Below, piece after piece: positions 1-64,000 of a DNA stretch of 64,000 bases. The notes beneath the pieces were generated by a model. The model did not search any database. It worked only from the letters and a program-made list of their open reading frames with translations, and was not told the origin of the DNA. The stretch is taken from the NCBI GenBank assembly GCA_029531795.1, contig JAPEIS010000009.1, positions 2,480,001 through 2,544,000 of the forward strand, read 5' to 3'. Position numbers and translations under genes: made by a program. Each line of letters starts with the position of its first letter. The stretch's first letter is position 1. The DNA is from Sclerotinia nivalis. Lineage: Eukaryota > Ascomycota > Leotiomycetes > Helotiales > Sclerotiniaceae.

Positions 1-69
1 GCAAGCCCCTTCCGACGTAATACAAGGACATGAGAGGTCCACAATGGTAAGGCGGCCAGGCTATGTCTG

Positions 70-1171
70 TTAGAGATTTATGTGAAAAAGAGTATAGGTT
101 GAACAAACCTTGGGAGTCCAATCGTTCCCACCCTTGCCTGCAGCCTTTCCCTGAACCTTTCCCTGAACGTTTCCCTGAACCTTTCCCTGAACCTTTTCCT
201 GAACCTTTCCCTGAACCTTTCCCTGAACCTTTTCCTTTCCCTTTCCCTGAAACCCACCTTTTCTCATGTACGATTGCTCGGCACCCGTCTGTGCTTTAGG
301 CATAAAGCTCTCCAGTGTATCAAGCCGCTGGTTGAGCGGTCCCATTTGGGCAGGAGTCATACCGGCACCCATAAGCTGCAGCTTGAAGCTTTGATAATCG
401 AATGTAGTCTCGGCCTTCTGCTGCTCGATGCGCATATCTCGCAGGATTCGATTTACTACATGCAAATATAATGGCATCGGTCCATCATCTTGGTTCACTG
501 CCATAAGGTCTAGCATACGCTTCGTATTGAGATCACTTTCATTGATACGCAATGGTTCAATTTGGACGTTCAGACCACTATACGCTCGCTTTGAGAAACG
601 TTAATTAGCCTCAATTTCTATCGGAGCTTTAAGAACTTACCTTGATTGTGTGTATGTTTGCAGGTGAGCACAACACCCGTACTTTAATATCGGGGTTTGA
701 TGAGAGAAAGGCTGCTTCGCAAGGCGATCCTCCTGCGTCAGATATGAATGTATCGTAATGGAGAACAAGGCCAGTAAGGGGATTCACAAGCTTGCTAGCT
801 TTAGAGGAGAATAAGCAATTCTCGAGTAAGCAGGATAGTGTATGACTCTTGCCTGAGCCTTGAGACCCGCAGACAAAAGTGCTTGATGGGGATGCGATAT
901 TGAAGAATATGCGAGGGTCTTGACTGTTATTAGAAACAGTCGTTTTCTTATTCAAGATCTCAGATAGACCACCGAGTAGTCCATATTGTGGGAAACGAGA
1001 TTTAGAACTATCGGAAAGTCCTTTTTCAACGTGTTCAAACACAGGGACAGTGAATATTGGTGCAGCCTGCACCTCTTGCAACTCAGGTTCGATTTGAAGA
1101 AGGTTTAGATGATCGATAAGGAGTTTATGTATATTGAACTTATCGAGTTTTAGGGGTGTTGTTTTGGGCAT
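70..1171 (-). CDS. P-loop ATPase-like protein with tandem-repeat C-terminal tail (two exons)
   Basis: The coding sequence splices as 1171-641 and 588-70, giving about 349 residues. The intron 640-589 (52 bp) has a GTAAGT donor, a GCTAAT branch-like site and an AAAG acceptor, and the frame continues across it. A Walker A motif GSQGSGKSHT lies near residue 103, preceded by IFFNIASPSSTFVC, so nucleotide binding is likely. I recall similar uncharacterised fungal P-loop proteins but no assigned function. No clear Walker B was identified. The last roughly 70 residues are built from short G-K-V-Q/E units encoded by a 12-bp tandem repeat, making a very basic low-complexity tail whose length is probably variable. 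The start is the ATG at 1171. The intron and frame are seen in the sequence; ATP binding is inferred from the motif. Confidence 0.7.
145..250. repeat. 12-bp minisatellite inside the P-loop gene tail
   Basis: The plus strand carries about eight imperfect copies of CCTTTCCCTGAA. The unit is a multiple of three, so copy-number change lengthens or shortens the basic tail of the minus-strand P-loop protein without a frameshift. Confidence 0.85.
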
Positions 1172-1828
1172 TGTAAGGGAGAGGAGTGGTACAGCGGATA
1201 TGAAAAGGAGTGAGCGATCAGAGGTTTATTTAAGTTTGCCGTATATATTCTGGACGTTTGGTACAGGTACAAAATTTCCGATCTGATGAAGAGTGTTTAA
1301 AAGAAAATATAAAGATTCTTTTTATTGAATTATTGGGGTGGAAGTGGCAGTAGCATTGACTAATTGAGATTCCTTTTGTGTGCTTCGCTTGTACTACGAT
1401 ATATCACATGATCTACGATCATGTGATACGGTAGTGTCGGTTTCTCCGAGCTCACTTATAAAGGTACAGTTCTGACTTAGGTTTTATGGTTCTTTCCTCT
1501 TATCAATAGTTCGTTCTATTTAAATTGATTCCGTTGGTATTTGCGCTATCGTGGCTAATTTCGCCTTTTGCTACAATAATCAAGAGTGGTTCTTCTCCAA
1601 AGCCGGCTTTTTGTTACGTCGTATCACAGAGGCAACAGACAGGACAACAGGAATCACTTTTATTAATAAGACGTAGCTCGAAGAGCTACGTTTCTATAGA
1701 AGGAACGGTTCCTTAAATACATTTATGTGTAGCGCTAGCCCCGACCGGGGCTAGCCTACACTTATCCGAGGTCCGACTCCTATGGGTCGGAACCCGAGCG
1801 GTCTCCGTATACCATATACGGGGACCCC
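1172..1828. other. Intergenic region with a cluster of hairpins
   Basis: No gene is recognised. Between 1671 and 1822 there are four closely spaced inverted repeats: ACGTAGCTC/GAGCTACGT at 1671-1691, the palindrome GGAACGGTTCC near 1701, long arms around TAGCCCCG/CGGGGCTA at 1728-1760, and CCGTAT/ATACGG at 1806-1822. TGTTACGTCG at 1612 resembles the family A LTR start, but no matching end or target duplication was found. The hairpins could belong to an old mobile element. Confidence 0.45.
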
Positions 1829-3671
1829 GTGACATGTCCTCTGTATCAACTCCTTCAAGAGGCTGCTATCGATCAAACTCAAACGCCACTCCTTAAATGT
1901 CAATCCTATATAAGGGTCTGCGGTGTATCAGGTGTGTGCTACCGCTTCGTTTGTTTCCAAATATCTTATTTGACATCTCTTGATTTAGAAGTTCCTGAAG
2001 GCAGCCCTAGAAGTTCGAACCAGATACCATTTGGACTGCCTCTATTCTTACAATCTGCTAGCCCAAGCCACTTCCAGCTGATCAAGGATTGGCTTCGACT
2101 TTGTGACGAAGGCGAATGTTCAAACAAGAAATCCTGTTGTCCTGAGTCTACAGATACGTTGCCAACTAGGGTTGTCGATGTGGGAGACAAGACTGGGCCC
2201 GAGAAAATTGGTCCCGATACTGTGTGCCTTGTTTCGACAAAGGAATCTATCTTGCCCACCAAGGCGGAAGAAAGACGCTATATTGCTCTATCTCATTGTT
2301 GGGGCAAATCAACAGGTAGTCAACCACCCAAATGGTGTACTACACAAGAAAACAAGGAAGAAAGGGCGAATGGATTTTTGCTTGCAGAATTGCCAGCAAC
2401 ATTTCAAGATGCAATCAGAGTTACTCGAGAGATCGGCCAGCGATACCTTCGGATTGACTCACTTTGTATTATTCAAGACGACAAGAAGGATTGGGAAACT
2501 GAATCCAAGAATATGCAAACAGTCTTCAAGAACGCTTATTGCACGATTGCTGCTACCTCTGCCGAAGATTCAACCAAAGGATTTCTTAATCGACCAGCGA
2601 ATGAGTCAGATTTGCAATACGTGACAGTGCCCGAGTCCTCACATGGCAAAGTCCACATCTGCAGATCTATCGATAATTTTCTTGATGATGTGCAGAACGG
2701 TGTCTTGAATACACGAGGATGGGTATTACAAGAACGAGCCCTGTCACGACGAACAATTCATTTCACGAAAAGACAAACATACTGGGAGTGTAGTAATGGA
2801 ATGCATTGCGAAACGCTTACTTGGATACAAAAGTTAGTCCCTAATTCAAACTTATTACTTTCTTTTGATACTTCATCTTTCTTTATTACTATTAACTACT
2901 TATTAATAAACTTGTTGATTTTTTATACAATTTAGCCACCGATTTTCTTTTCGAAGTGACCCAGAGTTTCCTAAATCTATTAAGGACCGTTCTATACGGA
3001 CTCAAATCGAGCTTTTTCAGACTCTTTTTATGGAATACTCGGGTTTAAACCTTACAAATGAGACAGATAGGCCCGTTGCAATCAATTCATTAGCTGTGGA
3101 GTTGGGCGAAGCACTCGAGACCAATGTCAGATATGGCATTTTTGAACGCTATCTTCACGAAAGTCTCCTATGGCGACGGTCCCAGAAAATTTCCAATAAG
3201 CGAATACCTTTCGAAACTGACAAGACCCCTCCATCATGGTCTTGGATAGCATATCCCTAGCAAATCGAATATCTTTCTATTGAAAGAGTTGAATTAGATA
3301 GGTATGTTAAACTAGTGGTCAGGAAGCAGAAGAATGATTCTTATATCTTGGAGGCTCGAGTAAAACGGCATCAAGGTTTTAAGATTGAATACGACAATGA
3401 TGACAAAGCTGGGTATCTATGGTTTGATAAGGATAAGGATGAAGAGCTTGGGCATTTCTGTTTTGACAATAAATTGGAAAAGTCTGCAACAGAAATACAA
3501 TTTGCTATAATAGGAAGAAAAGCTGGACCAAAGGATGATAAATGGAAGTATTATGTACTTCTTGTTACGGAATGCTCGGACCACAGATCTTTCAAAAGGG
3601 TTGGAATGGGTTGGATTCAGCATCGTTTCATATTATTTGGTGATCAAGACGATGTGGCACAAATTTCCTAA
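1829..3671 (+). pseudogene. HET-domain (heterokaryon incompatibility) gene remnant
   Basis: The frame holds a full HET core: RRYIALSHCWG, then YLRIDSLCIIQDD, then AYCTIAATSAED, then RGWVLQERALS. HET proteins trigger cell death on fusion of unlike individuals. An intron fits at 2833-2935 (103 bp, GTTAGT donor, TTTAG acceptor). Splicing there continues the frame into PPSWSWIAYP. Immediately after that motif is an in-frame TAG at 3258-3260, and the frame then stays open to 3671 with HET-like C-terminal sequence. The 5' end also lacks an ATG: the open frame begins without one and the first in-frame Met is deep in the HET core near 2515. Both defects suggest a pseudogene. A sequencing error or a missed upstream exon is a possible alternative. 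Confidence 0.75.
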
Positions 3672-3805
3672 TATTCTGTTTTGCAGTTTGATATTACAAT
3701 GGGCTGCAACAGGATACATATGACCAAGGGACCTTAGGCTCAGTAATTGGAATAATCATAGTAGAACCCTTGGGAGGTACATAGGAACAAGAATTTGTCG
3801 GTATC

Positions 3806-4036
3806 TGTTAGGAATGGCCAGCGATTTAGTGCGAGCTAGGAGGACGAAGGTTTTCCTATTCTAGAGCTTTGTGCTCAAGACAATCATTAAACTCAGTTAC
3901 ATAGTTATGATCATAATACATTGGTTATAACAATCGGATCATCTCCCTGCTTGACCCTGAGTAAGAACCTATTTTGTTCTTATCATCTGACTTTGCTGGC
4001 ACTTTCATGTGATATTTAGATTGTGAAATCATAACA
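3806..4036 (+). repeat. Decayed LTR-like sequence related to family A
   Basis: The stretch starts TGTTAGG and ends CATAACA. It contains the family A signatures GAGCTTTGTGCTCAAGA and CCCTGCTTGA in the same order as intact copies. Its flanks GTATC and TTTTA do not match, so no target duplication survives. Confidence 0.45.
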
Positions 4037-4118
4037 TTTTACCCCACAATTAAACCACAAAGTCAGCTATTTTAACTTCTACATCTTCTCATGTGAATGA
4101 AGCTTAGATATGAATTTG

Positions 4119-4439
4119 TGTTACGTCGGACGTCACAGGCACCATATCACATGATCAGAGAGTCATGTGGTGGACCTTGGGGATCTAGGGGATCTAGGAA
4201 TCTGGATCTTAGATCCAATAGATCCAAGGGGTCCACGGAATACGAAGGTCTATATAATCAGGATAGGTTTCCTTATTGTAGAGCTTCGTGCTCAAGATCA
4301 ATCATTTAGTATACTCTATTATTAGTTACGAATTGCAACCATTATTATTGTTACTTAAGTCCCTGCTTGACGCCTAGTTATAAACCATCTCGAGAGCCTA
4401 GAACACTTCCACGTGATCTAGACGGCAAACCTCTTAACA
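4119..4439 (+). mobile_element. Family A solo LTR, copy A1
   Basis: It begins TGTTACGTCGG and ends CTTAACA, with a 5-bp target duplication ATTTG at 4114-4118 and 4440-4444. The interior has the shared landmarks TATATAATCAGGATAGG, GAGCTTCGTGCTCAAGATCA and CCCTGCTTGACGCC. No internal retrotransposon domain is attached, so this is a solo LTR. It sits against the start of a family B repeat, which it appears to have entered. Confidence 0.85.
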
Positions 4440-4442
4440 ATT

Positions 4443-4651
4443 TGTCGGGATCACGGTCATATGATCATGAACCGTAGTTAAATCATATAACCGTAGTTAA
4501 ATCATATGATCATAAGGGGCTATACGAGCTCCTTCAAATATGTATTTAAGGAGTTCGTTCTTCCAATATAGAATAGTAACAATCAAGAAACAAGTTTTAT
4601 CAAATAGACTAAAGTACTTTACACTTTGAACCTTACCATTTGATACCAACA
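4443..4651 (+). repeat. Family B LTR-like repeat, copy 1
   Basis: About 209 bp from TGTCGGGATCAC to TGATACCAACA, nearly identical to 17077-17283. TG...CA termini and a promoter-like AAGGAGTTCGTTC region suggest a short LTR. No target duplication was found. The small frames overlapping it on the minus strand are not treated as genes. Confidence 0.6.
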
Positions 4652-5136
4652 ACTGGAAAACAAACCCTACTTCATTTCCCAATACTTCTTTTACTTTGCA
4701 AAATTTGATCATTATTGTATAGGTTAATTTCGTTCTGTGGAAATCGAGGGGAATGGTAATGAGAATGAGTTTGGTTCTGGGCAAATGTAAAAGCCAGGCA
4801 TTCTCGCGATAAGGAAACATTGCTATCCTCCCCAAAGATAGAGTTAACGGGAACACAAATAGCAGTAAAATCAAATTTGATCAATTCGTATTGAGAACTA
4901 ACAGAATATCTATGTATAATCAAAAGACGCAATGCGAAAAGATCTTCTCATCGGCGGAAAACAGTCGTCTGTATTGCTTAAAGCTAACCCACCATCTCGG
5001 GTTGTAGTCCCCAGAAATCTGATTAATAGTATCTTCCAACTCTATCATAATGATTTAAAACCTCGATTCTTCTTTGAAACCATCATTCCTATCATTAGAA
5101 GCCTATTTTTGGCTTCATTAAAACCTCCAAATAATA
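4652..5136. other. Intergenic, nothing recognised
   Basis: This lies between the family B repeat and the stop codon of the FunK1 gene. Only short open frames without recognisable motifs occur. Confidence 0.5.
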
Positions 5137-7650
5137 TTAAATGTTTGCCACCTCTTGGTCCTCCGAAGCTTCGCGAAGGATTTTCCTCATACTGGAGTAC
5201 AAATCTGGATCCTCATTTTTCCATCTCTGACCGTTCGGGAATATCACCCTCCTTAATTTATTAACACATCGGACCAATGGCTGATAGTATGGCGTAAAGT
5301 AAAGCTTCGCACATCTAAGGAAATCCTGTTCGTTGCTAATTATACCCGCCTTATAAATGGCCAAAGAATCGTCTGTTCTGTGGTTCCAATACTCAAGGAC
5401 AATTGAGTCAACTTCCTTGTCTGGTCCATCGTAATGAATGCATATCCAAAAGAGTACCCAGAAGAACGATTCAAGATCATGCATAAAGGAATGCGGATGG
5501 CCCATAAGAATCCCGATGGCCATAAACGCTCTTGTACCAATCTTCTCTTTTACATCTAATGAGCTTTTTCGGTCCTTTTTGATAGCTAAATCAAGGTCGA
5601 TCAAGAACGAAGACCACAAAAGATTCTTTTTATCTTCATTAATCATCAGATTATTGATTGAAATATCTCTATGAAGGAAGCCAGCTCTATATAGAGATTC
5701 ATGTCCTTCTATACAACCTTCTAATGCAATAAGCAAAGATTTTAGGGAGCTTGCTGTATAGATAGGTTTTCCATAATCACGAATAATAACTCGCCGATGT
5801 ATCCGATTTGGGTAATTTTCACTATTGCTATTTGCTGGAGATGCTAAGGGAGATACTAAGGTGGGTCCTTTGCTAGATAGAGATGCTTCGTTATTGACAG
5901 TGGCCGTAGATGCTAGAGGAGACTCTAAGCGGGGTCGCTTGCTGGATGGGGATGCCTCATTATTGGCTTTGGCTGGAAATCCTAAGGAAGACGTTAAACG
6001 AGATCGTTTGATGGGTGGCGGCGGTACAAGCGTGTTAGTTTGGTTTGATGAACCTTTCTTGCCAGTATTGCCTAAAGGACTGACTGAACCTGTATTCTGA
6101 GGAACGGCCGTGTGTTTTCGCGGGTAGTCTGATGTTTTTGTGATATCCAATCCCTTTCGAATATTCCCAATGATATCATCTTCCACACCAAGAATTCGGA
6201 TAGTTTCGTGATGATAGTAGCGGCTAACATTAACCACATTCTTTTCAGTTGCTTCGCGGAGCAGCTCTCCTTCTTCATCACGCTCCAAGCATTGCCACGA
6301 ATCCTTAATAACAAGAGGCATTGAAGGATTCGTTTCAGAATGGGCTTTCCAGCATGTTGTTGCCCGACCTGCTATACGACGTCCACGCATGATTAGTTTG
6401 TCAATGACGAGACGCTCTGTCCGATTTTTCCGTTCAATTTCTATATAGCGTTGATTGCCTGTTGTTTTGATTGTAGGGTCGAATCCAAGCTCTTCCTCAT
6501 TCATCCAAAGAAATCCAAGGATTGTAGATATAAAAAGAAGCCCTTCTTTATTGATATCAAATTTATCCGATGCAATCCCGCCAAGTCGATCAAATTCCCA
6601 TATCCTCATAAAAGATCCACAAATTGTAAAACCCAAAACAAAACGACGAGTATCTTGAACAGCGAATACTTTTCGGACATACTGTCCAATATCAATCCAT
6701 GCTTCTGAAAGTATATCACCAGATGGATCGCTCTTGAGCTCTCCCGGTATGAGGATTTGCGACCAATCGCATTCTGTATCTTTCTTAATAGCGTTCACAA
6801 AGCCAATATCCAACCTCTGCGTTAACATCACACTTGGAATCAGCTTTTTAGGTTTTGTTATAGTCCTTCGTGTTGGGATTGACCTGTAGTCCTGTGCGAA
6901 TGCTGCTAGTGTTTCGATGAATTCTGTCAACCATTTAAGAACATCCACTTCATTTGCATCGCTAGGCCATCCAGCCCATCCTTCACGGAAACATGGATCA
7001 GTTCCCACATTCCATTTCTCAAAAAAGGCTTGGGAAGTTGTTTCAAGCTTTGCCACACCCCCAAAAAACTTGTTATAAATTTGGGGAACACCAACATATA
7101 TCATGCCAAGTTTATTTTTCAGTAGCTTTTCCACATCTTGCGGATATTCAGAAGAATTCAATAAGCCACTTGTAATATGAGAGTTTGGTGTTTGCTGAAA
7201 GAAGGACATACTCGGTTGTGGAGATGGAAGGAATTCGGCAACCGTGTTATAAATGTGATCCCAGATCTCTTGATCAGGTTTGCTAGAAAAAACGGCATTC
7301 AGAAGAGGTTTAACGTGATCCAAATCGGACCCCTCGGATATGATTTGAATATTGGCTCGCATCAGATCATCAAGCAGATCTCCGCTCGTTGTTCTTGAAG
7401 GTAGTAGATGGGATGCATTGTAAGTTTGTAATACTAAAAAAAGGCGGAAAGAGAGTTCCTTGAGATCTAGATAACAATCAGAATAAACAAAACTTAAAGC
7501 TCAAATTGTTAATATAGTACCTTCATAATTAATAGTATCAAGGGATTGAGAGGTGCCAAATGATTTGCGGAAATCATCCAACTGTTCACCGATCGGGTTG
7601 GCTCGTATGATTTCCATTTCCAAACTGGACTGAACCGTAGTCTGAGCCAT
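5137..7650 (-). CDS. FunK1-type fungal protein kinase (two exons)
   Basis: Exon 1 is 7650-7521 and exon 2 is 7433-5137, joined across an 87-bp intron (GTACTA donor, TTTTTTTAG acceptor). The product is about 808 residues. The ATG at 7650 was chosen because the spliced frame runs straight into the long exon. The kinase core lies in the C-terminal third: LHRDISINNLMI is the catalytic loop, and LIDLDLAI occupies the place of the magnesium-binding DFG motif, keeping the Asp. It is followed by GTRAFMAIGILMG and HDLESFFWVLFWICIHYDGP, typical of the FunK1 family. A Ser-rich linker holds three related blocks (SSLGFPAKANNEA, SPLASTATVNNEA, SPLASPANSNSE). No introns or stops break the long exon, so it looks intact. 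Substrates of this family are unknown to me. Confidence 0.8.
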
Positions 7651-8588
7651 TGTATAGTATTGTGATATTGGTGTGTTTTGAGGTATTGGTATTTTGAGCT
7701 TCCTTTAAAGAGCAGATGTCAACAAGAAGTTAACCTTGAGCTTATCAATAAAACAAACAGAGGTCGACTGTTAAGCCTATACAGCCATACAGCCACATAA
7801 ACACAGATAAACAGACACCATACCTTTTAAGCTTTAGCCTCTATGAAGTACGGAGTAATAATTCATAGTGAATGGAAAACAAATTAAAGGGAAGAGTTGT
7901 TTCAGGCTCTGAAGTACTATTGAAATGCAATTATGATACCCATTAAAATACCAAGGGGTTACCCAAATCAAGCAACATCCGACATTCCGATATTTTAACC
8001 CTGTCAGAATTGAAGGACTTTTAGATTATATGAAGACCACCTCTATATTCGTTTTCATGAAGGTTACCATATAATCTTACAACCTATTTCATTCATCTGA
8101 CAAGAGCACATCACTTCATTGGGAGGTACGAGGAGGATATAACTTTGAGTGGAAGACAACAGCATGCACGCGTGCGGAGTATGGGAGTTACTACCCTGTG
8201 ACACAAGGGGCGCCAAACCTGCTATTTCACACAAACTTGGTATGCGAACCACATTTATTGATTTTTGGTTGTGTATTCGTTCAAAATTGCATCAATTCTG
8301 AGGATATATCTAAAGCCTCGTCTTTATTGTCAATTTCGGTCACATCTCGCATCCCTAATCTAATTCCATCATATGGTACCCAGTGAATCTCACCAGTCCT
8401 TGCTCTATACGTCTACACGACATAAACAGAACAATTGCTATAACTAGCTTTAACCTTATAATAAGCAATTAACATAGATAAAACAGTTCACCCGCCAACT
8501 GATCACCTAAGCCTAACTAAGCGATATATCAACAGAATTGTATTTTTGATTTGAGTATAAATTATTGAGCCCTAAATAGGTATAGTAG
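7651..8588. other. Intergenic, promoter side of the FunK1 gene
   Basis: No gene or repeat was recognised. Only short unsupported frames are present. The FunK1 promoter should lie near 7651-7900. Confidence 0.5.
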
Positions 8589-8752
8589 TGTCGGTAGGCA
8601 CGTATATGGTGAGGTGAAGCATTCAATAGTACTCATGTAATTCGTATTGATTTTGCCTAAAGAACTAGAACTATGGAAACGTCGAACTATATAAATCTCG
8701 ATCGAGGCACTAGCGTCATCGCTAATGGATCCACGTGATGAATATCCCGACA
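8589..8752 (+). repeat. Family C LTR-like repeat, copy C1
   Basis: 164 bp with near-inverted ends TGTCGG...CCGACA. Landmarks shared with the other copies are GGCACGTATATGG, AGAACTAGAACTATGG, ACTATATAAA and CACGTGATGAATATCCCGACA. The flanks AGTAG and CTAAA do not match, so no target duplication is visible. It may be a small LTR or a MITE-like element. Confidence 0.7.
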
Positions 8753-9513
8753 CTAAATTTGTTGAGATTAATCTTCTTCCTACTTACTTAGGAAGGTACT
8801 TAACGAGTTGCTAGAAAGGGTAGTACCTCGAAGGTATTAAGGCCCATAACAAAGCATGTGAATATGTTATTTCTTGGAACCATACCTAATGAACTGATTG
8901 CCGGACATTTGCAGCCGATGTGAGGACAGATGGATAATCGATGCCGAAGTCAACCAGGCTCACAAAGTTGTCATCCTAGTGGATGTAGGTGATAAGAACG
9001 GTCCACATGACAAGAACATGAAATGCCAGTTGTCAATTGTTAGGAGGTATTGTGGGGTATCTCTAGTCCGGAGTATTTTGTTTTTAGTACTTTGTATAAG
9101 CAAGCAAATCCGGAGAATTTTGGTTCGTTGCTTAGGTCATTTGTCATGCATCATTAGTCAGTCGATTCTTATCACGTGATAAAGGATGACCTTGCGGGAA
9201 AGGCTTCCCCTTTTCATGTTAACGAGCACCAATACCTATGGAGATCTCGGCAGCCGGAGATCTCTCTTACTCTTTAACATACTAAGTCATGGATTAACAA
9301 TCAATCTATTAGACATCACTATAGTGGGGCATCCAATTCAATTCCGCCCAAAGCATCCTAACACCAAACATACATACATATATATATATATATCTTCCCA
9401 CCTTACAATTGTCCATATTTCTATCACATCAACACCATCTTCTACACCATCTTCTACACCTTCTTCTACACCATTAAATTCCATTTTGCTTAATTTGTTG
9501 AAAACTAATCAAC
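8753..9513. other. Intergenic, upstream of the dehydrogenase gene
   Basis: A 93-codon open frame at 8898-9179 has no recognisable features. The gene-proximal part holds a (TA)n run near 9378 and a CACCATCTTCTA microsatellite near 9430-9475, within the likely promoter or 5' leader of the next gene. Confidence 0.5.
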
Positions 9514-10648
9514 ATGTCCCAATCAATCCCTAAAACTACCAAAGCTTGGAGAGTCCAAGGACAAGACGGAATTGATAGCTTGAAATACGATACTCAAGTT
9601 ACACTTCCAGAATTGGGCGACAACGATGTTCTTGTCAAATTTCACGCTGCTTCATTGAACTTTAGAGATTTGGCAATCGTCAAGGTAAGTTCTACCTACG
9701 TACCTTCTAACATTATCCCTGGCAGTTTTCCTTTCACGCAAAACTAACCAGTTCTTCTTTTCCTAGGGCCAATATCCATTTGTTTTGAAGGATCGCTTGA
9801 TTCCCGGTTCTGACGGTGCTGGCGAAGTCCTTGCTGTTGGATCAAAAGTAACTCGATTCAGCCCCGGTGCGAAAGTCGTTACTCTTTTCAACCAAGGTCA
9901 ACTCCATGGTCCGATCGACACTGCATCCATACAAACTGCTTTGGGTGGTGCCTATGATGGCACCCTTCGTCAACATGGTATTTTCAACGAAGAAGGGCTC
10001 GTGGATATGCCTTCCTCGCTTTCCTACCTCGAAGCAGCTACTCTTTCATGTGCAGCTCTCACAGCTTGGAATGCTCTCTATGGATTAAAACCACCCAAGG
10101 TTGGTGATGTGATCCTTACACAAGGAACGGGTGGTGTTAGCATATTCGCTTTGCAATTTGCCAAAGCAGCTGGGGCAACCGTAATTGCCACGACCTCTTC
10201 CGATTCAAAAGCTTTGTTGCTCAAAAAGCTCGGCGCCGATCATGTAATCAACTACAAAACCACTCCTGAATGGGGTGCGCATGCCAAATCCCTCACTGCA
10301 TCATCCGTCGGTGTAACGCACGTTATCGAAGTGGGTGGTACTAGCACTATGGCACAATCCATCAAAGCTATAAAACTTGAGGGTCTTATTACTCTAATTG
10401 GAGTTCTGGGCGGACAAGCAACAGGGAAGGAGCCGACATTCATGGATTGTTTCATGAACGTCTGTACTGTTAGATGTATAGCCGTAGGAAGCCGAGACAT
10501 GTTTGAGGATATGTGCAGGGCGATTGATGCATACAAGATCAAGCCGGTGGTTGATGAAAAGGTATTTGGGTTGGATGAGCTTAAGGAGGCTTATCAATAT
10601 TTGTCGGATCAGAAACACTTTGGCAAGTTGGCCATTCAAATCGAGTAA
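9514..10648 (+). CDS. Zinc-type alcohol dehydrogenase-like (MDR) oxidoreductase
   Basis: Exons 9514-9684 and 9767-10648 encode about 350 residues. The intron 9685-9766 has GTAAGT and TCCTAG borders and joins LAIVK to GQYPFVLKDR in phase 0. The start is the ATG in AACATGTCC. The order is the medium-chain dehydrogenase fold: an N-terminal GroES-like part (VLVKFHAASLNFRD, LIPGSDGAGEVLAVG), then the Rossmann part with ILTQGTGGVSIFALQFAKAAGA binding NAD(P)H. No structural zinc Cys cluster is seen, and catalytic zinc ligands are not obvious. It resembles the zinc-type dehydrogenase/quinone oxidoreductase branch. Substrate is unknown. It appears intact and is one of the few ordinary metabolic genes here. 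Confidence 0.88.
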
Positions 10649-11349
10649 AGGCAAGTGAGTATATCATTTTGGCAGGGGGTATTAAATAGTCCGGACTGTA
10701 GTCCGACGACGGGGGGCTTCTTGATTATTTGAACACTCAAATCATTTAGAAGGTTAAATTGTATTTAAAACCTTTATATAACTTTTCAATTACTAGAACA
10801 CTATATTGAGTCTACTAGTCCAGATTCTTGCACTCTGTATCTTGACTACTAGGACAAATCGAAATATGCCAAGACTTCAATTTGATCATAATATCATCAT
10901 TAGTACTGTAAAGGAGTAGGAAGATACATGAATCTTTTTCGCATAGAAATGATTTTGTATCATATTTTGTATCAATCTGGTAGGTATTTCTCAGATAATT
11001 TCTCAGCTTCTTTGTGTTTATACATTCACTCTTTCTCATACATCCAGAAAAACATTATCGATAAGTTGAAAAATTTTCCTCGTTCTTTCGTCCTGGAAAT
11101 AGGTGTATGTTGTTTTACTCCCAATCCTTTATTCTTCATTTCTCATTCTTTATCCCATTCCACATCGTATAATACTACAGGCGGGTTTCTATTGTGCTGT
11201 ATGTTTTGTTTGTAGTATAATTTATGAAGTAGGATAATATATCGTCGGTTATGTATTATATATCAAGAAGATGGAGAAGATAGAGTGACGAGAATAGTTT
11301 GAGAAGTGGTAGTGATAAGAAAGAATGATGCTGACCACAATATGAAACA
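10649..11349. other. Intergenic, nothing recognised
   Basis: AT-rich sequence downstream of the dehydrogenase gene. Short frames on both strands show no motif. Confidence 0.5.
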
Positions 11350-11930
11350 AAATATGTTCACAATGAGGGGGGACCGAGGTCTTGTCCTACTTGCCGACCT
11401 TCGGAAGCATGACTACTTCCGCAAGTTTCCAACAGGCCGGGAAGTGATTGAGTACGAAGCAGCCCTTAAACAAAACTAAAATAGACCCTTTTATGCTATC
11501 TCAGCATGCCTTTAGTAGCCGGACCGTAATGAGATTGGGGCCAGGCGAGGTGTTTTAGACTCCGATGGTGTAGCGTTCGACCTCCTCTAACGTAAGTTCA
11601 GTTGATCATGGTAATGGGTTCGGTGGTTCATCATCCCATTGTTGAACTGGGAGATCGTTTGCACTATTGTACCTGCCTAGTACCCCCTTCAAGAGCATCT
11701 GAGCTTTCTATGTTGTATCTTAGATCGTACGACCGTTGACTATCAGAGGGGGGCCTTTTCAGAGCAGGGCCAAGTTTATGCCATCTTACAATCTTGTATA
11801 GGTCCCGGTCATCCTTGATCCCATCGATCCGGTGTCTCCTTCTGGAGTTTCTTGCCACGCCTCCGAAGGCCCGTTGGGAAGACTCGAGGTTGCAACGGCC
11901 AGTACGGGCTCGTAGATAGGCTCTGTGTGC
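11350..11930 (-). pseudogene. LINE reverse-transcriptase fragment (Tad1-like), decayed
   Basis: The minus strand reads as linked LINE pieces with stops: an upstream basic block at 11664-11858 (ARNSRRRHRIDGIKDDRDLYKI), then an SPGPNLITVRLLKAC-type block, then FPACWKLAEVVMLPKVGK near 11390-11440. These match the region before and at the start of the LINE reverse-transcriptase palm. In-frame stops and truncation on both sides show it is dead. It differs from both LINE-1 and LINE-2 of this window, so it is a third LINE lineage. Confidence 0.65.
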
Positions 11931-12477
11931 TTCTGCACAGGCCGGTGTCCACTATGAAAGTAAATGCTTTAGAACAATAATGCAAAGTCACGATGCTTGA
12001 ATATCTTCAAATTTCAGGTATAGTGATTATGACGATGGTGTAATTTAACAATTCAAGGCATAGTGAAATGCCACTACCGCTCTCATTTACATTTGCCTAC
12101 TGTACAAAGAATAAAAGAGTTGAGAACTCCGCATAAAAAATATCGGAAAACCCCGCAGCAGGAGGATTTTATTCGCAGGCTCTGAAACACTAGCTTGAAA
12201 GCATTCACTTTCGTTTGTGAAGATCTAAAGATTCTGGAAAGATTGCGGGTTATTGGATTTCGATTACAAGGTTGCTAATTCTTTTCATTTAATTACGGTT
12301 CTTTCTTCCTCCTTTAAATTCTTAGATACCAAACGCCCTTTGTGATCTCTTCTACTTTTGAGGATCTACATTTCTTACCATTACCCGCAAGCTTTCACGG
12401 TTGCCCAGCTGTTAGAGGTCTTCATACAATTTCACTTCCTAATTTTCTCTATTCATTACACTTCAACCCTACTCAAC
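11931..12477. other. Intergenic 5' of the C2H2 pseudogene
   Basis: No gene recognised. The last 100 bp correspond to the 5' leader of the C2H2 gene family; the open frame at 12358 begins upstream of the family start codon at 12478. Confidence 0.45.
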
Positions 12478-13652
12478 ATGGCGTACTGTAGCCCTTGCAA
12501 CCGTTATTTCAACAGTGAACGTAGCTACAATCAACACGTTGAGAATAGCTATACTCATCGCAACGACGTATACCCTAATTATGGATATTCCTCCAGCTAT
12601 GAAGAACCTGAATTTGAATGCGAAGGTTACAACACTTAGTTCTAGTCTAGCAAAGCTCAAGAAGATTGTTATATCTCCCAATACGGTCATCGTTATTGCA
12701 GACTATGCAAACGCATGTTTATGAATGGAAATAATCTGATGCAGGTAAGTTATTACCAGGAACGTACCAGACCTCTCTTTCAAAGGTTTGGCATCTGGTG
12801 CTGGTGCTGGTGCTACTCAATGTGAGAATAAAATCTGACCCTCTCAGCATCAACACTCCAAAATCCACCAAGGATGCCCCATAAAATGCCCCTTGTGCTC
12901 CACCCACTTTCCAATCATCTCCGCTTTAATCATCCACCTCGAATCCGGTAGTTGCCCTTTTGGTATAGATCGTTAAATGATCAATAAGCAAATCCGTTGT
13001 TTAGACAATAACCACAAAATTATTATTGGTCAAATCGAATATCATTCCTTCTTTTCTATTAGTATCATTACTCAATGTTTCTGGAATGGTTACTATTATG
13101 AATATACTTTATGCTTTTGTGGATTTAATATCCTATCAAGATTGAATAATCATTTGAGTAGTTTAATATACGAGCTTTGAGTCGGGCCCCTCGGCGCCTG
13201 AAAAATAATTCGCATCGCTACCATTCCTCGAATGATTTTTTAAAGCACCTCAAAACCTACCTCGCAGCTCATCCTCCGGAGGAATAATTATATCATTTGA
13301 AAGCCCTAATTCTTACAATTATTTTACTCTTATTATTTTTCAATTTATTCAATTATTTCTCGATTTGTACTAAATTTAAAGAATTTCGAAAGGTTACACG
13401 TGATATTTTGAAGAAAAGTTCTGGTCCGTATAGTCTCCACTGCAACATTTGGTGTTTTTGTAGTATGAAAGGTTAGATAAGCAAAAGATGTATAAATGTC
13501 CAGATCCAAGATATACAAACGAGTTTAAATCGTTGAATAGTTTGGTACAGCATATCGAAAATGAGAATTGTAGATTTATGAAATTTTTATATATACAGAA
13601 TAAAATGAAAAATGGAATCGATAAAATGATCGAGGAAATGATTCAGAATTGA
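12478..13652 (+). pseudogene. C2H2 zinc-finger gene copy, decayed
   Basis: This is a broken paralogue of the intact gene at 22252-23102. It starts MAYCSPCNRYFNSERSYNQH, keeps the intron (12745-12847, GTAAGT to CTCAG) and ends MIEEMIQN, where the intact copy has MVGRMIQY. Differences are largely C:G to T:A changes: two Trp codons of the second finger are now stops, and CGA has become CAA. About 307 bp at 13175-13481 are inserted between codons that are adjacent in the intact gene. The pattern fits repeat-induced point mutation of a duplicate. It cannot encode the full finger protein. Confidence 0.78.
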
Positions 13653-14394
13653 AGAATGATGGATGGAAAATATCAATGGGCACCGAATTGGATCTATAGG
13701 AATTGCGGACCCCTTGGTGAAGGATGATCTGGGGCAATGGAATTTTTATTGATGCCTCAACTGCAATAGTAGCTGACACACTCTGGGCTTGAGAAACCCA
13801 GGAATGATATACTTGGATACTTTAATATTTTGACTTTTTACAACTTCCTAATGTTACCTATCACATAAATAGCTTTGTTGAAAGGTACCCAGAAAGAAGA
13901 ACAGCAATGCCGTTATCAACAAAGTCCCATCACAATTCATGTGTCAAATCCTGAGCTAAATTTTCCTAGACTACAGTCACCCAACGGTCGACGTCCACTT
14001 ATCCCCTTAACTGCCAGAAATGGGCTCCTCACGCTAAAATGACCAACCGACCAATAAAAAGCTATGAATAAAACCAAGCAGTATTCTCAGGTGGGTGCAG
14101 GTGCACAGACTCATAAGATGTTTATCACAGCAGAACCATGAAAACACACCAGAAATTAACGATTTCAGAAATTGATTAAAATTCGAGTATAACTTTGAGA
14201 AGTTTTCTAATAAGTATACCCAAAAATGCCCTTAACGTGAAGAAGGTTTTGGTTTGAGGTTTTTAATGACTTACGTGTTCAATTTCCACTGCACTTCGGG
14301 TGTGAAGATATAGAAGACTTCATATCTTGATGAGACCTGCCTAATAATAAATGTAAGGAGAGCATATATATCCTTGCGCAACAAGGGTGGTACT
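13653..14394. other. Intergenic, nothing recognised
   Basis: AT-rich sequence between the C2H2 pseudogene and the Copia remnant. No gene or clear repeat is seen. Confidence 0.5.
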
Positions 14395-14538
14395 TGTCAG
14401 GGATTATGCTGAATAAGCAAGCTGTGTATAGGCCAGATCAGAGTTTTCATACACATAGAATATACACACATATTATAATACCTCAATAATTGAGCCGATA
14501 AGGTTCCACTGCGTTGTACTAGTGCTCTAACCTTGACA
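14395..14538 (+). mobile_element. Possible 5' LTR of the Copia remnant
   Basis: The 144 bp run from TGTCAGGG to CCTTGACA, with a 5-bp terminal inverted repeat TGTCA/TGACA. It ends 53 bp before the Copia ATG and is followed by AATTATGAGCCCGGC, a plausible primer-binding region. The matching 3' LTR is not in the window because the element is truncated, so the limits are unconfirmed. Confidence 0.4.
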
Positions 14539-14591
14539 AATTATGAGCCCGGCTAGCTCTAATACCTTATCGCGCAATCTACTATTCTACA

Positions 14592-17069
14592 ATGTCGTCG
14601 TCGAATTCGACCCCGGTGATGTGGGATTCCAAATTCGGAAGGATTGAGATCTACACAGGCGGGAACTATGCAAACTGGTTCACAGGAGTTACCCTCGCGC
14701 TTAACGCGTCAGGAGCTCACGGCATTGTCACTGGCGACCTAATTCGTCCAGAACCCTTCCCATCAGTAAAAGCAAATCAAGCTCAGAGAGCTCAAATTGA
14801 GGCATGGGATAAATACTATCAAAGTGCGGTTCAAATCGTCACTGGCTCACTAGATAATATCCACAAGGCTCAAGTCTTGCCCTTCATCATATCTAGGAAT
14901 ATTATTGGAGCCTGGACGCTCCTCACTTCCTCACACCCGGCTCTACAACCAACCTATCGTTACAATGTGATGACGGAGTTCTACAAAGAGTCCTTCGATC
15001 CTGCAACAGATACAATTCGAGGCTTCTTCAATAGATTACTCAATTGGCAAACTCAATTGGCTGGCACTGCAGATCCTATTCCAGATTCAATTGTCATCGA
15101 CAAGGCAATCCGAACCCTCCCAAGCTCAGAATCATGGGCAGTTGCAAAGCAATTGATACAAATTCAAGCCTGGCCTCTCAATAAGATCATTGATCACCTC
15201 GGAGGTCTCGAGAAGCCTATTCGGTCTGCCGATCAGAACGCTTATGCGGCACACGATAACAATAGGGGTAGGAGCAATAAAAGAGGTCGTGGTAGAGGGA
15301 GAGGACGCGGCAGAAGCGGGAGCTCAAGAGAGGGAGGCATTTCAAAAGACAGCAATCGTATATGCTTTTGGTGTGAAAAGAAAGGCCACCTACAAGCAAA
15401 TTGCTATAAATACAAGAATGCGAAGAGTCAGGACAAAACAGGTGCAAACTCTTCGAAGGATAGCATAGAACAGACTAGCGTAGCTATCACTCATGAGAAA
15501 CAATCCTATTATGATGCTTATTCTGCTTCCCCCATTTCTGCAAACAGTGCTGCGGACTCAAATATCGTATGGTTATTGGATTCAGGTGCCTTTAGGCATT
15601 TCACTGGTTATCGAATTGATTTCTCGACCTACGAATCGTGGGATATACCTAGAAGGGTGACTATAGCCAATGGTTCGGAAGTAGAAGCTATTGGTATAGG
15701 AATTATCTATTGGGGCAAATTACGATTTCGTGATGTTTGGCACGTCCCATCCTTTCAACGACTACTCTCCATCTCTACTTTAATCGATCATAATATCCAA
15801 GTAAGATTCAATAAAGATGGAGCTGTTGGGTATACAAGCAATCTGGAGACTGTATTCATAGGTCAAAGGGAGAGGAATTTATGGGTTGTCAACGGCCCAA
15901 TTCGATACCACAATCATCACAATAATCAAGGTGGCGAATCATACGCAGCACTCGTTGGAGCAGAGGAGACGAAAGCGGAACTATGGCATCGTCGCCTATG
16001 TTATACAAACGTACGAGATGTCAAGAAACTCGAGCAAACGGCCGAGAACTTCAATATTGGTGATATTCACAAACGCGCTGGCAGACACGCATGCGAAGCC
16101 TGCCTAGCTGGAAGAATGAAAGAACACTTCAGCAAGAAAACGGACGCTAGAACTCCAGTGAGAGTAAGAAAGCTCCATGCCGATCTGTCAGGAATTCTGT
16201 CCCCATCCATTCAAAAGAATAGGTATTTTCTACTGGTCGTAGATGATGCAACACGATATATATGGGTGGAATTCACCAAAACGAAAGCAGAGAGAGAACT
16301 AGCTCAAATCCTTCTATGACTTATTCGAAGAATAGAAGTCGATACAGGAGAAACCGTCGTGATCGTACGGGCCGATAATGGAAGAGGCGAGTTTGGACTT
16401 GAATTTCAAAATACCATAATACAAGCCGGATGTTACGTCGGTCACAAGTGATCACCGCAACATATGACTAATTCAGGGAACGTGACTCATAGCCACGTGA
16501 AGGACCGCTGAGGAGCGCTAGCGGTCCAGGACAGCTCGGCTGCCCTGGCGGTCCACGAAGCTTGACGGACTATATAATCAGGATGGATTTCCTACTGTAG
16601 AGCTTCGTGCTCAAGATCAATCATTTAGTATACTCTACTATTAATTACGAATTGCAATCATTATTACAGTTACTTAAGTCCCTGCTTGACGCCTAATTAT
16701 AAACCATCTCGAGAGCCTAGAACACTTCCACGTGATCTAGACGGCAACCCTCGTAACACCGGAAAGCAATTCGAACCCTGTCCTGCATGGAAACACTCTA
16801 TGAATGGTGTAGCAGAGAAGAAGATCGGGGATATATCGAAAGCTGGCAGATCCATTATCTACGAAGCAAAGTTACCTTCGTCATTCTGGGAATATGTAGT
16901 TGCTCATAGTGTCTGGGTCAAAAATAGAATACCCACAACAACTGCATTCCCATTTGGAAAGGGGAATGATGGTATCTTCACTCCTTATCATGCGTTTTGG
17001 AAGAAAACGTATTCGTTAGATGTATTGAGACCCTTTGGGTGCAAGGCTGTAGTACTCAACTCAATTTAG
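14592..17069 (+). pseudogene. Copia-type gag-pol remnant (gag, protease, integrase), interrupted by an LTR
   Basis: The first frame (14592-16319, 575 codons) has a gag domain, an RG-rich basic patch, a CCHC knuckle (CFWCEKKGHLQANC) near residue 257, a protease site WLLDSGAFRHFTG, the GAG-pre-integrase block LWHRRLCYTN and the start of integrase (HADLSG, VVDDATRY). An in-frame TGA at 16317 interrupts it. The frame resumes with VRADNGRGEFG, is split by solo LTR A2 with a CCGGA duplication, and continues at 16759 with SMNGVAEKKIGD (catalytic Glu) to 17069. Reverse transcriptase and RNase H are absent: coding stops where a family B repeat and a mariner relic begin. The Asp-Asp-Glu integrase residues remain, but the element is dead. 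Confidence 0.88.
16431..16758 (+). mobile_element. Family A solo LTR, copy A2, inside the Copia integrase
   Basis: It runs from TGTTACGTCGG to CTCGTAACA and is flanked by a perfect 5-bp duplication CCGGA (16426-16430 and 16759-16763). Removing it restores continuous integrase sequence, so it entered after the Copia element. Confidence 0.93.
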
Positions 17070-17076
17070 AAGAAAC

Positions 17077-17283
17077 TGTCGGGATCACAGTCATATGATC
17101 ATGAACCGTAGTTAAATCATATGATCGTATTAGATCATGTGATCATAAGGGGCTGTACAAGCTCCTTAAATATGTATTTAAGGAGCTCGTTCTTTCAATA
17201 TAGAATAGTGACAATCAAGAAACAAATTTTATCAAATAAACTAAAGTACTTTACACTTTGAACCTTACCATTTGATACCAACA
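17077..17283 (+). repeat. Family B LTR-like repeat, copy 2
   Basis: 207 bp, TGTCGGGATCACAG to TGATACCAACA, nearly identical to 4443-4651. It lies exactly between the broken Copia end and the broken transposase C-terminus, with no matching duplication (GAAAC versus ATAGC). This suggests a recombination junction. Confidence 0.65.
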
Positions 17284-18480
17284 ATAGCTCTTCAATCGTC
17301 AAACCTGCATGCCTAAAATGGCCTCTCGCACTACGCTCCCTTCCCCCAACAATATCAATACACCACTCTAGAAGAGCATCAAAACCTTGCTTAGGGTTTT
17401 CTTCGTGGTTCTGCTAGCTCCGTTTGATAAAAGCTTTCAACTCGGCAAAGAACTCCTCAATGGGATTTAGATCCGATGAGTATGGTGGCAAATACATCAA
17501 TTTCACTCCAGCTTCATAACACAACTACTCGATACGTTCAGTATGATAGAAGGACGCATTATCCATGACCAGAACCGACTTTAGCTCTAGCCACCTACCA
17601 CAAAGTAGAAGGAGCTACTCGATGAAATCTTCAAAGAGAGCGCTATCTATAGACCCCTGAAAAACGCGTGCGAGAATGACACCATCTTGTGTATATGCAG
17701 GCAAGATCTGATATCGCTGCTCACGCTGGAACTGAGCAATTTGGACTGGCATTACACCAACAGGAGACCAACCCGTCCGTCTGAACCCGATTCGCTTGTC
17801 ACATCCAGATTCGTCCACATTGTTACGTCGGTCACCAGTGATCACCGCAACATGTGACTAATTCAGACAACGTGACTCATAGCCACGTAAAGGACCGCTG
17901 AGGAGCGCTAGCGGTCCAGGACAGCTCGGTGATCCTAGCGATCCACGGATTACGAAGGTCTATATAATCAGGATAGGTTTCCTTATTGTAGAGCTTCGTG
18001 CTCAAGATCAATCATTTAGTACACTCTACTATTAGTTACGAATTGCAAACATTGTTATTGTTACTTAAGTCCCTGCTTGACGCCTAGTTATAAACCATCT
18101 CGAGAGCCTAGAACACTTCCACGTGATCTAGACGGCAACCCTCGTAACACACATAAACAAGATGATAGGAGCGAAATACCGACATATTATAAAGGTATAG
18201 GTCTCGCGGATCAGTATTCCGCTCCCTCGCTACCCTGCGAGCCGTCTTCTTTGACCAATCCATAGAAGCCAATGCTCTACTTATGCTCATTGTTGTAACA
18301 AGGACATCGAAATCGTCCTACAAAAAGACAGCTAACTCGTCTAGATACCGATCAGGCTTACTGAGAAGATACTCACACAGAGCTTCCAACATAGAGGGGC
18401 TAATGCATCGGGGCCGTTCGATTCCGTTTAAAGGGGCTTTGGTTATACCAAAATAACGGAGGTTGGAGCGGATGGCTTAG
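17284..18480 (-). pseudogene. Tc1/mariner-type (DD34E) transposase relic, split by an LTR
   Basis: Read on the minus strand, 18480-18150 gives an N-terminal helix-turn-helix type region (ERPRCISPSMLEALCEYLL) down to FRSYHLVYV. After LTR A3 the frame resumes as VDESGCDKRIGFRRTGWSP at 17820. The catalytic set is DESG, VMDNASFYH and LNPIEEFF, with 34 positions between the second Asp and the Glu, as in Tc1-like DDE_3 transposases. At least four in-frame stops disrupt it (for example after LDELAVFL and in HTERIE*LCYEAG). The C-terminus is cut at the family B repeat and the N-terminus at LTR A4. Terminal inverted repeats are not visible. Confidence 0.85.
17821..18149 (+). mobile_element. Family A solo LTR, copy A3, inside the transposase relic
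   Basis: TGTTACGTCGG to CTCGTAACA, with a perfect 5-bp duplication CACAT (17816-17820 and 18150-18154). Excising it reconnects the YHLVYV and DESGCDK parts of the transposase. Confidence 0.93.
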
Positions 18481-18808
18481 TGTTACGTCGAGACTTCACA
18501 GGCTTGGCATCATATGACAGGAAGTCACGTGGAGGAGCGAGGGAGCGAAGGAGCGAGCCTTGGCCTTCGCTCCCTCGCTCCATCGCTCCAGAACAGAGAT
18601 TACACGGAATACGAAGGTCTATATAATCAGGATGGATTTCCTTATTGTAGAGCTTCGTGCTCAAGATCAATCATTTAGTATACTCTACTATTAGTTACGA
18701 ATTGCATTCATTATTACAGTTACTTAAGTCCCTGCTTGACGCCTAGTTATAAACCATCTCGAGAGCCTAGAACACTTCTATGTGATCTAGAAGGCAAACC
18801 TCGTAACA
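18481..18808 (+). mobile_element. Family A solo LTR, copy A4, with mismatched flanks
   Basis: TGTTACGTCGA to CTCGTAACA. An internal GGAGCGAGGGAGCGAAGG stretch makes it locally GC-rich. The flanks differ (CTTAG left, ATATC right). The left neighbour is transposase sequence and the right neighbour is LINE sequence, so the copy marks a rearrangement or LTR-LTR recombination rather than a simple insertion. Confidence 0.85.
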
Positions 18809-19917
18809 ATATCAAAAGAAATATCATTAACGCCCTTTTCCAATTAAAAATCGATCATGGATATTTCAAATCCTACCTACAACGCTTTGGAATCTTAGCA
18901 AATGATAAATGTAGATACAGAAAAAGAGAAACTTCTGATCATTTATTACTTAGTTGTCCTTTATATAAAAGGGCAAGAAGAAAACTCAAAGAGAATAACC
19001 CTTCTTCTAGACTTTCCATGAAATACCTACTTCATACCAAAATAGAAATAACCAAAACCCTCGAATTTATCAATACAACTAGAATAGCTACTAGATCATG
19101 ACATCTCAATCGAATACAAGGAGAAGGAGAAAAGGTAGTAGAAGGAGGAGCAAGAAAAGCAAGAGAGGAAGAGGTAGAAGAGTCGAACGATGAAATTGAA
19201 AGAAGGGTATAAACCCTTCTACAATTTTAAATAAATATTATTTCTTTTGTTATCTCTATTATATGCTTCAACATTTGTAGAACGGGATTATTCCTTAGGA
19301 TTAGTTTTCACTTCCTCCATTCAACTCAAAAGATTGAGTTTATCTCAATCATTTAAATTATGTACTTAGCTAGGTGTTACGATCACGGATCTTACAATAA
19401 CCGATCGTGTGAGTACACGTTATAATTTGATCGAATTAATATGAGATTAAGGTGGCCATGTTAGTATCAGATCATGTGATGAAGCATTGGAGTTTCGAAG
19501 GCTCCCAGCGCTCCTGGAGCATTGGAGTTTCGAGGGCTCCCAACGCTCCTAGAGCATTGGAGCTTTGAGGGCTCCTAGGGCTCCCGAGTACAGAGGTCTA
19601 TATAAGCAGGATGGATTCCCTTATTTGTAGAGCTTCGTGCTCAAGAACAATCATTAGTTTAAACACTATAGTTACCATACAATACAATCGTTATATTTTC
19701 ATTCTCACCAAGCCCCTGTTTGATCTTTAGTAGAAACCACCACGGCCTTTCTATAAGTCCCTTGATCACTTCTTAGTGATAAAGGATTGTAGCGGCGTAA
19801 CACTAGGCCCATAAGCCAGCTTACCTTTATCATATTATCTGTTAGGGGTTCGTAAGAGCCTCTAGCCGTCTTAGATAGTCTTAGACTCAGTGTAGACGTT
19901 AATTTAATCAATCAATC
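18809..19917 (+). pseudogene. LINE-1 3' end fragment (ORF2 tail plus 3' UTR)
   Basis: The frame from 18809 matches the C-terminus of the LINE-1 ORF2 at 28.7-32.5 kb: ALFQLKIDHGYFKSYLQRFG and LLLSCPLYKRARR, ending at 19101. The 3' UTR follows, carries solo LTR A6, then resumes at 19808 and ends in AGACGTTAATTTAATCAATCAATC near 19900, the LINE-1 (AATC)n tail. The zinc-knuckle Cys residues are degraded (KCRYRKRE versus KCRCGKRE in the better copy). It is 5'-truncated at LTR A4. Confidence 0.82.
19375..19802 (+). mobile_element. Family A-related solo LTR, copy A6 (428 bp)
   Basis: It begins TGTTACGATCACGG and ends GCGGCGTAACA, with a perfect 5-bp duplication CTAGG (19370-19374 and 19803-19807). 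It shares GAGCTTCGTGCTCAAGA and AACCACCACGG-type landmarks with 27909-28303 and is a longer, diverged relative of A1-A5. It is inserted in the LINE-1 3' UTR. Confidence 0.9.
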
Positions 19918-20527
19918 AATCAATTCCAAACTAATCATATTATATATGCTGAGTGTAATGGGTATCTGCTTAGCTGATATTGGTTCTGTACTATACAGTG
20001 GAATTATCAGGCTACATCAATCTATTTGATTTTGTACTCGAAAACAAAGTATATCTCGAAGATATAAAGACAAATAGCATCCTTTATTATTTTGACGTTT
20101 AACAACAATATATATCACAACTAGAAACAAACAGCATAATTCGAGCTACAGCACACATTCCTCCTATCGAACCTTCTGAGAATCAAAGATGTATCAAACT
20201 TTACATTATGATTCGGTCAATGAAGCGAGGGGGCAACGATAATGGAATTTTTACTACTTCCTTGAAGATAATTTTGCAGAGCTCATCACCCAAACCTAGA
20301 TTGAAGTTGCGTGTCGTTGTTTTAAACTCATAGCTTGCTTACATAATCACGAGAACATGGGCTTGGCCTACAGCCGCTGCATAGAGTGCGTTTAGAACTA
20401 TCAATTTGTTAGTAGGCCTCCGGTGCGTAGAAACCGTAGGAATTCGTAATCGTACAATATGTTTTAGAGCCTGAGAATAAAGTCATGCAATTTTTTACGA
20501 TATTTTTATGTGGCGTTTAGAATATCA
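19918..20527. other. Intergenic with a weak gene-like relic
   Basis: No intact gene. Minus-strand sequence near 20250-20440 can be read as short gene-like pieces (ALYAAAVGQAHVLVIM, loosely like an ankyrin repeat). A segment around 20400-20440 is repeated inverted near 42390-42430. Too weak to call a gene. Confidence 0.3.
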
Positions 20528-20916
20528 CAGTGATGGGAGTAGTACATATACGGCGTAATTCCTATAACCCCCCACTACAGTGAGGGGTATAGCATTTTTG
20601 GATACGCATTGGAGTGTAATATTGGATTCCATACTACTGATAATATTGAGTATAATCTAGAATATGGTATATCACTAGCAATATACGGAAATACTGGAAT
20701 TCAACAAAATGTCGGACTTTGGTTGATATTACTTCAATATTGCCTATTTCAGAAAGGAATTTGTCGGATTCCAATGATTCCGTATATGGAAAATGATATA
20801 TATTAAGTTATATACGTACTGCAGTACATAATACTATAATTTAAACGTACTGCTGTGATATCAAATGCTTCAATATCAGCCACCACAATACTAATTCACA
20901 CTACTCCCATCACTGG
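20528..20916. mobile_element. MITE-like element with terminal inverted repeats
   Basis: 389 bp between the perfect inverted termini CAGTGATGGGAGTAGT and ACTACTCCCATCACTG (16 bp). There is no coding capacity; the 65-codon frame inside is AT-rich noise. The CAGT start recalls Tc1/mariner-type ends, but a TA target duplication is not seen directly at the borders, so the class is uncertain. Confidence 0.6.
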
Positions 20917-22251
20917 AATATCATCCCTCAATTTCAACAATTAATAACTTCACAACTATTAGGGCTAGAACCTTAAGAATTATACCGTTGGACTCAGCTC
21001 AATTAGAGCTCAAATTGATACTTGCACCTGCAAGCATTCTGAACTCTCGCGCCTAATAGTATTCGAAACAATCCGAACTGAACTTACAGGGTGCTGTGTA
21101 TCATTGACACCTACCCTTTTCTTGAAAAGTAATTGAAGTAATTCATCCTGAAATAGGTCCTCCGTACCCAGCACGTGGATCATTCTATTTCGCATGCAGA
21201 AATTTAGTAATCACTAATTCTGTCCTTTACGTACTGCCGCAGCACAAACGAATCTTATATGTAGCATTGTAAAACAAGGTTCAGTGTTGAACATTTGCAG
21301 TCTTTTAAAGGATTCCGTTTTGCAGGATCTTTTACCCTACAGTTTGGGTTATGTAGATATTATGAAAATAGGTTGTCGAAGACTACCATACATCTTTTGA
21401 TACTGACCCTACACTTTTCGATTGTATGATGTCAATATTTGTTCAGGATATGGAGTAGATTGGTATCAGCAATTTTGCAAGTTGAATCTTTTATTCCGAT
21501 TCGAGTCCTGCGCACTAATGAACCCGCTACTCTTCATCCCAGGGGTATCAAAATAGATGAAGATGCTCATTTTGTAAATCCGCACCTGTAATCAAGACAA
21601 TCACACCAAGATCTAGGATGCATGAAACCATTTATTCACAAATTCAACAACAGAAGCAAGAGTTTCGCCAATCTATGGTAATCATGTGACTGGCTGTGCA
21701 AGCTTAAAGCTATTGAACAGCCATTGACTACGATGTATATGGTCTTTGTGAATGGAAACTTCAAGTGATCGAGTGTCTATTCGTCATGCACCATTACCGA
21801 TGGCGAGGAAAGATTAAAGAAGCCTATCATTAGGGCAGAGGATGCGAAAGTTGATGTTCTGTTCAACCGTTGGGCGGGTCTCCAACATTCCCCTCAACAA
21901 CGTACTGTGCAGATAGGCCTCATTATTTTGGCTATTGTAGTTCAGGGGCGATTGCACGCTTAATGCACATGCACGATGGGAGCTCGTTGATGACAGCATT
22001 GTTGCTCTTATATTTGGATATCTTTCCACAAAGCTAGTTATGTGATAAGTAACATTAGTAAGTCATGTAGACTCATCACACAAAAGTATCCGAAAATTTC
22101 ATTCCTGCGTTTTGCAGAGCCCAAAGTGTGCCAACTGCTATCGCAATTGCGCCATTCGTTAAAGGTCCCTGCCCTAGGTCATCATTGACCAAAAGGTCCA
22201 CAATTCCATGGCTCTATTCGGTATTCATTGATAGTACTCATCTATCACTCC
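20917..22251. other. Intergenic, nothing recognised
   Basis: Short unsupported frames occur on the minus strand near 21010 and 21814. No domain, repeat or RNA gene was recognised. Confidence 0.45.
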
Positions 22252-23102
22252 TTAATACTGAATCATCCTCCCTACCATATTATTAATTCCACCTCGCGCT
22301 GTGTTCTGCACATTCGAAAATTTCATAAGTCCACAAGTCTCACTCTCAACATGCTGTACCAAACTACTCAACAACTTAAACTCCCTCGCACATCTCGGAC
22401 CCGGACATCTGTATATCTTTTGTTCGTGTACAGGGCTATTCAAATGGCCATTCAATCCTTGCAGTGTATTGAATTCACGAGAGCATAAGCCGCATTCATA
22501 ACGGTAACCATTCCAGGAACGTTGAGTAGCGATGCTGGTGGAAGACGAGGAAGGATACTCGATTTGGCGAGTGGTGATTATATGGTTTCTGTCCAGACGA
22601 CGGATTTGCTCATTGATCATTTGGCGATTTGTACCAGAAGGGCAACTACCAGATTCGAGGTGGATGATTAAAGCGGAGGCGGTTGGATATTGAGTGGGAC
22701 AGAAGGGGCATTTCATGCCGAATCCCTGGTGGATTTTGGAGCGTTGATGCTGAGAAAATCAGATTTCATTCTTATACCGAATAACACCAGACGGCAAATC
22801 TTGAAAGACATCTGGCGGTCCTAGTCATAACTTACCTGCATCAGATTATTTTCATTCATAAACATGCGTTCGCATGATCTGCAATAACGATGACTGTGTT
22901 GGGAGATATGATGATCTTCTCGAGCTTTGCTAGACCAGAACCAAGTATCGCAACCTTCGCATTCGAATTCAGGTTCTTTATAGTTGGAGGAATATCCATA
23001 ATTAGGGTATACGTTGTTGCAATGAGTATAGCTATTCTCAATGTGTTGATTGTAGCTACGTTCGCTGTTGAAATAACGGTCGCAAGGGCTACAGTATACC
23101 AT
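22252..23102 (-). CDS. C2H2 zinc-finger protein (two exons), intact copy
   Basis: Exons 23102-22836 and 22749-22252 encode 254 residues. The intron 22835-22750 has a GTAAGT donor and a TTCTCAG acceptor and sits inside the third finger. About six finger-like Cys2-His2 units follow one another: YCSPCDRYFNSERSYNQH, FECEGCDTWF, YCRSCERMF, KCPFCPTQYP, YECGLCSREF and YRCPGPRCAREF. Nucleic-acid binding is likely from the fold. The start is the ATG opening MVYCSPCD, within 3 residues of the first Cys. The decayed copy at 12478-13652 is its duplicate. The product is probably nuclear; no effector domain is seen. Confidence 0.82.
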
Positions 23103-23370
23103 ATTGAGTAGGATTGAAATTTAATGAATAGAGGAAATCAGGAAATGCAAGCTCTAACAGTTAAGGAATTGTCGAGATTGTGAATTGTGTTAGAACCTCG
23201 AATGTAGAAGAGGTTAGTGGTGTTTGATAGAAGAGTTCACCTGCCAACTGAACGCACAGGCCACTGAACGGCCTAACCTAATTAGATCACCGCCTTAAAA
23301 ATTTAAATTAATTCAATTATTTAATATACTTGTTAGAACACGTGATGCTCGCTAGTACTAGCTTCTGCAC
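23103..23370. other. Upstream region of the C2H2 gene
   Basis: This is the promoter and 5' leader side of the minus-strand C2H2 gene, ending at the D repeat. No separate feature is recognised. Confidence 0.4.
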
Positions 23371-23899
23371 TCTCGGAGGAGGTTGATCGGATAATAATAA
23401 ATAGTATAATAATAATACTATAATATTATTTATTGTGATAGTGGAAGACTTAGTCGTATTTAGCTTAGGAGTGATCGAATATATGAATAATAGAATATTG
23501 AAGTCAGAATTGTATATATATTGAATATTGAATTTTTATCTGCTTGCTTTTTCGAAGAATTCTTTGAAGAAAATCTTCGTATTTATAGATTTTAATGAGA
23601 TTCTACACTATTCTATGATTATAAATAAGATCGATTTAAATCGAATCTTATAGAATCATTTTATATAATAAAAGGAAATAATAACCAATAGTATTCAATC
23701 TGAGAATAGGAAAATTCTATATGCTTCCATTTCATTCTATTCCATTATAAATCATTCTGATATGATATATAATCGAAATTTTATATAATAATAAAATTTA
23801 ATAATATGAAATCATATTATTAATATATCACGTGATCATATAACCATTGGTTCGGTAAATATTATTAAGTGATTTAATAACTTATTAGGAATTCTCACA
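23371..23899 (-). mobile_element. AT-rich D repeat (solo LTR-like), copy D1
   Basis: 529 bp. On the minus strand it starts TGTGAGAATTCC and ends CCTCCTCCGAGA, with a perfect 5-bp duplication TGCAC at 23366-23370 and 23900-23904. Two further copies lie at 50198-50727 and 58170-58700. The 5-bp duplication fits an LTR-type integrase, although the TG...GA ends are unusual. No coding sequence. Confidence 0.85.
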
Positions 23900-24067
23900 T
23901 GCACAATGTTTATGCTGGCAAATTTCTCCTGCTAACCGTCAAAGTTTCCCGCATTGTATTCTCCTTCGTAGTTATTTTTTGTTCATTGACATACCATTTC
24001 CTAAAAATCTCTGCCTTTATGTTTCCACCGCTTCATCTCAACTAGCTTCCGCGTTATCAATATCATC

Positions 24068-24785
24068 TCATACTTCGCCGTCAAAGTCACAGTCATCTTG
24101 AGAAAACACAGTCATAGAACTAATTGCACTGCTCGAGTTCCTGGGACTCTCGTAAAGACAGGCTTTCTTCGGTCCGCGCTGGTGATAAGTACATTCTGAT
24201 GCTTCGCGCGGGTCCGAAAGCTTTTTATCCGAGTTTCTGATGCTACTAACCTCCAGAAGATCAAGCAAGTCGACGAGGATTTCTTCATCGCTTTGTGCAA
24301 GATCGCAGTTTAATGCAACTTCTCTCTCCCTCCAATTTCCCTTCACGTAAAGTTTCTGTAAAATGAACGCAACAAAGTCGATGAAGAAGGCTCTAGTCTT
24401 CGATTCTAGCAATATATTCTCGTGGCACTTGCGGGCATAAAAGATGCATAACGGTGATTCGTCTTCCTTGCATGCATCTATGATCATGAGTAACTGGAGG
24501 ATTTCATCTTGAAACTCGTCGAAAGAGTATTTTTCTGCAAAGAAAAGAAAGCTTCATCATAATAGCAATAGCACGAAGTCTATCCTCGAATGTACAAGTT
24601 TGCTAGTTGAATAGATCTTGGGTTTGTAAATTTTGATTGGCTCCGTTGTAAGTCCACATGAGAAAAATCCCGAAAATATTCTCGTCGATGTCGTTCAAGT
24701 TGCTGCCGGAACTGCAATAACATCCTTCAAGGAGCCTTTGCGAAGTACCTATCGAAAAGCTCTCTTGATCGCTTAACGTATCCAA
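24068..24785 (-). pseudogene. Possible BTB/POZ-like gene remnant
   Basis: Two minus-strand frames (24785-24603 and 24487-24068) seem to belong together. The first has IDENIFGIFLMWTYNG, the spacing seen in fungal BTB domains before the WxY motif, followed after an in-frame TAG by CTFEDRLRAIAIMMKL. The second, DEFQDEILQLLMIIDACKEDESP onward, fits the helical region after a BTB domain and could follow an intron ending TTTGCAG near 24537. The N-terminal half is not recognisable. A LINE-1 tail inserted at 24873 lies just upstream. The family call rests on short motifs only. Confidence 0.35.
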
Positions 24786-24868
24786 TATACAGCATCATAT
24801 ATCTCTTATTGAGCTGCTTCCAAACTGCATGATAACCCGACGCAGGGAGCCCTTGAAGTTGTCAATGC

Positions 24869-24872
<4 letters not shown>

Positions 24873-24908
<36 letters not shown>

Positions 24909-25089
24909 TAACGTCCACACTGAGTCTAAGACTATCTAGGACGGCTAGGGGCTCTATGAGCTCCTAGTTGATGCTATGGGGAGTTGTATGCTAGCTAACA
25001 TACAGTTTGTATAGTTTGGGTTTCTTTTCAACCCTTGAAATGTTGATTGAGGGCAAGTGAAAACTAATACTGGGGAACAAAGCCCGATA
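24873..25089 (-). mobile_element. LINE-1 3'-UTR insertion, dead on arrival
   Basis: 217 bp matching the LINE-1 3' UTR (ACACTGAGTCTAAGACTATC and AGTGAAAACTAATACTGGG, as at 28349-28550). On its sense (minus) strand it ends in (AATC)n. It is flanked by a perfect 13-bp duplication TGTCAATGCTATT (24860-24872 and 25090-25102), the signature of target-primed reverse transcription of a heavily 5'-truncated copy. Confidence 0.9.
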
Positions 25090-25102
25090 TGTCAATGCTA
25101 TT

Positions 25103-25694
25103 AATCAAGTCATAATTTCTGAAATGGGAAGTCTACATACTCTTTGAGCTCGAAGTTGATCATCATGTGAATAGCTGCGGAAGCCTTCTTTTGTACAGCT
25201 TTCTCAATAGCCAGCTTGTTCTTAAGATAGTCTGCCTTACTGGCAGTGCTTTCTGGAGAACTAAATTGCTATTCGAGCTTTTCGATGAAGGAAGGCTTGA
25301 ATATCCGTTTGCTTTTAATACCCCAGATGGATCTCTCCGTAATGTATGACTACATTAACCGTATATTATATCAAATCTATAATATACAAGTGAAGAACTT
25401 CTTGAGGGATTGTTAAATACCGTACTATTACCTATTCTACCGTGATCTACTGTACCATCATCTACTGTATTGTACATTATCTAATGTGTACTTACCTGTA
25501 GTACCATATGTCCGGACACCTTCCACGTGGACACCTTCCAGTGGACACCTTCCATGCAGATACCTTACCTTACATACACTAACAGACCCAAGCATACAAT
25601 TTCTGATCTGCAACATTATATTTCAAAAAAGTCTTTGTCCTACAGGAGAATTTTTCTGATCATCTGATAGACTATACTAGTCATTCTAAAAAAT
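25103..25694. other. Intergenic, upstream of the protease-like gene
   Basis: It includes a short run of near-repeated units at 25500-25560 (GGACACCTTCCA three times). The remainder holds the promoter of the gene starting at 25695. Confidence 0.45.
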
Positions 25695-27522
25695 ATGGCC
25701 ACTATGGGTATATTACTATCAGTGGAGGAGATTAAGAGAACATCTCCTACTACTATTTATTATCTCCTATCTCAGTCCTGGAACGAAAACAAACTCGAAT
25801 TTAATACAGATTCCCTTGGTTCTTCCCTTTCCTATGCTCCTCAAAAGAAAGACATGTCTCAAATTGTCAAAGAAGTTGACCGTCATCTTTATGGTCTGAG
25901 TTCACAGGAAATTATTGCTACAAATCAATCAAGAGATACTGTTTTAAGTATTAATTCCTTTTCAACATTTCCAACTAAAAAGGACGTTCTTCCAATTCAA
26001 GATCAACAATTCTGTGAGCTTTACAACAACAAACTTCAACGACCACTTGTAGCTTTTCTTCTCTCTTCAATCCCTGATGAGTATGAATGGACTATGAATG
26101 TTTTCCGACTTGGCTTCAAGGATATCTCACGATCGAATCCCATTCCCGTTGTTATCCATCTTTTGATTAGAACACCAGGCTTCTTCACCAATAATGAGGC
26201 TGCTGCTATCAAGATCCTAGATGGTATGGAGCAGGTGATCCAACAGGAAACCCGCGATAAGTATGCATTTCCTTCAATTTCCATACCAATCAGCTTTGCA
26301 CTGTGTCAAATCATCTTATTAATCTCTATCTAGGATTTGTATTGATGTATGTCAAATCCGAAAATCCATGTTCAGAAGTTCAAGTGGAAATCCTGGTGTG
26401 AATCTTACAGATAGATTCGAGGGACTGTATCATCATACTCCATGTCCTGGCTTCTCAATCGGCAATAAAAAATCCAGCGCTGCAGGATCTTTTACTGGAT
26501 TTGTTTACCATGAAAACGAAATCTACGGTCTCACTTGTCGACATATACTTTTGCCAGAGTCGGATTATCCAGATTCTGTATTATCATACAAATACGATGA
26601 GAAAGAGAAATTGAAGGTCTGTATGCCTGCACATAAGGACCATCAAATCACCAAACAGAAAATAGCAGGAAAACATCAGCTCTTCCGAAATAAGGTTAAA
26701 AGTCTCGAAAAAGATTTGTTGAAATCATCGGATCCCGTAACGGTTCAAAACGAAATCGAAAAATATAAATCTCTCGAAGAGACCTGGGCTTCATCTTTGT
26801 ACGCTGCCGTACTCCATGACCCAAATATTGGTCATGTCTATGGTACTCCAGAGAAATGGCGCAAAATACCAACATACGATGGATTCCTTGATTGGGGACT
26901 ATTTTCTGTTGATGGTCTTGCCTCAGCTGACACCAACAAGAAGGTATTAAGACTCATGAATTCCTATCTCCTTAAAGAACGATACTCACTCTCATTATAG
27001 TTAAATCAAATCTCAATAAATGCCCCAATAGGAGTTGAAGACTTCCCCCGAGACGATTTTTCTGCCACCCAGCTCGAAGACATCAATACAAAATGCAAAG
27101 CAATAATGAATTCACCGTTCCTCAACATCAAAAACCCACAATACTCCTCAAAACCCAAGCTCAATACCATATATTTCAAGCCAGCCAGTCGAACAACTAA
27201 TTTGAAGGCCTGCATGTGTAATGGGATCCTAGCCATCGAAAAGATACCCGGTCGGGAACCCTCACGAGAACACGTCTACGTCGGTGTGAACTGCGCCGTT
27301 TCCGCCCCAGGTGATTCCGGAGCTCTGATCTGTGATCTTGATATCGCAGCTAACGACGATAATGATAATGTGGCGGTTCTTGTGCCTATTGCCGTAGTCT
27401 GGGGTGGGGAAGAGAATCATGGAGGATGGACCGATGTGACATATGCGACTCCCGTCAGCGTTGTTCTGAAGGATATAGAGAATTTTTTGGGTTGGGATAG
27501 TGGTAGTGTGAGGTTTTGTTAA
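25695..27522 (+). CDS. Trypsin-fold serine protease-like protein (three exons)
   Basis: Exons 25695-26302, 26376-26943 and 27001-27522 give about 565 residues. Intron 2 (26944-27000) has a clean GTATTA to TATAG pair. Intron 1 (26303-26375) is less certain (GTGTCA donor). The second and third exons carry a likely catalytic triad: His in YGLTCRHILLP (residue about 258), Asp in GFLDWGLFSV (about 375) and Ser in SAPGDSGALICDLD (about 498). Between His and Asp lies a charged helical stretch (HQLFRNKVKSLEKDLLK). The N-terminal 200 residues match nothing I know. No signal peptide is evident, so it is probably intracellular. Such protease-like domains occur in fungal STAND and HET-type systems, but no such domain is fused here. 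Confidence 0.65.
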
Positions 27523-27908
27523 GGACCCGTGGAAGCATGGGTATGGGATCTCTGGTTTCGCGGGGATATGATGGCATAGAAATCTAGGAAAGGATTGCGT
27601 AGTTTTTGCATGGTTTTTTCATAGTAATAATGGATTCGAGGAATTAAACCTATTTCCAAATGATTGTAGATTGCTCAAGCTATATAATGATTTGTAGCAT
27701 TTTATACAAAGATTTATCCGATTTATAAACTTAATACAAATCTTGTAATAAATTCTCTTCATAAGAATAATTCCTTCGATCTTTTTTTCCCTTTTATAAG
27801 AATATCTTTAGAATATTCCAATCCCGAAACCCATGTTTATCCCTTGTTTGATCAATCAAATAACTATATAATAAATCAACCACTCTAGTTTCCGACCACC
27901 CTATTACA
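27523..27908. other. Intergenic, nothing recognised
   Basis: AT-rich 3' flank of the protease-like gene up to the LTR relic. Confidence 0.45.
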
Positions 27909-28303
27909 TCGATAACGATCACGGATCTTATACTAATCGATCGTATACACCTGTGATCTAATTCCTTAAGATTACTATAGGATTAAGGTTCTCGTGAGAT
28001 CACTTTTGCACAATTATTATTAGTAGTATATCGGATCTTGTAACAATCGTAACTCACATGATCAAGCGATCACGTAATGGAGTTTTAGAGTTTGAAGAAC
28101 TCCATATGCTCCTGGAGCATAAGAGTTCCTAAAGCTCCTAAAGCTCCCAGAACGAAGAGCTTCGTGCTCAAGAACAATTATTAGTTTAAATACTATAGTT
28201 ATTATATAATACGACTATTTATATCCTTATATTACCAAGCCACTGTTTGACCCTTAATAGAAACCACCACGGCCTTCTATCAGTCCTTCGATCACTTCCA
28301 CAT
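27909..28303 (+). repeat. Decayed LTR related to copy A6
   Basis: It matches 19375-19802 through AACGATCACGGATCTTA, GAGCTTCGTGCTCAAGAACA and AGAAACCACCACGGCC. The first bases have changed and the last roughly 35 bp are missing where a family C fragment begins. No duplication was found. Confidence 0.7.
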
Positions 28304-28347
28304 TGTTGAGATATTCATTATTCATCACGTGAATTCACTAGCGTTGA
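28304..28347 (-). repeat. Family C repeat fragment
   Basis: 44 bp from TGTTGAGATATTCATTATTC to CTAGCGTTGA, matching one end of family C. It is cut off exactly where the LINE-1 tail starts. Confidence 0.75.
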
Positions 28348-28665
28348 CTGATTGATTGATTAAATTAACGTCTACACTGAGTCTAAGACTATCTAAGACG
28401 GCTAGGAGCTTTATAGGCTTCTAACAAGTAACAAATGGAGAATTGCTGGCCATATTCGGCTGTAGCTAATACAATTTGGGAAGATTGAAGTGGCCTCAAT
28501 CTACTAATTTTTGAATGGGGGAAGTGAAAACTAATCCTGGGAAACAAAATCCGCCTTACAAATACTCTCGTATATAATAAGGAAAATAACAAATGAAATA
28601 TAATATAATTCGAAATTGGAACGATTTACCCCACATAGAAGGGTAAATTGACCCAATTGACCCAA

Positions 28666-31600
28666 TTAACCATTTTCTCTTGGTTCACCCTCTTCACCTT
28701 CGTCTTCTTGTTCTGCATCCTCTTGCATCCTAGTTAGATGCCATGACCTGGTTGCTATTTTTGTTTCCTCGATAAATTCGAGGGTCTTAATGATTCCTGT
28801 TTTGGTGTGAAGTAGATATTTCATAGTGAGTCGGGAGGTAGGGTTGTTTTTCTTGAATATTCTTCTTGTTGATTTGTATAACGGACAACTAAACAGGAGA
28901 TGATTAGGAGATTCTCTCTTTCCACATCTACACTTATCATTTGCTGAGATTCCGAATCGTTGTAAGTAGGATTTGAAATATCCATGACCGATTTTAAGCT
29001 GAAACAAAGCACTAATAGAGCTTCTCTTGGTGTTTTCTGGAATTCCGATCTTTGAGCTAGTCTTCCAGGGGTATATTTTCGAATAGGCCGAATTAGATGA
29101 ATAGAGAAGAGTATTCCATTCTTCGGATTTCGTCCTTTTGATATCCATTTCTAAAGAGGCAAAGCTGGTTTCGTTTGATGATGATCTTTGTTTTGTAGCT
29201 TCTTTTGCCAAAGCATCGGCCAATTCGTTTCCTTCAACAGAGGTATGCCCTGGAACCCAATTAAGGGAGATTTCTGCTCCTTTTCTGAGGAGAGTTTCTG
29301 TAGCCTTGATTGCTCTAATTTGGCAAATCTGGCCAGGGGCATCAGAAGGTGTTTTCAATCGATAAAGTCCAGCCTGATTATCCGAATAGATCTTAAATTT
29401 TTCGCCCGGTTGAGCTATAGAACTAGCATATTCGATTGCTTTAGTGACTCCAAGAAGTTCTCCATTGTAAACTAATTGATTTATACCAATATTGATTGTT
29501 TCTTTATATAAAGCTTGACCATTAGCTGAAATAGCAACGATCCCGATTCCTACTCCTATTCCTTCTAAGGTTGACGAAGCATCTGTATATATTATAATGG
29601 TATTTTTGCTTCTATTTTTGAAGACTAGATTGTGAGCGATTGCAGCTTCTTCCTTGGATACTTTGCTGATATTGACTTTATACGGGGTGTCTCTCTTCCA
29701 AGGAGGAAAATGAAAATGATCGATTTTCTCTAGCATCAAAGGATCGAAATCCTCTTCGATTGAATTTGTGATCTTTTCAAGTTGAGTAGGTTTAGGTAGT
29801 TTTCTTCGAGGGGTCATTATCGAATTTTGGTCTTCTTTCTCAGCAATTAGTTTGCGTATAATCATATTGACAGGATGAAAAGGCGAGGTCTTCAGTAATC
29901 TGAAAGCGTATTGTCTGATTCCAGCATTTAATCTGATTTCCGGGGGACACAAAGCAGCTTCCACTTCCATTGGTTTTATTGGTGAAGTTTTGAAGACTCC
30001 TAGAATCTTACGTAGAGCAAGATTCTGGAGTAATTGAAGAGTCTTTTTGAACGAGGCTTGATCTTTCCACCAGATGATTGATCCGTAATCAGCTATGCTA
30101 GTGACACATGCTATATAGAGCTGTCTTAGTGCTTTAGGGCTTAGCCCTTTCTCAGTATTAGCTAACCTGGCCATTCGATAGAATGAAGCCTTAGCTTGAG
30201 TTGCTCGAATAGCAACATGCTGTTTGAAGTTGAGGCCGGGATCGAACCATATTCCTAACCATCTGACCAATGATGAAGGTTGTACAATCTCAGAATTTGG
30301 GAGCTTGATTGAAGCATCTTTAGCGTATTTGAATGTGGAGAAATGCATTAATTCCGTCTTTGCTAAATCGAATTGGATAGCGTTTTTCTCACCGAGAGCA
30401 TAAATTTGTTTGGCTGCTCTTTCGAGGGAAAGGATGTTCTTTTTCCAGCTTGAAGAATGAGTGATCATGGCTATATCATCAATATACGAAAGATATTCAA
30501 CCGAATTCGATTGAAAGAGATCTCGAATATAGATTAGGAAAAGGATTGGTGAGATTGGACTTCCTTGAGGGATTCCGGTGTTGATTGGTTTAAAAGCTTC
30601 GGTCTGACCATCGAACGAAAGTTTGAGTAATCTTTCTTCCAAAAATGACGAGATCCATGCAATGAGGCTAATTGGAAGATTGAGGTTCTTACAGATGTCT
30701 AAAAGTCGATTTTTAGATACATAATCGAAGGCTCCTTTGACATCTAGAAAAAGAGCTGAGGTTTTCTTCTTGATTCTTGAATTCCTTTCGATTTCGGTGG
30801 TGAGCAAGATTGCTGTATCGATGGCTGATTTCTTTTGTCTTCCGCCCATTTGGGAATGATGCAATAGATTCGTAGTTTCGGCTAGAAAGCTAAGCCTTTG
30901 AGCTAGAATCCTTTCACTAATTTTGCCTAAACAATTGAGAATGGCAATAACCCTATATGCTTTTGGAATGGTATAATCTGGTTTCGAAGGTTTCTTGAGT
31001 ATCGCTCCCGTGGCTTGTTTCCAATAAGAAGGATGGTAACCAAGATTAATCAGGTTACTGAAAAGGGTAAAGAAAGCTTTTGGGATTGCTTTATAAGTTC
31101 GAATAATGATCTCCTGAGTGATTCCATCTGGGCCTGGACTCTTTCCTTTGATTTTAGCTGAACAGGCACTAAAGAGTTCATTTTCTGTGAGTTTAGGCCA
31201 ATCCCACATTTTCGATTGTTTGTATCCTTCCCATTTGGGTGCTGTAGTATTTGGGGGGGGGGGGGGAGGGAATAGAACAGATCTGAAGGCTGAGCATTTC
31301 CCTTCGAAAGAGCTTTCGAGTTGAAAGGAATTGGATCGGATGTTCGGAATCCTTTCGGTTTGAAGGTTTTTCGTGTAGAACATTGCCTTGAAGATCGTTT
31401 GGGTATCCTCTTTTTCTAGGAATTCGTTCCAATGATTCTTTTTCGCTGTTTTGATGGCTTGAAAATAATGATTCCTTGCTGATTGGTAAATTTTCTTGAA
31501 CACATCGTCTTCAGGGTATCGTTTAGCATTTTCATATTCATTTGCGAGTCGTTTTCGAAGAGCTTTCAACTCTGGAGACCACCAGGGTTTTGCCCTTTTG

Positions 31601-32575
31601 GTTGACTTGATCCTCGGGATACTGATTTCAGCCGAATTGGTGATTATTTGAGTGAATTCTATTGCAGCTTTATCCAGTGTTTGTATTTGCTGGTTTTTAT
31701 CAAGAAGAGAATCAAGAGAATTGGATTCTAATGTGATGATGTTGAGATAGTCGTTAGAATTCAAGATAACTGAAGCCAATAGCTTTGATTGTAGGGTATT
31801 TGTGAATTTATCCCAATCCGCTTGTTTTGTATTGAATCTTGCTAACGGAGCAACATTTGTTGAACGAATTCCAGTGCCTTTCACTTCAAATAGGATCCCT
31901 AAATGGTCTGATCCGAAGTCAGGGAGCACTTGCCAGTCAAGTATATTAAGTGAAATAGCTTCTGTGGCTAAAGTGAGGTCTAGAACGCTTGGGTTTGTCA
32001 TATTTGTTCGATAAAAGGTGCTGATACCTGGTTCATTCATAATTGTAAGATTGTGGTCTTCAAACCATTCGGCTAGTTGGTCAGCGTTTGAGCTTTTGTT
32101 CAAAAAAGGGTCCCACCATGGGTAATGAGAGTTAAAGTCTCCGACAATAATAGTGTGATGGGAGAGAGGGGTATCGAAAAGGCATCGTTCAATGGTATGT
32201 CCTTTTTCTTTCGTTTGATCGGCTTCGTTGTAGATGTTTAGGAGCTGGATCGTGTAATTTCCCTCTGAAATATCGATAATTTGCATATCAGGGTCTTTTG
32301 GGGAATTGGGAGCTAGAGCGACTAATGGCTTGAAGCTTTTCGAGATGTAAGTTAAGGTGCGGGGACGGAGGTTTGAAGGGTGATTTGGGAAGAGTTGAGT
32401 AAAACTGGAATGCGCAATCGATCTAGTAGACGAATAATCTTTCTCAGGATTGGAAAGGATCCAAGGTTCTTGAATGATTATTAGATCGATATTGAGTTCC
32501 AAAGCCAATTGAAGAGCACTCTCAGTAGCTTGAAGACTCTTGTTTAAGTTGATTTGAAGAATGCGAATATCGTTG
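28666..32575 (-). CDS. LINE-1 ORF2: endonuclease, reverse transcriptase, RNase H
   Basis: 1280 codons are open from 32508, and the same frame is open to about 32575. Domains in order: an endonuclease/exonuclease/phosphatase domain (IIIQEPWI, GDFNSHYPWWDP, DFGSDHLGI); reverse transcriptase with KAYRVIAILNCLGKISE, DVKGAFD, TGIPQGSPISPILF and active site YLSYIDDIAM; RNase H with IIIYTDASS, YSDNQAGL and WVPGHTSVEGNELADALAKEA; and a C-terminal CRCGKRESPNHLLFSCP knuckle. All core motifs are present and no internal stop was found, so it may be a recent copy. A run of about 15 G near 31253-31267 encodes a Pro stretch and is prone to slippage. No ATG begins the frame. Confidence 0.92.
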
Positions 32576-32582
32576 TATAATA

Positions 32583-33845
32583 TTAATTAGCTTTCTTCGT
32601 AGTTGCTTGGTATATTTCACAGATTTTCGAATTAGCTTTATGCTCTCCCTGACAATTAGCGCACTTGATCACAAGATGTTGGCATGGTTTGCCTTTTGTT
32701 TGACAAACCATACAGAAATGGCCGACTGTAGAGTGTTTGTTGCTACAGAGCCCGCAAGCAGGAGGTTTTCTGCAATATGATTCTTGATGGCCGAATCCTT
32801 GGCATTTTTGGCATTGAGAGCTTGGAGAGGACGAGTAGAATTTTTCTACTCTCATACTGATCCTTACAATATAGAGTCTCTTTCGAATTGCCAGATCAGC
32901 TTCTTTTTCGGTAGCAAAAGCGATGACTACTGTTCCTTCTTTCTGGATCGATCGTTTGGTTACCGAAGTGAGCCAATAAGGGGTTCCTATTAAGGAGAGA
33001 CCAGCATTGAAAGTTTTGATCTCCTCTTTGATAAGATCCATACCTTTAGGTCCTGAGAATTCCTTTATGGGGATTTTGTGAATAATCACTTTGTGCCAGG
33101 TTTGATCCTTTTGAATCCTTTCGAATTTTAAGAACTGGTTCCAGATTGATGTCTTTTCCATAAGGAATTGAGAAGTGAATGGATCATTAGTAGTTATAAT
33201 GATATTATTATTGACTGAAATAGTAATGGCTGAGATGATTGAACCTTTGATTCCGGCTTTCATGAATGCTTCGTTCATTAGGTTTCTCATTGTAAGAGGA
33301 GAGAAGGAATCTGGATTGGAAATAAGGGGATTGATAAGGATTAAACGTTTGTTTGAACCATTTTCCTTCTTTTGTGATTTTTCCGGAGGATTTTGCTTGT
33401 TGGTTTTGCTTTTGGAAACGATATTCCATTCGTTAGCTTTTACAATTGAAGCATAGCTAGTATTGTTGATTGTTGAAGGTTGTTTCCCATTTATAAGAGG
33501 GGTATGTTGATTGGAGAGATCGGCTAAATGGTGTGCTTGTGTTTCGATTTTTCTAGTAGCGGTTTCAAGGTGGTTGATTTGAGAGGTGATGATATTGGAT
33601 GCTTTCGAAAGTTTCCCTTTTTCAAGGTATTCTCTAAAAATTTCGATCAGATCTAGGATCTTTGATTGTTCCTCGAAGGATTTCTCTAATGAGGCTGCTT
33701 GAACTAGAAGGTCTCTAGCTCCTTCAATCGCCTGTTTGGCGGATGATGGCTTGGTTCCAGAGTTGATTGATTGTCGGCGTCGTTTGTTGTTGATTTTGAA
33801 GGGGATAGATTTGTCGGGGCGGCAAAAGGTTTATATTTTATATAG
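32583..33845 (-). CDS. LINE-1 ORF1: gag-like nucleic-acid binding protein
   Basis: The first ATG is at 33290 (235 codons), but the frame is open to about 33845 with coherent protein sequence (LFREYLEKGKLSKASNI, INNTSYASIVKANEW), so the natural N-terminus is longer and its start is missing. The C-terminus has zinc-knuckle Cys/His groups: CQKCQGFGHQESYC, CGLCSNKHSTVGHFC and CANCQGEH. These proteins package LINE RNA. The stop TAA at about 32583 overlaps the start of the open ORF2 frame, which lies in the -1 register. Confidence 0.85.
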
Positions 33846-33850
33846 AGACA

Positions 33851-35275
33851 ATGGAATGTAACTAGATAATAATACAAAATAAGGTTCGGAATGCCATATC
33901 CTACGCTAGGCCCTTAAAATATCGTACCAACTATAGAGCAATTCCGTGTATACCTATACCTTCGAAGGTTCCGGCTCCCACCCCTTCCCCTCATATCCCT
34001 TTTGCAGTTTGCTCCTTAAGCCTACCCAGTATATCTGTATTCCAAGACCTTTTCCTATAGCCAGCTGCTCATTGTCCTCTATTGTAGACCGACATGCGCT
34101 TCCGTCCTCTCGAGCCATATAGACAGTATCCGCAGTCGCTGCCATTATATGCTACGCTTCATGGTGGTTAACCACTTCGCGTTACCTTGCTACATCTCTG
34201 CTCACAACAAGGCCGACCATATCTAACAAGAGTTGCCACTTCTACGCCCCTAGCCAGACAATATAGAAATGGCGTTTCCCTCCCACTAACCAAAACGAAT
34301 GCTTCCTCTTCCCCAGATATCTCTAGTCTCCAGCTTCTCTGATGGCATCGGCAATGCCCCGGTTGTATGAAAGAATCTGCCAGCTTCCTGCCTTGTATGC
34401 TGTATAATCGTGTTTCCGGCGAGTAGGTAAGGGTAGGGCAGGTATTGTCGAGAACATTGTAATCCCGTAATAATCGTCCTCGAGCCTGTCTCTACAGCGG
34501 TTCTTCTCTTGGAACGTAACCATCCAAACCATTACTCTCTGTATGCACAACGTTGTTCGACAAGATCCCAAACCCCCATCGTCCTTCCAGACTTCTATAC
34601 CCTCGCAGTGCTCTGCAGACCTCCATCCCCTTCTTTATCAAATGCTCTGTTTCCTTTAATATCGAGTCGTTCGGCATAAAGGGAAAGCCATGATCATCGA
34701 CAGATTGTTCTGCCTACAATGCGGCCCTAGAGAACCCTCCAGCTTCTTCGTGAAAATTCTGCATCTCGCCCCAGAGGTGTCCTATCCGTATGATGCAGTA
34801 ATACTGCTGCTTAGGCATTCGACGCGTAGAATCGAAAGCGAATCTGATCGCAAATTAGAGAATCGTATAGTCGGATGGTTTTCATACCCATTTCGGTGGC
34901 AATCCTCTGTTTTGTGTGGCCTAGCGTTAGCTCAATTGAAAAATTTTCAGCCTCGTGAAAATTTTTCAATTACAATTACTACACCATCACAACTCCACCA
35001 ATTGCGCTTTAATCTCATCGGCTCTCTGATATTATTGCAATCAAAGGTTCGTGGCCAGCGCCGACGTACAGGCTGAGATTTCGACTTTGCTGGCCTCCCC
35101 TGAGTACTAAGTAATCAACGGATAGAAGTTTGGGCAGATTAAGAGCTACCGGGCTCATAACTATCACGATAAAAGTGACGCCACTCTTGCCGAGTGGTTA
35201 ATTGGGTTGATATAGTAGTAATCATTCCCCGTGATAAGAAATCAAGTGCTCCTTTTTTCCAGCATGATTGGAAGG
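33851..35275 (-). other. Intergenic with an unassigned coding relic
   Basis: Minus-strand frames at 34677-34492, 34571-34323 and 34145-33954 look protein-like (EGRWGFGILSNNVVHTESNGL, then DYYGITMFSTIPALPLPTRR) and overlap as if frameshifted parts of one gene. I do not recognise the product. A perfect inverted repeat with 16-bp arms lies at 34934-34971 (loop GCCTCG). The rest shows nothing. Confidence 0.35.
34934..34971. repeat. Perfect palindrome, 16-bp arms
   Basis: AATTGAAAAATTTTCA (34934-34949) pairs with its exact reverse complement at 34956-34971 across a 6-bp loop. It is not obviously part of a repeat family; a transcript would form a stable stem. Confidence 0.85.
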
Positions 35276-35441
35276 TGTCGGGATATTCATCACGTGAATT
35301 CACTAGCGTTGACGCTAGTGCCTCGATCGAGCTTTATATAGTTCGATGTTTCCATAGTTCTAGTTCTTTAGGCAAAATCAATACGAATCATACAGGAGTA
35401 CTATTGAATGCTTCACGTCCCCATATGCGTGCCTACCGACA
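35276..35441 (-). repeat. Family C repeat, copy C3
   Basis: 166 bp, complete, reading TGTCGGGATATTCATCACGTG to GCGTGCCTACCGACA on the plus strand. It stands head to head with copy C4, only 44 bp away, forming an inverted pair. Confidence 0.75.
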
Positions 35442-35485
35442 GAAACAAAGGTGTTTAGAGTTTTGCAATCCAATTGATAACTGAA

Positions 35486-35967
35486 TGCCGGTAGGCACGT
35501 ATATGGGGAGGTGAAGCTTCAACACTAGTTTCGTATTACTTATTGTCACAGGTAATCACGTGATAACTAATCACATGACTGCTAATCTACGATCAACGTA
35601 CACTCTCTTTCTCATTAGCTTTCAGGCTCTTCTAGATCTTGTCGATCCTTACGATCGTCAAGCCGATCCTGATATGATACCATTCGAAACTTAGCCTCAT
35701 TAAAGCATCTCGTCGGCTAGATAGCTACCATCTAGTCTATATATACCACCCTCGATTCATATGATCGAGGGCAAGTCATTCAATTCTACTTTACTCTACC
35801 AATCACGTATACCACCTATTCCCCGATCCCTTCAACAGGCCCTGTGATCATACTATCCCGTGATACTTGTATTGATTTACCTGAAGAACTAGAACTTCAA
35901 ACTATATAAAGCTCGATCGAAGCACTAGCGTCAACGCTAGTGAATTCACGTGATGAATATCCCGACA
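35486..35967 (+). repeat. Family C repeat, copy C4, carrying a nested insertion
   Basis: Both ends of family C are present (TGCCGGTAGGCACG and GAATATCCCGACA), but the middle is split at TATTACTT by a 322-bp insertion at 35542-35863. Confidence 0.75.
35542..35863. mobile_element. Unclassified 322-bp insertion in family C copy C4
   Basis: It is flanked by a 5-bp duplication TACTT (35537-35541 and 35864-35868), as judged against the uninterrupted copy at 42856. It starts ATTGTCACAGG and ends TATCCCGTGA, with a promoter-like CTATATATACCACCC. No coding capacity. It may be a solo LTR of a further family; the ends are not canonical. Confidence 0.55.
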
Positions 35968-36829
35968 CAGACTCTAGCTCAGATGATCGGAGTATATCTG
36001 GCATGAATGCTTCAACTGCATCATCTACAGAAACGATTACAGGAAGTGCGCTCCTCGGAGACAAGATCCTTCGTTCTAGAGCACCATTACCTTTTTCTAC
36101 ATCTTGACTGTTTGGGAGTTTCCCTCGACATTCAACGGATTTATCCTCTGCCGCAGGCGATATTTTTAGGAAATTTCCACCAGCTGTGACAGGCTCTGAC
36201 TCGCTAGCTAGTAGCTAGGAATCGATTGTATAATTTTAGGTTCAACAAGGTGAATGGGAATGCGTTAATCAACCCCACTTTTACCCGACGACTATAGTAA
36301 CTATTTGAGTTTTCTCGATTAACTACTGGGTCTGTTGATTACCATGAGCACGTTGTCGAAGTTGCCAAGGTAGCCGTCTATATAATCTAATTTCGATCAA
36401 GCGCAAGGTGTGAACACACTGAATGAACTTAGTCGAGATAGTTTGCCTACAGTGTAAGGCAAAGATTCTGCTTGTAGAAGACGTAAGGTATATTGCAGAA
36501 GAGCTACTCATGGCCCGGTGGTCTATACGGATTTTGGTGAATTATTTTTTGTATCACATTCTATTTATTGGACACTTATTTATCATGGTATTGAAACTGA
36601 GATACATCGAACTTTCGGTCAGTTGTGCAACGAAACCTCGACTTGGGAGTACCTTCTCGCTGTGTTCATCGCTGCATAATTCCCGATTCAAAAAACTTAT
36701 GATTCTCTGAAGTATGATTTTATTTCAATCTTTGAAAATATTTAGTGAAGAACTTTCAAGTCCAAATCCGTCCATCACCAGTATCTAGATATCGAGACAA
36801 ACACTTCTCGATTCCATACTCAATCAGAC
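35968..36829. other. Intergenic, nothing recognised
   Basis: 3' flank of the aldo/keto reductase gene. Short frames without motifs. Confidence 0.45.
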
Positions 36830-37894
36830 CTAGGAGAATCCAATATTTTTTCTGGCTTCATACAACTCATCAATACTCGCTTCCTCTTCCTTAGTCAGCT
36901 CGAAATGAACAGCATCAACCGCTTCCTGAACTCTCTCAATCTTTCCCATTCCCACAATTGGCGCCGTAATATAGTCTTTACTCAAGCTCCAAGCCATCGC
37001 CACAATCGCCATGGTAACTCCTCTCTTCTTCGCGATCTCTTGTATCTTCTCATTGATCTTAAAATCCGCCTTCGTCAAATCATTCCCCATAAATTTTCCA
37101 CTCATGGCCTTTCCTCTGTCACTTTCAGCAGCCTGATCATGAGGTCTTGCCAAATACCCCATCATAATCGGACTCCAAGGAATCATACCCATACCAAACT
37201 TTTTCAAGCTCGGCACCATCTCCCTCTCTTCCTCTCTATACGCCGCATTATGCAGATTCTGCATGCTGATAAACTCCGTCCACCCATGCAAGCGTGCTGT
37301 GTACTGCATTTCCAACAATTGATGCGCCCACATACTAGATGCACCAATATACCTTACCTTTCCACTCTGCACCACATCATGCAACGCTTTCATCGTTTCC
37401 TTCACCGGCGTCCGAGCATCAAACCGATGGATCTGTAGTAAATCGATATACTCCAACCCCAAACGTTTCAAACTCGCATCCACACTATCGAAAATATGTT
37501 TACGACTCAATCCATACGCATTGACATAGCCATTCGCATCTCTCTCATCGGGCGTCATCTGCAATGGATTTTCCCATCCCTCTTCCTTTCTCTTGCCAAC
37601 CGGCGCCCATACTTTCGTCGCGACAACAATGTTATCACGTGGGAATGAGTATTTTTTGATGGCGGCTCCGAGGATCTCTTCGGATGTTCCGTTGCTGTAG
37701 ATATTGGCTGTGTCGAAGAAATTGATGCCGGATTCAAAGCATGCATTGAGGATAGGGAGGGCATCAGCTTCTTCGGCGACCCAGGTTCCGAATGCGCCAA
37801 GACGACTGCCGAAGGACATACAGCCTACGCAGATGCGAGAGACTCTTAAGCCGGAATCACCAAGGTTGGTGTATTTCATCATGTTTTTGGCCAT
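36830..37894 (-). CDS. Aldo/keto reductase
   Basis: A single intronless frame of 354 residues. The aldo/keto reductase tetrad can be placed: Asp61 and Tyr66 in FFDTANIYSNG, Lys94 in VATKVWAP and His156 in LLQIHRFD. The family strand-start motif LRVSRICVGCMSFG and the cofactor-end motif APIVGMGKIERVQEAV are present. Members reduce carbonyls with NADPH; this one falls with the bacterial YajO-like and fungal aryl-alcohol dehydrogenase-like group by overall pattern. It starts at the ATG of MAKNMMKYTNLG. Both flanks are repeats or empty sequence, so context gives no substrate clue. Intact. Confidence 0.92.
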   Translation of the reverse strand: MAKNMMKYTNLGDSGLRVSRICVGCMSFGSRLGAFGTWVAEEADALPILNACFESGINFFDTANIYSNGTSEEILGAAIKKYSFPRDNIVVATKVWAPVGKRKEEGWENPLQMTPDERDANGYVNAYGLSRKHIFDSVDASLKRLGLEYIDLLQIHRFDARTPVKETMKALHDVVQSGKVRYIGASSMWAHQLLEMQYTARLHGWTEFISMQNLHNAAYREEEREMVPSLKKFGMGMIPWSPIMMGYLARPHDQAAESDRGKAMSGKFMGNDLTKADFKINEKIQEIAKKRGVTMAIVAMAWSLSKDYITAPIVGMGKIERVQEAVDAVHFELTKEEEASIDELYEARKNIGFS

Positions 37895-40800
37895 GTTGGA
37901 TTATGAAGAGGGTTTCCTTCGCTGTTTTGGTATGGTTTTCAGGGTGAAGAGGCAGTTACTTTTGAGATGGGATCTCATCCTTTTATATGTATGTGATATA
38001 GGCAAATGGACTTGACGTCACCCGGAGATTAAGTTTAAGTCCTAGGTTTAGTTCATTGATTAAAAATCACGACTCAAATGGTATGCACGCTGGCGGGGTA
38101 AGAAGTCCCCATGCGATATAGAATGAATCAGATTACCAATATACAGAACATTTAATTGTCGAATTTGAATTGAATATTGGGAATGTATTATTACAAGGCT
38201 TCTGATTGTAAAAATTTGATGTTCTCACCATATTTACTATTGAAAATTGTCATAAAATTCTATTCATTTTTGTTGTTCTCTTTTTAGTATTGAGTCTGGT
38301 GGTATTTGCCGCCCCTTTCGCCTCGGCGAGACCCACCCCCATATTTAGTAGGAAACAAGCAATAACGACTAAACCCGATGCTTTCCCCGATACTCCGGGG
38401 AAGACAAGGGCTAACGACTAAACCCGATACTTCCCCCGACACTTCTGGAGAATAAAGGATAGCGCAAGTATTTGCAGCCTCCACGCATTGCGAATCTTCA
38501 GTACATCCTAGGATATCCATGTAAATACAGCAGTACTGGCTGTCATAACTCCAAGGACAAAATCGACTAGAATAATGAAATCTTCTCGTTATTACAATAT
38601 ACCTCGAGGAGAGAAAAGGAGAATAATCTAGCAGTTATGCTCATCAGAACGCGGGGTCAGCTACGTATGCAGTAGCATCAGATAGCATGTAGTGAGATTG
38701 CACGATCGGACAGAAATAACTACGCTGAATAGAATTGTCTACCATAACTTTTGCTCAAACGATTCAATTGTACCAAGAAGAGCCACGAGGGTGAAATCTA
38801 ACCGAACGATTGTATAGAAAATTGCGCCGGCCCTGAAGCGCCTAATACTAATAAACTCCACGTCCTTTGTTGAATATATATTCAATAATCCACTACCTCT
38901 TTTAGATTAGTCAGCAGATACCCTATATAGGATCTCTGCTTCCATAGAACTTAGCTCTCCAGTTATCATAATATGAATATGTTCACGAATAATATCGTCA
39001 ATATCCTTCATCCAGCCTCCTTTCAGTCTTTGCCCGCTATATCAACAATAGTCCCTAATTTTTTTCCGCCCCGAGTCGCTGCTTCTGTTCGTCCGCCGGT
39101 TGGTCTTGCTATCGGTACCGTAGGAACCTTATAGATATTGAAAGGCGAATTTTCGATTGCAGTGTATACATCAAATGAGAATAGCGAATAAAGATATAAG
39201 CTGAAAAATACAATAATATCGTAAAGTAGTTTATCGAAGCTAAAGTTTCTTGTTATCGTATTGAAGCTCGTAAGAGAAGCTCCGCCTAGTATTCGTTCCA
39301 CACTAGAATAAACTGGCTTCGCAACACCAGAAAGTTTTACAGCATTCTCGATGGCGATTATAAGCTTGCAAACATCTGCACCTTGGATAATTTCAATCAC
39401 AGCGCCGGATCGAAAGATTAGGAAGGTTGGTATACTGAGAGAATTATAAGAATAAGGTCTAGTAGGATCAAAAGGGCCTTGGCTTACACTATAACTCTAT
39501 ATTGCTGAGTTATAGATTACTAATTGTCTACATTAATTTTTGTGAATGTAATACGATTTGGCTTCGAATACTTTGTAGTTAGAGATTCATAGGTTGGAGC
39601 GATAACTTTAGAGGGTCCGCACTAGTCTGCATAAACTACATGTATTGTTAGTGGCGTGCATCCATCGGATTGGAGGATGATATCAACTTACAATCCGAAA
39701 CCACGATAGTTGATGTGTAAACCTCGTACCTTGGCCTGTAGAATGCAAGTAAGTTGATTGATCGTCATCACAACAGCCAAGGGCATCGAGTTCAAAATAG
39801 TAGATAGAGGTTTGTAGTTTAAGATGGGTAATGCCGTCGACGTTTTTCAGCTCCGGCAGGGTCGATGTATGGTAAAGTTTGAAATAGGTCAGTTTGGGAA
39901 TAGGCTGACGAGTTATGAGGAGATTGGGTAATCAGACGGGGAAGTGCTAGAAGAGAATTGAAGAGAAAGAAGGTTAGAGTCCTATGCATCTTGCCTGATG
40001 CGGCAACCACTAATACCGGAGAGTGGGAAGTAACACCACGATCTCTTTATTGTATCTAGAATGGCCAATTTCTGCAAAGACTATTGTCAAGCTCTCCAGG
40101 CCCAGCTTATCCCGACAAAACCGCGGATCACCCCTACTCACGACAAGCGGGATGAGTTGCAGAAAATGAAAGATGCCAGATGATAGGGACCAAGAGATCC
40201 CGCAATGTAGTTTCCTCCCAAAGGTTAACCGTTAAGTGGTCGATTTTGGACCTACTATACCCTACCATCACAAGATTGAAGCGTTGTGGCAGAGGATCTT
40301 GCCACGGCTCCTTCTCACAAAAAAGCCTCCAGCGAAGAGCTATCAACTGAGGCAAAATAACCTTTATTTATTCAGATCTGACGCCCCTAATACTAGAAGC
40401 AAGCTGCGCTATCCTAGGACCCAAACTCCAAAAACCCAAACTCCAAAATTCCAAACTCAGCGTGCATGACCCAAAAGCTTGGTCGTTGATCCCTTCAATT
40501 CGGTGTGTTTATGCCCTGTCCCTTTCCTCATTGTAAACCCTTGCCTCACTCAGCGTGACGGGTGGGCTCATTGTAAGAAACCCCTGCAAGATAACTCGCC
40601 CATCTTTCTCTCTCCTCTTGACTAGGATTCCAACCGTTCTCCCAAATCTTTTCTTCTCCGCCTTGTATTATTTCCATCCACGTAAGGATGCGACGGTATT
40701 GAACTGCCTCGATTGTAAAGGTTGCTTCGATGCTCTGTAATTTGGCTTCGGAAGCGCGATCTCGGCAATCAGCGAGGTGATTGGCAAATTGGTGTCCATC

Positions 40801-42855
40801 GCGCTCAATTTCTCTTTGTTCGCATTGCTGGCTGCATCTTCGAATATATGATAACACTACAGGCGCTTAAGGGTTTTGCTTTCTGTACTTTGGAATGTAC
40901 AACAGCATTGCGAGGGGTTGGAATCTCTGCAGATCTCGCATTTTTAGAGCTAATAAGTCGAATAAGCAGAGGGATAGGGATGGTGATTATCGACAGGCGT
41001 TGGTAGACGTCCGACAAAACTGCAAGGGGGTGAGGATGAAATTTTGAGGCTTGTGATCGAGGCTCATTTGTACAAATTTATTGATGCCTTAATGCCTGAA
41101 CTACTTCTAGCACCCGCTTGACTATACAAAGCTCGCAGATAATCCATAACAATCACTATCACAAATCAAGAGTGGAGTTTGATATAGAGGAAGGCCATAA
41201 GATGATCTATTTCACCACTCGAACTGTCTATGTTGCAATAATCCTGTATTCGTGAAGTTCAACCTCGAGCTTTTATCACCTGTTATTATAAATTTTCATT
41301 AGTATATTGCAATAACAAAAGCCGAAGGAACAATAGCAATTCTATATACATGACAACAGATATGGAGAAAAATGCCAAAAGCCCTTCAAAATCCCTACCT
41401 ATATACTGCCCGAAACCCCAAATGAAGAAGTCTCTAGTCGAGTTTCAGAATTACTCTCAGAGGACATCAGACCCTGCAATCGCTTGGTTTATACGCCGTC
41501 TTAGACTCTATTTTGGGGATGAAAGTCTTTGGATTTTGGTATTTAAATACAATATGGGATGAGTAAATCCGATGGTGATATGGGCTATTTCTGGGTGAGC
41601 ATATTTGGCGATTCCTAGTAGGGTGATAGCCATGATTTATGTGGGTATATTTTGATTATTTCAATACTAATCAGATCTTAGACGATTGAAGAGTTGGTAT
41701 AAATTCTGTGATGAAAACTTTGAAGAAGATGCGAAAGTTTCGAATACCTAATATCAAAGAAAGCAAATGATTGTGGTTGATTTTCTTTGACCTTATACCT
41801 AACTTTTGCTACTATGAATAAGTTCACTAGATGGATCCACACGAAATTATATCCAAGTTCAGCAAATAATATTGCAAGCTTACGTCAGGAAAGCTGAAGT
41901 GTATTAGCTGTCAAACAATTACTTTCATGACAATTCATATAAATCAATATTGCATTTGTACTAGCCCTGACAATGATAAGCTCGGAATGCTAATATTCCC
42001 AGAAGGATATAAAGCTAGGTATATCGTTAATCAGGGTACGAACTTGCGGCATAAAGCCAACGGCAAATGCTTTTAATTCAGCAGTTGCAACCTAATTTCG
42101 TTACAGATCTTTTTACAGATCTATTTTCTTCTGATTTATAAAGTGTATGGAGTTTTCGTACGACCATTGTTGATGATTTCCCAGAGTTGCGGGGTTATTC
42201 GCTGTTGGCTGTCACGTGCACCTCACTTAAGCGACGGCCTTTATGGTCATCACTCCCATAGAGTTCTTTCGAACCCTATGCGCAATATAACCTCATATAA
42301 CCTCATTATTTAAGGCGCTCAATTGCGCGGCTTTTGTTAGTCTCCATAGGGTGCACTCATTGTGAATAACCTCAATACCTTATTATTATGAACTCTACGA
42401 TTTCTACGCACCGGAGGCCTACCAACATGCCCTTTGATTTTGGTTATTCGAATTCCACCATTTTAGTTGCCATTTATCAGATAATATCATATGTAGATAT
42501 ACGCTAACAACAAATAAAAGTAAAAATGAGATTCAAAATGAGACAATACTGAATCTTGAATTTTGGTATAATAATATTCTACTATACCATCTTTTAAACC
42601 TCAAGAATTATTAAGATCAGGTATTAATGTTTGAAAATACCAGAAGTCCTATTCTATATACTCGTAATAGTTGTAGGTTTATTCGGAATAATTGAAGAGT
42701 TCAAGTCTGTTTATATACCTAGAATGCAAAATTATAGAAGAGCCGAATTTCCTACTGAGATGAACGAAGATTGAGTAGCTGTAAATCATCTATCTCTTTT
42801 TGGCAGTCCTAATAATTATATTCTATTCTCTTGGTTATAGTGTTTTATACAATAC
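37895..42855. other. Gene-poor region of about 5 kb
   Basis: No convincing gene. Frames at 39400-39023 and 40857-40546 (minus; the latter charged, with YIRRCSQQCEQREIERDGHQF and ending NEPTRHAE) might be exons of unrecognised genes but carry no known motif. A short CCAAACTCCAAAA-type repeat is at 40420-40460. The stretch near 42390-42430 is an inverted match to 20400-20440. Confidence 0.4.
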
Positions 42856-43025
42856 TGTCGATAGGCACACGTATGGGGAAGGTGAAGCTTCAATATCAGT
42901 TTTGTATTACTTGTATTGATTTGCCTAAAGAACTAGAACTATGGAAACGTCGAACTATATGAAGTACGACCGAGGCTAGCGTCAACGCCAGTGAATTCAC
43001 GTGATTAATGATGAATATCTCAACA
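42856..43025 (+). repeat. Family C repeat, copy C5 (uninterrupted)
   Basis: 170 bp from TGTCGATAGGCACACG to TGAATATCTCAACA. It serves as the empty-site reference for the insertions in the copies at 48.7, 56.0 and 61.4 kb. Confidence 0.75.
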
Positions 43026-44648
43026 GTTACCTCTTGTTGCTGCTAACGCTCTCGGAACTCGTCCTCATCAGAAGACTGCTTATCATAGCGACCAAGAGCT
43101 GACGCGCATACCTTGAGTACCCCGGCTATATTGAAGTCTTTCCAGACTGGAGCTCTTCCATCCGACGTTCTTTGATAGCGTAATATATTGCGGTTTTTTG
43201 TTTGCGGAAAATTCGAGATCGTTGTTGCCATCGCAGCAGACAGGATCAATCTCTGTCCAGGTTCTCACAAGTTAGTTATAATCGTTGAAAGTCAAATCTC
43301 TCAAGATTGGAACATACCTCGATTATTTTACCTATAACTTCCATCACCATCAATACAGTTTTGTCGAGAGTACTAAACTGGTTTTATGCAAATCTATAAC
43401 CAGATATCTTGCTTCTAGAGCATAAAGCAATTAGCATATAAATGCTGAAAAATGTAATGAACATTATGTACAGCGTAACGTACATTGTGTACATAACACA
43501 TTATCTTTTTCTCAGCCACTTGTTTTCCATAGGTCTACCAAGGCTATCAAAGGCACATGCTTTTGATTTTGATGATCTTCGGTCACGGACTAGAATAAGC
43601 CGGGAATATGATGAGGAGAAAACTATACTCTGGGTCCACGAGACTGAATTGAGGATGAGAAGAAACGGCTTTTGGGAGGGGGTGGACCGCCGTTTTCTGG
43701 GGTTGTAAGAGAACGGTCGTGTAAGCGCTGAGGCAATTTAGTTAGCGGTCGAGGCTGCATAAAATAGCGTCCAAAGCTGCTGGATTCAGCAGTCCAAACC
43801 GCCGTACTTAGACATAAAGTATAATAATCCTCAATTGTACTCGCATTTTCCAACGTGACTAGAAGAATTTCAGCCACATCCGAGGTTGCTAAGGCTTTTT
43901 GGAAGTGGCTATAACCTGATCGTACAGTGACAGCAAGGCTTAGAATTCATTGAGCACGTGATATCTATGTGAATCGGATTCATGGCTCCGCCACATCACA
44001 CTTTGGGATAACGTCAACAAGTTTTAGAGAATAATAAGTTCTCCAGTCATGATGTTGTAAAGCGTGTAGATTCTATGAGCAGTGAAGTGGAACTATGTAC
44101 GAAGTTTTCAGTCACGTGAGCCAGCACGTCATATACCGACTAAGAGTGAATGGCATATCTTCTAACAAGTAGAGCTTGTAATATCCCTACTTTTTTTTAA
44201 ACTCAATACTATATTTATCTATTGTTCGATCTCTCAATATCATTTATTAGATGGCGACAAAAATAATATTTTCATATCTACATGTCTATATTCGCGAACA
44301 TAGTTCTAGTATCAGAAATATTGTGGCTTGTGGCGGCCAATAGTGCAGCTCCACATATTTCTGTTTAGCCTTACTTGGATAGTAGTAAAGCCTGTAAAAG
44401 ATGTTGTATGTTTTCCGAAGCTGACAGGACATCGGCCCCCCTACGCTGCAACCCAAAAGCCTAAGCTTCGTGCGGATTGCAGTGCAGGAGAGTTTATCCA
44501 TGCGCCTGTGGTATTTTGAGGGGCTTCACGAATTAAGTGATACCACTATGTTTTCTTCATGCTGTATGAAATGATCAGGTTCTGACAATTATTCTGTGAA
44601 TGAATTTCTTCTCACTATTACAAAGTTCTTCTCAAACCTAGCATTATC
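43026..44648. other. Intergenic, upstream of the NACHT-WD40 gene
   Basis: Small frames only, none with recognisable motifs. The promoter of the gene at 44649 should lie in the last few hundred bases. Confidence 0.45.
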
Positions 44649-47600
44649 ATGGCCAGTTTAAATAATACTCATTTGAGCGGTCCGAGAACTTCGCTTTCTC
44701 CAAATAGCATTTTCGATCAGGCTGTGAGGAGGCTTCAGAATGGAGATCAAGATATCTTCGAGCAACACAATTCAACAAACAATATCGATATAATTCTCGA
44801 TGATGTATACAAACTGGCCAAAGAGAAACAAAACACTTGCGAAAATAAAAGATGGAAATTCTCATACGGAAAGCATCGTGTCGTATTGCGAGACGTAGCA
44901 GAGAAGGTTACCTCACGGCTTGGAAGATTTACTCAAATTGGTGATATAATTGCGAATGTGGATCCACTTCATGTTGGCTTGCCATGGGCTGGTATTCGTC
45001 TTCTACTCCAGGTACAGCAAGATCTCATTTATTTTTCTTTAGTGCAATAAGTTGTTATATTGTTATTAACAGCTACATAGGTGGTTACCTCCGACAGCTA
45101 CACTATGGGTAGTCTTTTCATGGGACTCAAGACTGTATTCGATACAATGGACAAATTGAAGGTATATATGGATTATTGGCAGAGTCTGCCATTATCAAAA
45201 GCGTTGAAGAATTTTGAAAAGTCTTTAGTCAACCTTTACGTGCTTCTGTTGAAGTTCCTTGTTTTAGCTATTCATACATACGAGATGTCTACCATAAAGA
45301 GAACTTGGAAATCTTTTTGGCAGAACGAGGAAATACTGAATTTCGAGGCCGATCGCGATAAACTCATTGGAATATTGGAACATGACGCCGAAAGCTGTGA
45401 TCGTATTCTTAGTGATTACGATCGACAAAATATGAATCATGGCTTTGACCGAATTCGCGAATCGCTCAAGAAACTGGACAAATTGCAAGATATTCAAGGA
45501 TCTATTGAATTGATTTCGGAGAAGATAGACCTAAACAGATTACCAATCGCTGAAGGCGCTGCATTTGATTCATATGAAGATCAAAAAGAATCCAAATGTC
45601 TCCCTGGCACACGAATTGAGTTGCAGCAACAAATCTTGGATTGGGCCGATGATCCTGATGGCAAATGTATATTCTGGCTGAAAGGTATTGCTGGTACAGG
45701 CAAATCTACCATTTCACGTACCGTTTCTCAAACCCTTGACAATAAGGGATTGTTAGGGGCCACTTTTTTCTTCAAGCGAACTCAAGATGATCGTAAAACC
45801 GCCAAGAAATTCGTTACCACCATCGCCCATTCACTAGCGATCAAGATGCCAGAAATAGCACAGTCTATCGCACAATCAATCAGTCGTGATCCTAATGTTT
45901 TGAATGCAAACCTACCAAAGCAATTCAAGAACTTAATCTTTGACCCAATTTCAACTTTCTCGCAGAGTTCTAGACTAGTTGTGGTCATTGACGCGCTCGA
46001 TGAATGCGAGAACGACGATGATATTCGGAAAATTATCGATCTTCTGAAACAGTTCGACAATTTATCAACGACTACTCAAAGGATAACTTTAAGGGTCTTT
46101 GTAACTAGCAGACCAGAGCTACCGATCCGACTAGGCTTTCAGAAGATTTCCAGAGAAACATTACAGGATGTTGCACTCCATGATATTCCAAGTGAGGTAA
46201 TTGAGCGGGACATATCTATTTATCTCGAGCACGAACTTAAACAGATAAGAGACGACTGGCCCGAGGAAGAAAAGTTCAACAGTCTAGTTAAAATGGCTGT
46301 CCCCTTATTCATTATTGCAGCTACAGCATGTCGTTTCATTGCGCATCGAGGAGGAGACCCACAAGATCGTCTAAATATCATCCTCGGTGGCGAGGGAAAA
46401 ATTAAGTCGAAATATGGCAAAATCTATCAACCAATCTTGGATCAAATACTCGTTAGCCAAGAAGACCCAGATGAAGACTCAGATGAAGATGAAGAGAAAG
46501 ACCTCCTTATTAAAGGATTTAAAGAGATAGTTGGGACGATCATCACTCTTGCTGATCCACTATCTATTCGTACACTCTCTAGCCTCCTCGACGTTGAAGA
46601 GGAGTATGTGAACAGGCAATTAGAACTTCTGCACTCGGTTCTTCACATTCCTACTAAAGCAGATGCTCCAGTGAAGATTCTTCATCTTTCGTTTCGTGAC
46701 TTTCTTCTTGATAATACAGAAAAGAATCCTACCCAATTCCATGTGGATGAGGCAGAAGCACACGCAAGAATAGCCCACAAGTGTATTCAAGTGATGTCTA
46801 TGCCTGGATGTCTAAAGAAAGACTTGTGTGATGTCAAAGAACCTGGGGTGCTGCGAGATAAGGTTGAGAAGTCTGAAATTGATAAGCGTTTGCCAGCTCA
46901 TGTTCAATATGCTTGTCGCTACTGGGTATATCATCTCGAGAAAAGTGGGTATAATGGTGGCGGGAATGAGATACACGACTTCCTTAACAAGCACTTTCTC
47001 CATTGGCTGGAAGCTCTTTGTTGGATGGGAAAGATTTCAGAAGCTGTCCTCGCGATAATCAGTTTGGAATCTTGTATTTCAGTACGTTAAGTGTCTTAGA
47101 AAATATTCTTAGGGTATCGACTAATTCATGTAGGTTACTCAAGAATCTCAATTGCATGCTTTTCTTCACGATGCCAAACGATTTGTTCTTCATAATCTAA
47201 TAGGAATTGAGCAGGCTCCTCTTCAAATCTATTGCTCAGGCCTTTTCTTTGCTCCTGAGAAAAGTATCATTCGAGAAACATTTCAAAAGTGTATCCCTAG
47301 TTGGATTTATAAAATATCAAGAACACGATCAAACTGGAGTGCTGCCCTCCAAACGCTTGAGGGTCATTCGAGCTCGGTTACATCAGTAGCCTTTTCGTCG
47401 GATGGTAAGGTGGTAGCTTCAGGCTCTCGCGATCAAACGATCCGGCTCTGGGACACGGCAACGGGTGCGCCCCTTCAAACGCTTAAGGGTCATTTGAGCT
47501 GGGTTACATCAATAGCCTTTTCGCCGGATGGTAAAGTGGTAGCTTCAGGCTCTGACGATCAAACGATCCGGCTTTGGAATACGGCAACGGGCGCGCCCTT

Positions 47601-48090
47601 CCAAACGCTCGAGGGTCATTTGAATTGGGTTACATCAGTAGCCTTTTCGCCGGATGGTAAGGTGGTAGCTTCAGGCTCTGGCGATCAAACGATCCGGCTC
47701 TGGGATACGGAAACGGGTGCGCCTCTCCAAACGCTTAAGGGTCATTTGAGCTCGGTTACATCAGTAGCCTTTTCGCCGGATGGTAAGGTGGTAGCTTCAG
47801 GCTCTGACGATCAAACGATCCGGCTTTGGGACACGGCAACAGGCGCGCCCCTTCAAACGCTCAAGGGTCATTCGGGCTTAAAGGCATCCTCAGCCTTTGA
47901 ACAGTACTCTATATCAAACCATTGGATAGCTGAAAGGGCAGATGGAGAAATGCGAAATATTCTTTGGCTACATCCAGATTATCGACCGTTTTGCACAGCT
48001 ATTTGCAGAGGAGTTATAGTTATAGGGTCTTCATCTGGGGGGGTTTTCTTTCTCAAAATTGAGCATGGGAATCATATATTATCTAGATGA
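44649..48090 (+). CDS. NACHT-WD40 STAND protein (fungal NLR-like receptor), three exons
   Basis: Exons 44649-45011, 45081-47081 and 47134-48090 encode about 1106 residues. Both introns (GTACAG to CATAG; GTACGT to TGTAG) are in phase 0 and restore family sequence. Order: a helical fungal NACHT N-terminal domain (about 1-270); a linker AFDSYEDQKESKCLPGTR; NACHT with Walker A GIAGTGKST near 323 and Walker B VVVIDALDECEND near 425; a winged-helix region; then four near-identical 42-residue WD40 repeats (about 860-1027) and a degenerate C-terminal blade (ILWLHPDYRPFC, SSGGVFFLKI). These proteins sense non-self through the WD40 face and drive incompatibility-type responses on oligomerisation. No HET or lipase effector is fused; the N-terminal helices may signal. 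It looks intact. An acidic DEDSDEDEEKD run lies after NACHT. Confidence 0.9.
47347..47850 (+). repeat. Four 126-bp WD40 repeats, highly similar
   Basis: Units at 47347-47472, 47473-47598, 47599-47724 and 47725-47850 differ at only a few codons, mainly the SSS/LSW/LNW/LSS and SRD/SDD/SGD/SDD positions. The near-identity at DNA level, including silent sites, indicates recent homogenisation. A fifth unit starts at 47851 and diverges after LQTLKGH. Confidence 0.93.
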
Positions 48091-48662
48091 AAACGAGTTT
48101 CAGTATATCTATCAACTTCCTCATTACTTCTATCTTCATAATACAATCTTCTTTTCTTTTCTTCTCTCTCTAATAGAGAGGTTGGGGGAGGCTTGTGATT
48201 ATATAGACTGTCTATTTGTCACTTTGATTCTAGCATGTTCTACCACGAACATGTGGCAATTTCCTACCATAAAAAAACACAAAGAATTCTTTCAGGTCGA
48301 CTCAGCTAGTACCTCGGGATTGATCGTGATTCATGTCAATAAACAAAGTATCAAATCTAAGCTTGTTCAAACATATACTTAATCTTTGTTAGTAATTGCT
48401 GAGATTAAGATTTTTAGTAGTGTATTCCCAGTCCATCCCAAACGTTGGTTGTACCCTCTTGCTGCCCTACGTGGCGGCTGAGAGTCCCCCTTTCCCTTCA
48501 ACTCTTTCCTCAACTCTTCGCATACTCCCTGTTACCACCTACACGTGACCATGCCTCCACACCAACGACACCGTAACCTGTGGTTTTCTTGATCTGGTGG
48601 TATTTTCTTTTGCTAGTTTTCATGGAGAATTTTAAGGGTTAGGCTGTGCTGTGGAATTAGAC
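48091..48662. other. Intergenic, nothing recognised
   Basis: 3' flank of the NACHT-WD40 gene. The short frame at 48059-48382 is unsupported. Confidence 0.45.
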
Positions 48663-48768
48663 TGTCGATAGGCACACGCATGGGGAAAGTGAAGCTTCAA
48701 TATCAGTCTTGTGTTACTTGTATTGATTTGCCTAAAGAACTAGAACTATGGAAACGTCGAACTATATG
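48663..48768 (+). repeat. Family C repeat, left half, split by LINE-2b
   Basis: TGTCGATAGGCACACG to GTCGAACTATATG. The last 13 bases (48756-48768) are the target duplication of LINE-2b; the matching half is inverted at 55957-56035. Confidence 0.85.
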
Positions 48769-50197
48769 ATTTGATTTGATTTGATATATTTATCGTCGTA
48801 GGCCGTAGGCCACACGTGCTTGCACGTGTAAACCTTTGCCATCTATTCCAGTTTTTGGACAAATGACGCCCGGGGGAGGCCCCCAGGTGGTATGCTAGCT
48901 AGCTAGATTATATACATTTTCAGGGGTACTAGGGCAGGGTTTACATGATTGCCGTCGTATAATTGAGCAAAGCTTTTAAAGCTTGAGATGCATTCGTAGT
49001 CCGCTTCGTTGTTACGTCGGTCACAAGTGATCACCGCAACATGTGACTAATTCAGACAACGTGACTTATAGCCACGTGAAGGATCGCTGAGGATCGCTAG
49101 CGGTCCAGGACAGCTCGGCGGTCCTAGCGATCCACGGATTACGAAGGTCTATATAATCAGGATAGGTTTCCTTATTGTAGAGCTTCGTGCTCAAGATCAA
49201 TCATTTAGTATACTCTACTATTAGTTACGAATTGCAAAATATTGTTACAGTTATTTGAGTCCCTGCTTGACGCCTAGTTATAAACCATCTCGAGAGCCTA
49301 GAACACTTCCACGTGATCTAGACGGCAAACCTCGTAACATTCGTCTACTGGATCACTACCTCTTGATCCCTCTCCCGGTCCCCTCATACGTTGATTTTTT
49401 TTTTTGAAAAATAAATAATAAAATAATAATAAAATAATGAAAAGGGGATTGATCAATTTTTAATATATTGACTAAAAGAATTGACCAAATTGACCAAATT
49501 GACCAGAATTGGCCAGCTGAATTGATCAAATTGAACGAATTGACCTAATTGATTATATGAACAGAAAACCGAGATCCTTAATCGTCATCCTGGTTATTCT
49601 GATCGTTGGGAGGGTGACGCGGGCATATGTTGTATTGGAAATTAGTTGTTTCCAACCATTCTGCAAGTCTGGCTATACCAGTGGGTGTGCCCAGAAGCCA
49701 AGGGATGGCTTCAGAAGGGGGGTTTTTTGAGAGCGTTTTGTATGCTTTGCCAATTTTACAAAAGAAAAAGTGTAAGGGGGTCTTTCTTTTTCCGCAAGTG
49801 CAGAGGGTATATGCTTTGGGGTGATGGAATCGTTCGTGATAGGCTGCGAAGTCTCTATGTTGGGATTTGATTGCTAGTATATAGCCCAATATAGCTCTTT
49901 TTATAGAGAGTAATGCTAGCTCTTCTATATGGATAATGAATAGATCCTTATAATATTGGGGATTTGTAGTGTTTTATAATTGTATGCTTGCTAGTTTGGC
50001 ATTTGTCTTTGCCAATCGTTTCAGAGAAGCTAAAGTGCAGATTGGATTAGAAGGAGGCAGGAGAGCTGCTCCTTCCTTTGCAGCTTTGTCAGCGGCCTCA
50101 TTCCCAGGGATATTGAGATGTCTTGGGGCTCATCGGATACGGATCGCCCCAGGCGGAAGGTGTGGTGATCGGGGTCTGGAGGCCCATATTTGTATGA
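48769..50197 (-). pseudogene. LINE-2b, 3' half (RNase H part and 3' UTR)
   Basis: Minus-strand coding remains run from 50197 to 49578: RPRSPHLPPGAIRIR, then LNIPGNEAADKAAKEGAALPP (RNase H end), then LHFFFCKIGKAYKTLSKNPPSEAIPWLL at the C-terminus. At least two in-frame stops are present (one replaces Trp before APRHLNIPG). The 3' UTR holds an AT-rich part and a conserved block from about 49386 down to the (ATTTG)n tail at 48769. Solo LTR A5 interrupts it. The frame is cut by D repeat D2 and continues, inverted, at 58169. Confidence 0.85.
49010..49339 (+). mobile_element. Family A solo LTR, copy A5
   Basis: TGTTACGTCGG to CTCGTAACA with a perfect duplication TTCGT (49005-49009 and 49340-49344). 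The same LINE-2 3' UTR at 61474-61757 lacks it and has a single copy of the target, giving a natural empty site. Confidence 0.95.
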
Positions 50198-50727
50198 TCT
50201 CGTAGGAGGTTGATCGGATAATAATAAATAATATAATAATAATACTATAATATTATTTATTATAATAGTGGAAGACTTAGTCGTATTTAGCTTAGGAGTG
50301 ATCGAATATATGAACAATAGAATATTGAAGTCAGAATTATATATATATTGAATATTGAATTTTTATCTGCTTATTTTTTTCGAAGAATTCTTTGAAGAAG
50401 ATCTTCGTATTTATAGATTTTAATGAGATTCTACACTATTCTATGATTATAAATAAGATCGATTTAAATCGAATCTTATAGAATCATTTTATATAATAAA
50501 AGGAAATAATAACCAATAGTATTCAATCTGAGAATAAGAAAATTCTATATGCTTCCATTTCATTCTATTCCATTATAAATCATTCTGATATGATATATGA
50601 TCGAAATTTTATATAATAATAAAATTTAATAATATGAAATCATATTATTAATATATCACGTGATCATATAACTATTGGTTCGGTAAATATTATTAAGTGT
50701 TTTAATAACTTATTAGGAATTCTCACA
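50198..50727 (-). mobile_element. D repeat, copy D2, with exchanged flanks
   Basis: 530 bp, minus orientation (TGTGAGAATTCC to CCTACGAGA). Its 5' flank is TGACC and its 3' flank TCATA, the reverse of D3. See the inversion finding. Confidence 0.9.
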
Positions 50728-50962
50728 GGTCACATGATCCTTCGTAGTTAAATATAAGGAGAAGGCTTTGCCTTCCCTTCTAGAATAATCAATCGTTTTC
50801 ACTAGTCTTTTTGCATACCCACTGTATACAACCCCCAACCCATTGTTATTCACATTAGTTCTACTATTCGAAGTTTATACAATGTAGTCTGATCAGTTCG
50901 TATCCTATTCCCCCTCGCAGCGTGCTATCGGGACGCACGTATCTCGACCTACCTCTTTCACA
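50728..50962. other. Flank inside the inverted block
   Basis: No gene recognised. It holds AATATAAGGAGAAGG-type leader-like sequence between the D repeat and LINE-2a. Confidence 0.4.
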
Positions 50963-51365
50963 CTATAAGATATATATGTGTGTGTGTGTGTGTGTTATTT
51001 TTCGTCCGAGGCTCTGTGCGAAACACAGGCCTCAAATTCCCAATTGGGACAAAGGACGCCAGGGGAGAAAGGCCCCTGGGTTTCTAACTAGCTAATCTAA
51101 GTTTACTAGTATTATATATGCTAAATGCTTCAACAGGGTTTACATGATTGCCGTTGCGTATTGAGTTAATCCCTTGGGTAGATATTTCAGCTGTCCTCCA
51201 CAATACAGTTAGATCCCTCGATTCCTGATCTCCTCTCCTTCGTTATCGCAATCGAGCTTTTTAGTATGTTTTGTTAATATAAAGTTTTTTTTTTTTTTTT
51301 TTTAAAGCTTATACAAGCTCAATCTTTCCGAACCAAAACCCAATGCCTTATACAAAGAAAACCCA

Positions 51366-51600
51366 AAAATAAAATAAAATAAAATAAAATAAAATAAAAT
51401 AAAATAAAATAAAATAAAATAAAATAAAATAAAATAAAATAAAATAAAATAAAATAAAATAAAATAAAATAAAATAAAATAAAATAAAATAAAATAAAAT
51501 AAAATAAAATAAAATAAAATAAAATAAAATAAAATAAAATAAAATAAAATAAAATAAAATAAAATAAAATAAAATAAAATAAAATAAAATAAAATAAAAT
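51366..51600. repeat. (AAAAT)47 microsatellite
   Basis: A pure 5-bp array of 47 units on the plus strand, without a visible interruption. It lies in the LINE-2a 3' UTR. The open frames through it are meaningless translations of the repeat. Confidence 0.95.
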
Positions 51601-51636
51601 CAAAGCAGTCCTTCAATCTATAAGTTGCACAGGGAA

Positions 51637-53698
51637 TCAAGGATATATATCCTGATAGAACCTTGTAGATTTGAGCCAAGCTGCTAGTTTCGCTGCTCCT
51701 TTTATGCTTCCTAAAAGATAGGGGATAGCTTCAGATGGTGGCAACTTCGAAAGGGTTTTTTGAGCGTTTCCAATTTTACAAAAGTAAAAATGTAAAGGGG
51801 ATTTTCTTTTCTTATATGAGCATAAGATATAAGGGCCTTTGTGATTGAATCGATCATGATACGCTATAAAAAGATCATTGTAGCTTAATGATGTTATGAT
51901 TGTCCATAACCTTGATCTTGCTAATTTAGCATTCGATTTAGCAATCCTTTTCAAGGAGGCAAGAATGCAGATAGGATTAGGTGGGGATGGAAGTGCTGCT
52001 CCTTCTTTAGCTGCTTTGTCCGCTGCTTCGTTTCCGGGGATATCTAGGTGCCCAAGAACCCATCGAATTCGAATTGAACCAGGGCGGGTATGTAGCAAGC
52101 GAGGTCTGAGGGGCCAAACTGTAGCTAACTTGCGGAATTCTTCGAATACAGATTGCGAGGATCCAGTCGAATGAGAGCCTAAACGTATAGCAATTTCCAG
52201 ATTATCCAAGAAAACCCAAAGGTCTGTAGCAAATCTAGCTGAGGGTAATTGAATCGCTATCTGAGCACCTTTCAAAGCTGCAATTGCTTCAGCATCGAAG
52301 ACTTCAGTATTACAGCCTAGTGAGAAAAACTGTCGATCCATTTGCAGATTGTATTGATAAATCACTGATCCATTTCCTGTAGCACTGTCCAGAGCTTCGC
52401 TTTTCGAACCATCGGAAAAGACTTGCAGATCACTTTTAGGAATCGTAGATATAAACCTTTCGAAATCCTTAGCTGCTTGTTCCTTCGAACGATCGAGAGG
52501 ACCATTGATCCTGGTTTCCGTAGTGATACGTAGTTCTTTGTTTTTCCAAGGAAGAAGTGCAATTGGATTAAAATGTTCGGCTTTTGGAAGGGCTAGGATA
52601 ATTCTTGAAAACCTTGATTCGGCGGTTCTGATACCAGCTTTAGCTAGGATATTTTTGGTTCGGACTCGAAGGGGGTGTTTAGGGTCGAGCCGAGCCGTTC
52701 GGGCCGCGAAGCTTTGGGATATCAGATTGAGCTCAATCTCAGGGGGCATCAGATTTGATTCCTTGTATAAGGCAGCAGTGTTAATTGTATGGAATACAGG
52801 AAGGATTGTTCGAGCACTAATTAGTACAATCTTATTCAAAAGTTTCAAATGTCCATCCACTTGATTCGAGGTTGTGAAGTTTAGACCTCGTTTCTTAGTT
52901 CGACCAGGCCACCAGGTTTCAACTGCAAAATAACATTTCTTCAAAATACAAGCAGTAACCGCTCTTTGAAGCAAAATTGATAGGATGCTTCGAGTTATCC
53001 TTCCAAGCGAGTGCAAAGCATTTGCAATTGTAAGGGCCTTAGCTGTAAGGATTTGAACATAAGGTTTGAAACTCAATTCCCTATCGAAATAGACTCCCAA
53101 CCATTTCAGCGGATTTGGTTTCTCCGTTATTGAAAGATTTTCTGTATGAATGATAGGGCTTTCGATATCTTTCCTAAAACCTCTGTAGAAATATATCAGT
53201 TCAGACTTCTTAGGATCGAAAGTGATCCCTTCAGATTTGCCCCAATCCAAAGCCTCCAGCATTTCAGATCGTAATTGATCACAATTAGATTGTAAACTTG
53301 AAGAAAAAGCTACTAATGCAATATCGTCTACATATCCAAATCTTCGAATAGGATTGCCCAACCAAAACAAAGGGGCTATATAAAGCATAAAAAGGATAAA
53401 CGAAATTGAGGAGCCTTGTAGCAAACCACACCCAATACTAGTACTGGACCCTATTTCGCCGTCAAGCCGAATACGAACTGATCGATTTGTCGAGAACGAT
53501 TGTATCCATCGAACTAGATTGTCAGGCCATCCTTGTTCTCTGAGTCGACGGACTAAACGTCCTGGGAGAACAGCATCAAAAGCACCTTTGATATCCATAG
53601 TTAATAAAGTAGCTTTAGAACCTGAATTCAAGGCCATTTCCACATCATGTGTAAGGCAAGTTGTGAGATCTACCGATGAACGCAGAGGAAGCGCTCCG
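51637..53698 (-). pseudogene. LINE-2a ORF2 fragment: reverse transcriptase and RNase H
   Basis: About 687 codons remain open from the truncation point to the stop at 51637. Motifs in order: LTMDIKGAFDAVLPGRL, GCGLLQGSSISFILFMLY, active site RRFGYVDDIALVAF, then RNase H with LQVFSDGSKSEALD, FLDNLEIAIRLGS, VLGHLDIPGNEAADKAAKEG, and a C-terminal LHFYFCKIGNAQKTL. The endonuclease and the first part of the reverse transcriptase are missing through 5' truncation. No internal stops were seen, so this copy is younger than LINE-2b. Confidence 0.88.
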
Positions 53699-53710
53699 CT
53701 ATAAGATATA

Positions 53711-54252
53711 GAGGACTAGTACGGAAGCCTAGTACTAGTGTGTATCACGTGTTCTAACAAAACTAGGTTGAGTTGGAGTGGTTATATAGACCCTTTTGGA
53801 GTCACGTTACCTGCCTCCTTTTTGGTACGGTATCTTATACAGATGAGAAAAACGCGTTAAGGTTAGGTTTAGGAAGTCAATCTTCTTTATTTTAGTTCTA
53901 CGCTGAACAATAATAATATTGTAATCTTTGAAGATAAGAATCAATTGAATAAACAAAGAAAAAAGATGTAGAACCATTGTACTATTTAGTTCCTAGATGT
54001 TGAAATTAGATATATATTTGAGACAACAACTATATTACTGAGCCCCTAAATATCCTTCGGTTAACCGTATTGTCTCTGGATAATTAATATTACTGTTTTC
54101 AAAAAAGGATAAAATTGATCTCAATTCTACTCTTACAATATAAAATAAACAAACTTTCGAACATTAATAATATCATCAATCTTGCAAAGGAAAAACGGAA
54201 ACTATTGAATATTTGATACTCAATAATTAGTACCTAAAAGCAATCATACGTC
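53711..54252. other. Intergenic, upstream of the membrane-protein gene
   Basis: AT-rich. No feature recognised apart from the likely promoter of the next gene. Confidence 0.45.
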
Positions 54253-54990
54253 ATGGACCAAAGAAATATACGGCACTTGTATATGTTAGCGTCAAAATGC
54301 ATTCTATTTTTATTTATAGTATTTGCATGCATTCTTGGTTACTACAGTATTTCAAGAACCATCATATTTACATGTAAGCCTTGTCACAACAACATTTCAA
54401 GAATCAAAAACCACTGCAAAGCTATCACATTACTTACAATAATAAGCCTTGTTACCGTTACCATGAATCCCGAAACCATGGACCAGGCCTACACATCCGT
54501 TGTGCAATTTATCGATTACGCAAAAACTCTTTATCGATTGCTAGAAGATTTGGGAATAAGCCAAGAATCTATTCATTACGGTATAGTTGTTGGCTTAGTC
54601 TTTTTCCTTGTCTATCTAATCCTTAGATCTGTCGTCAGATTTTTCGAGCATTTCTTCGACTCTGTCGTCAGACTTTTCAAGCATTTCTTCGACTTCCTTC
54701 GATCTTTGATAGTTGTAGGACCTCTTGGCTTACTCATTTTGATTTATTCTCTAACTTCGAATCTCGAACGAAATCAACAATTTGTTCTTGCTTTAATAGC
54801 AATTTTTCTATTCGGAATCATCGCGGTTTGTCTTATATTGAAGAGAATAGAGGGAGGATCAACAGAGATGACTAGAGTCCAAACAGTCGCTGCTAAAGTC
54901 CAAACGGACGCGACTGGAGTTCAAACAAACGCAGCTGGAGTTCGAAGAGATGCAGCTGGAGTCCAAACAGGTGCAGTTGGAATCCAATAA
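54253..54990 (+). CDS. Membrane protein with C-terminal heptapeptide repeats
   Basis: 245 residues from the ATG of MDQRNIRHLY. About five hydrophobic segments are visible: near 14-34 (CILFLFIVFACILGYY), 57-72 (AITLLTIISLVTVTM), 110-126 (YGIVVGLVFFLVYLIL), 151-168 (LIVVGPLGLLILIYSL) and 177-196 (FVLALIAIFLFGIIAVCLIL). Between the third and fourth is an imperfect duplication, SVVRFFEHFFD/SVVRLFKHFFD. The tail after EGGS consists of about five 7-residue units of the type V-Q-T-x-A-A-G, encoded by a 21-bp tandem repeat. I do not recognise the family. It lies inside the inverted block between LINE copies. A real gene is likely because the frame is coherent. Confidence 0.55.
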   Translation: MDQRNIRHLYMLASKCILFLFIVFACILGYYSISRTIIFTCKPCHNNISRIKNHCKAITLLTIISLVTVTMNPETMDQAYTSVVQFIDYAKTLYRLLEDLGISQESIHYGIVVGLVFFLVYLILRSVVRFFEHFFDSVVRLFKHFFDFLRSLIVVGPLGLLILIYSLTSNLERNQQFVLALIAIFLFGIIAVCLILKRIEGGSTEMTRVQTVAAKVQTDATGVQTNAAGVRRDAAGVQTGAVGIQ

Positions 54991-55956
54991 ACAAGTAAGT
55001 TAATCCATTTTATTTGCTATTTATATTTAGATTCTTATATTAATGAATATGATAGCTTAACAATATCGATCTTTTCCTTCGAATTCCCCTTCAATGCTTC
55101 TATACTTGAAAATATTTTCAACGATTCGATCCTGCGCATACAGACTTTATGGTAATATGGAATTTAAGTTTCTACAATTTGGGTATTTCATTTATATCTT
55201 TTGTATTATGATGCGTTATGAAAAGGGTTACGGTTTTTAAGGAGAACATTTAGTAAGGATCGAATGAGCTGAGCTAGTACAATTGGGCTGGTTATGGGAA
55301 AGTCATAAATTGTTAAGAGCTGAATAGCTCAATGACCGGATGCATTGTATATACTGGGCCATAAAATGAATCCAATTCCGAAAGCGCTTGCGGTTCTCGG
55401 AATTGGGGTTCGGATTCTAATGAATGGAGTTCCTTGCAATTTCTTCTTCCGGTGAGATTTCTCTCGTGTGATTAAATCTTCAAAACTACCTGTGCTTTCG
55501 GATCTTCAAAGAATATCTGAATGCAAATAAGTCTAATGATTAACTTTGTGATATTAGAGTGAAAATATATCCTTGCATATAGAGTATACCAATATCATGT
55601 ACTTTGAAACAATATTAGCGGCAAGGGAAAAAAAGAGAAAAAACTTAAGATAATATACTATAGCATTGTTATTGCTTGCCTATGAACAGCACTGATAGAT
55701 TATTGCTCATTTCATTTATCAAAAGAGCATCTTCTTTTATTTTCCCCTATTCATTTGTCGCTCAAACCCAACATTGCGGCTGGGTATACAGGCTCCTCAA
55801 ACTCAGATTTTCTCAACTACAGCAACACTTATTCCCACCACCTCCTCAGGTTTATCCTCAAGCTCATCGGGAAGGCAATAGTGACAACACCTACGATCGC
55901 AGCCGCGAATGCGGGATGAGGTTGAGATTTGGGGTGCAGACTTTTGGACGCGGTAG
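54991..55956. other. Intergenic, nothing recognised
   Basis: The 117-codon frame at 55676-56029 runs into the family C repeat and has no supporting motif. Confidence 0.45.
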
Positions 55957-56035
55957 TGTTGAGATATTCATGATTCATTACGTGAATTCACTAGCGTTGA
56001 CGCTAGTGCCTCGGTCGTACTTCATATAGTTCGAC
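55957..56035 (-). repeat. Family C repeat, right half, split by LINE-2b
   Basis: TGTTGAGATATTCATG to CATATAGTTCGAC. The final 13 bases (56023-56035) are the reverse complement of 48756-48768, so this is the other half of the repeat at 48663, moved by the inversion. Confidence 0.88.
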
Positions 56036-58169
56036 GGCAATGTATTGGACTTAACCTTCCTTTTAGGCCCTTATTTAGCCATCACTACCCTCGCCGAACA
56101 TCTAGATTGTACTTCAGATTATAAACCCTTGAAAACTATACTATATTGGAATTGCTGTGGTCTCAATCCAATACAATGGCTTAAATTAAGTACTCTAAAT
56201 GAAGAACTCTTTAAAAAACTTTTGGATATCAATTTATTCAACTTTCTCGATATTTCAATCCAGCTCGATCTTCCCTTCGATCTAGATCTGCTAGCGTTCA
56301 AACTGATTCAAGTCTTTCAAAATGCCTATATAGGCTCTGTTAATCGAATCTCGAAAGGCCCTTTACGACAACCTTGGTGGAACGAAGTCTGCAGATTAGT
56401 TGTTACCGAAAATCGATATATTAATACAATGGATTCTAAATGCTTTCTTTGAAAAGTAATCCGTAAAGCAAAACAAATCTTTTTCATTTCGAAAATCGAT
56501 AAAATTGAGAATATGAATGATGTCTTCAAAATGGCGAAATGGTATCAAATTATAGGGACTTACTGCATTCCCCCTTTGATCGATCCAATAAATTTCATGA
56601 TAGTCAATAGTATTGAAGAAAAGAGAACGTTATTCGTTAATAATCTGCTTACAAGTATTGTAGAGGTAGATGATATCATTTTCGATATCCCTACAAATCC
56701 TATCCGAATTATCCTGTTTTTAGGTATTATTATGCAAGATCTGGAAAAGGCTATATTACAAGCTGGTAATACAGTCTTTGGTGTGGATGAGATTCCTATT
56801 AAAATTCTACAAATCGTATGGACATCAATCAAAGAAATAGTCCTCCAATTATTCCAGAAATGCCTCGATATTGGACACCATCCAGAATGTTTCCGATTAA
56901 CCACTGTAGTGATCATCCCAAAACCCAAAAAAGCAGACAGCACCAGTCCGAGATCATATCGGCCGATAGCTCTACTATCTGTTTTGGGTAAAGGTCTGGA
57001 GAGGCTTATAGCAAGAAAAATGTCCTGGTTGGTTATAACCTGCAAAGTTCTAGCAAGCCAACAATTCGGGGCCTTACCATTGCGATCCTTTGTCGATCTT
57101 ACTACATGCGTAACCTACGATATCGAATCAGCCTTAAAATCAGGATTGAAAGTTATTTTATTTATTATGGATGTAAAAGGAGCCTTCGATGCAGTACTAC
57201 CAGGCAGACTTATCAACCGCCTTAGAGAACAAGGGTGGCCGGACAATCTCGTAAAATGGGTACAATCCTTTGCCACCAATCGCTCCATCAAGATCCGTCT
57301 GGACGGGGAAACTGGCCCAAGAATAGCTCTGAGGTGCGGTCTCCCACAAGGATCACCTATCTCCCCGATTCTATTTATGCTCTATATAGCCCCTCTCTTC
57401 TGGATGGGAAATCCTGGAAGCAGATTCGGATACGCAGACGATATCGCTCTACTAGCCTTCTCAAATAATCTGCAAGAAAACTGTACATCATTAACTTCCA
57501 GTATGCAAGAAGCTCTGAATTGAGGAAAAACTGAAGGTATCACTTTCGACCCCAGAAATTGAGCTGAATCTAGCAACCCAAGCTTATACAGCACGCACTG
57601 CAAGATTAGATCTATATCACTCTCTATTCATTAGAACCAAGATTATAAGATCATTACGAAATCGGATCCCCAGCTTTCGCTTTGCTAAATCTATCTCAAT
57701 ATTATTACCTGCCGAACAAATCAATCCATTGGCCTTTCCCCTTTGGGAATACACCGAAACCCGTCTTCAAACAGAAACACATATTTTCGGGCCTTTGGGA
57801 AGATCAAAAGCTCAGGCAACAACTGATTTCAAGGCCTTTTATACTACCATCCCGAGAAACGATATACAGATCTTCTCGGATAGCTCAAAAAGCGAAACCA
57901 AAGATAAAGCTACAGAAGGCGGATATATTGTAACTCAATTCGAAACACAGATAATTCGGCATTCCTTTTCATTAGGCTCGAATACAGAGGTCTTTGATGC
58001 AAAAGCGATTACAGCATTATATGAAGCCAAAGCTGCTATAGCTTCCTCCTACACAGGACTAGCTTCAGATCTTTGGATCTTCCTGGATAATTACGAAGTG
58101 ACACTACAACTAGGATCCTATTTCAATGGGTCTTCTCAATCTGTTTTTAAGGAATTCGCAGATCTCATA
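56036..58169 (+). pseudogene. LINE-2b, 5' half (endonuclease end, reverse transcriptase, RNase H start)
   Basis: It starts with the end of an endonuclease domain (LAEHLDCTSDYKPL), runs through GPLRQPWWNEVCR, then the reverse transcriptase: SYRPIALLSVLGKGLERL, FIMDVKGAFDAVLPG, LRCGLPQGSPISPILFMLY and active site SRFGYADDIALLAF (Ala replaces the usual Val/Ile). A TGA replaces Trp after MQEALN near 57521. An internal deletion near 57550 joins GITFDP to PEIELNLATQ, removing about 180 residues relative to LINE-2a. RNase H begins (IQIFSDSSKSETKD) and the frame is cut at FADLI by D repeat D3. The remainder is at 50197-48769. Confidence 0.85.
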
Positions 58170-58700
58170 TGTGAGAATTCCTAATAAGTTATTAAAACAC
58201 TTAATAATATTTACCGAACCAATAGTTATATGATCACGTGATATATTAATAATATGATTTCATATTATTAAATTTTATTATTATATAAAATTTCGATCAT
58301 ATATCATATCAGAATGATTTATAATGGAATAGAATGAAATGGAAGCATATAGAATTTTCTTATTCTCAGATTGAATACTATTGGTTATTATTTCCTTTTA
58401 TTATATAAAATGATTCTATAAGATTCGATTTAAATCGATCTTATTTATAATCATAGAATAGTGTAGAATCTCATTAAAATCTATAAATACGAAGATCTTC
58501 TTCAAAGAATTCTTCGAAAAAAAATAAGCAGATAAAAATTCAATATTCAATATATATATAATTCTGACTTCAATATTCTATTGTTCATATATTCGATCAC
58601 TCCTAAGCTAAATACGACTAAGTCTTCCACTATTATAATAAATAATATTATAGTATTATTATTATATTATTTATTATTATCCGATCAACCTCCTACGAGA
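58170..58700 (+). mobile_element. D repeat, copy D3, with exchanged flanks
   Basis: 531 bp, TGTGAGAATTCC to CCTACGAGA, with flanks TCATA (58165-58169) and TGACC (58701-58705). Nearly identical to D2 but inverted. Confidence 0.9.
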
Positions 58701-58705
58701 TGACC

Positions 58706-59523
58706 TAATGCCCATGAACTAGCTACGTATGTGGCCCTAGCAATCCAACTTTCTCACAATAGCTCGACTATAGAATATTAGCTACACACAATAATATATG
58801 CTTGAATGCCCTTCCAACAAGTTTAATAAAAAATGCGCAACTTCAACTTAATCACTTTGTAATCGTTTCCGTCGTGTTTACTGGTGACCTACGCAGGGAT
58901 CTACAGATATCAAATATATCGCCAGCATCTCTCCGTTTGCAGACTCATACTCTTGATCTCTTTTCGAAAATGTATATACGGTCGTCACATGACATCCGTA
59001 ATAGGCTTAGCGTTCGTTAGAATAACGAACGCTCCTCTATTTAAGATTCAACCTTTCAATAGCTTTAGAAGAATAGCAATAAATAATTAAGACTACTGAA
59101 TACACTGATCGTATATGCCTTTAATGTGTTGCAGCGTTTCGCTCCATATAGAAGGTCACGATCCGTATTCTAGTCGAACCAACAGAAAAATTACCTTTTG
59201 AACCTTCTTTTTAGGGTTGTTGATTGGCATATTAAACCTCAACAATTCGATCATTTCAAGGAAGCAAAACAGGGCTATCGTAGTATAGACTCACTGTCCG
59301 CGGAACTACCAATTTATGTGTAGAATCCCCGACTTTTGACTTGCCTTTAGTATCGACCCTTCGTTATGTCAAAACGTCCCCTTTCAGAGATTTCAATCTA
59401 GTACAAGAGCCTCATCTTTAGGAATAAGTTTAGCGCCGCCTTTCTATCAAAACTTTAAATCTTTCGATATCGAACTTCTTTTTTGACTTCGAACCTTCGA
59501 AATATTCATACTTCTTATAGTTA
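58706..59523. other. Intergenic, 5' side of the Gypsy-like remnant
   Basis: A hairpin GCGTTCGTTA/TAACGAACGC lies at 59009-59031. No LTR boundary could be fixed. The region may include the leader of the following gag gene. Confidence 0.4.
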
Positions 59524-61395
59524 AGAAGTAAAAAACTCAATCTGGAGATCGGCTTCGAAACCTTTTCCAGATATCGACAAGTTATTACTCGATTTTATCG
59601 ATATCTTCCTGAATTCGATTCACAAGAACGAGCATATTATACACCTCTTATTGAAGAACTTCTTTTTTCGATTCACAATCCTTCAGAGTCCTTACGAATA
59701 AGACTTTTAAGACTCGAAACACATCTTTCATTGAACCAACTGAAAGAATTCAATTCGTTTCCAATCATACTTTCACCTCCTTCTTTCAATTCTTCCAATT
59801 CAAGCTTTCAAACCACAAGTATGTCGATATTCGATGATGCTAAAGCTGAGGAGCTTTGGAACAAGATCAATATCGATTCAGTACCTGAATTCGATCACCG
59901 CAATATACCAAGCTCTGTGTGGCTTAATACGATCAAAACCATCGTTAAACGAGTCACTAGAGATCCAATTTACAAACCATTTGTTTTTTTCACTATAGTT
60001 CAGTTGAAATTCAAGGGGAAAGCTCAAATCTGGGCCAACAACCATACCGATTTCAAAACTATCTTTGAAGATACTGAAACTGCAACTCAAGAAAACGAAC
60101 TCGCTTTCACCAAGGCCTTTTTAAATCGTTATCCTTCTCAAGATGACGAAAATACAGCTCAGAACGTAATGGATTCAATGAATTCGCTTGCTCAAGCTAA
60201 GAACGAAACCCTTGAGAAATACTATTCACGAGCAAAGGATATCCAATACGATATGGGACTCAATGATATTCCTGCCTCCGAAAAGAACCTTGATGTTATT
60301 AATGCAACCGTTCAAGAGAAGCTAGTTCTTAACTTTGTAAAGGGTTTAATCGATTCAACTCTTCGCAATCATTCTATTTCCAACAATGCCATTTGTCGAT
60401 CTCTTGCTGAGAGTTATTATACAATTCAGAGCACTAAAAGAAATATGGAGCTCCAAGACTCACTCACAAATGATGAGATTGTCAAAGAACTTACGGACAG
60501 CATTTCCAATACCAAATCTAAGGGTTTTACTAAAGAACAGAAACTCGAAGTTCTTTCTCAGCAGTTAAAATCAAAACCCTCTTTCAAAAAGGATAATAAT
60601 TCGGAAGGAAATTACAATTCCAATAACTCTCGAAATCAAAATAGGGATGGAAATAACCATCGCAATAATAATAATAATCGACAAGATCAAAACAATGACT
60701 TTCAGCAAATCTCTAATCAAACTCGACAGGCTAATTTACCTGATCCAAAGACTTCAAAACATCCCATTGTGAATGGTACAGAGGAATACGATCCGAATAA
60801 GAAACCTCTCTGCTTTAGTTGTGGAGAATATGGACATTTTTAAGCCTGAATGTACTGGAAATCCTTTACCAATATAGCAACAAGCAGTTCTCCGCACTAT
60901 GATTCTACCCAAGAGTACTATTATTAGCAATCTTTCTTATATTGCTACAGGGGATTGGTCGACAGAAAACTCTACTAGCAATCAAGCTGATAAGACAAGT
61001 CCAAGAAGATCAGATCGAGTCCGTATCAAGCGCTACAGGAAGCCTAAAGTTGATAAAGATGTTCCCTTTCATTTGAATAGTATCTATAATTCAAATACTA
61101 CTCTTCATAGTACTGTCCCTGATGACGAATTTGATAGTTCTTCAGATTATTCAGATCAAGAATCCTTCAAAAATTCGATTAATTTCATACAAATACCTGA
61201 ACAAGGCTTTGTTGAAGAAATCAATTCAGACGATGCCGACGATGAAGAAGATCTCGAGAACGAAATTACTTCCTACGCAGCAGCTTTGCAACGAAAGAGA
61301 CCTCGTCCTACTGTTTCATCAGAATCTGAACATGCCCGTCCTCCTCCTCAATCACAGAAAGAGATTCGCAATCAGAACAAAAACCTTTTTGCACC
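59524..61395 (+). pseudogene. Gypsy-like gag polyprotein remnant
   Basis: The frame opens near 59524 without an ATG; the first ATG is at 59821 (MSIFDDAKAEELWNKI). A Retrotrans_gag-type region follows (FKGKAQIWANNH, AFTKAFLNRYPSQDDE, LEKYYSRAKDIQYDMG), then an Asn-rich spacer and a CCHC knuckle beginning CFSCGEYGHF. The knuckle is broken at 60840 by a stop; reading past a T5 run in the +1 frame gives KPECTGNP, completing it, so a 1-base indel is likely. After an in-frame stop near 60876, the frame 60899-61395 is acidic (DDADDEEDLENE) and ends at the family C repeat. Protease, reverse transcriptase and integrase are absent. Confidence 0.68.
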
Positions 61396-61863
61396 TGTTG
61401 AGATATTCATGATTCATCACGTGAATTCACTAGCGTTGACGCTAGTGCCTCGGTCGCACTTCATATAGTTCAAGTGAGGGGATCGGGAGAGGGATCAAGA
61501 GTTAGTGATCCAGTAGACGAAGCGGACTACGAATGCATTTCAAGCTTTAAAAGCTTTGCTCAATTATACGACGGCAATCATGTAAACCCTGCCCTAGTAC
61601 CCCTGAAAATGTATATAATCTAGCTAGCTAGCATACCACCTGGGGGCCTCCCCCGGGCGTCATTTGTCCAAAAACTGGAATAGATGGCAAAGGTTTACAC
61701 GTGCAAGCACGTGTGGCCTACGGCCTATGACGATAAATATATCAAATCAAATCAAATCATATAGTTCAACGTTTCCGTAGTTCTAGTTCTTCAGGCAAAT
61801 CAATACAAGTAATACAAAACTGATATTGAAGCTTCACCTTCCCCATACGTGTGCCTATCGACA
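61396..61863 (-). repeat. Family C repeat carrying a LINE-2 3'-UTR insertion
   Basis: The ends TGTTGAGATATTC and GTGCCTATCGACA are both present; the centre is split at CATATAGTTCAA by the 284-bp LINE-2 piece. Because it abuts the untranslated end of the Copia pol remnant, it could be that element's 3' LTR, but no second LTR is in view to prove it. Confidence 0.7.
61474..61757 (+). mobile_element. LINE-2 3'-UTR insertion (SINE-sized, dead on arrival)
   Basis: 284 bp, GTGAGGGGATCGGG to (CAAAT)n-type tail, with a perfect 12-bp duplication CATATAGTTCAA (61462-61473 and 61758-61769). It matches the inverted LINE-2b 3' UTR at 48769-49386 without solo LTR A5. It contains strong stems: CACGTGCAAGCACGTG and the GC-rich GGGGGCCTCCCCC. 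No clear tRNA-type A and B boxes, so a LINE tail is favoured over an independent SINE. Confidence 0.85.
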
Positions 61864-62047
61864 CCAATGGAGTTCAGCATCTCTACAGATCTCCTATCTG
61901 TATTGTGGTACAAGAGTGCCCCTGGTGAGGTCCTCCTCGATGGGATTGTGATGCTAATGCTGAACCTGAAACATATATTTTCTTCATTTCCAGGTTCCGT
62001 ATACAAGCATATTTGCTTGTTTCTCCTCAATCAATCTTGTAAGGATT

Positions 62048-64000
62048 CTATAGGCTTTCCCCCATCCCAAGTGATCGAATATGCTTCTTCAAAGCATCGT
62101 AGGGCAAAGCTTTCGTAGGTATATCAGCCGTTTGCTCATTGCCATTAATCCATTCGATCTTGAGCTTTCCAGGTTGAACCATTTCCCTTCGTACAAACAT
62201 GTATTGAATATCGATATGCTTGGAGTGGTTGTGAAACTTGCTGTCGTGCATCCAATCTACACCGCTCTTGTTGTCGCAATAAAGGGTAGGAACGAAACAT
62301 TCTTCATACTCTCGTTCACCCAAATCAAAGGCTAACTTCTCCATCCATCTAACCTCCTTTAAGCCATCTAAAGCTGCAAATATTTCAGCATCCATCGTGC
62401 TAGTTGCAACTGTTTTCTGCCTACGCGAATGCCAGTTTACAGCACCACTACATCGAATGACTGTCATGCCTTGAAATGAGAGTCTATCCTCTTCACTTCC
62501 CCATGTAGCATCTGTATAGACAGAGTACTCGATTGAACTTGTTCCCCTTTCCTTCTTGTAAATTATTCCAAAGGTAGTAGTTCCGCAAAGGTATCGCATT
62601 AGGGTTTTCGCATATTCAAGGTAGGAGTAGGATGGGTTTTGCATGAATCTGGCTAGTTGACCGACTGCATATGCAATATCGGGTCGAGTGATATTCGAGA
62701 GGTAGATCGTAGATCCTACAATTTGACGATAAAGAACGATATCATCCTTCCTATCCATCAAGTTCTCCTTGTCTGCCATTAACACAGTCTTCGCAGGAAG
62801 TGGAAGCTTCACAGGATTCGCTCCACTTAGGTTGAGTCGTCTCAACAACATATTGGTATAGAGGGATTGATGGATTTTCGTTCTTCGATTCGACCGATCT
62901 CTTCAATTTGTATTCCAACAAATGTATCAACAGGGCCTAGATCCTTCATTGTCCATTTCTTCTTTATTTGTTGCTTGACTTCATTAACCTGATCTTGATT
63001 ACCTACTATTAGCATATCATCAACATAGAGTCGAACAGATACGTTATCTTTAATGAACAGATTTGGATCTGAATACGCTGGCACAAAGCCTAACTCAGCA
63101 TAAAACTTCTTTACAGCCTCAAACCATACTCTAGGAGCTTGTTTCAATCCATAAAGGGACTTGAGAAACCTCAAATAAACTGTCTCATTCCTTTCACGCA
63201 TTCCTTTAAGTTCAGGAAAAGCTTCTTCTAGGAAATCTGGAACCTCCATGTAGATCTCCTCTTCCAGTTTCTCATTTAGAAAGGCAGTATCGATATCCAC
63301 ATGTTCCATTTCCAGATCTTCTGCAGTAGCTTTCACAATCAGACTTCGGAGAGTTGCGAATCTCAACACTGAGGCAAACGTTTGAAAGTAATCAATACCA
63401 GCTTTCTGCTCAAAGCCGCGTATCACTAAGCGGGCCTTCTTTCTCACAACAACCATCAAGTGGTTGTACTTCTTCCTGAGCACCCATCTTGCAATGATTG
63501 GCCGTTGACCTTTTGGGAGGGCTTTTACGATCTTGAATGTACCCATTTTAGCTAGAGAAGTTGCTTCATCAACTATTGCTTTGTACCATCCAGGAGCGTC
63601 CTCCTGCATAGCATCCTCAAGCTCGATTGATTCAAACGGAAATGTAGGAACTCCAAGGGAGGTGGTATTCTCATCGTCGATGTGGACAGCTTTCAAAGCA
63701 CTTACTAGCTGTACCACAGTCTTTGTAAAGACTTTACGGCCACCTTCAGCATCACTACCGACCACCTTGCGTTTCGACCAAGAGCGAGAGCTTTTACCGG
63801 CCTCTTGCCGAACTCTAGTGGCATCATTCGAAGGGACAGCCCTATCGCGACTGTATTCTTGATCTTCAGGAGTGACGATTCGAACTCGTTTGTCTCCTTT
63901 CTCAGGAGGGACTGGGCTCTTTCCACAGTATCCAGGTTTAAGTGCTTCATTTTCAGGAGGGACTACGCTTTCTCCGTAGTATCCGGCAGCCTTTGGGCCT
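62048..64000 (-). pseudogene. Copia pol remnant: reverse transcriptase and RNase H, partial at window edge
   Basis: The minus strand is open from the window edge down to about 62870 and again to 62048. Motifs: a linker with two GYYGES/GYCGKS-PVPPE units, WVLRKKYNHL, VDIDTAFLNEKLEEEIYMEVP, FLKSLYGLKQAPRVW, active site VRLYVDDMLIVG, then RNase H/C-terminal motifs YRQIVGSTIYLSNITRPDIAYAVGQLARFM, YTDATWGSEE, STMDAEIFAALDGLKEVRW, LYCDNKSGVDW and TADIPTKALP. A single-base frameshift near 62870-62890 separates the two frames; otherwise the domains are complete. It represents the part missing from the 14.6-kb Copia remnant but is not obviously the same lineage. Confidence 0.9.

Follow-up and report, generated by a model that had tools for sequence, protein, structure and literature searches.

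A very probable 7.4-kb inversion in Sclerotinia nivalis, attributed to crossover between two inverted solo LTRs of a Ty1/copia-type family

Two homologous repeats, D2 and D3, were found in opposite orientation on one chromosome of S. nivalis with their 5-bp target duplications exchanged. From the sequence, the 7.4-kb block between them was very probably inverted by a crossover between these near-identical solo LTRs. This reading draws on the exchanged flanks, the flank rule of the repeat family, the finding that other copies of the host repeats run uninterrupted across both rejoined sites, and two further crosswise pairs elsewhere in the genome. Transposon-mediated inversions are a known kind of event, and the present one, placed to the base in a single genome and checked at both rejoined sites, is unusually well documented. 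The window, that is the whole 64,000-nucleotide stretch that was analysed, corresponds to C9:2480001-2544000 of a 50.3-Mb, 31-contig genome and contains the following features (window positions):

23371..23899, minus strand: D1, solo LTR, the third member of the family within the window, with an intact duplication, GTGCA, as both flanks
49600..50192, minus strand: split LINE, other part, outside the block and on the opposite strand (49600 marks where the searched stretch began and not where the LINE does)
50193..50197, minus strand: TCATA, 5-bp target duplication (TATGA on the plus strand), 3' flank of D2; matches 58165-58169
50198..50727, minus strand: D2, Ty1/copia-type solo LTR, TGTGAG...CGAGA, 530 bases
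50728..50732, minus strand: TGACC, 5-bp target duplication (GGTCA on the plus strand), 5' flank of D2; matches 58701-58705
50728..58169, no strand: probable inverted block, 7442 bases, from D2 to D3, indicated by the exchanged duplications and both empty sites
50733..50860, minus strand: repeat split at the TGACC site, inner part (the searched stretch ended at 50860)
51637..53643, minus strand: open frame within the block, LINE-2a of the initial annotation; RVT_1 exceeds the curated cut-off, a weak RNase_H match falls short of it
54253..54990, plus strand: 245-aa open frame within the block, membrane protein of the initial annotation
56045..58169, plus strand: split LINE, part inside the block, abutting D3, with RVT_1 in 56513-57523 (56045 marks the beginning of its first open frame and not that of the LINE)
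58165..58169, plus strand: TCATA, 5-bp target duplication, 5' flank of D3
58170..58700, plus strand: D3, solo LTR belonging to the family of D2, 531 bases
58701..58705, plus strand: TGACC, 5-bp target duplication, 3' flank of D3
58706..58761, plus strand: repeat split at the TGACC site, outer part (most matches stop at query position 740, which is 58761)

Read in element orientation, D3 is TCATA-TGTGAG...CGAGA-TGACC and D2 is TGACC-TGTGAG...CGAGA-TCATA. The initial annotation had described the two repeats as near-identical and inverted, with exchanged flanks; the letters of the flanks were verified, the coordinates were right to the base, and alignment of D2 with D3 gave no substitution and one gap, a single A in a homopolymer. 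The equal flanks ascribed to D1 were found as well (GTGCA before and after D1 when read in element orientation; there written TGCAC). The inversion of 50728-58169, which had been called proved by the exchanged duplications, was supported at both rejoined sites by unbroken copies of the host repeats from elsewhere in the genome, although to speak of proof from the duplications alone was slightly too strong.

The D repeat can now be given a name. Its start occurred 137 times in the genome (66 forward, 71 reverse; up to 3 mismatches allowed; control 0 and 0), and many copies formed pairs of equal direction spaced about 5.24 kb, in which a constant inner edge follows the first LTR and a different constant edge precedes the second. 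Between such paired LTRs sits RVT_2 (PF07727), the copia-type reverse transcriptase, as exemplified by a complete element with LTRs at C16:26036 and 31279 and RVT_2 at 29814-30527. Since complete copies bear two such LTRs with PF07727 between them, D1, D2 and D3 are, on these sequence grounds, solo LTRs of a Ty1/copia-type family. The LTRs began with TG and finished with GA, not CA, in the copies read; TG...CA are the usual LTR termini and are not required for membership. Numerous LTRs of the family showed no substitution relative to D3, and the family is therefore young. The LTR start also gave one 20-base match in viral contigs (L031), otherwise dissimilar to the window and to the loci compared with it, which was put down to chance.

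How strictly target duplications are kept in this family was apparent from a census of flanks. The 5-base flanks were identical in 48 of 58 solo LTRs and non-identical in the other 10, so the rule is not absolute; in complete elements read at both ends, the outer flanks matched in 9 of 9. The 58 solos comprised 26 from the collected loci, 29 of another set of 33, and D1, L092 and C2:443659. Left out were L087, three members of the set of 33 whose 3' end was not found, the duplicate locus L088, and 37 of the 137 LTR copies unless they were among the collected loci; some LTRs of complete copies were left out as well, and L007, L012 and L030, LTRs of complete copies whose mate was not read, do not enter the 9 of 9. 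One of the ten exceptions, L010, is explained if the start of the LTR lost 2 bases, in which case its flanks match. Six of the 58 solos formed three crosswise pairs, and in all three the 5' ends of the LTRs face each other. For the mismatched solos C2:1990382, C5:2095940 and C10:2509970, pattern searches with 0 mismatches allowed gave no exact partner; they may have arisen by deletion, or their partners may have changed.

An inversion predicts that the flanks, when rejoined with a single copy of the duplication, form a continuous sequence, which was judged by copies of the host repeats elsewhere in the genome. At the TCATA site, LINE copies crossed the rejoined junction at 16 distinct places (26 match rows; 29 LINE loci, L033-L061, were compared, one of them being the window's own half). 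Agreement was 79-87% over 349-362 of 363 bases in eight of these places and 65-77% in the remaining eight. In the 44 bases shown around the junction, 14 of the 16 places were gap-free, gaps being confined to two distant ones (L046 and L051), and at C14:571 kb 43 of the 44 bases agreed, with a single TCATA. This continuity in other copies means that a LINE has been split, its broken ends now lying 8 kb apart on opposite strands: in the window its parts end at 58169 on the plus strand and begin at 50192 on the minus strand. At the rejoined TGACC site, another repeat ran across the junction in 40 of 40 scored places with 95-99% identity (best 40 of 360 candidates). An earlier search of the TGACC side had not shown the repeat at the junction, its non-self matches (best 40 of 396) having hit another part of the query; with the outer side alone as query, matches besides the self match were obtained from base 53 onward.

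The most probable history may be pictured as follows. Two young Ty1/copia-type copies, oppositely oriented and about 7.4 kb from each other, would have inserted into the LINE (TCATA) and into the other repeat (TGACC), respectively, each insertion producing its own 5-bp duplication. Both would have shrunk to solo LTRs by the usual LTR-LTR recombination, before or after the inversion. A crossover between the inverted LTRs, i.e. non-allelic homologous recombination, would then have flipped 50728-58169, exchanged the duplications and left the LINE as two parts on opposite strands. A crossover would account for the whole pattern in a single step, and in Drosophila the same kind of pattern is interpreted in this way (PMC2775673). 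Both the crossover and this order of events are what we infer from the present arrangement. Because D2 and D3 differ solely in the homopolymer, the LTRs contain no site that could mark the crossover.

Two further crosswise pairs were found on C1. L091 (C1:3636708, minus strand; ATGAG/GGAGC) and L092 (C1:3723724, plus strand; GGAGC/ATGAG) are inverted with 87 kb between them and show an exact exchange. About 1.85 kb of foreign sequence seems to interrupt L092; the LTR end at C1:3726105 was assigned to L092 as its 3' end, position and direction suggesting that both ends belong to one LTR. L093 (C1:3801394, minus strand; AGAAG/CAGGT) and L095 (C1:3889502, plus strand; CAGGT/AGGAG) are likewise inverted, with 88 kb between them, and in the crosswise comparison of their flanks 9 of 10 bases match. 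One rejoined L093/L095 site was continuous in 40 of 40 scored places with 86-95% identity and a 3-base length difference (best 40 of 105). Both L091/L092 joins and the other L093/L095 join had no match among those listed, the best 40 of 105 being filled by the one L093/L095 join.

Flanks eroded by mutation might agree crosswise by chance, and unmatched flanks do occur in some solos. Under a model using the base composition of the 48 matched flanks, however, an exact double exchange in one given pair has p ~2.7e-6. Any exact exchanged pair among the 36 that can be formed from the nine unexplained mismatched solos is expected at ~1e-4, and two such pairs at ~5e-9. Since agreement at 9 of 10 bases in any pair has a chance probability of 2.5e-3, the L093/L095 pair rests partly on its rejoined site. 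A permutation test, in which 8833 of 20000 shuffles gave at least one exact swap, was discarded because its null was wrong: it dealt real duplications among the copies and thereby created swaps itself. For D2 and D3, chance is refuted by the two continuous rejoined sites, which it leaves unexplained, and we consider its probability negligible. An aberrant or hybrid-element transposition in place of a crossover is very improbable as well. LTR elements integrate cDNA rather than moving by their ends. Aberrant transposition does also invert DNA adjoining transposons, but in the excerpts of Delprat et al. (PMC2775673) considered here it is described for transposons mobilized through their ends, and a two-way exchange of duplications is there the prediction of a crossover.

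An assembly artefact deserves more attention. The original order might be the real one, the assembler having flipped the 7.4-kb piece between identical 530-bp inverted repeats; the LTRs are indeed identical save for the homopolymer, and such a flip would yield exactly the observed pattern. However, the 31 contigs that make up 50.3 Mb point to a long-read assembly, in which single reads would span 530 bp, and the genome contains two more crosswise pairs. The apparent insertion in L092 and the one-base difference between the duplications of L093 and L095 make both of these harder to blame on confused repeats. We therefore regard an artefact as unlikely, and the assembled order as probably real in the organism. 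With a real inversion by LTR-LTR crossover, the event might in addition be recurrent, both orientations being present among nuclei, progeny or isolates, which extends this explanation rather than competing with it. D2 and D3 form a near-identical inverted pair with 7.4 kb between them, and in S. sclerotiorum, according to the portions of Chitrampalam et al. 2013 (PMC3574095) used here, 3.6 kb at MAT flips between identical 250-bp inverted repeats in each meiotic generation. Recurrence at our locus nevertheless seems rather doubtful: the single assembly shows a single orientation, the near-identity of D2 and D3 is unremarkable in a family with many LTRs equally alike, and the 245-aa frame of the block has no Pfam family that would suggest a switch.

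Inversions and other rearrangements by repeats are familiar from several systems. In yeast, ectopic LTR-LTR recombination between Ty/delta (LTR) sequences rearranges chromosomes, in another host and with another element family than the D repeats. A close parallel is inversion 2z3 of Drosophila buzzatii, generated by Galileo (Delprat et al. 2009, PMC2775673); in the excerpts considered, it too has oppositely oriented copies at its breakpoints with exchanged target duplications, and the uninverted breakpoints each have a single target copy. Galileo, however, is a DNA transposon with 7-bp duplications, whereas the S. nivalis locus involves an LTR element, 5 bp and 7.4 kb. Both Galileo copies are described there as chimeric and were compared with real uninverted chromosomes, in contrast to the other host-repeat copies used for S. 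nivalis. Within the genus, the MAT inversion of S. sclerotiorum, in the portions of PMC3574095 used here, likewise has kilobase size, lies between short inverted repeats of identical sequence and is attributed to non-allelic homologous recombination. Those repeats are 250-bp pieces of MAT1-1-1, described without transposon sequence, whereas ours are LTRs; and the flip in every meiotic generation is a feature of S. sclerotiorum, the S. nivalis block being known from one assembly. No report of the D2/D3 inversion was found among the listed titles and abstract openings of literature on the S. nivalis genome, assembly, solo LTRs, Sclerotinia and inversions.

Since a short-repeat inversion alters MAT in Sclerotinia, the question arises whether ordinary pairs of LTRs flip often too. 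It is a tentative idea, to which we would give a small chance only, that solo LTRs of this copia family are dispersed inversion sites in S. nivalis (three pairs, 7 to 88 kb) and that the 7.4-kb pair may still flip. Pairing solo LTRs with mismatched duplications crosswise offers a simple method by which past rearrangements can be listed from a single genome, and the record of several inversions that one LTR family has left here merits a genome-wide count.

Some observations concern the content of the block. Part of the broken LINE lies in it too, a point that was absent from the initial annotation. A second near-identical copy of the block, sought with 53680-55640, was not present among the best 40 of 169 candidates, which held one 82% paralogue (C13) and otherwise short pieces. 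The 245-aa frame gave no Pfam family; in a protein search it matched, apart from itself, a single further copy in S. nivalis (C13) and a single one in Stromatinia cepivora.

The frames and the short repeat considered here are the following.

45081-48090, a NACHT (NPHP3_N) frame, then a separate WD40 frame
49010-49339, short repeat, start TGTTACGTCGG, end CTCGTAACA, TTCGT flanking each side
54253-54990, a 245-aa frame inside the inverted block between the solo LTRs D2 and D3
62842-63765, an RVT_2 frame, copia-type reverse transcriptase, of another element

The window holds both an occupied and an empty site of the short repeat. The empty site, at 61475-61863, lacks the repeat and resembles the sequence around the occupied one; to one side of the repeat, the likeness is 97% across 347 bases. 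Copies similar to this repeat were found near 4223, 16431, 17820 and 18603.

The 245-aa frame had no Pfam match, and a protein search with it returned itself, one S. nivalis copy on contig C13 and one from Stromatinia cepivora. The inverted block also contains a long (TAAAA)n tract at 51361-51610, in which 46 units were counted. In the WD40 frame, the repeat search gave a spacing of 126 bases and a likeness of 70-93%; together with the NACHT frame, this is the architecture of fungal NLR-like proteins.

Two further inverted pairs of solo LTRs of the D2/D3 family were observed on contig C1, separated by about 75 kb. One (C1:3636180-3726105; 87 kb) has exact crosswise 5-bp flanks, i.e. target duplications agreeing in exchanged order, and the other (C1:3800866-3890030; 88 kb) agrees crosswise at 9/10 bases. 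Solo LTRs with intact ends and unmatched flanks lie at C2:1990382, C5:2095940 and C10:2509970. A pattern search allowing no mismatches found no exact crosswise partner for these three, which could be traces of deletions or translocations.

C28, a small contig, may duplicate part of C9, the contig of the window, since matches on C28:7709-13335 and C9:2621423-2627050 had equal scores and an offset equal within a base.
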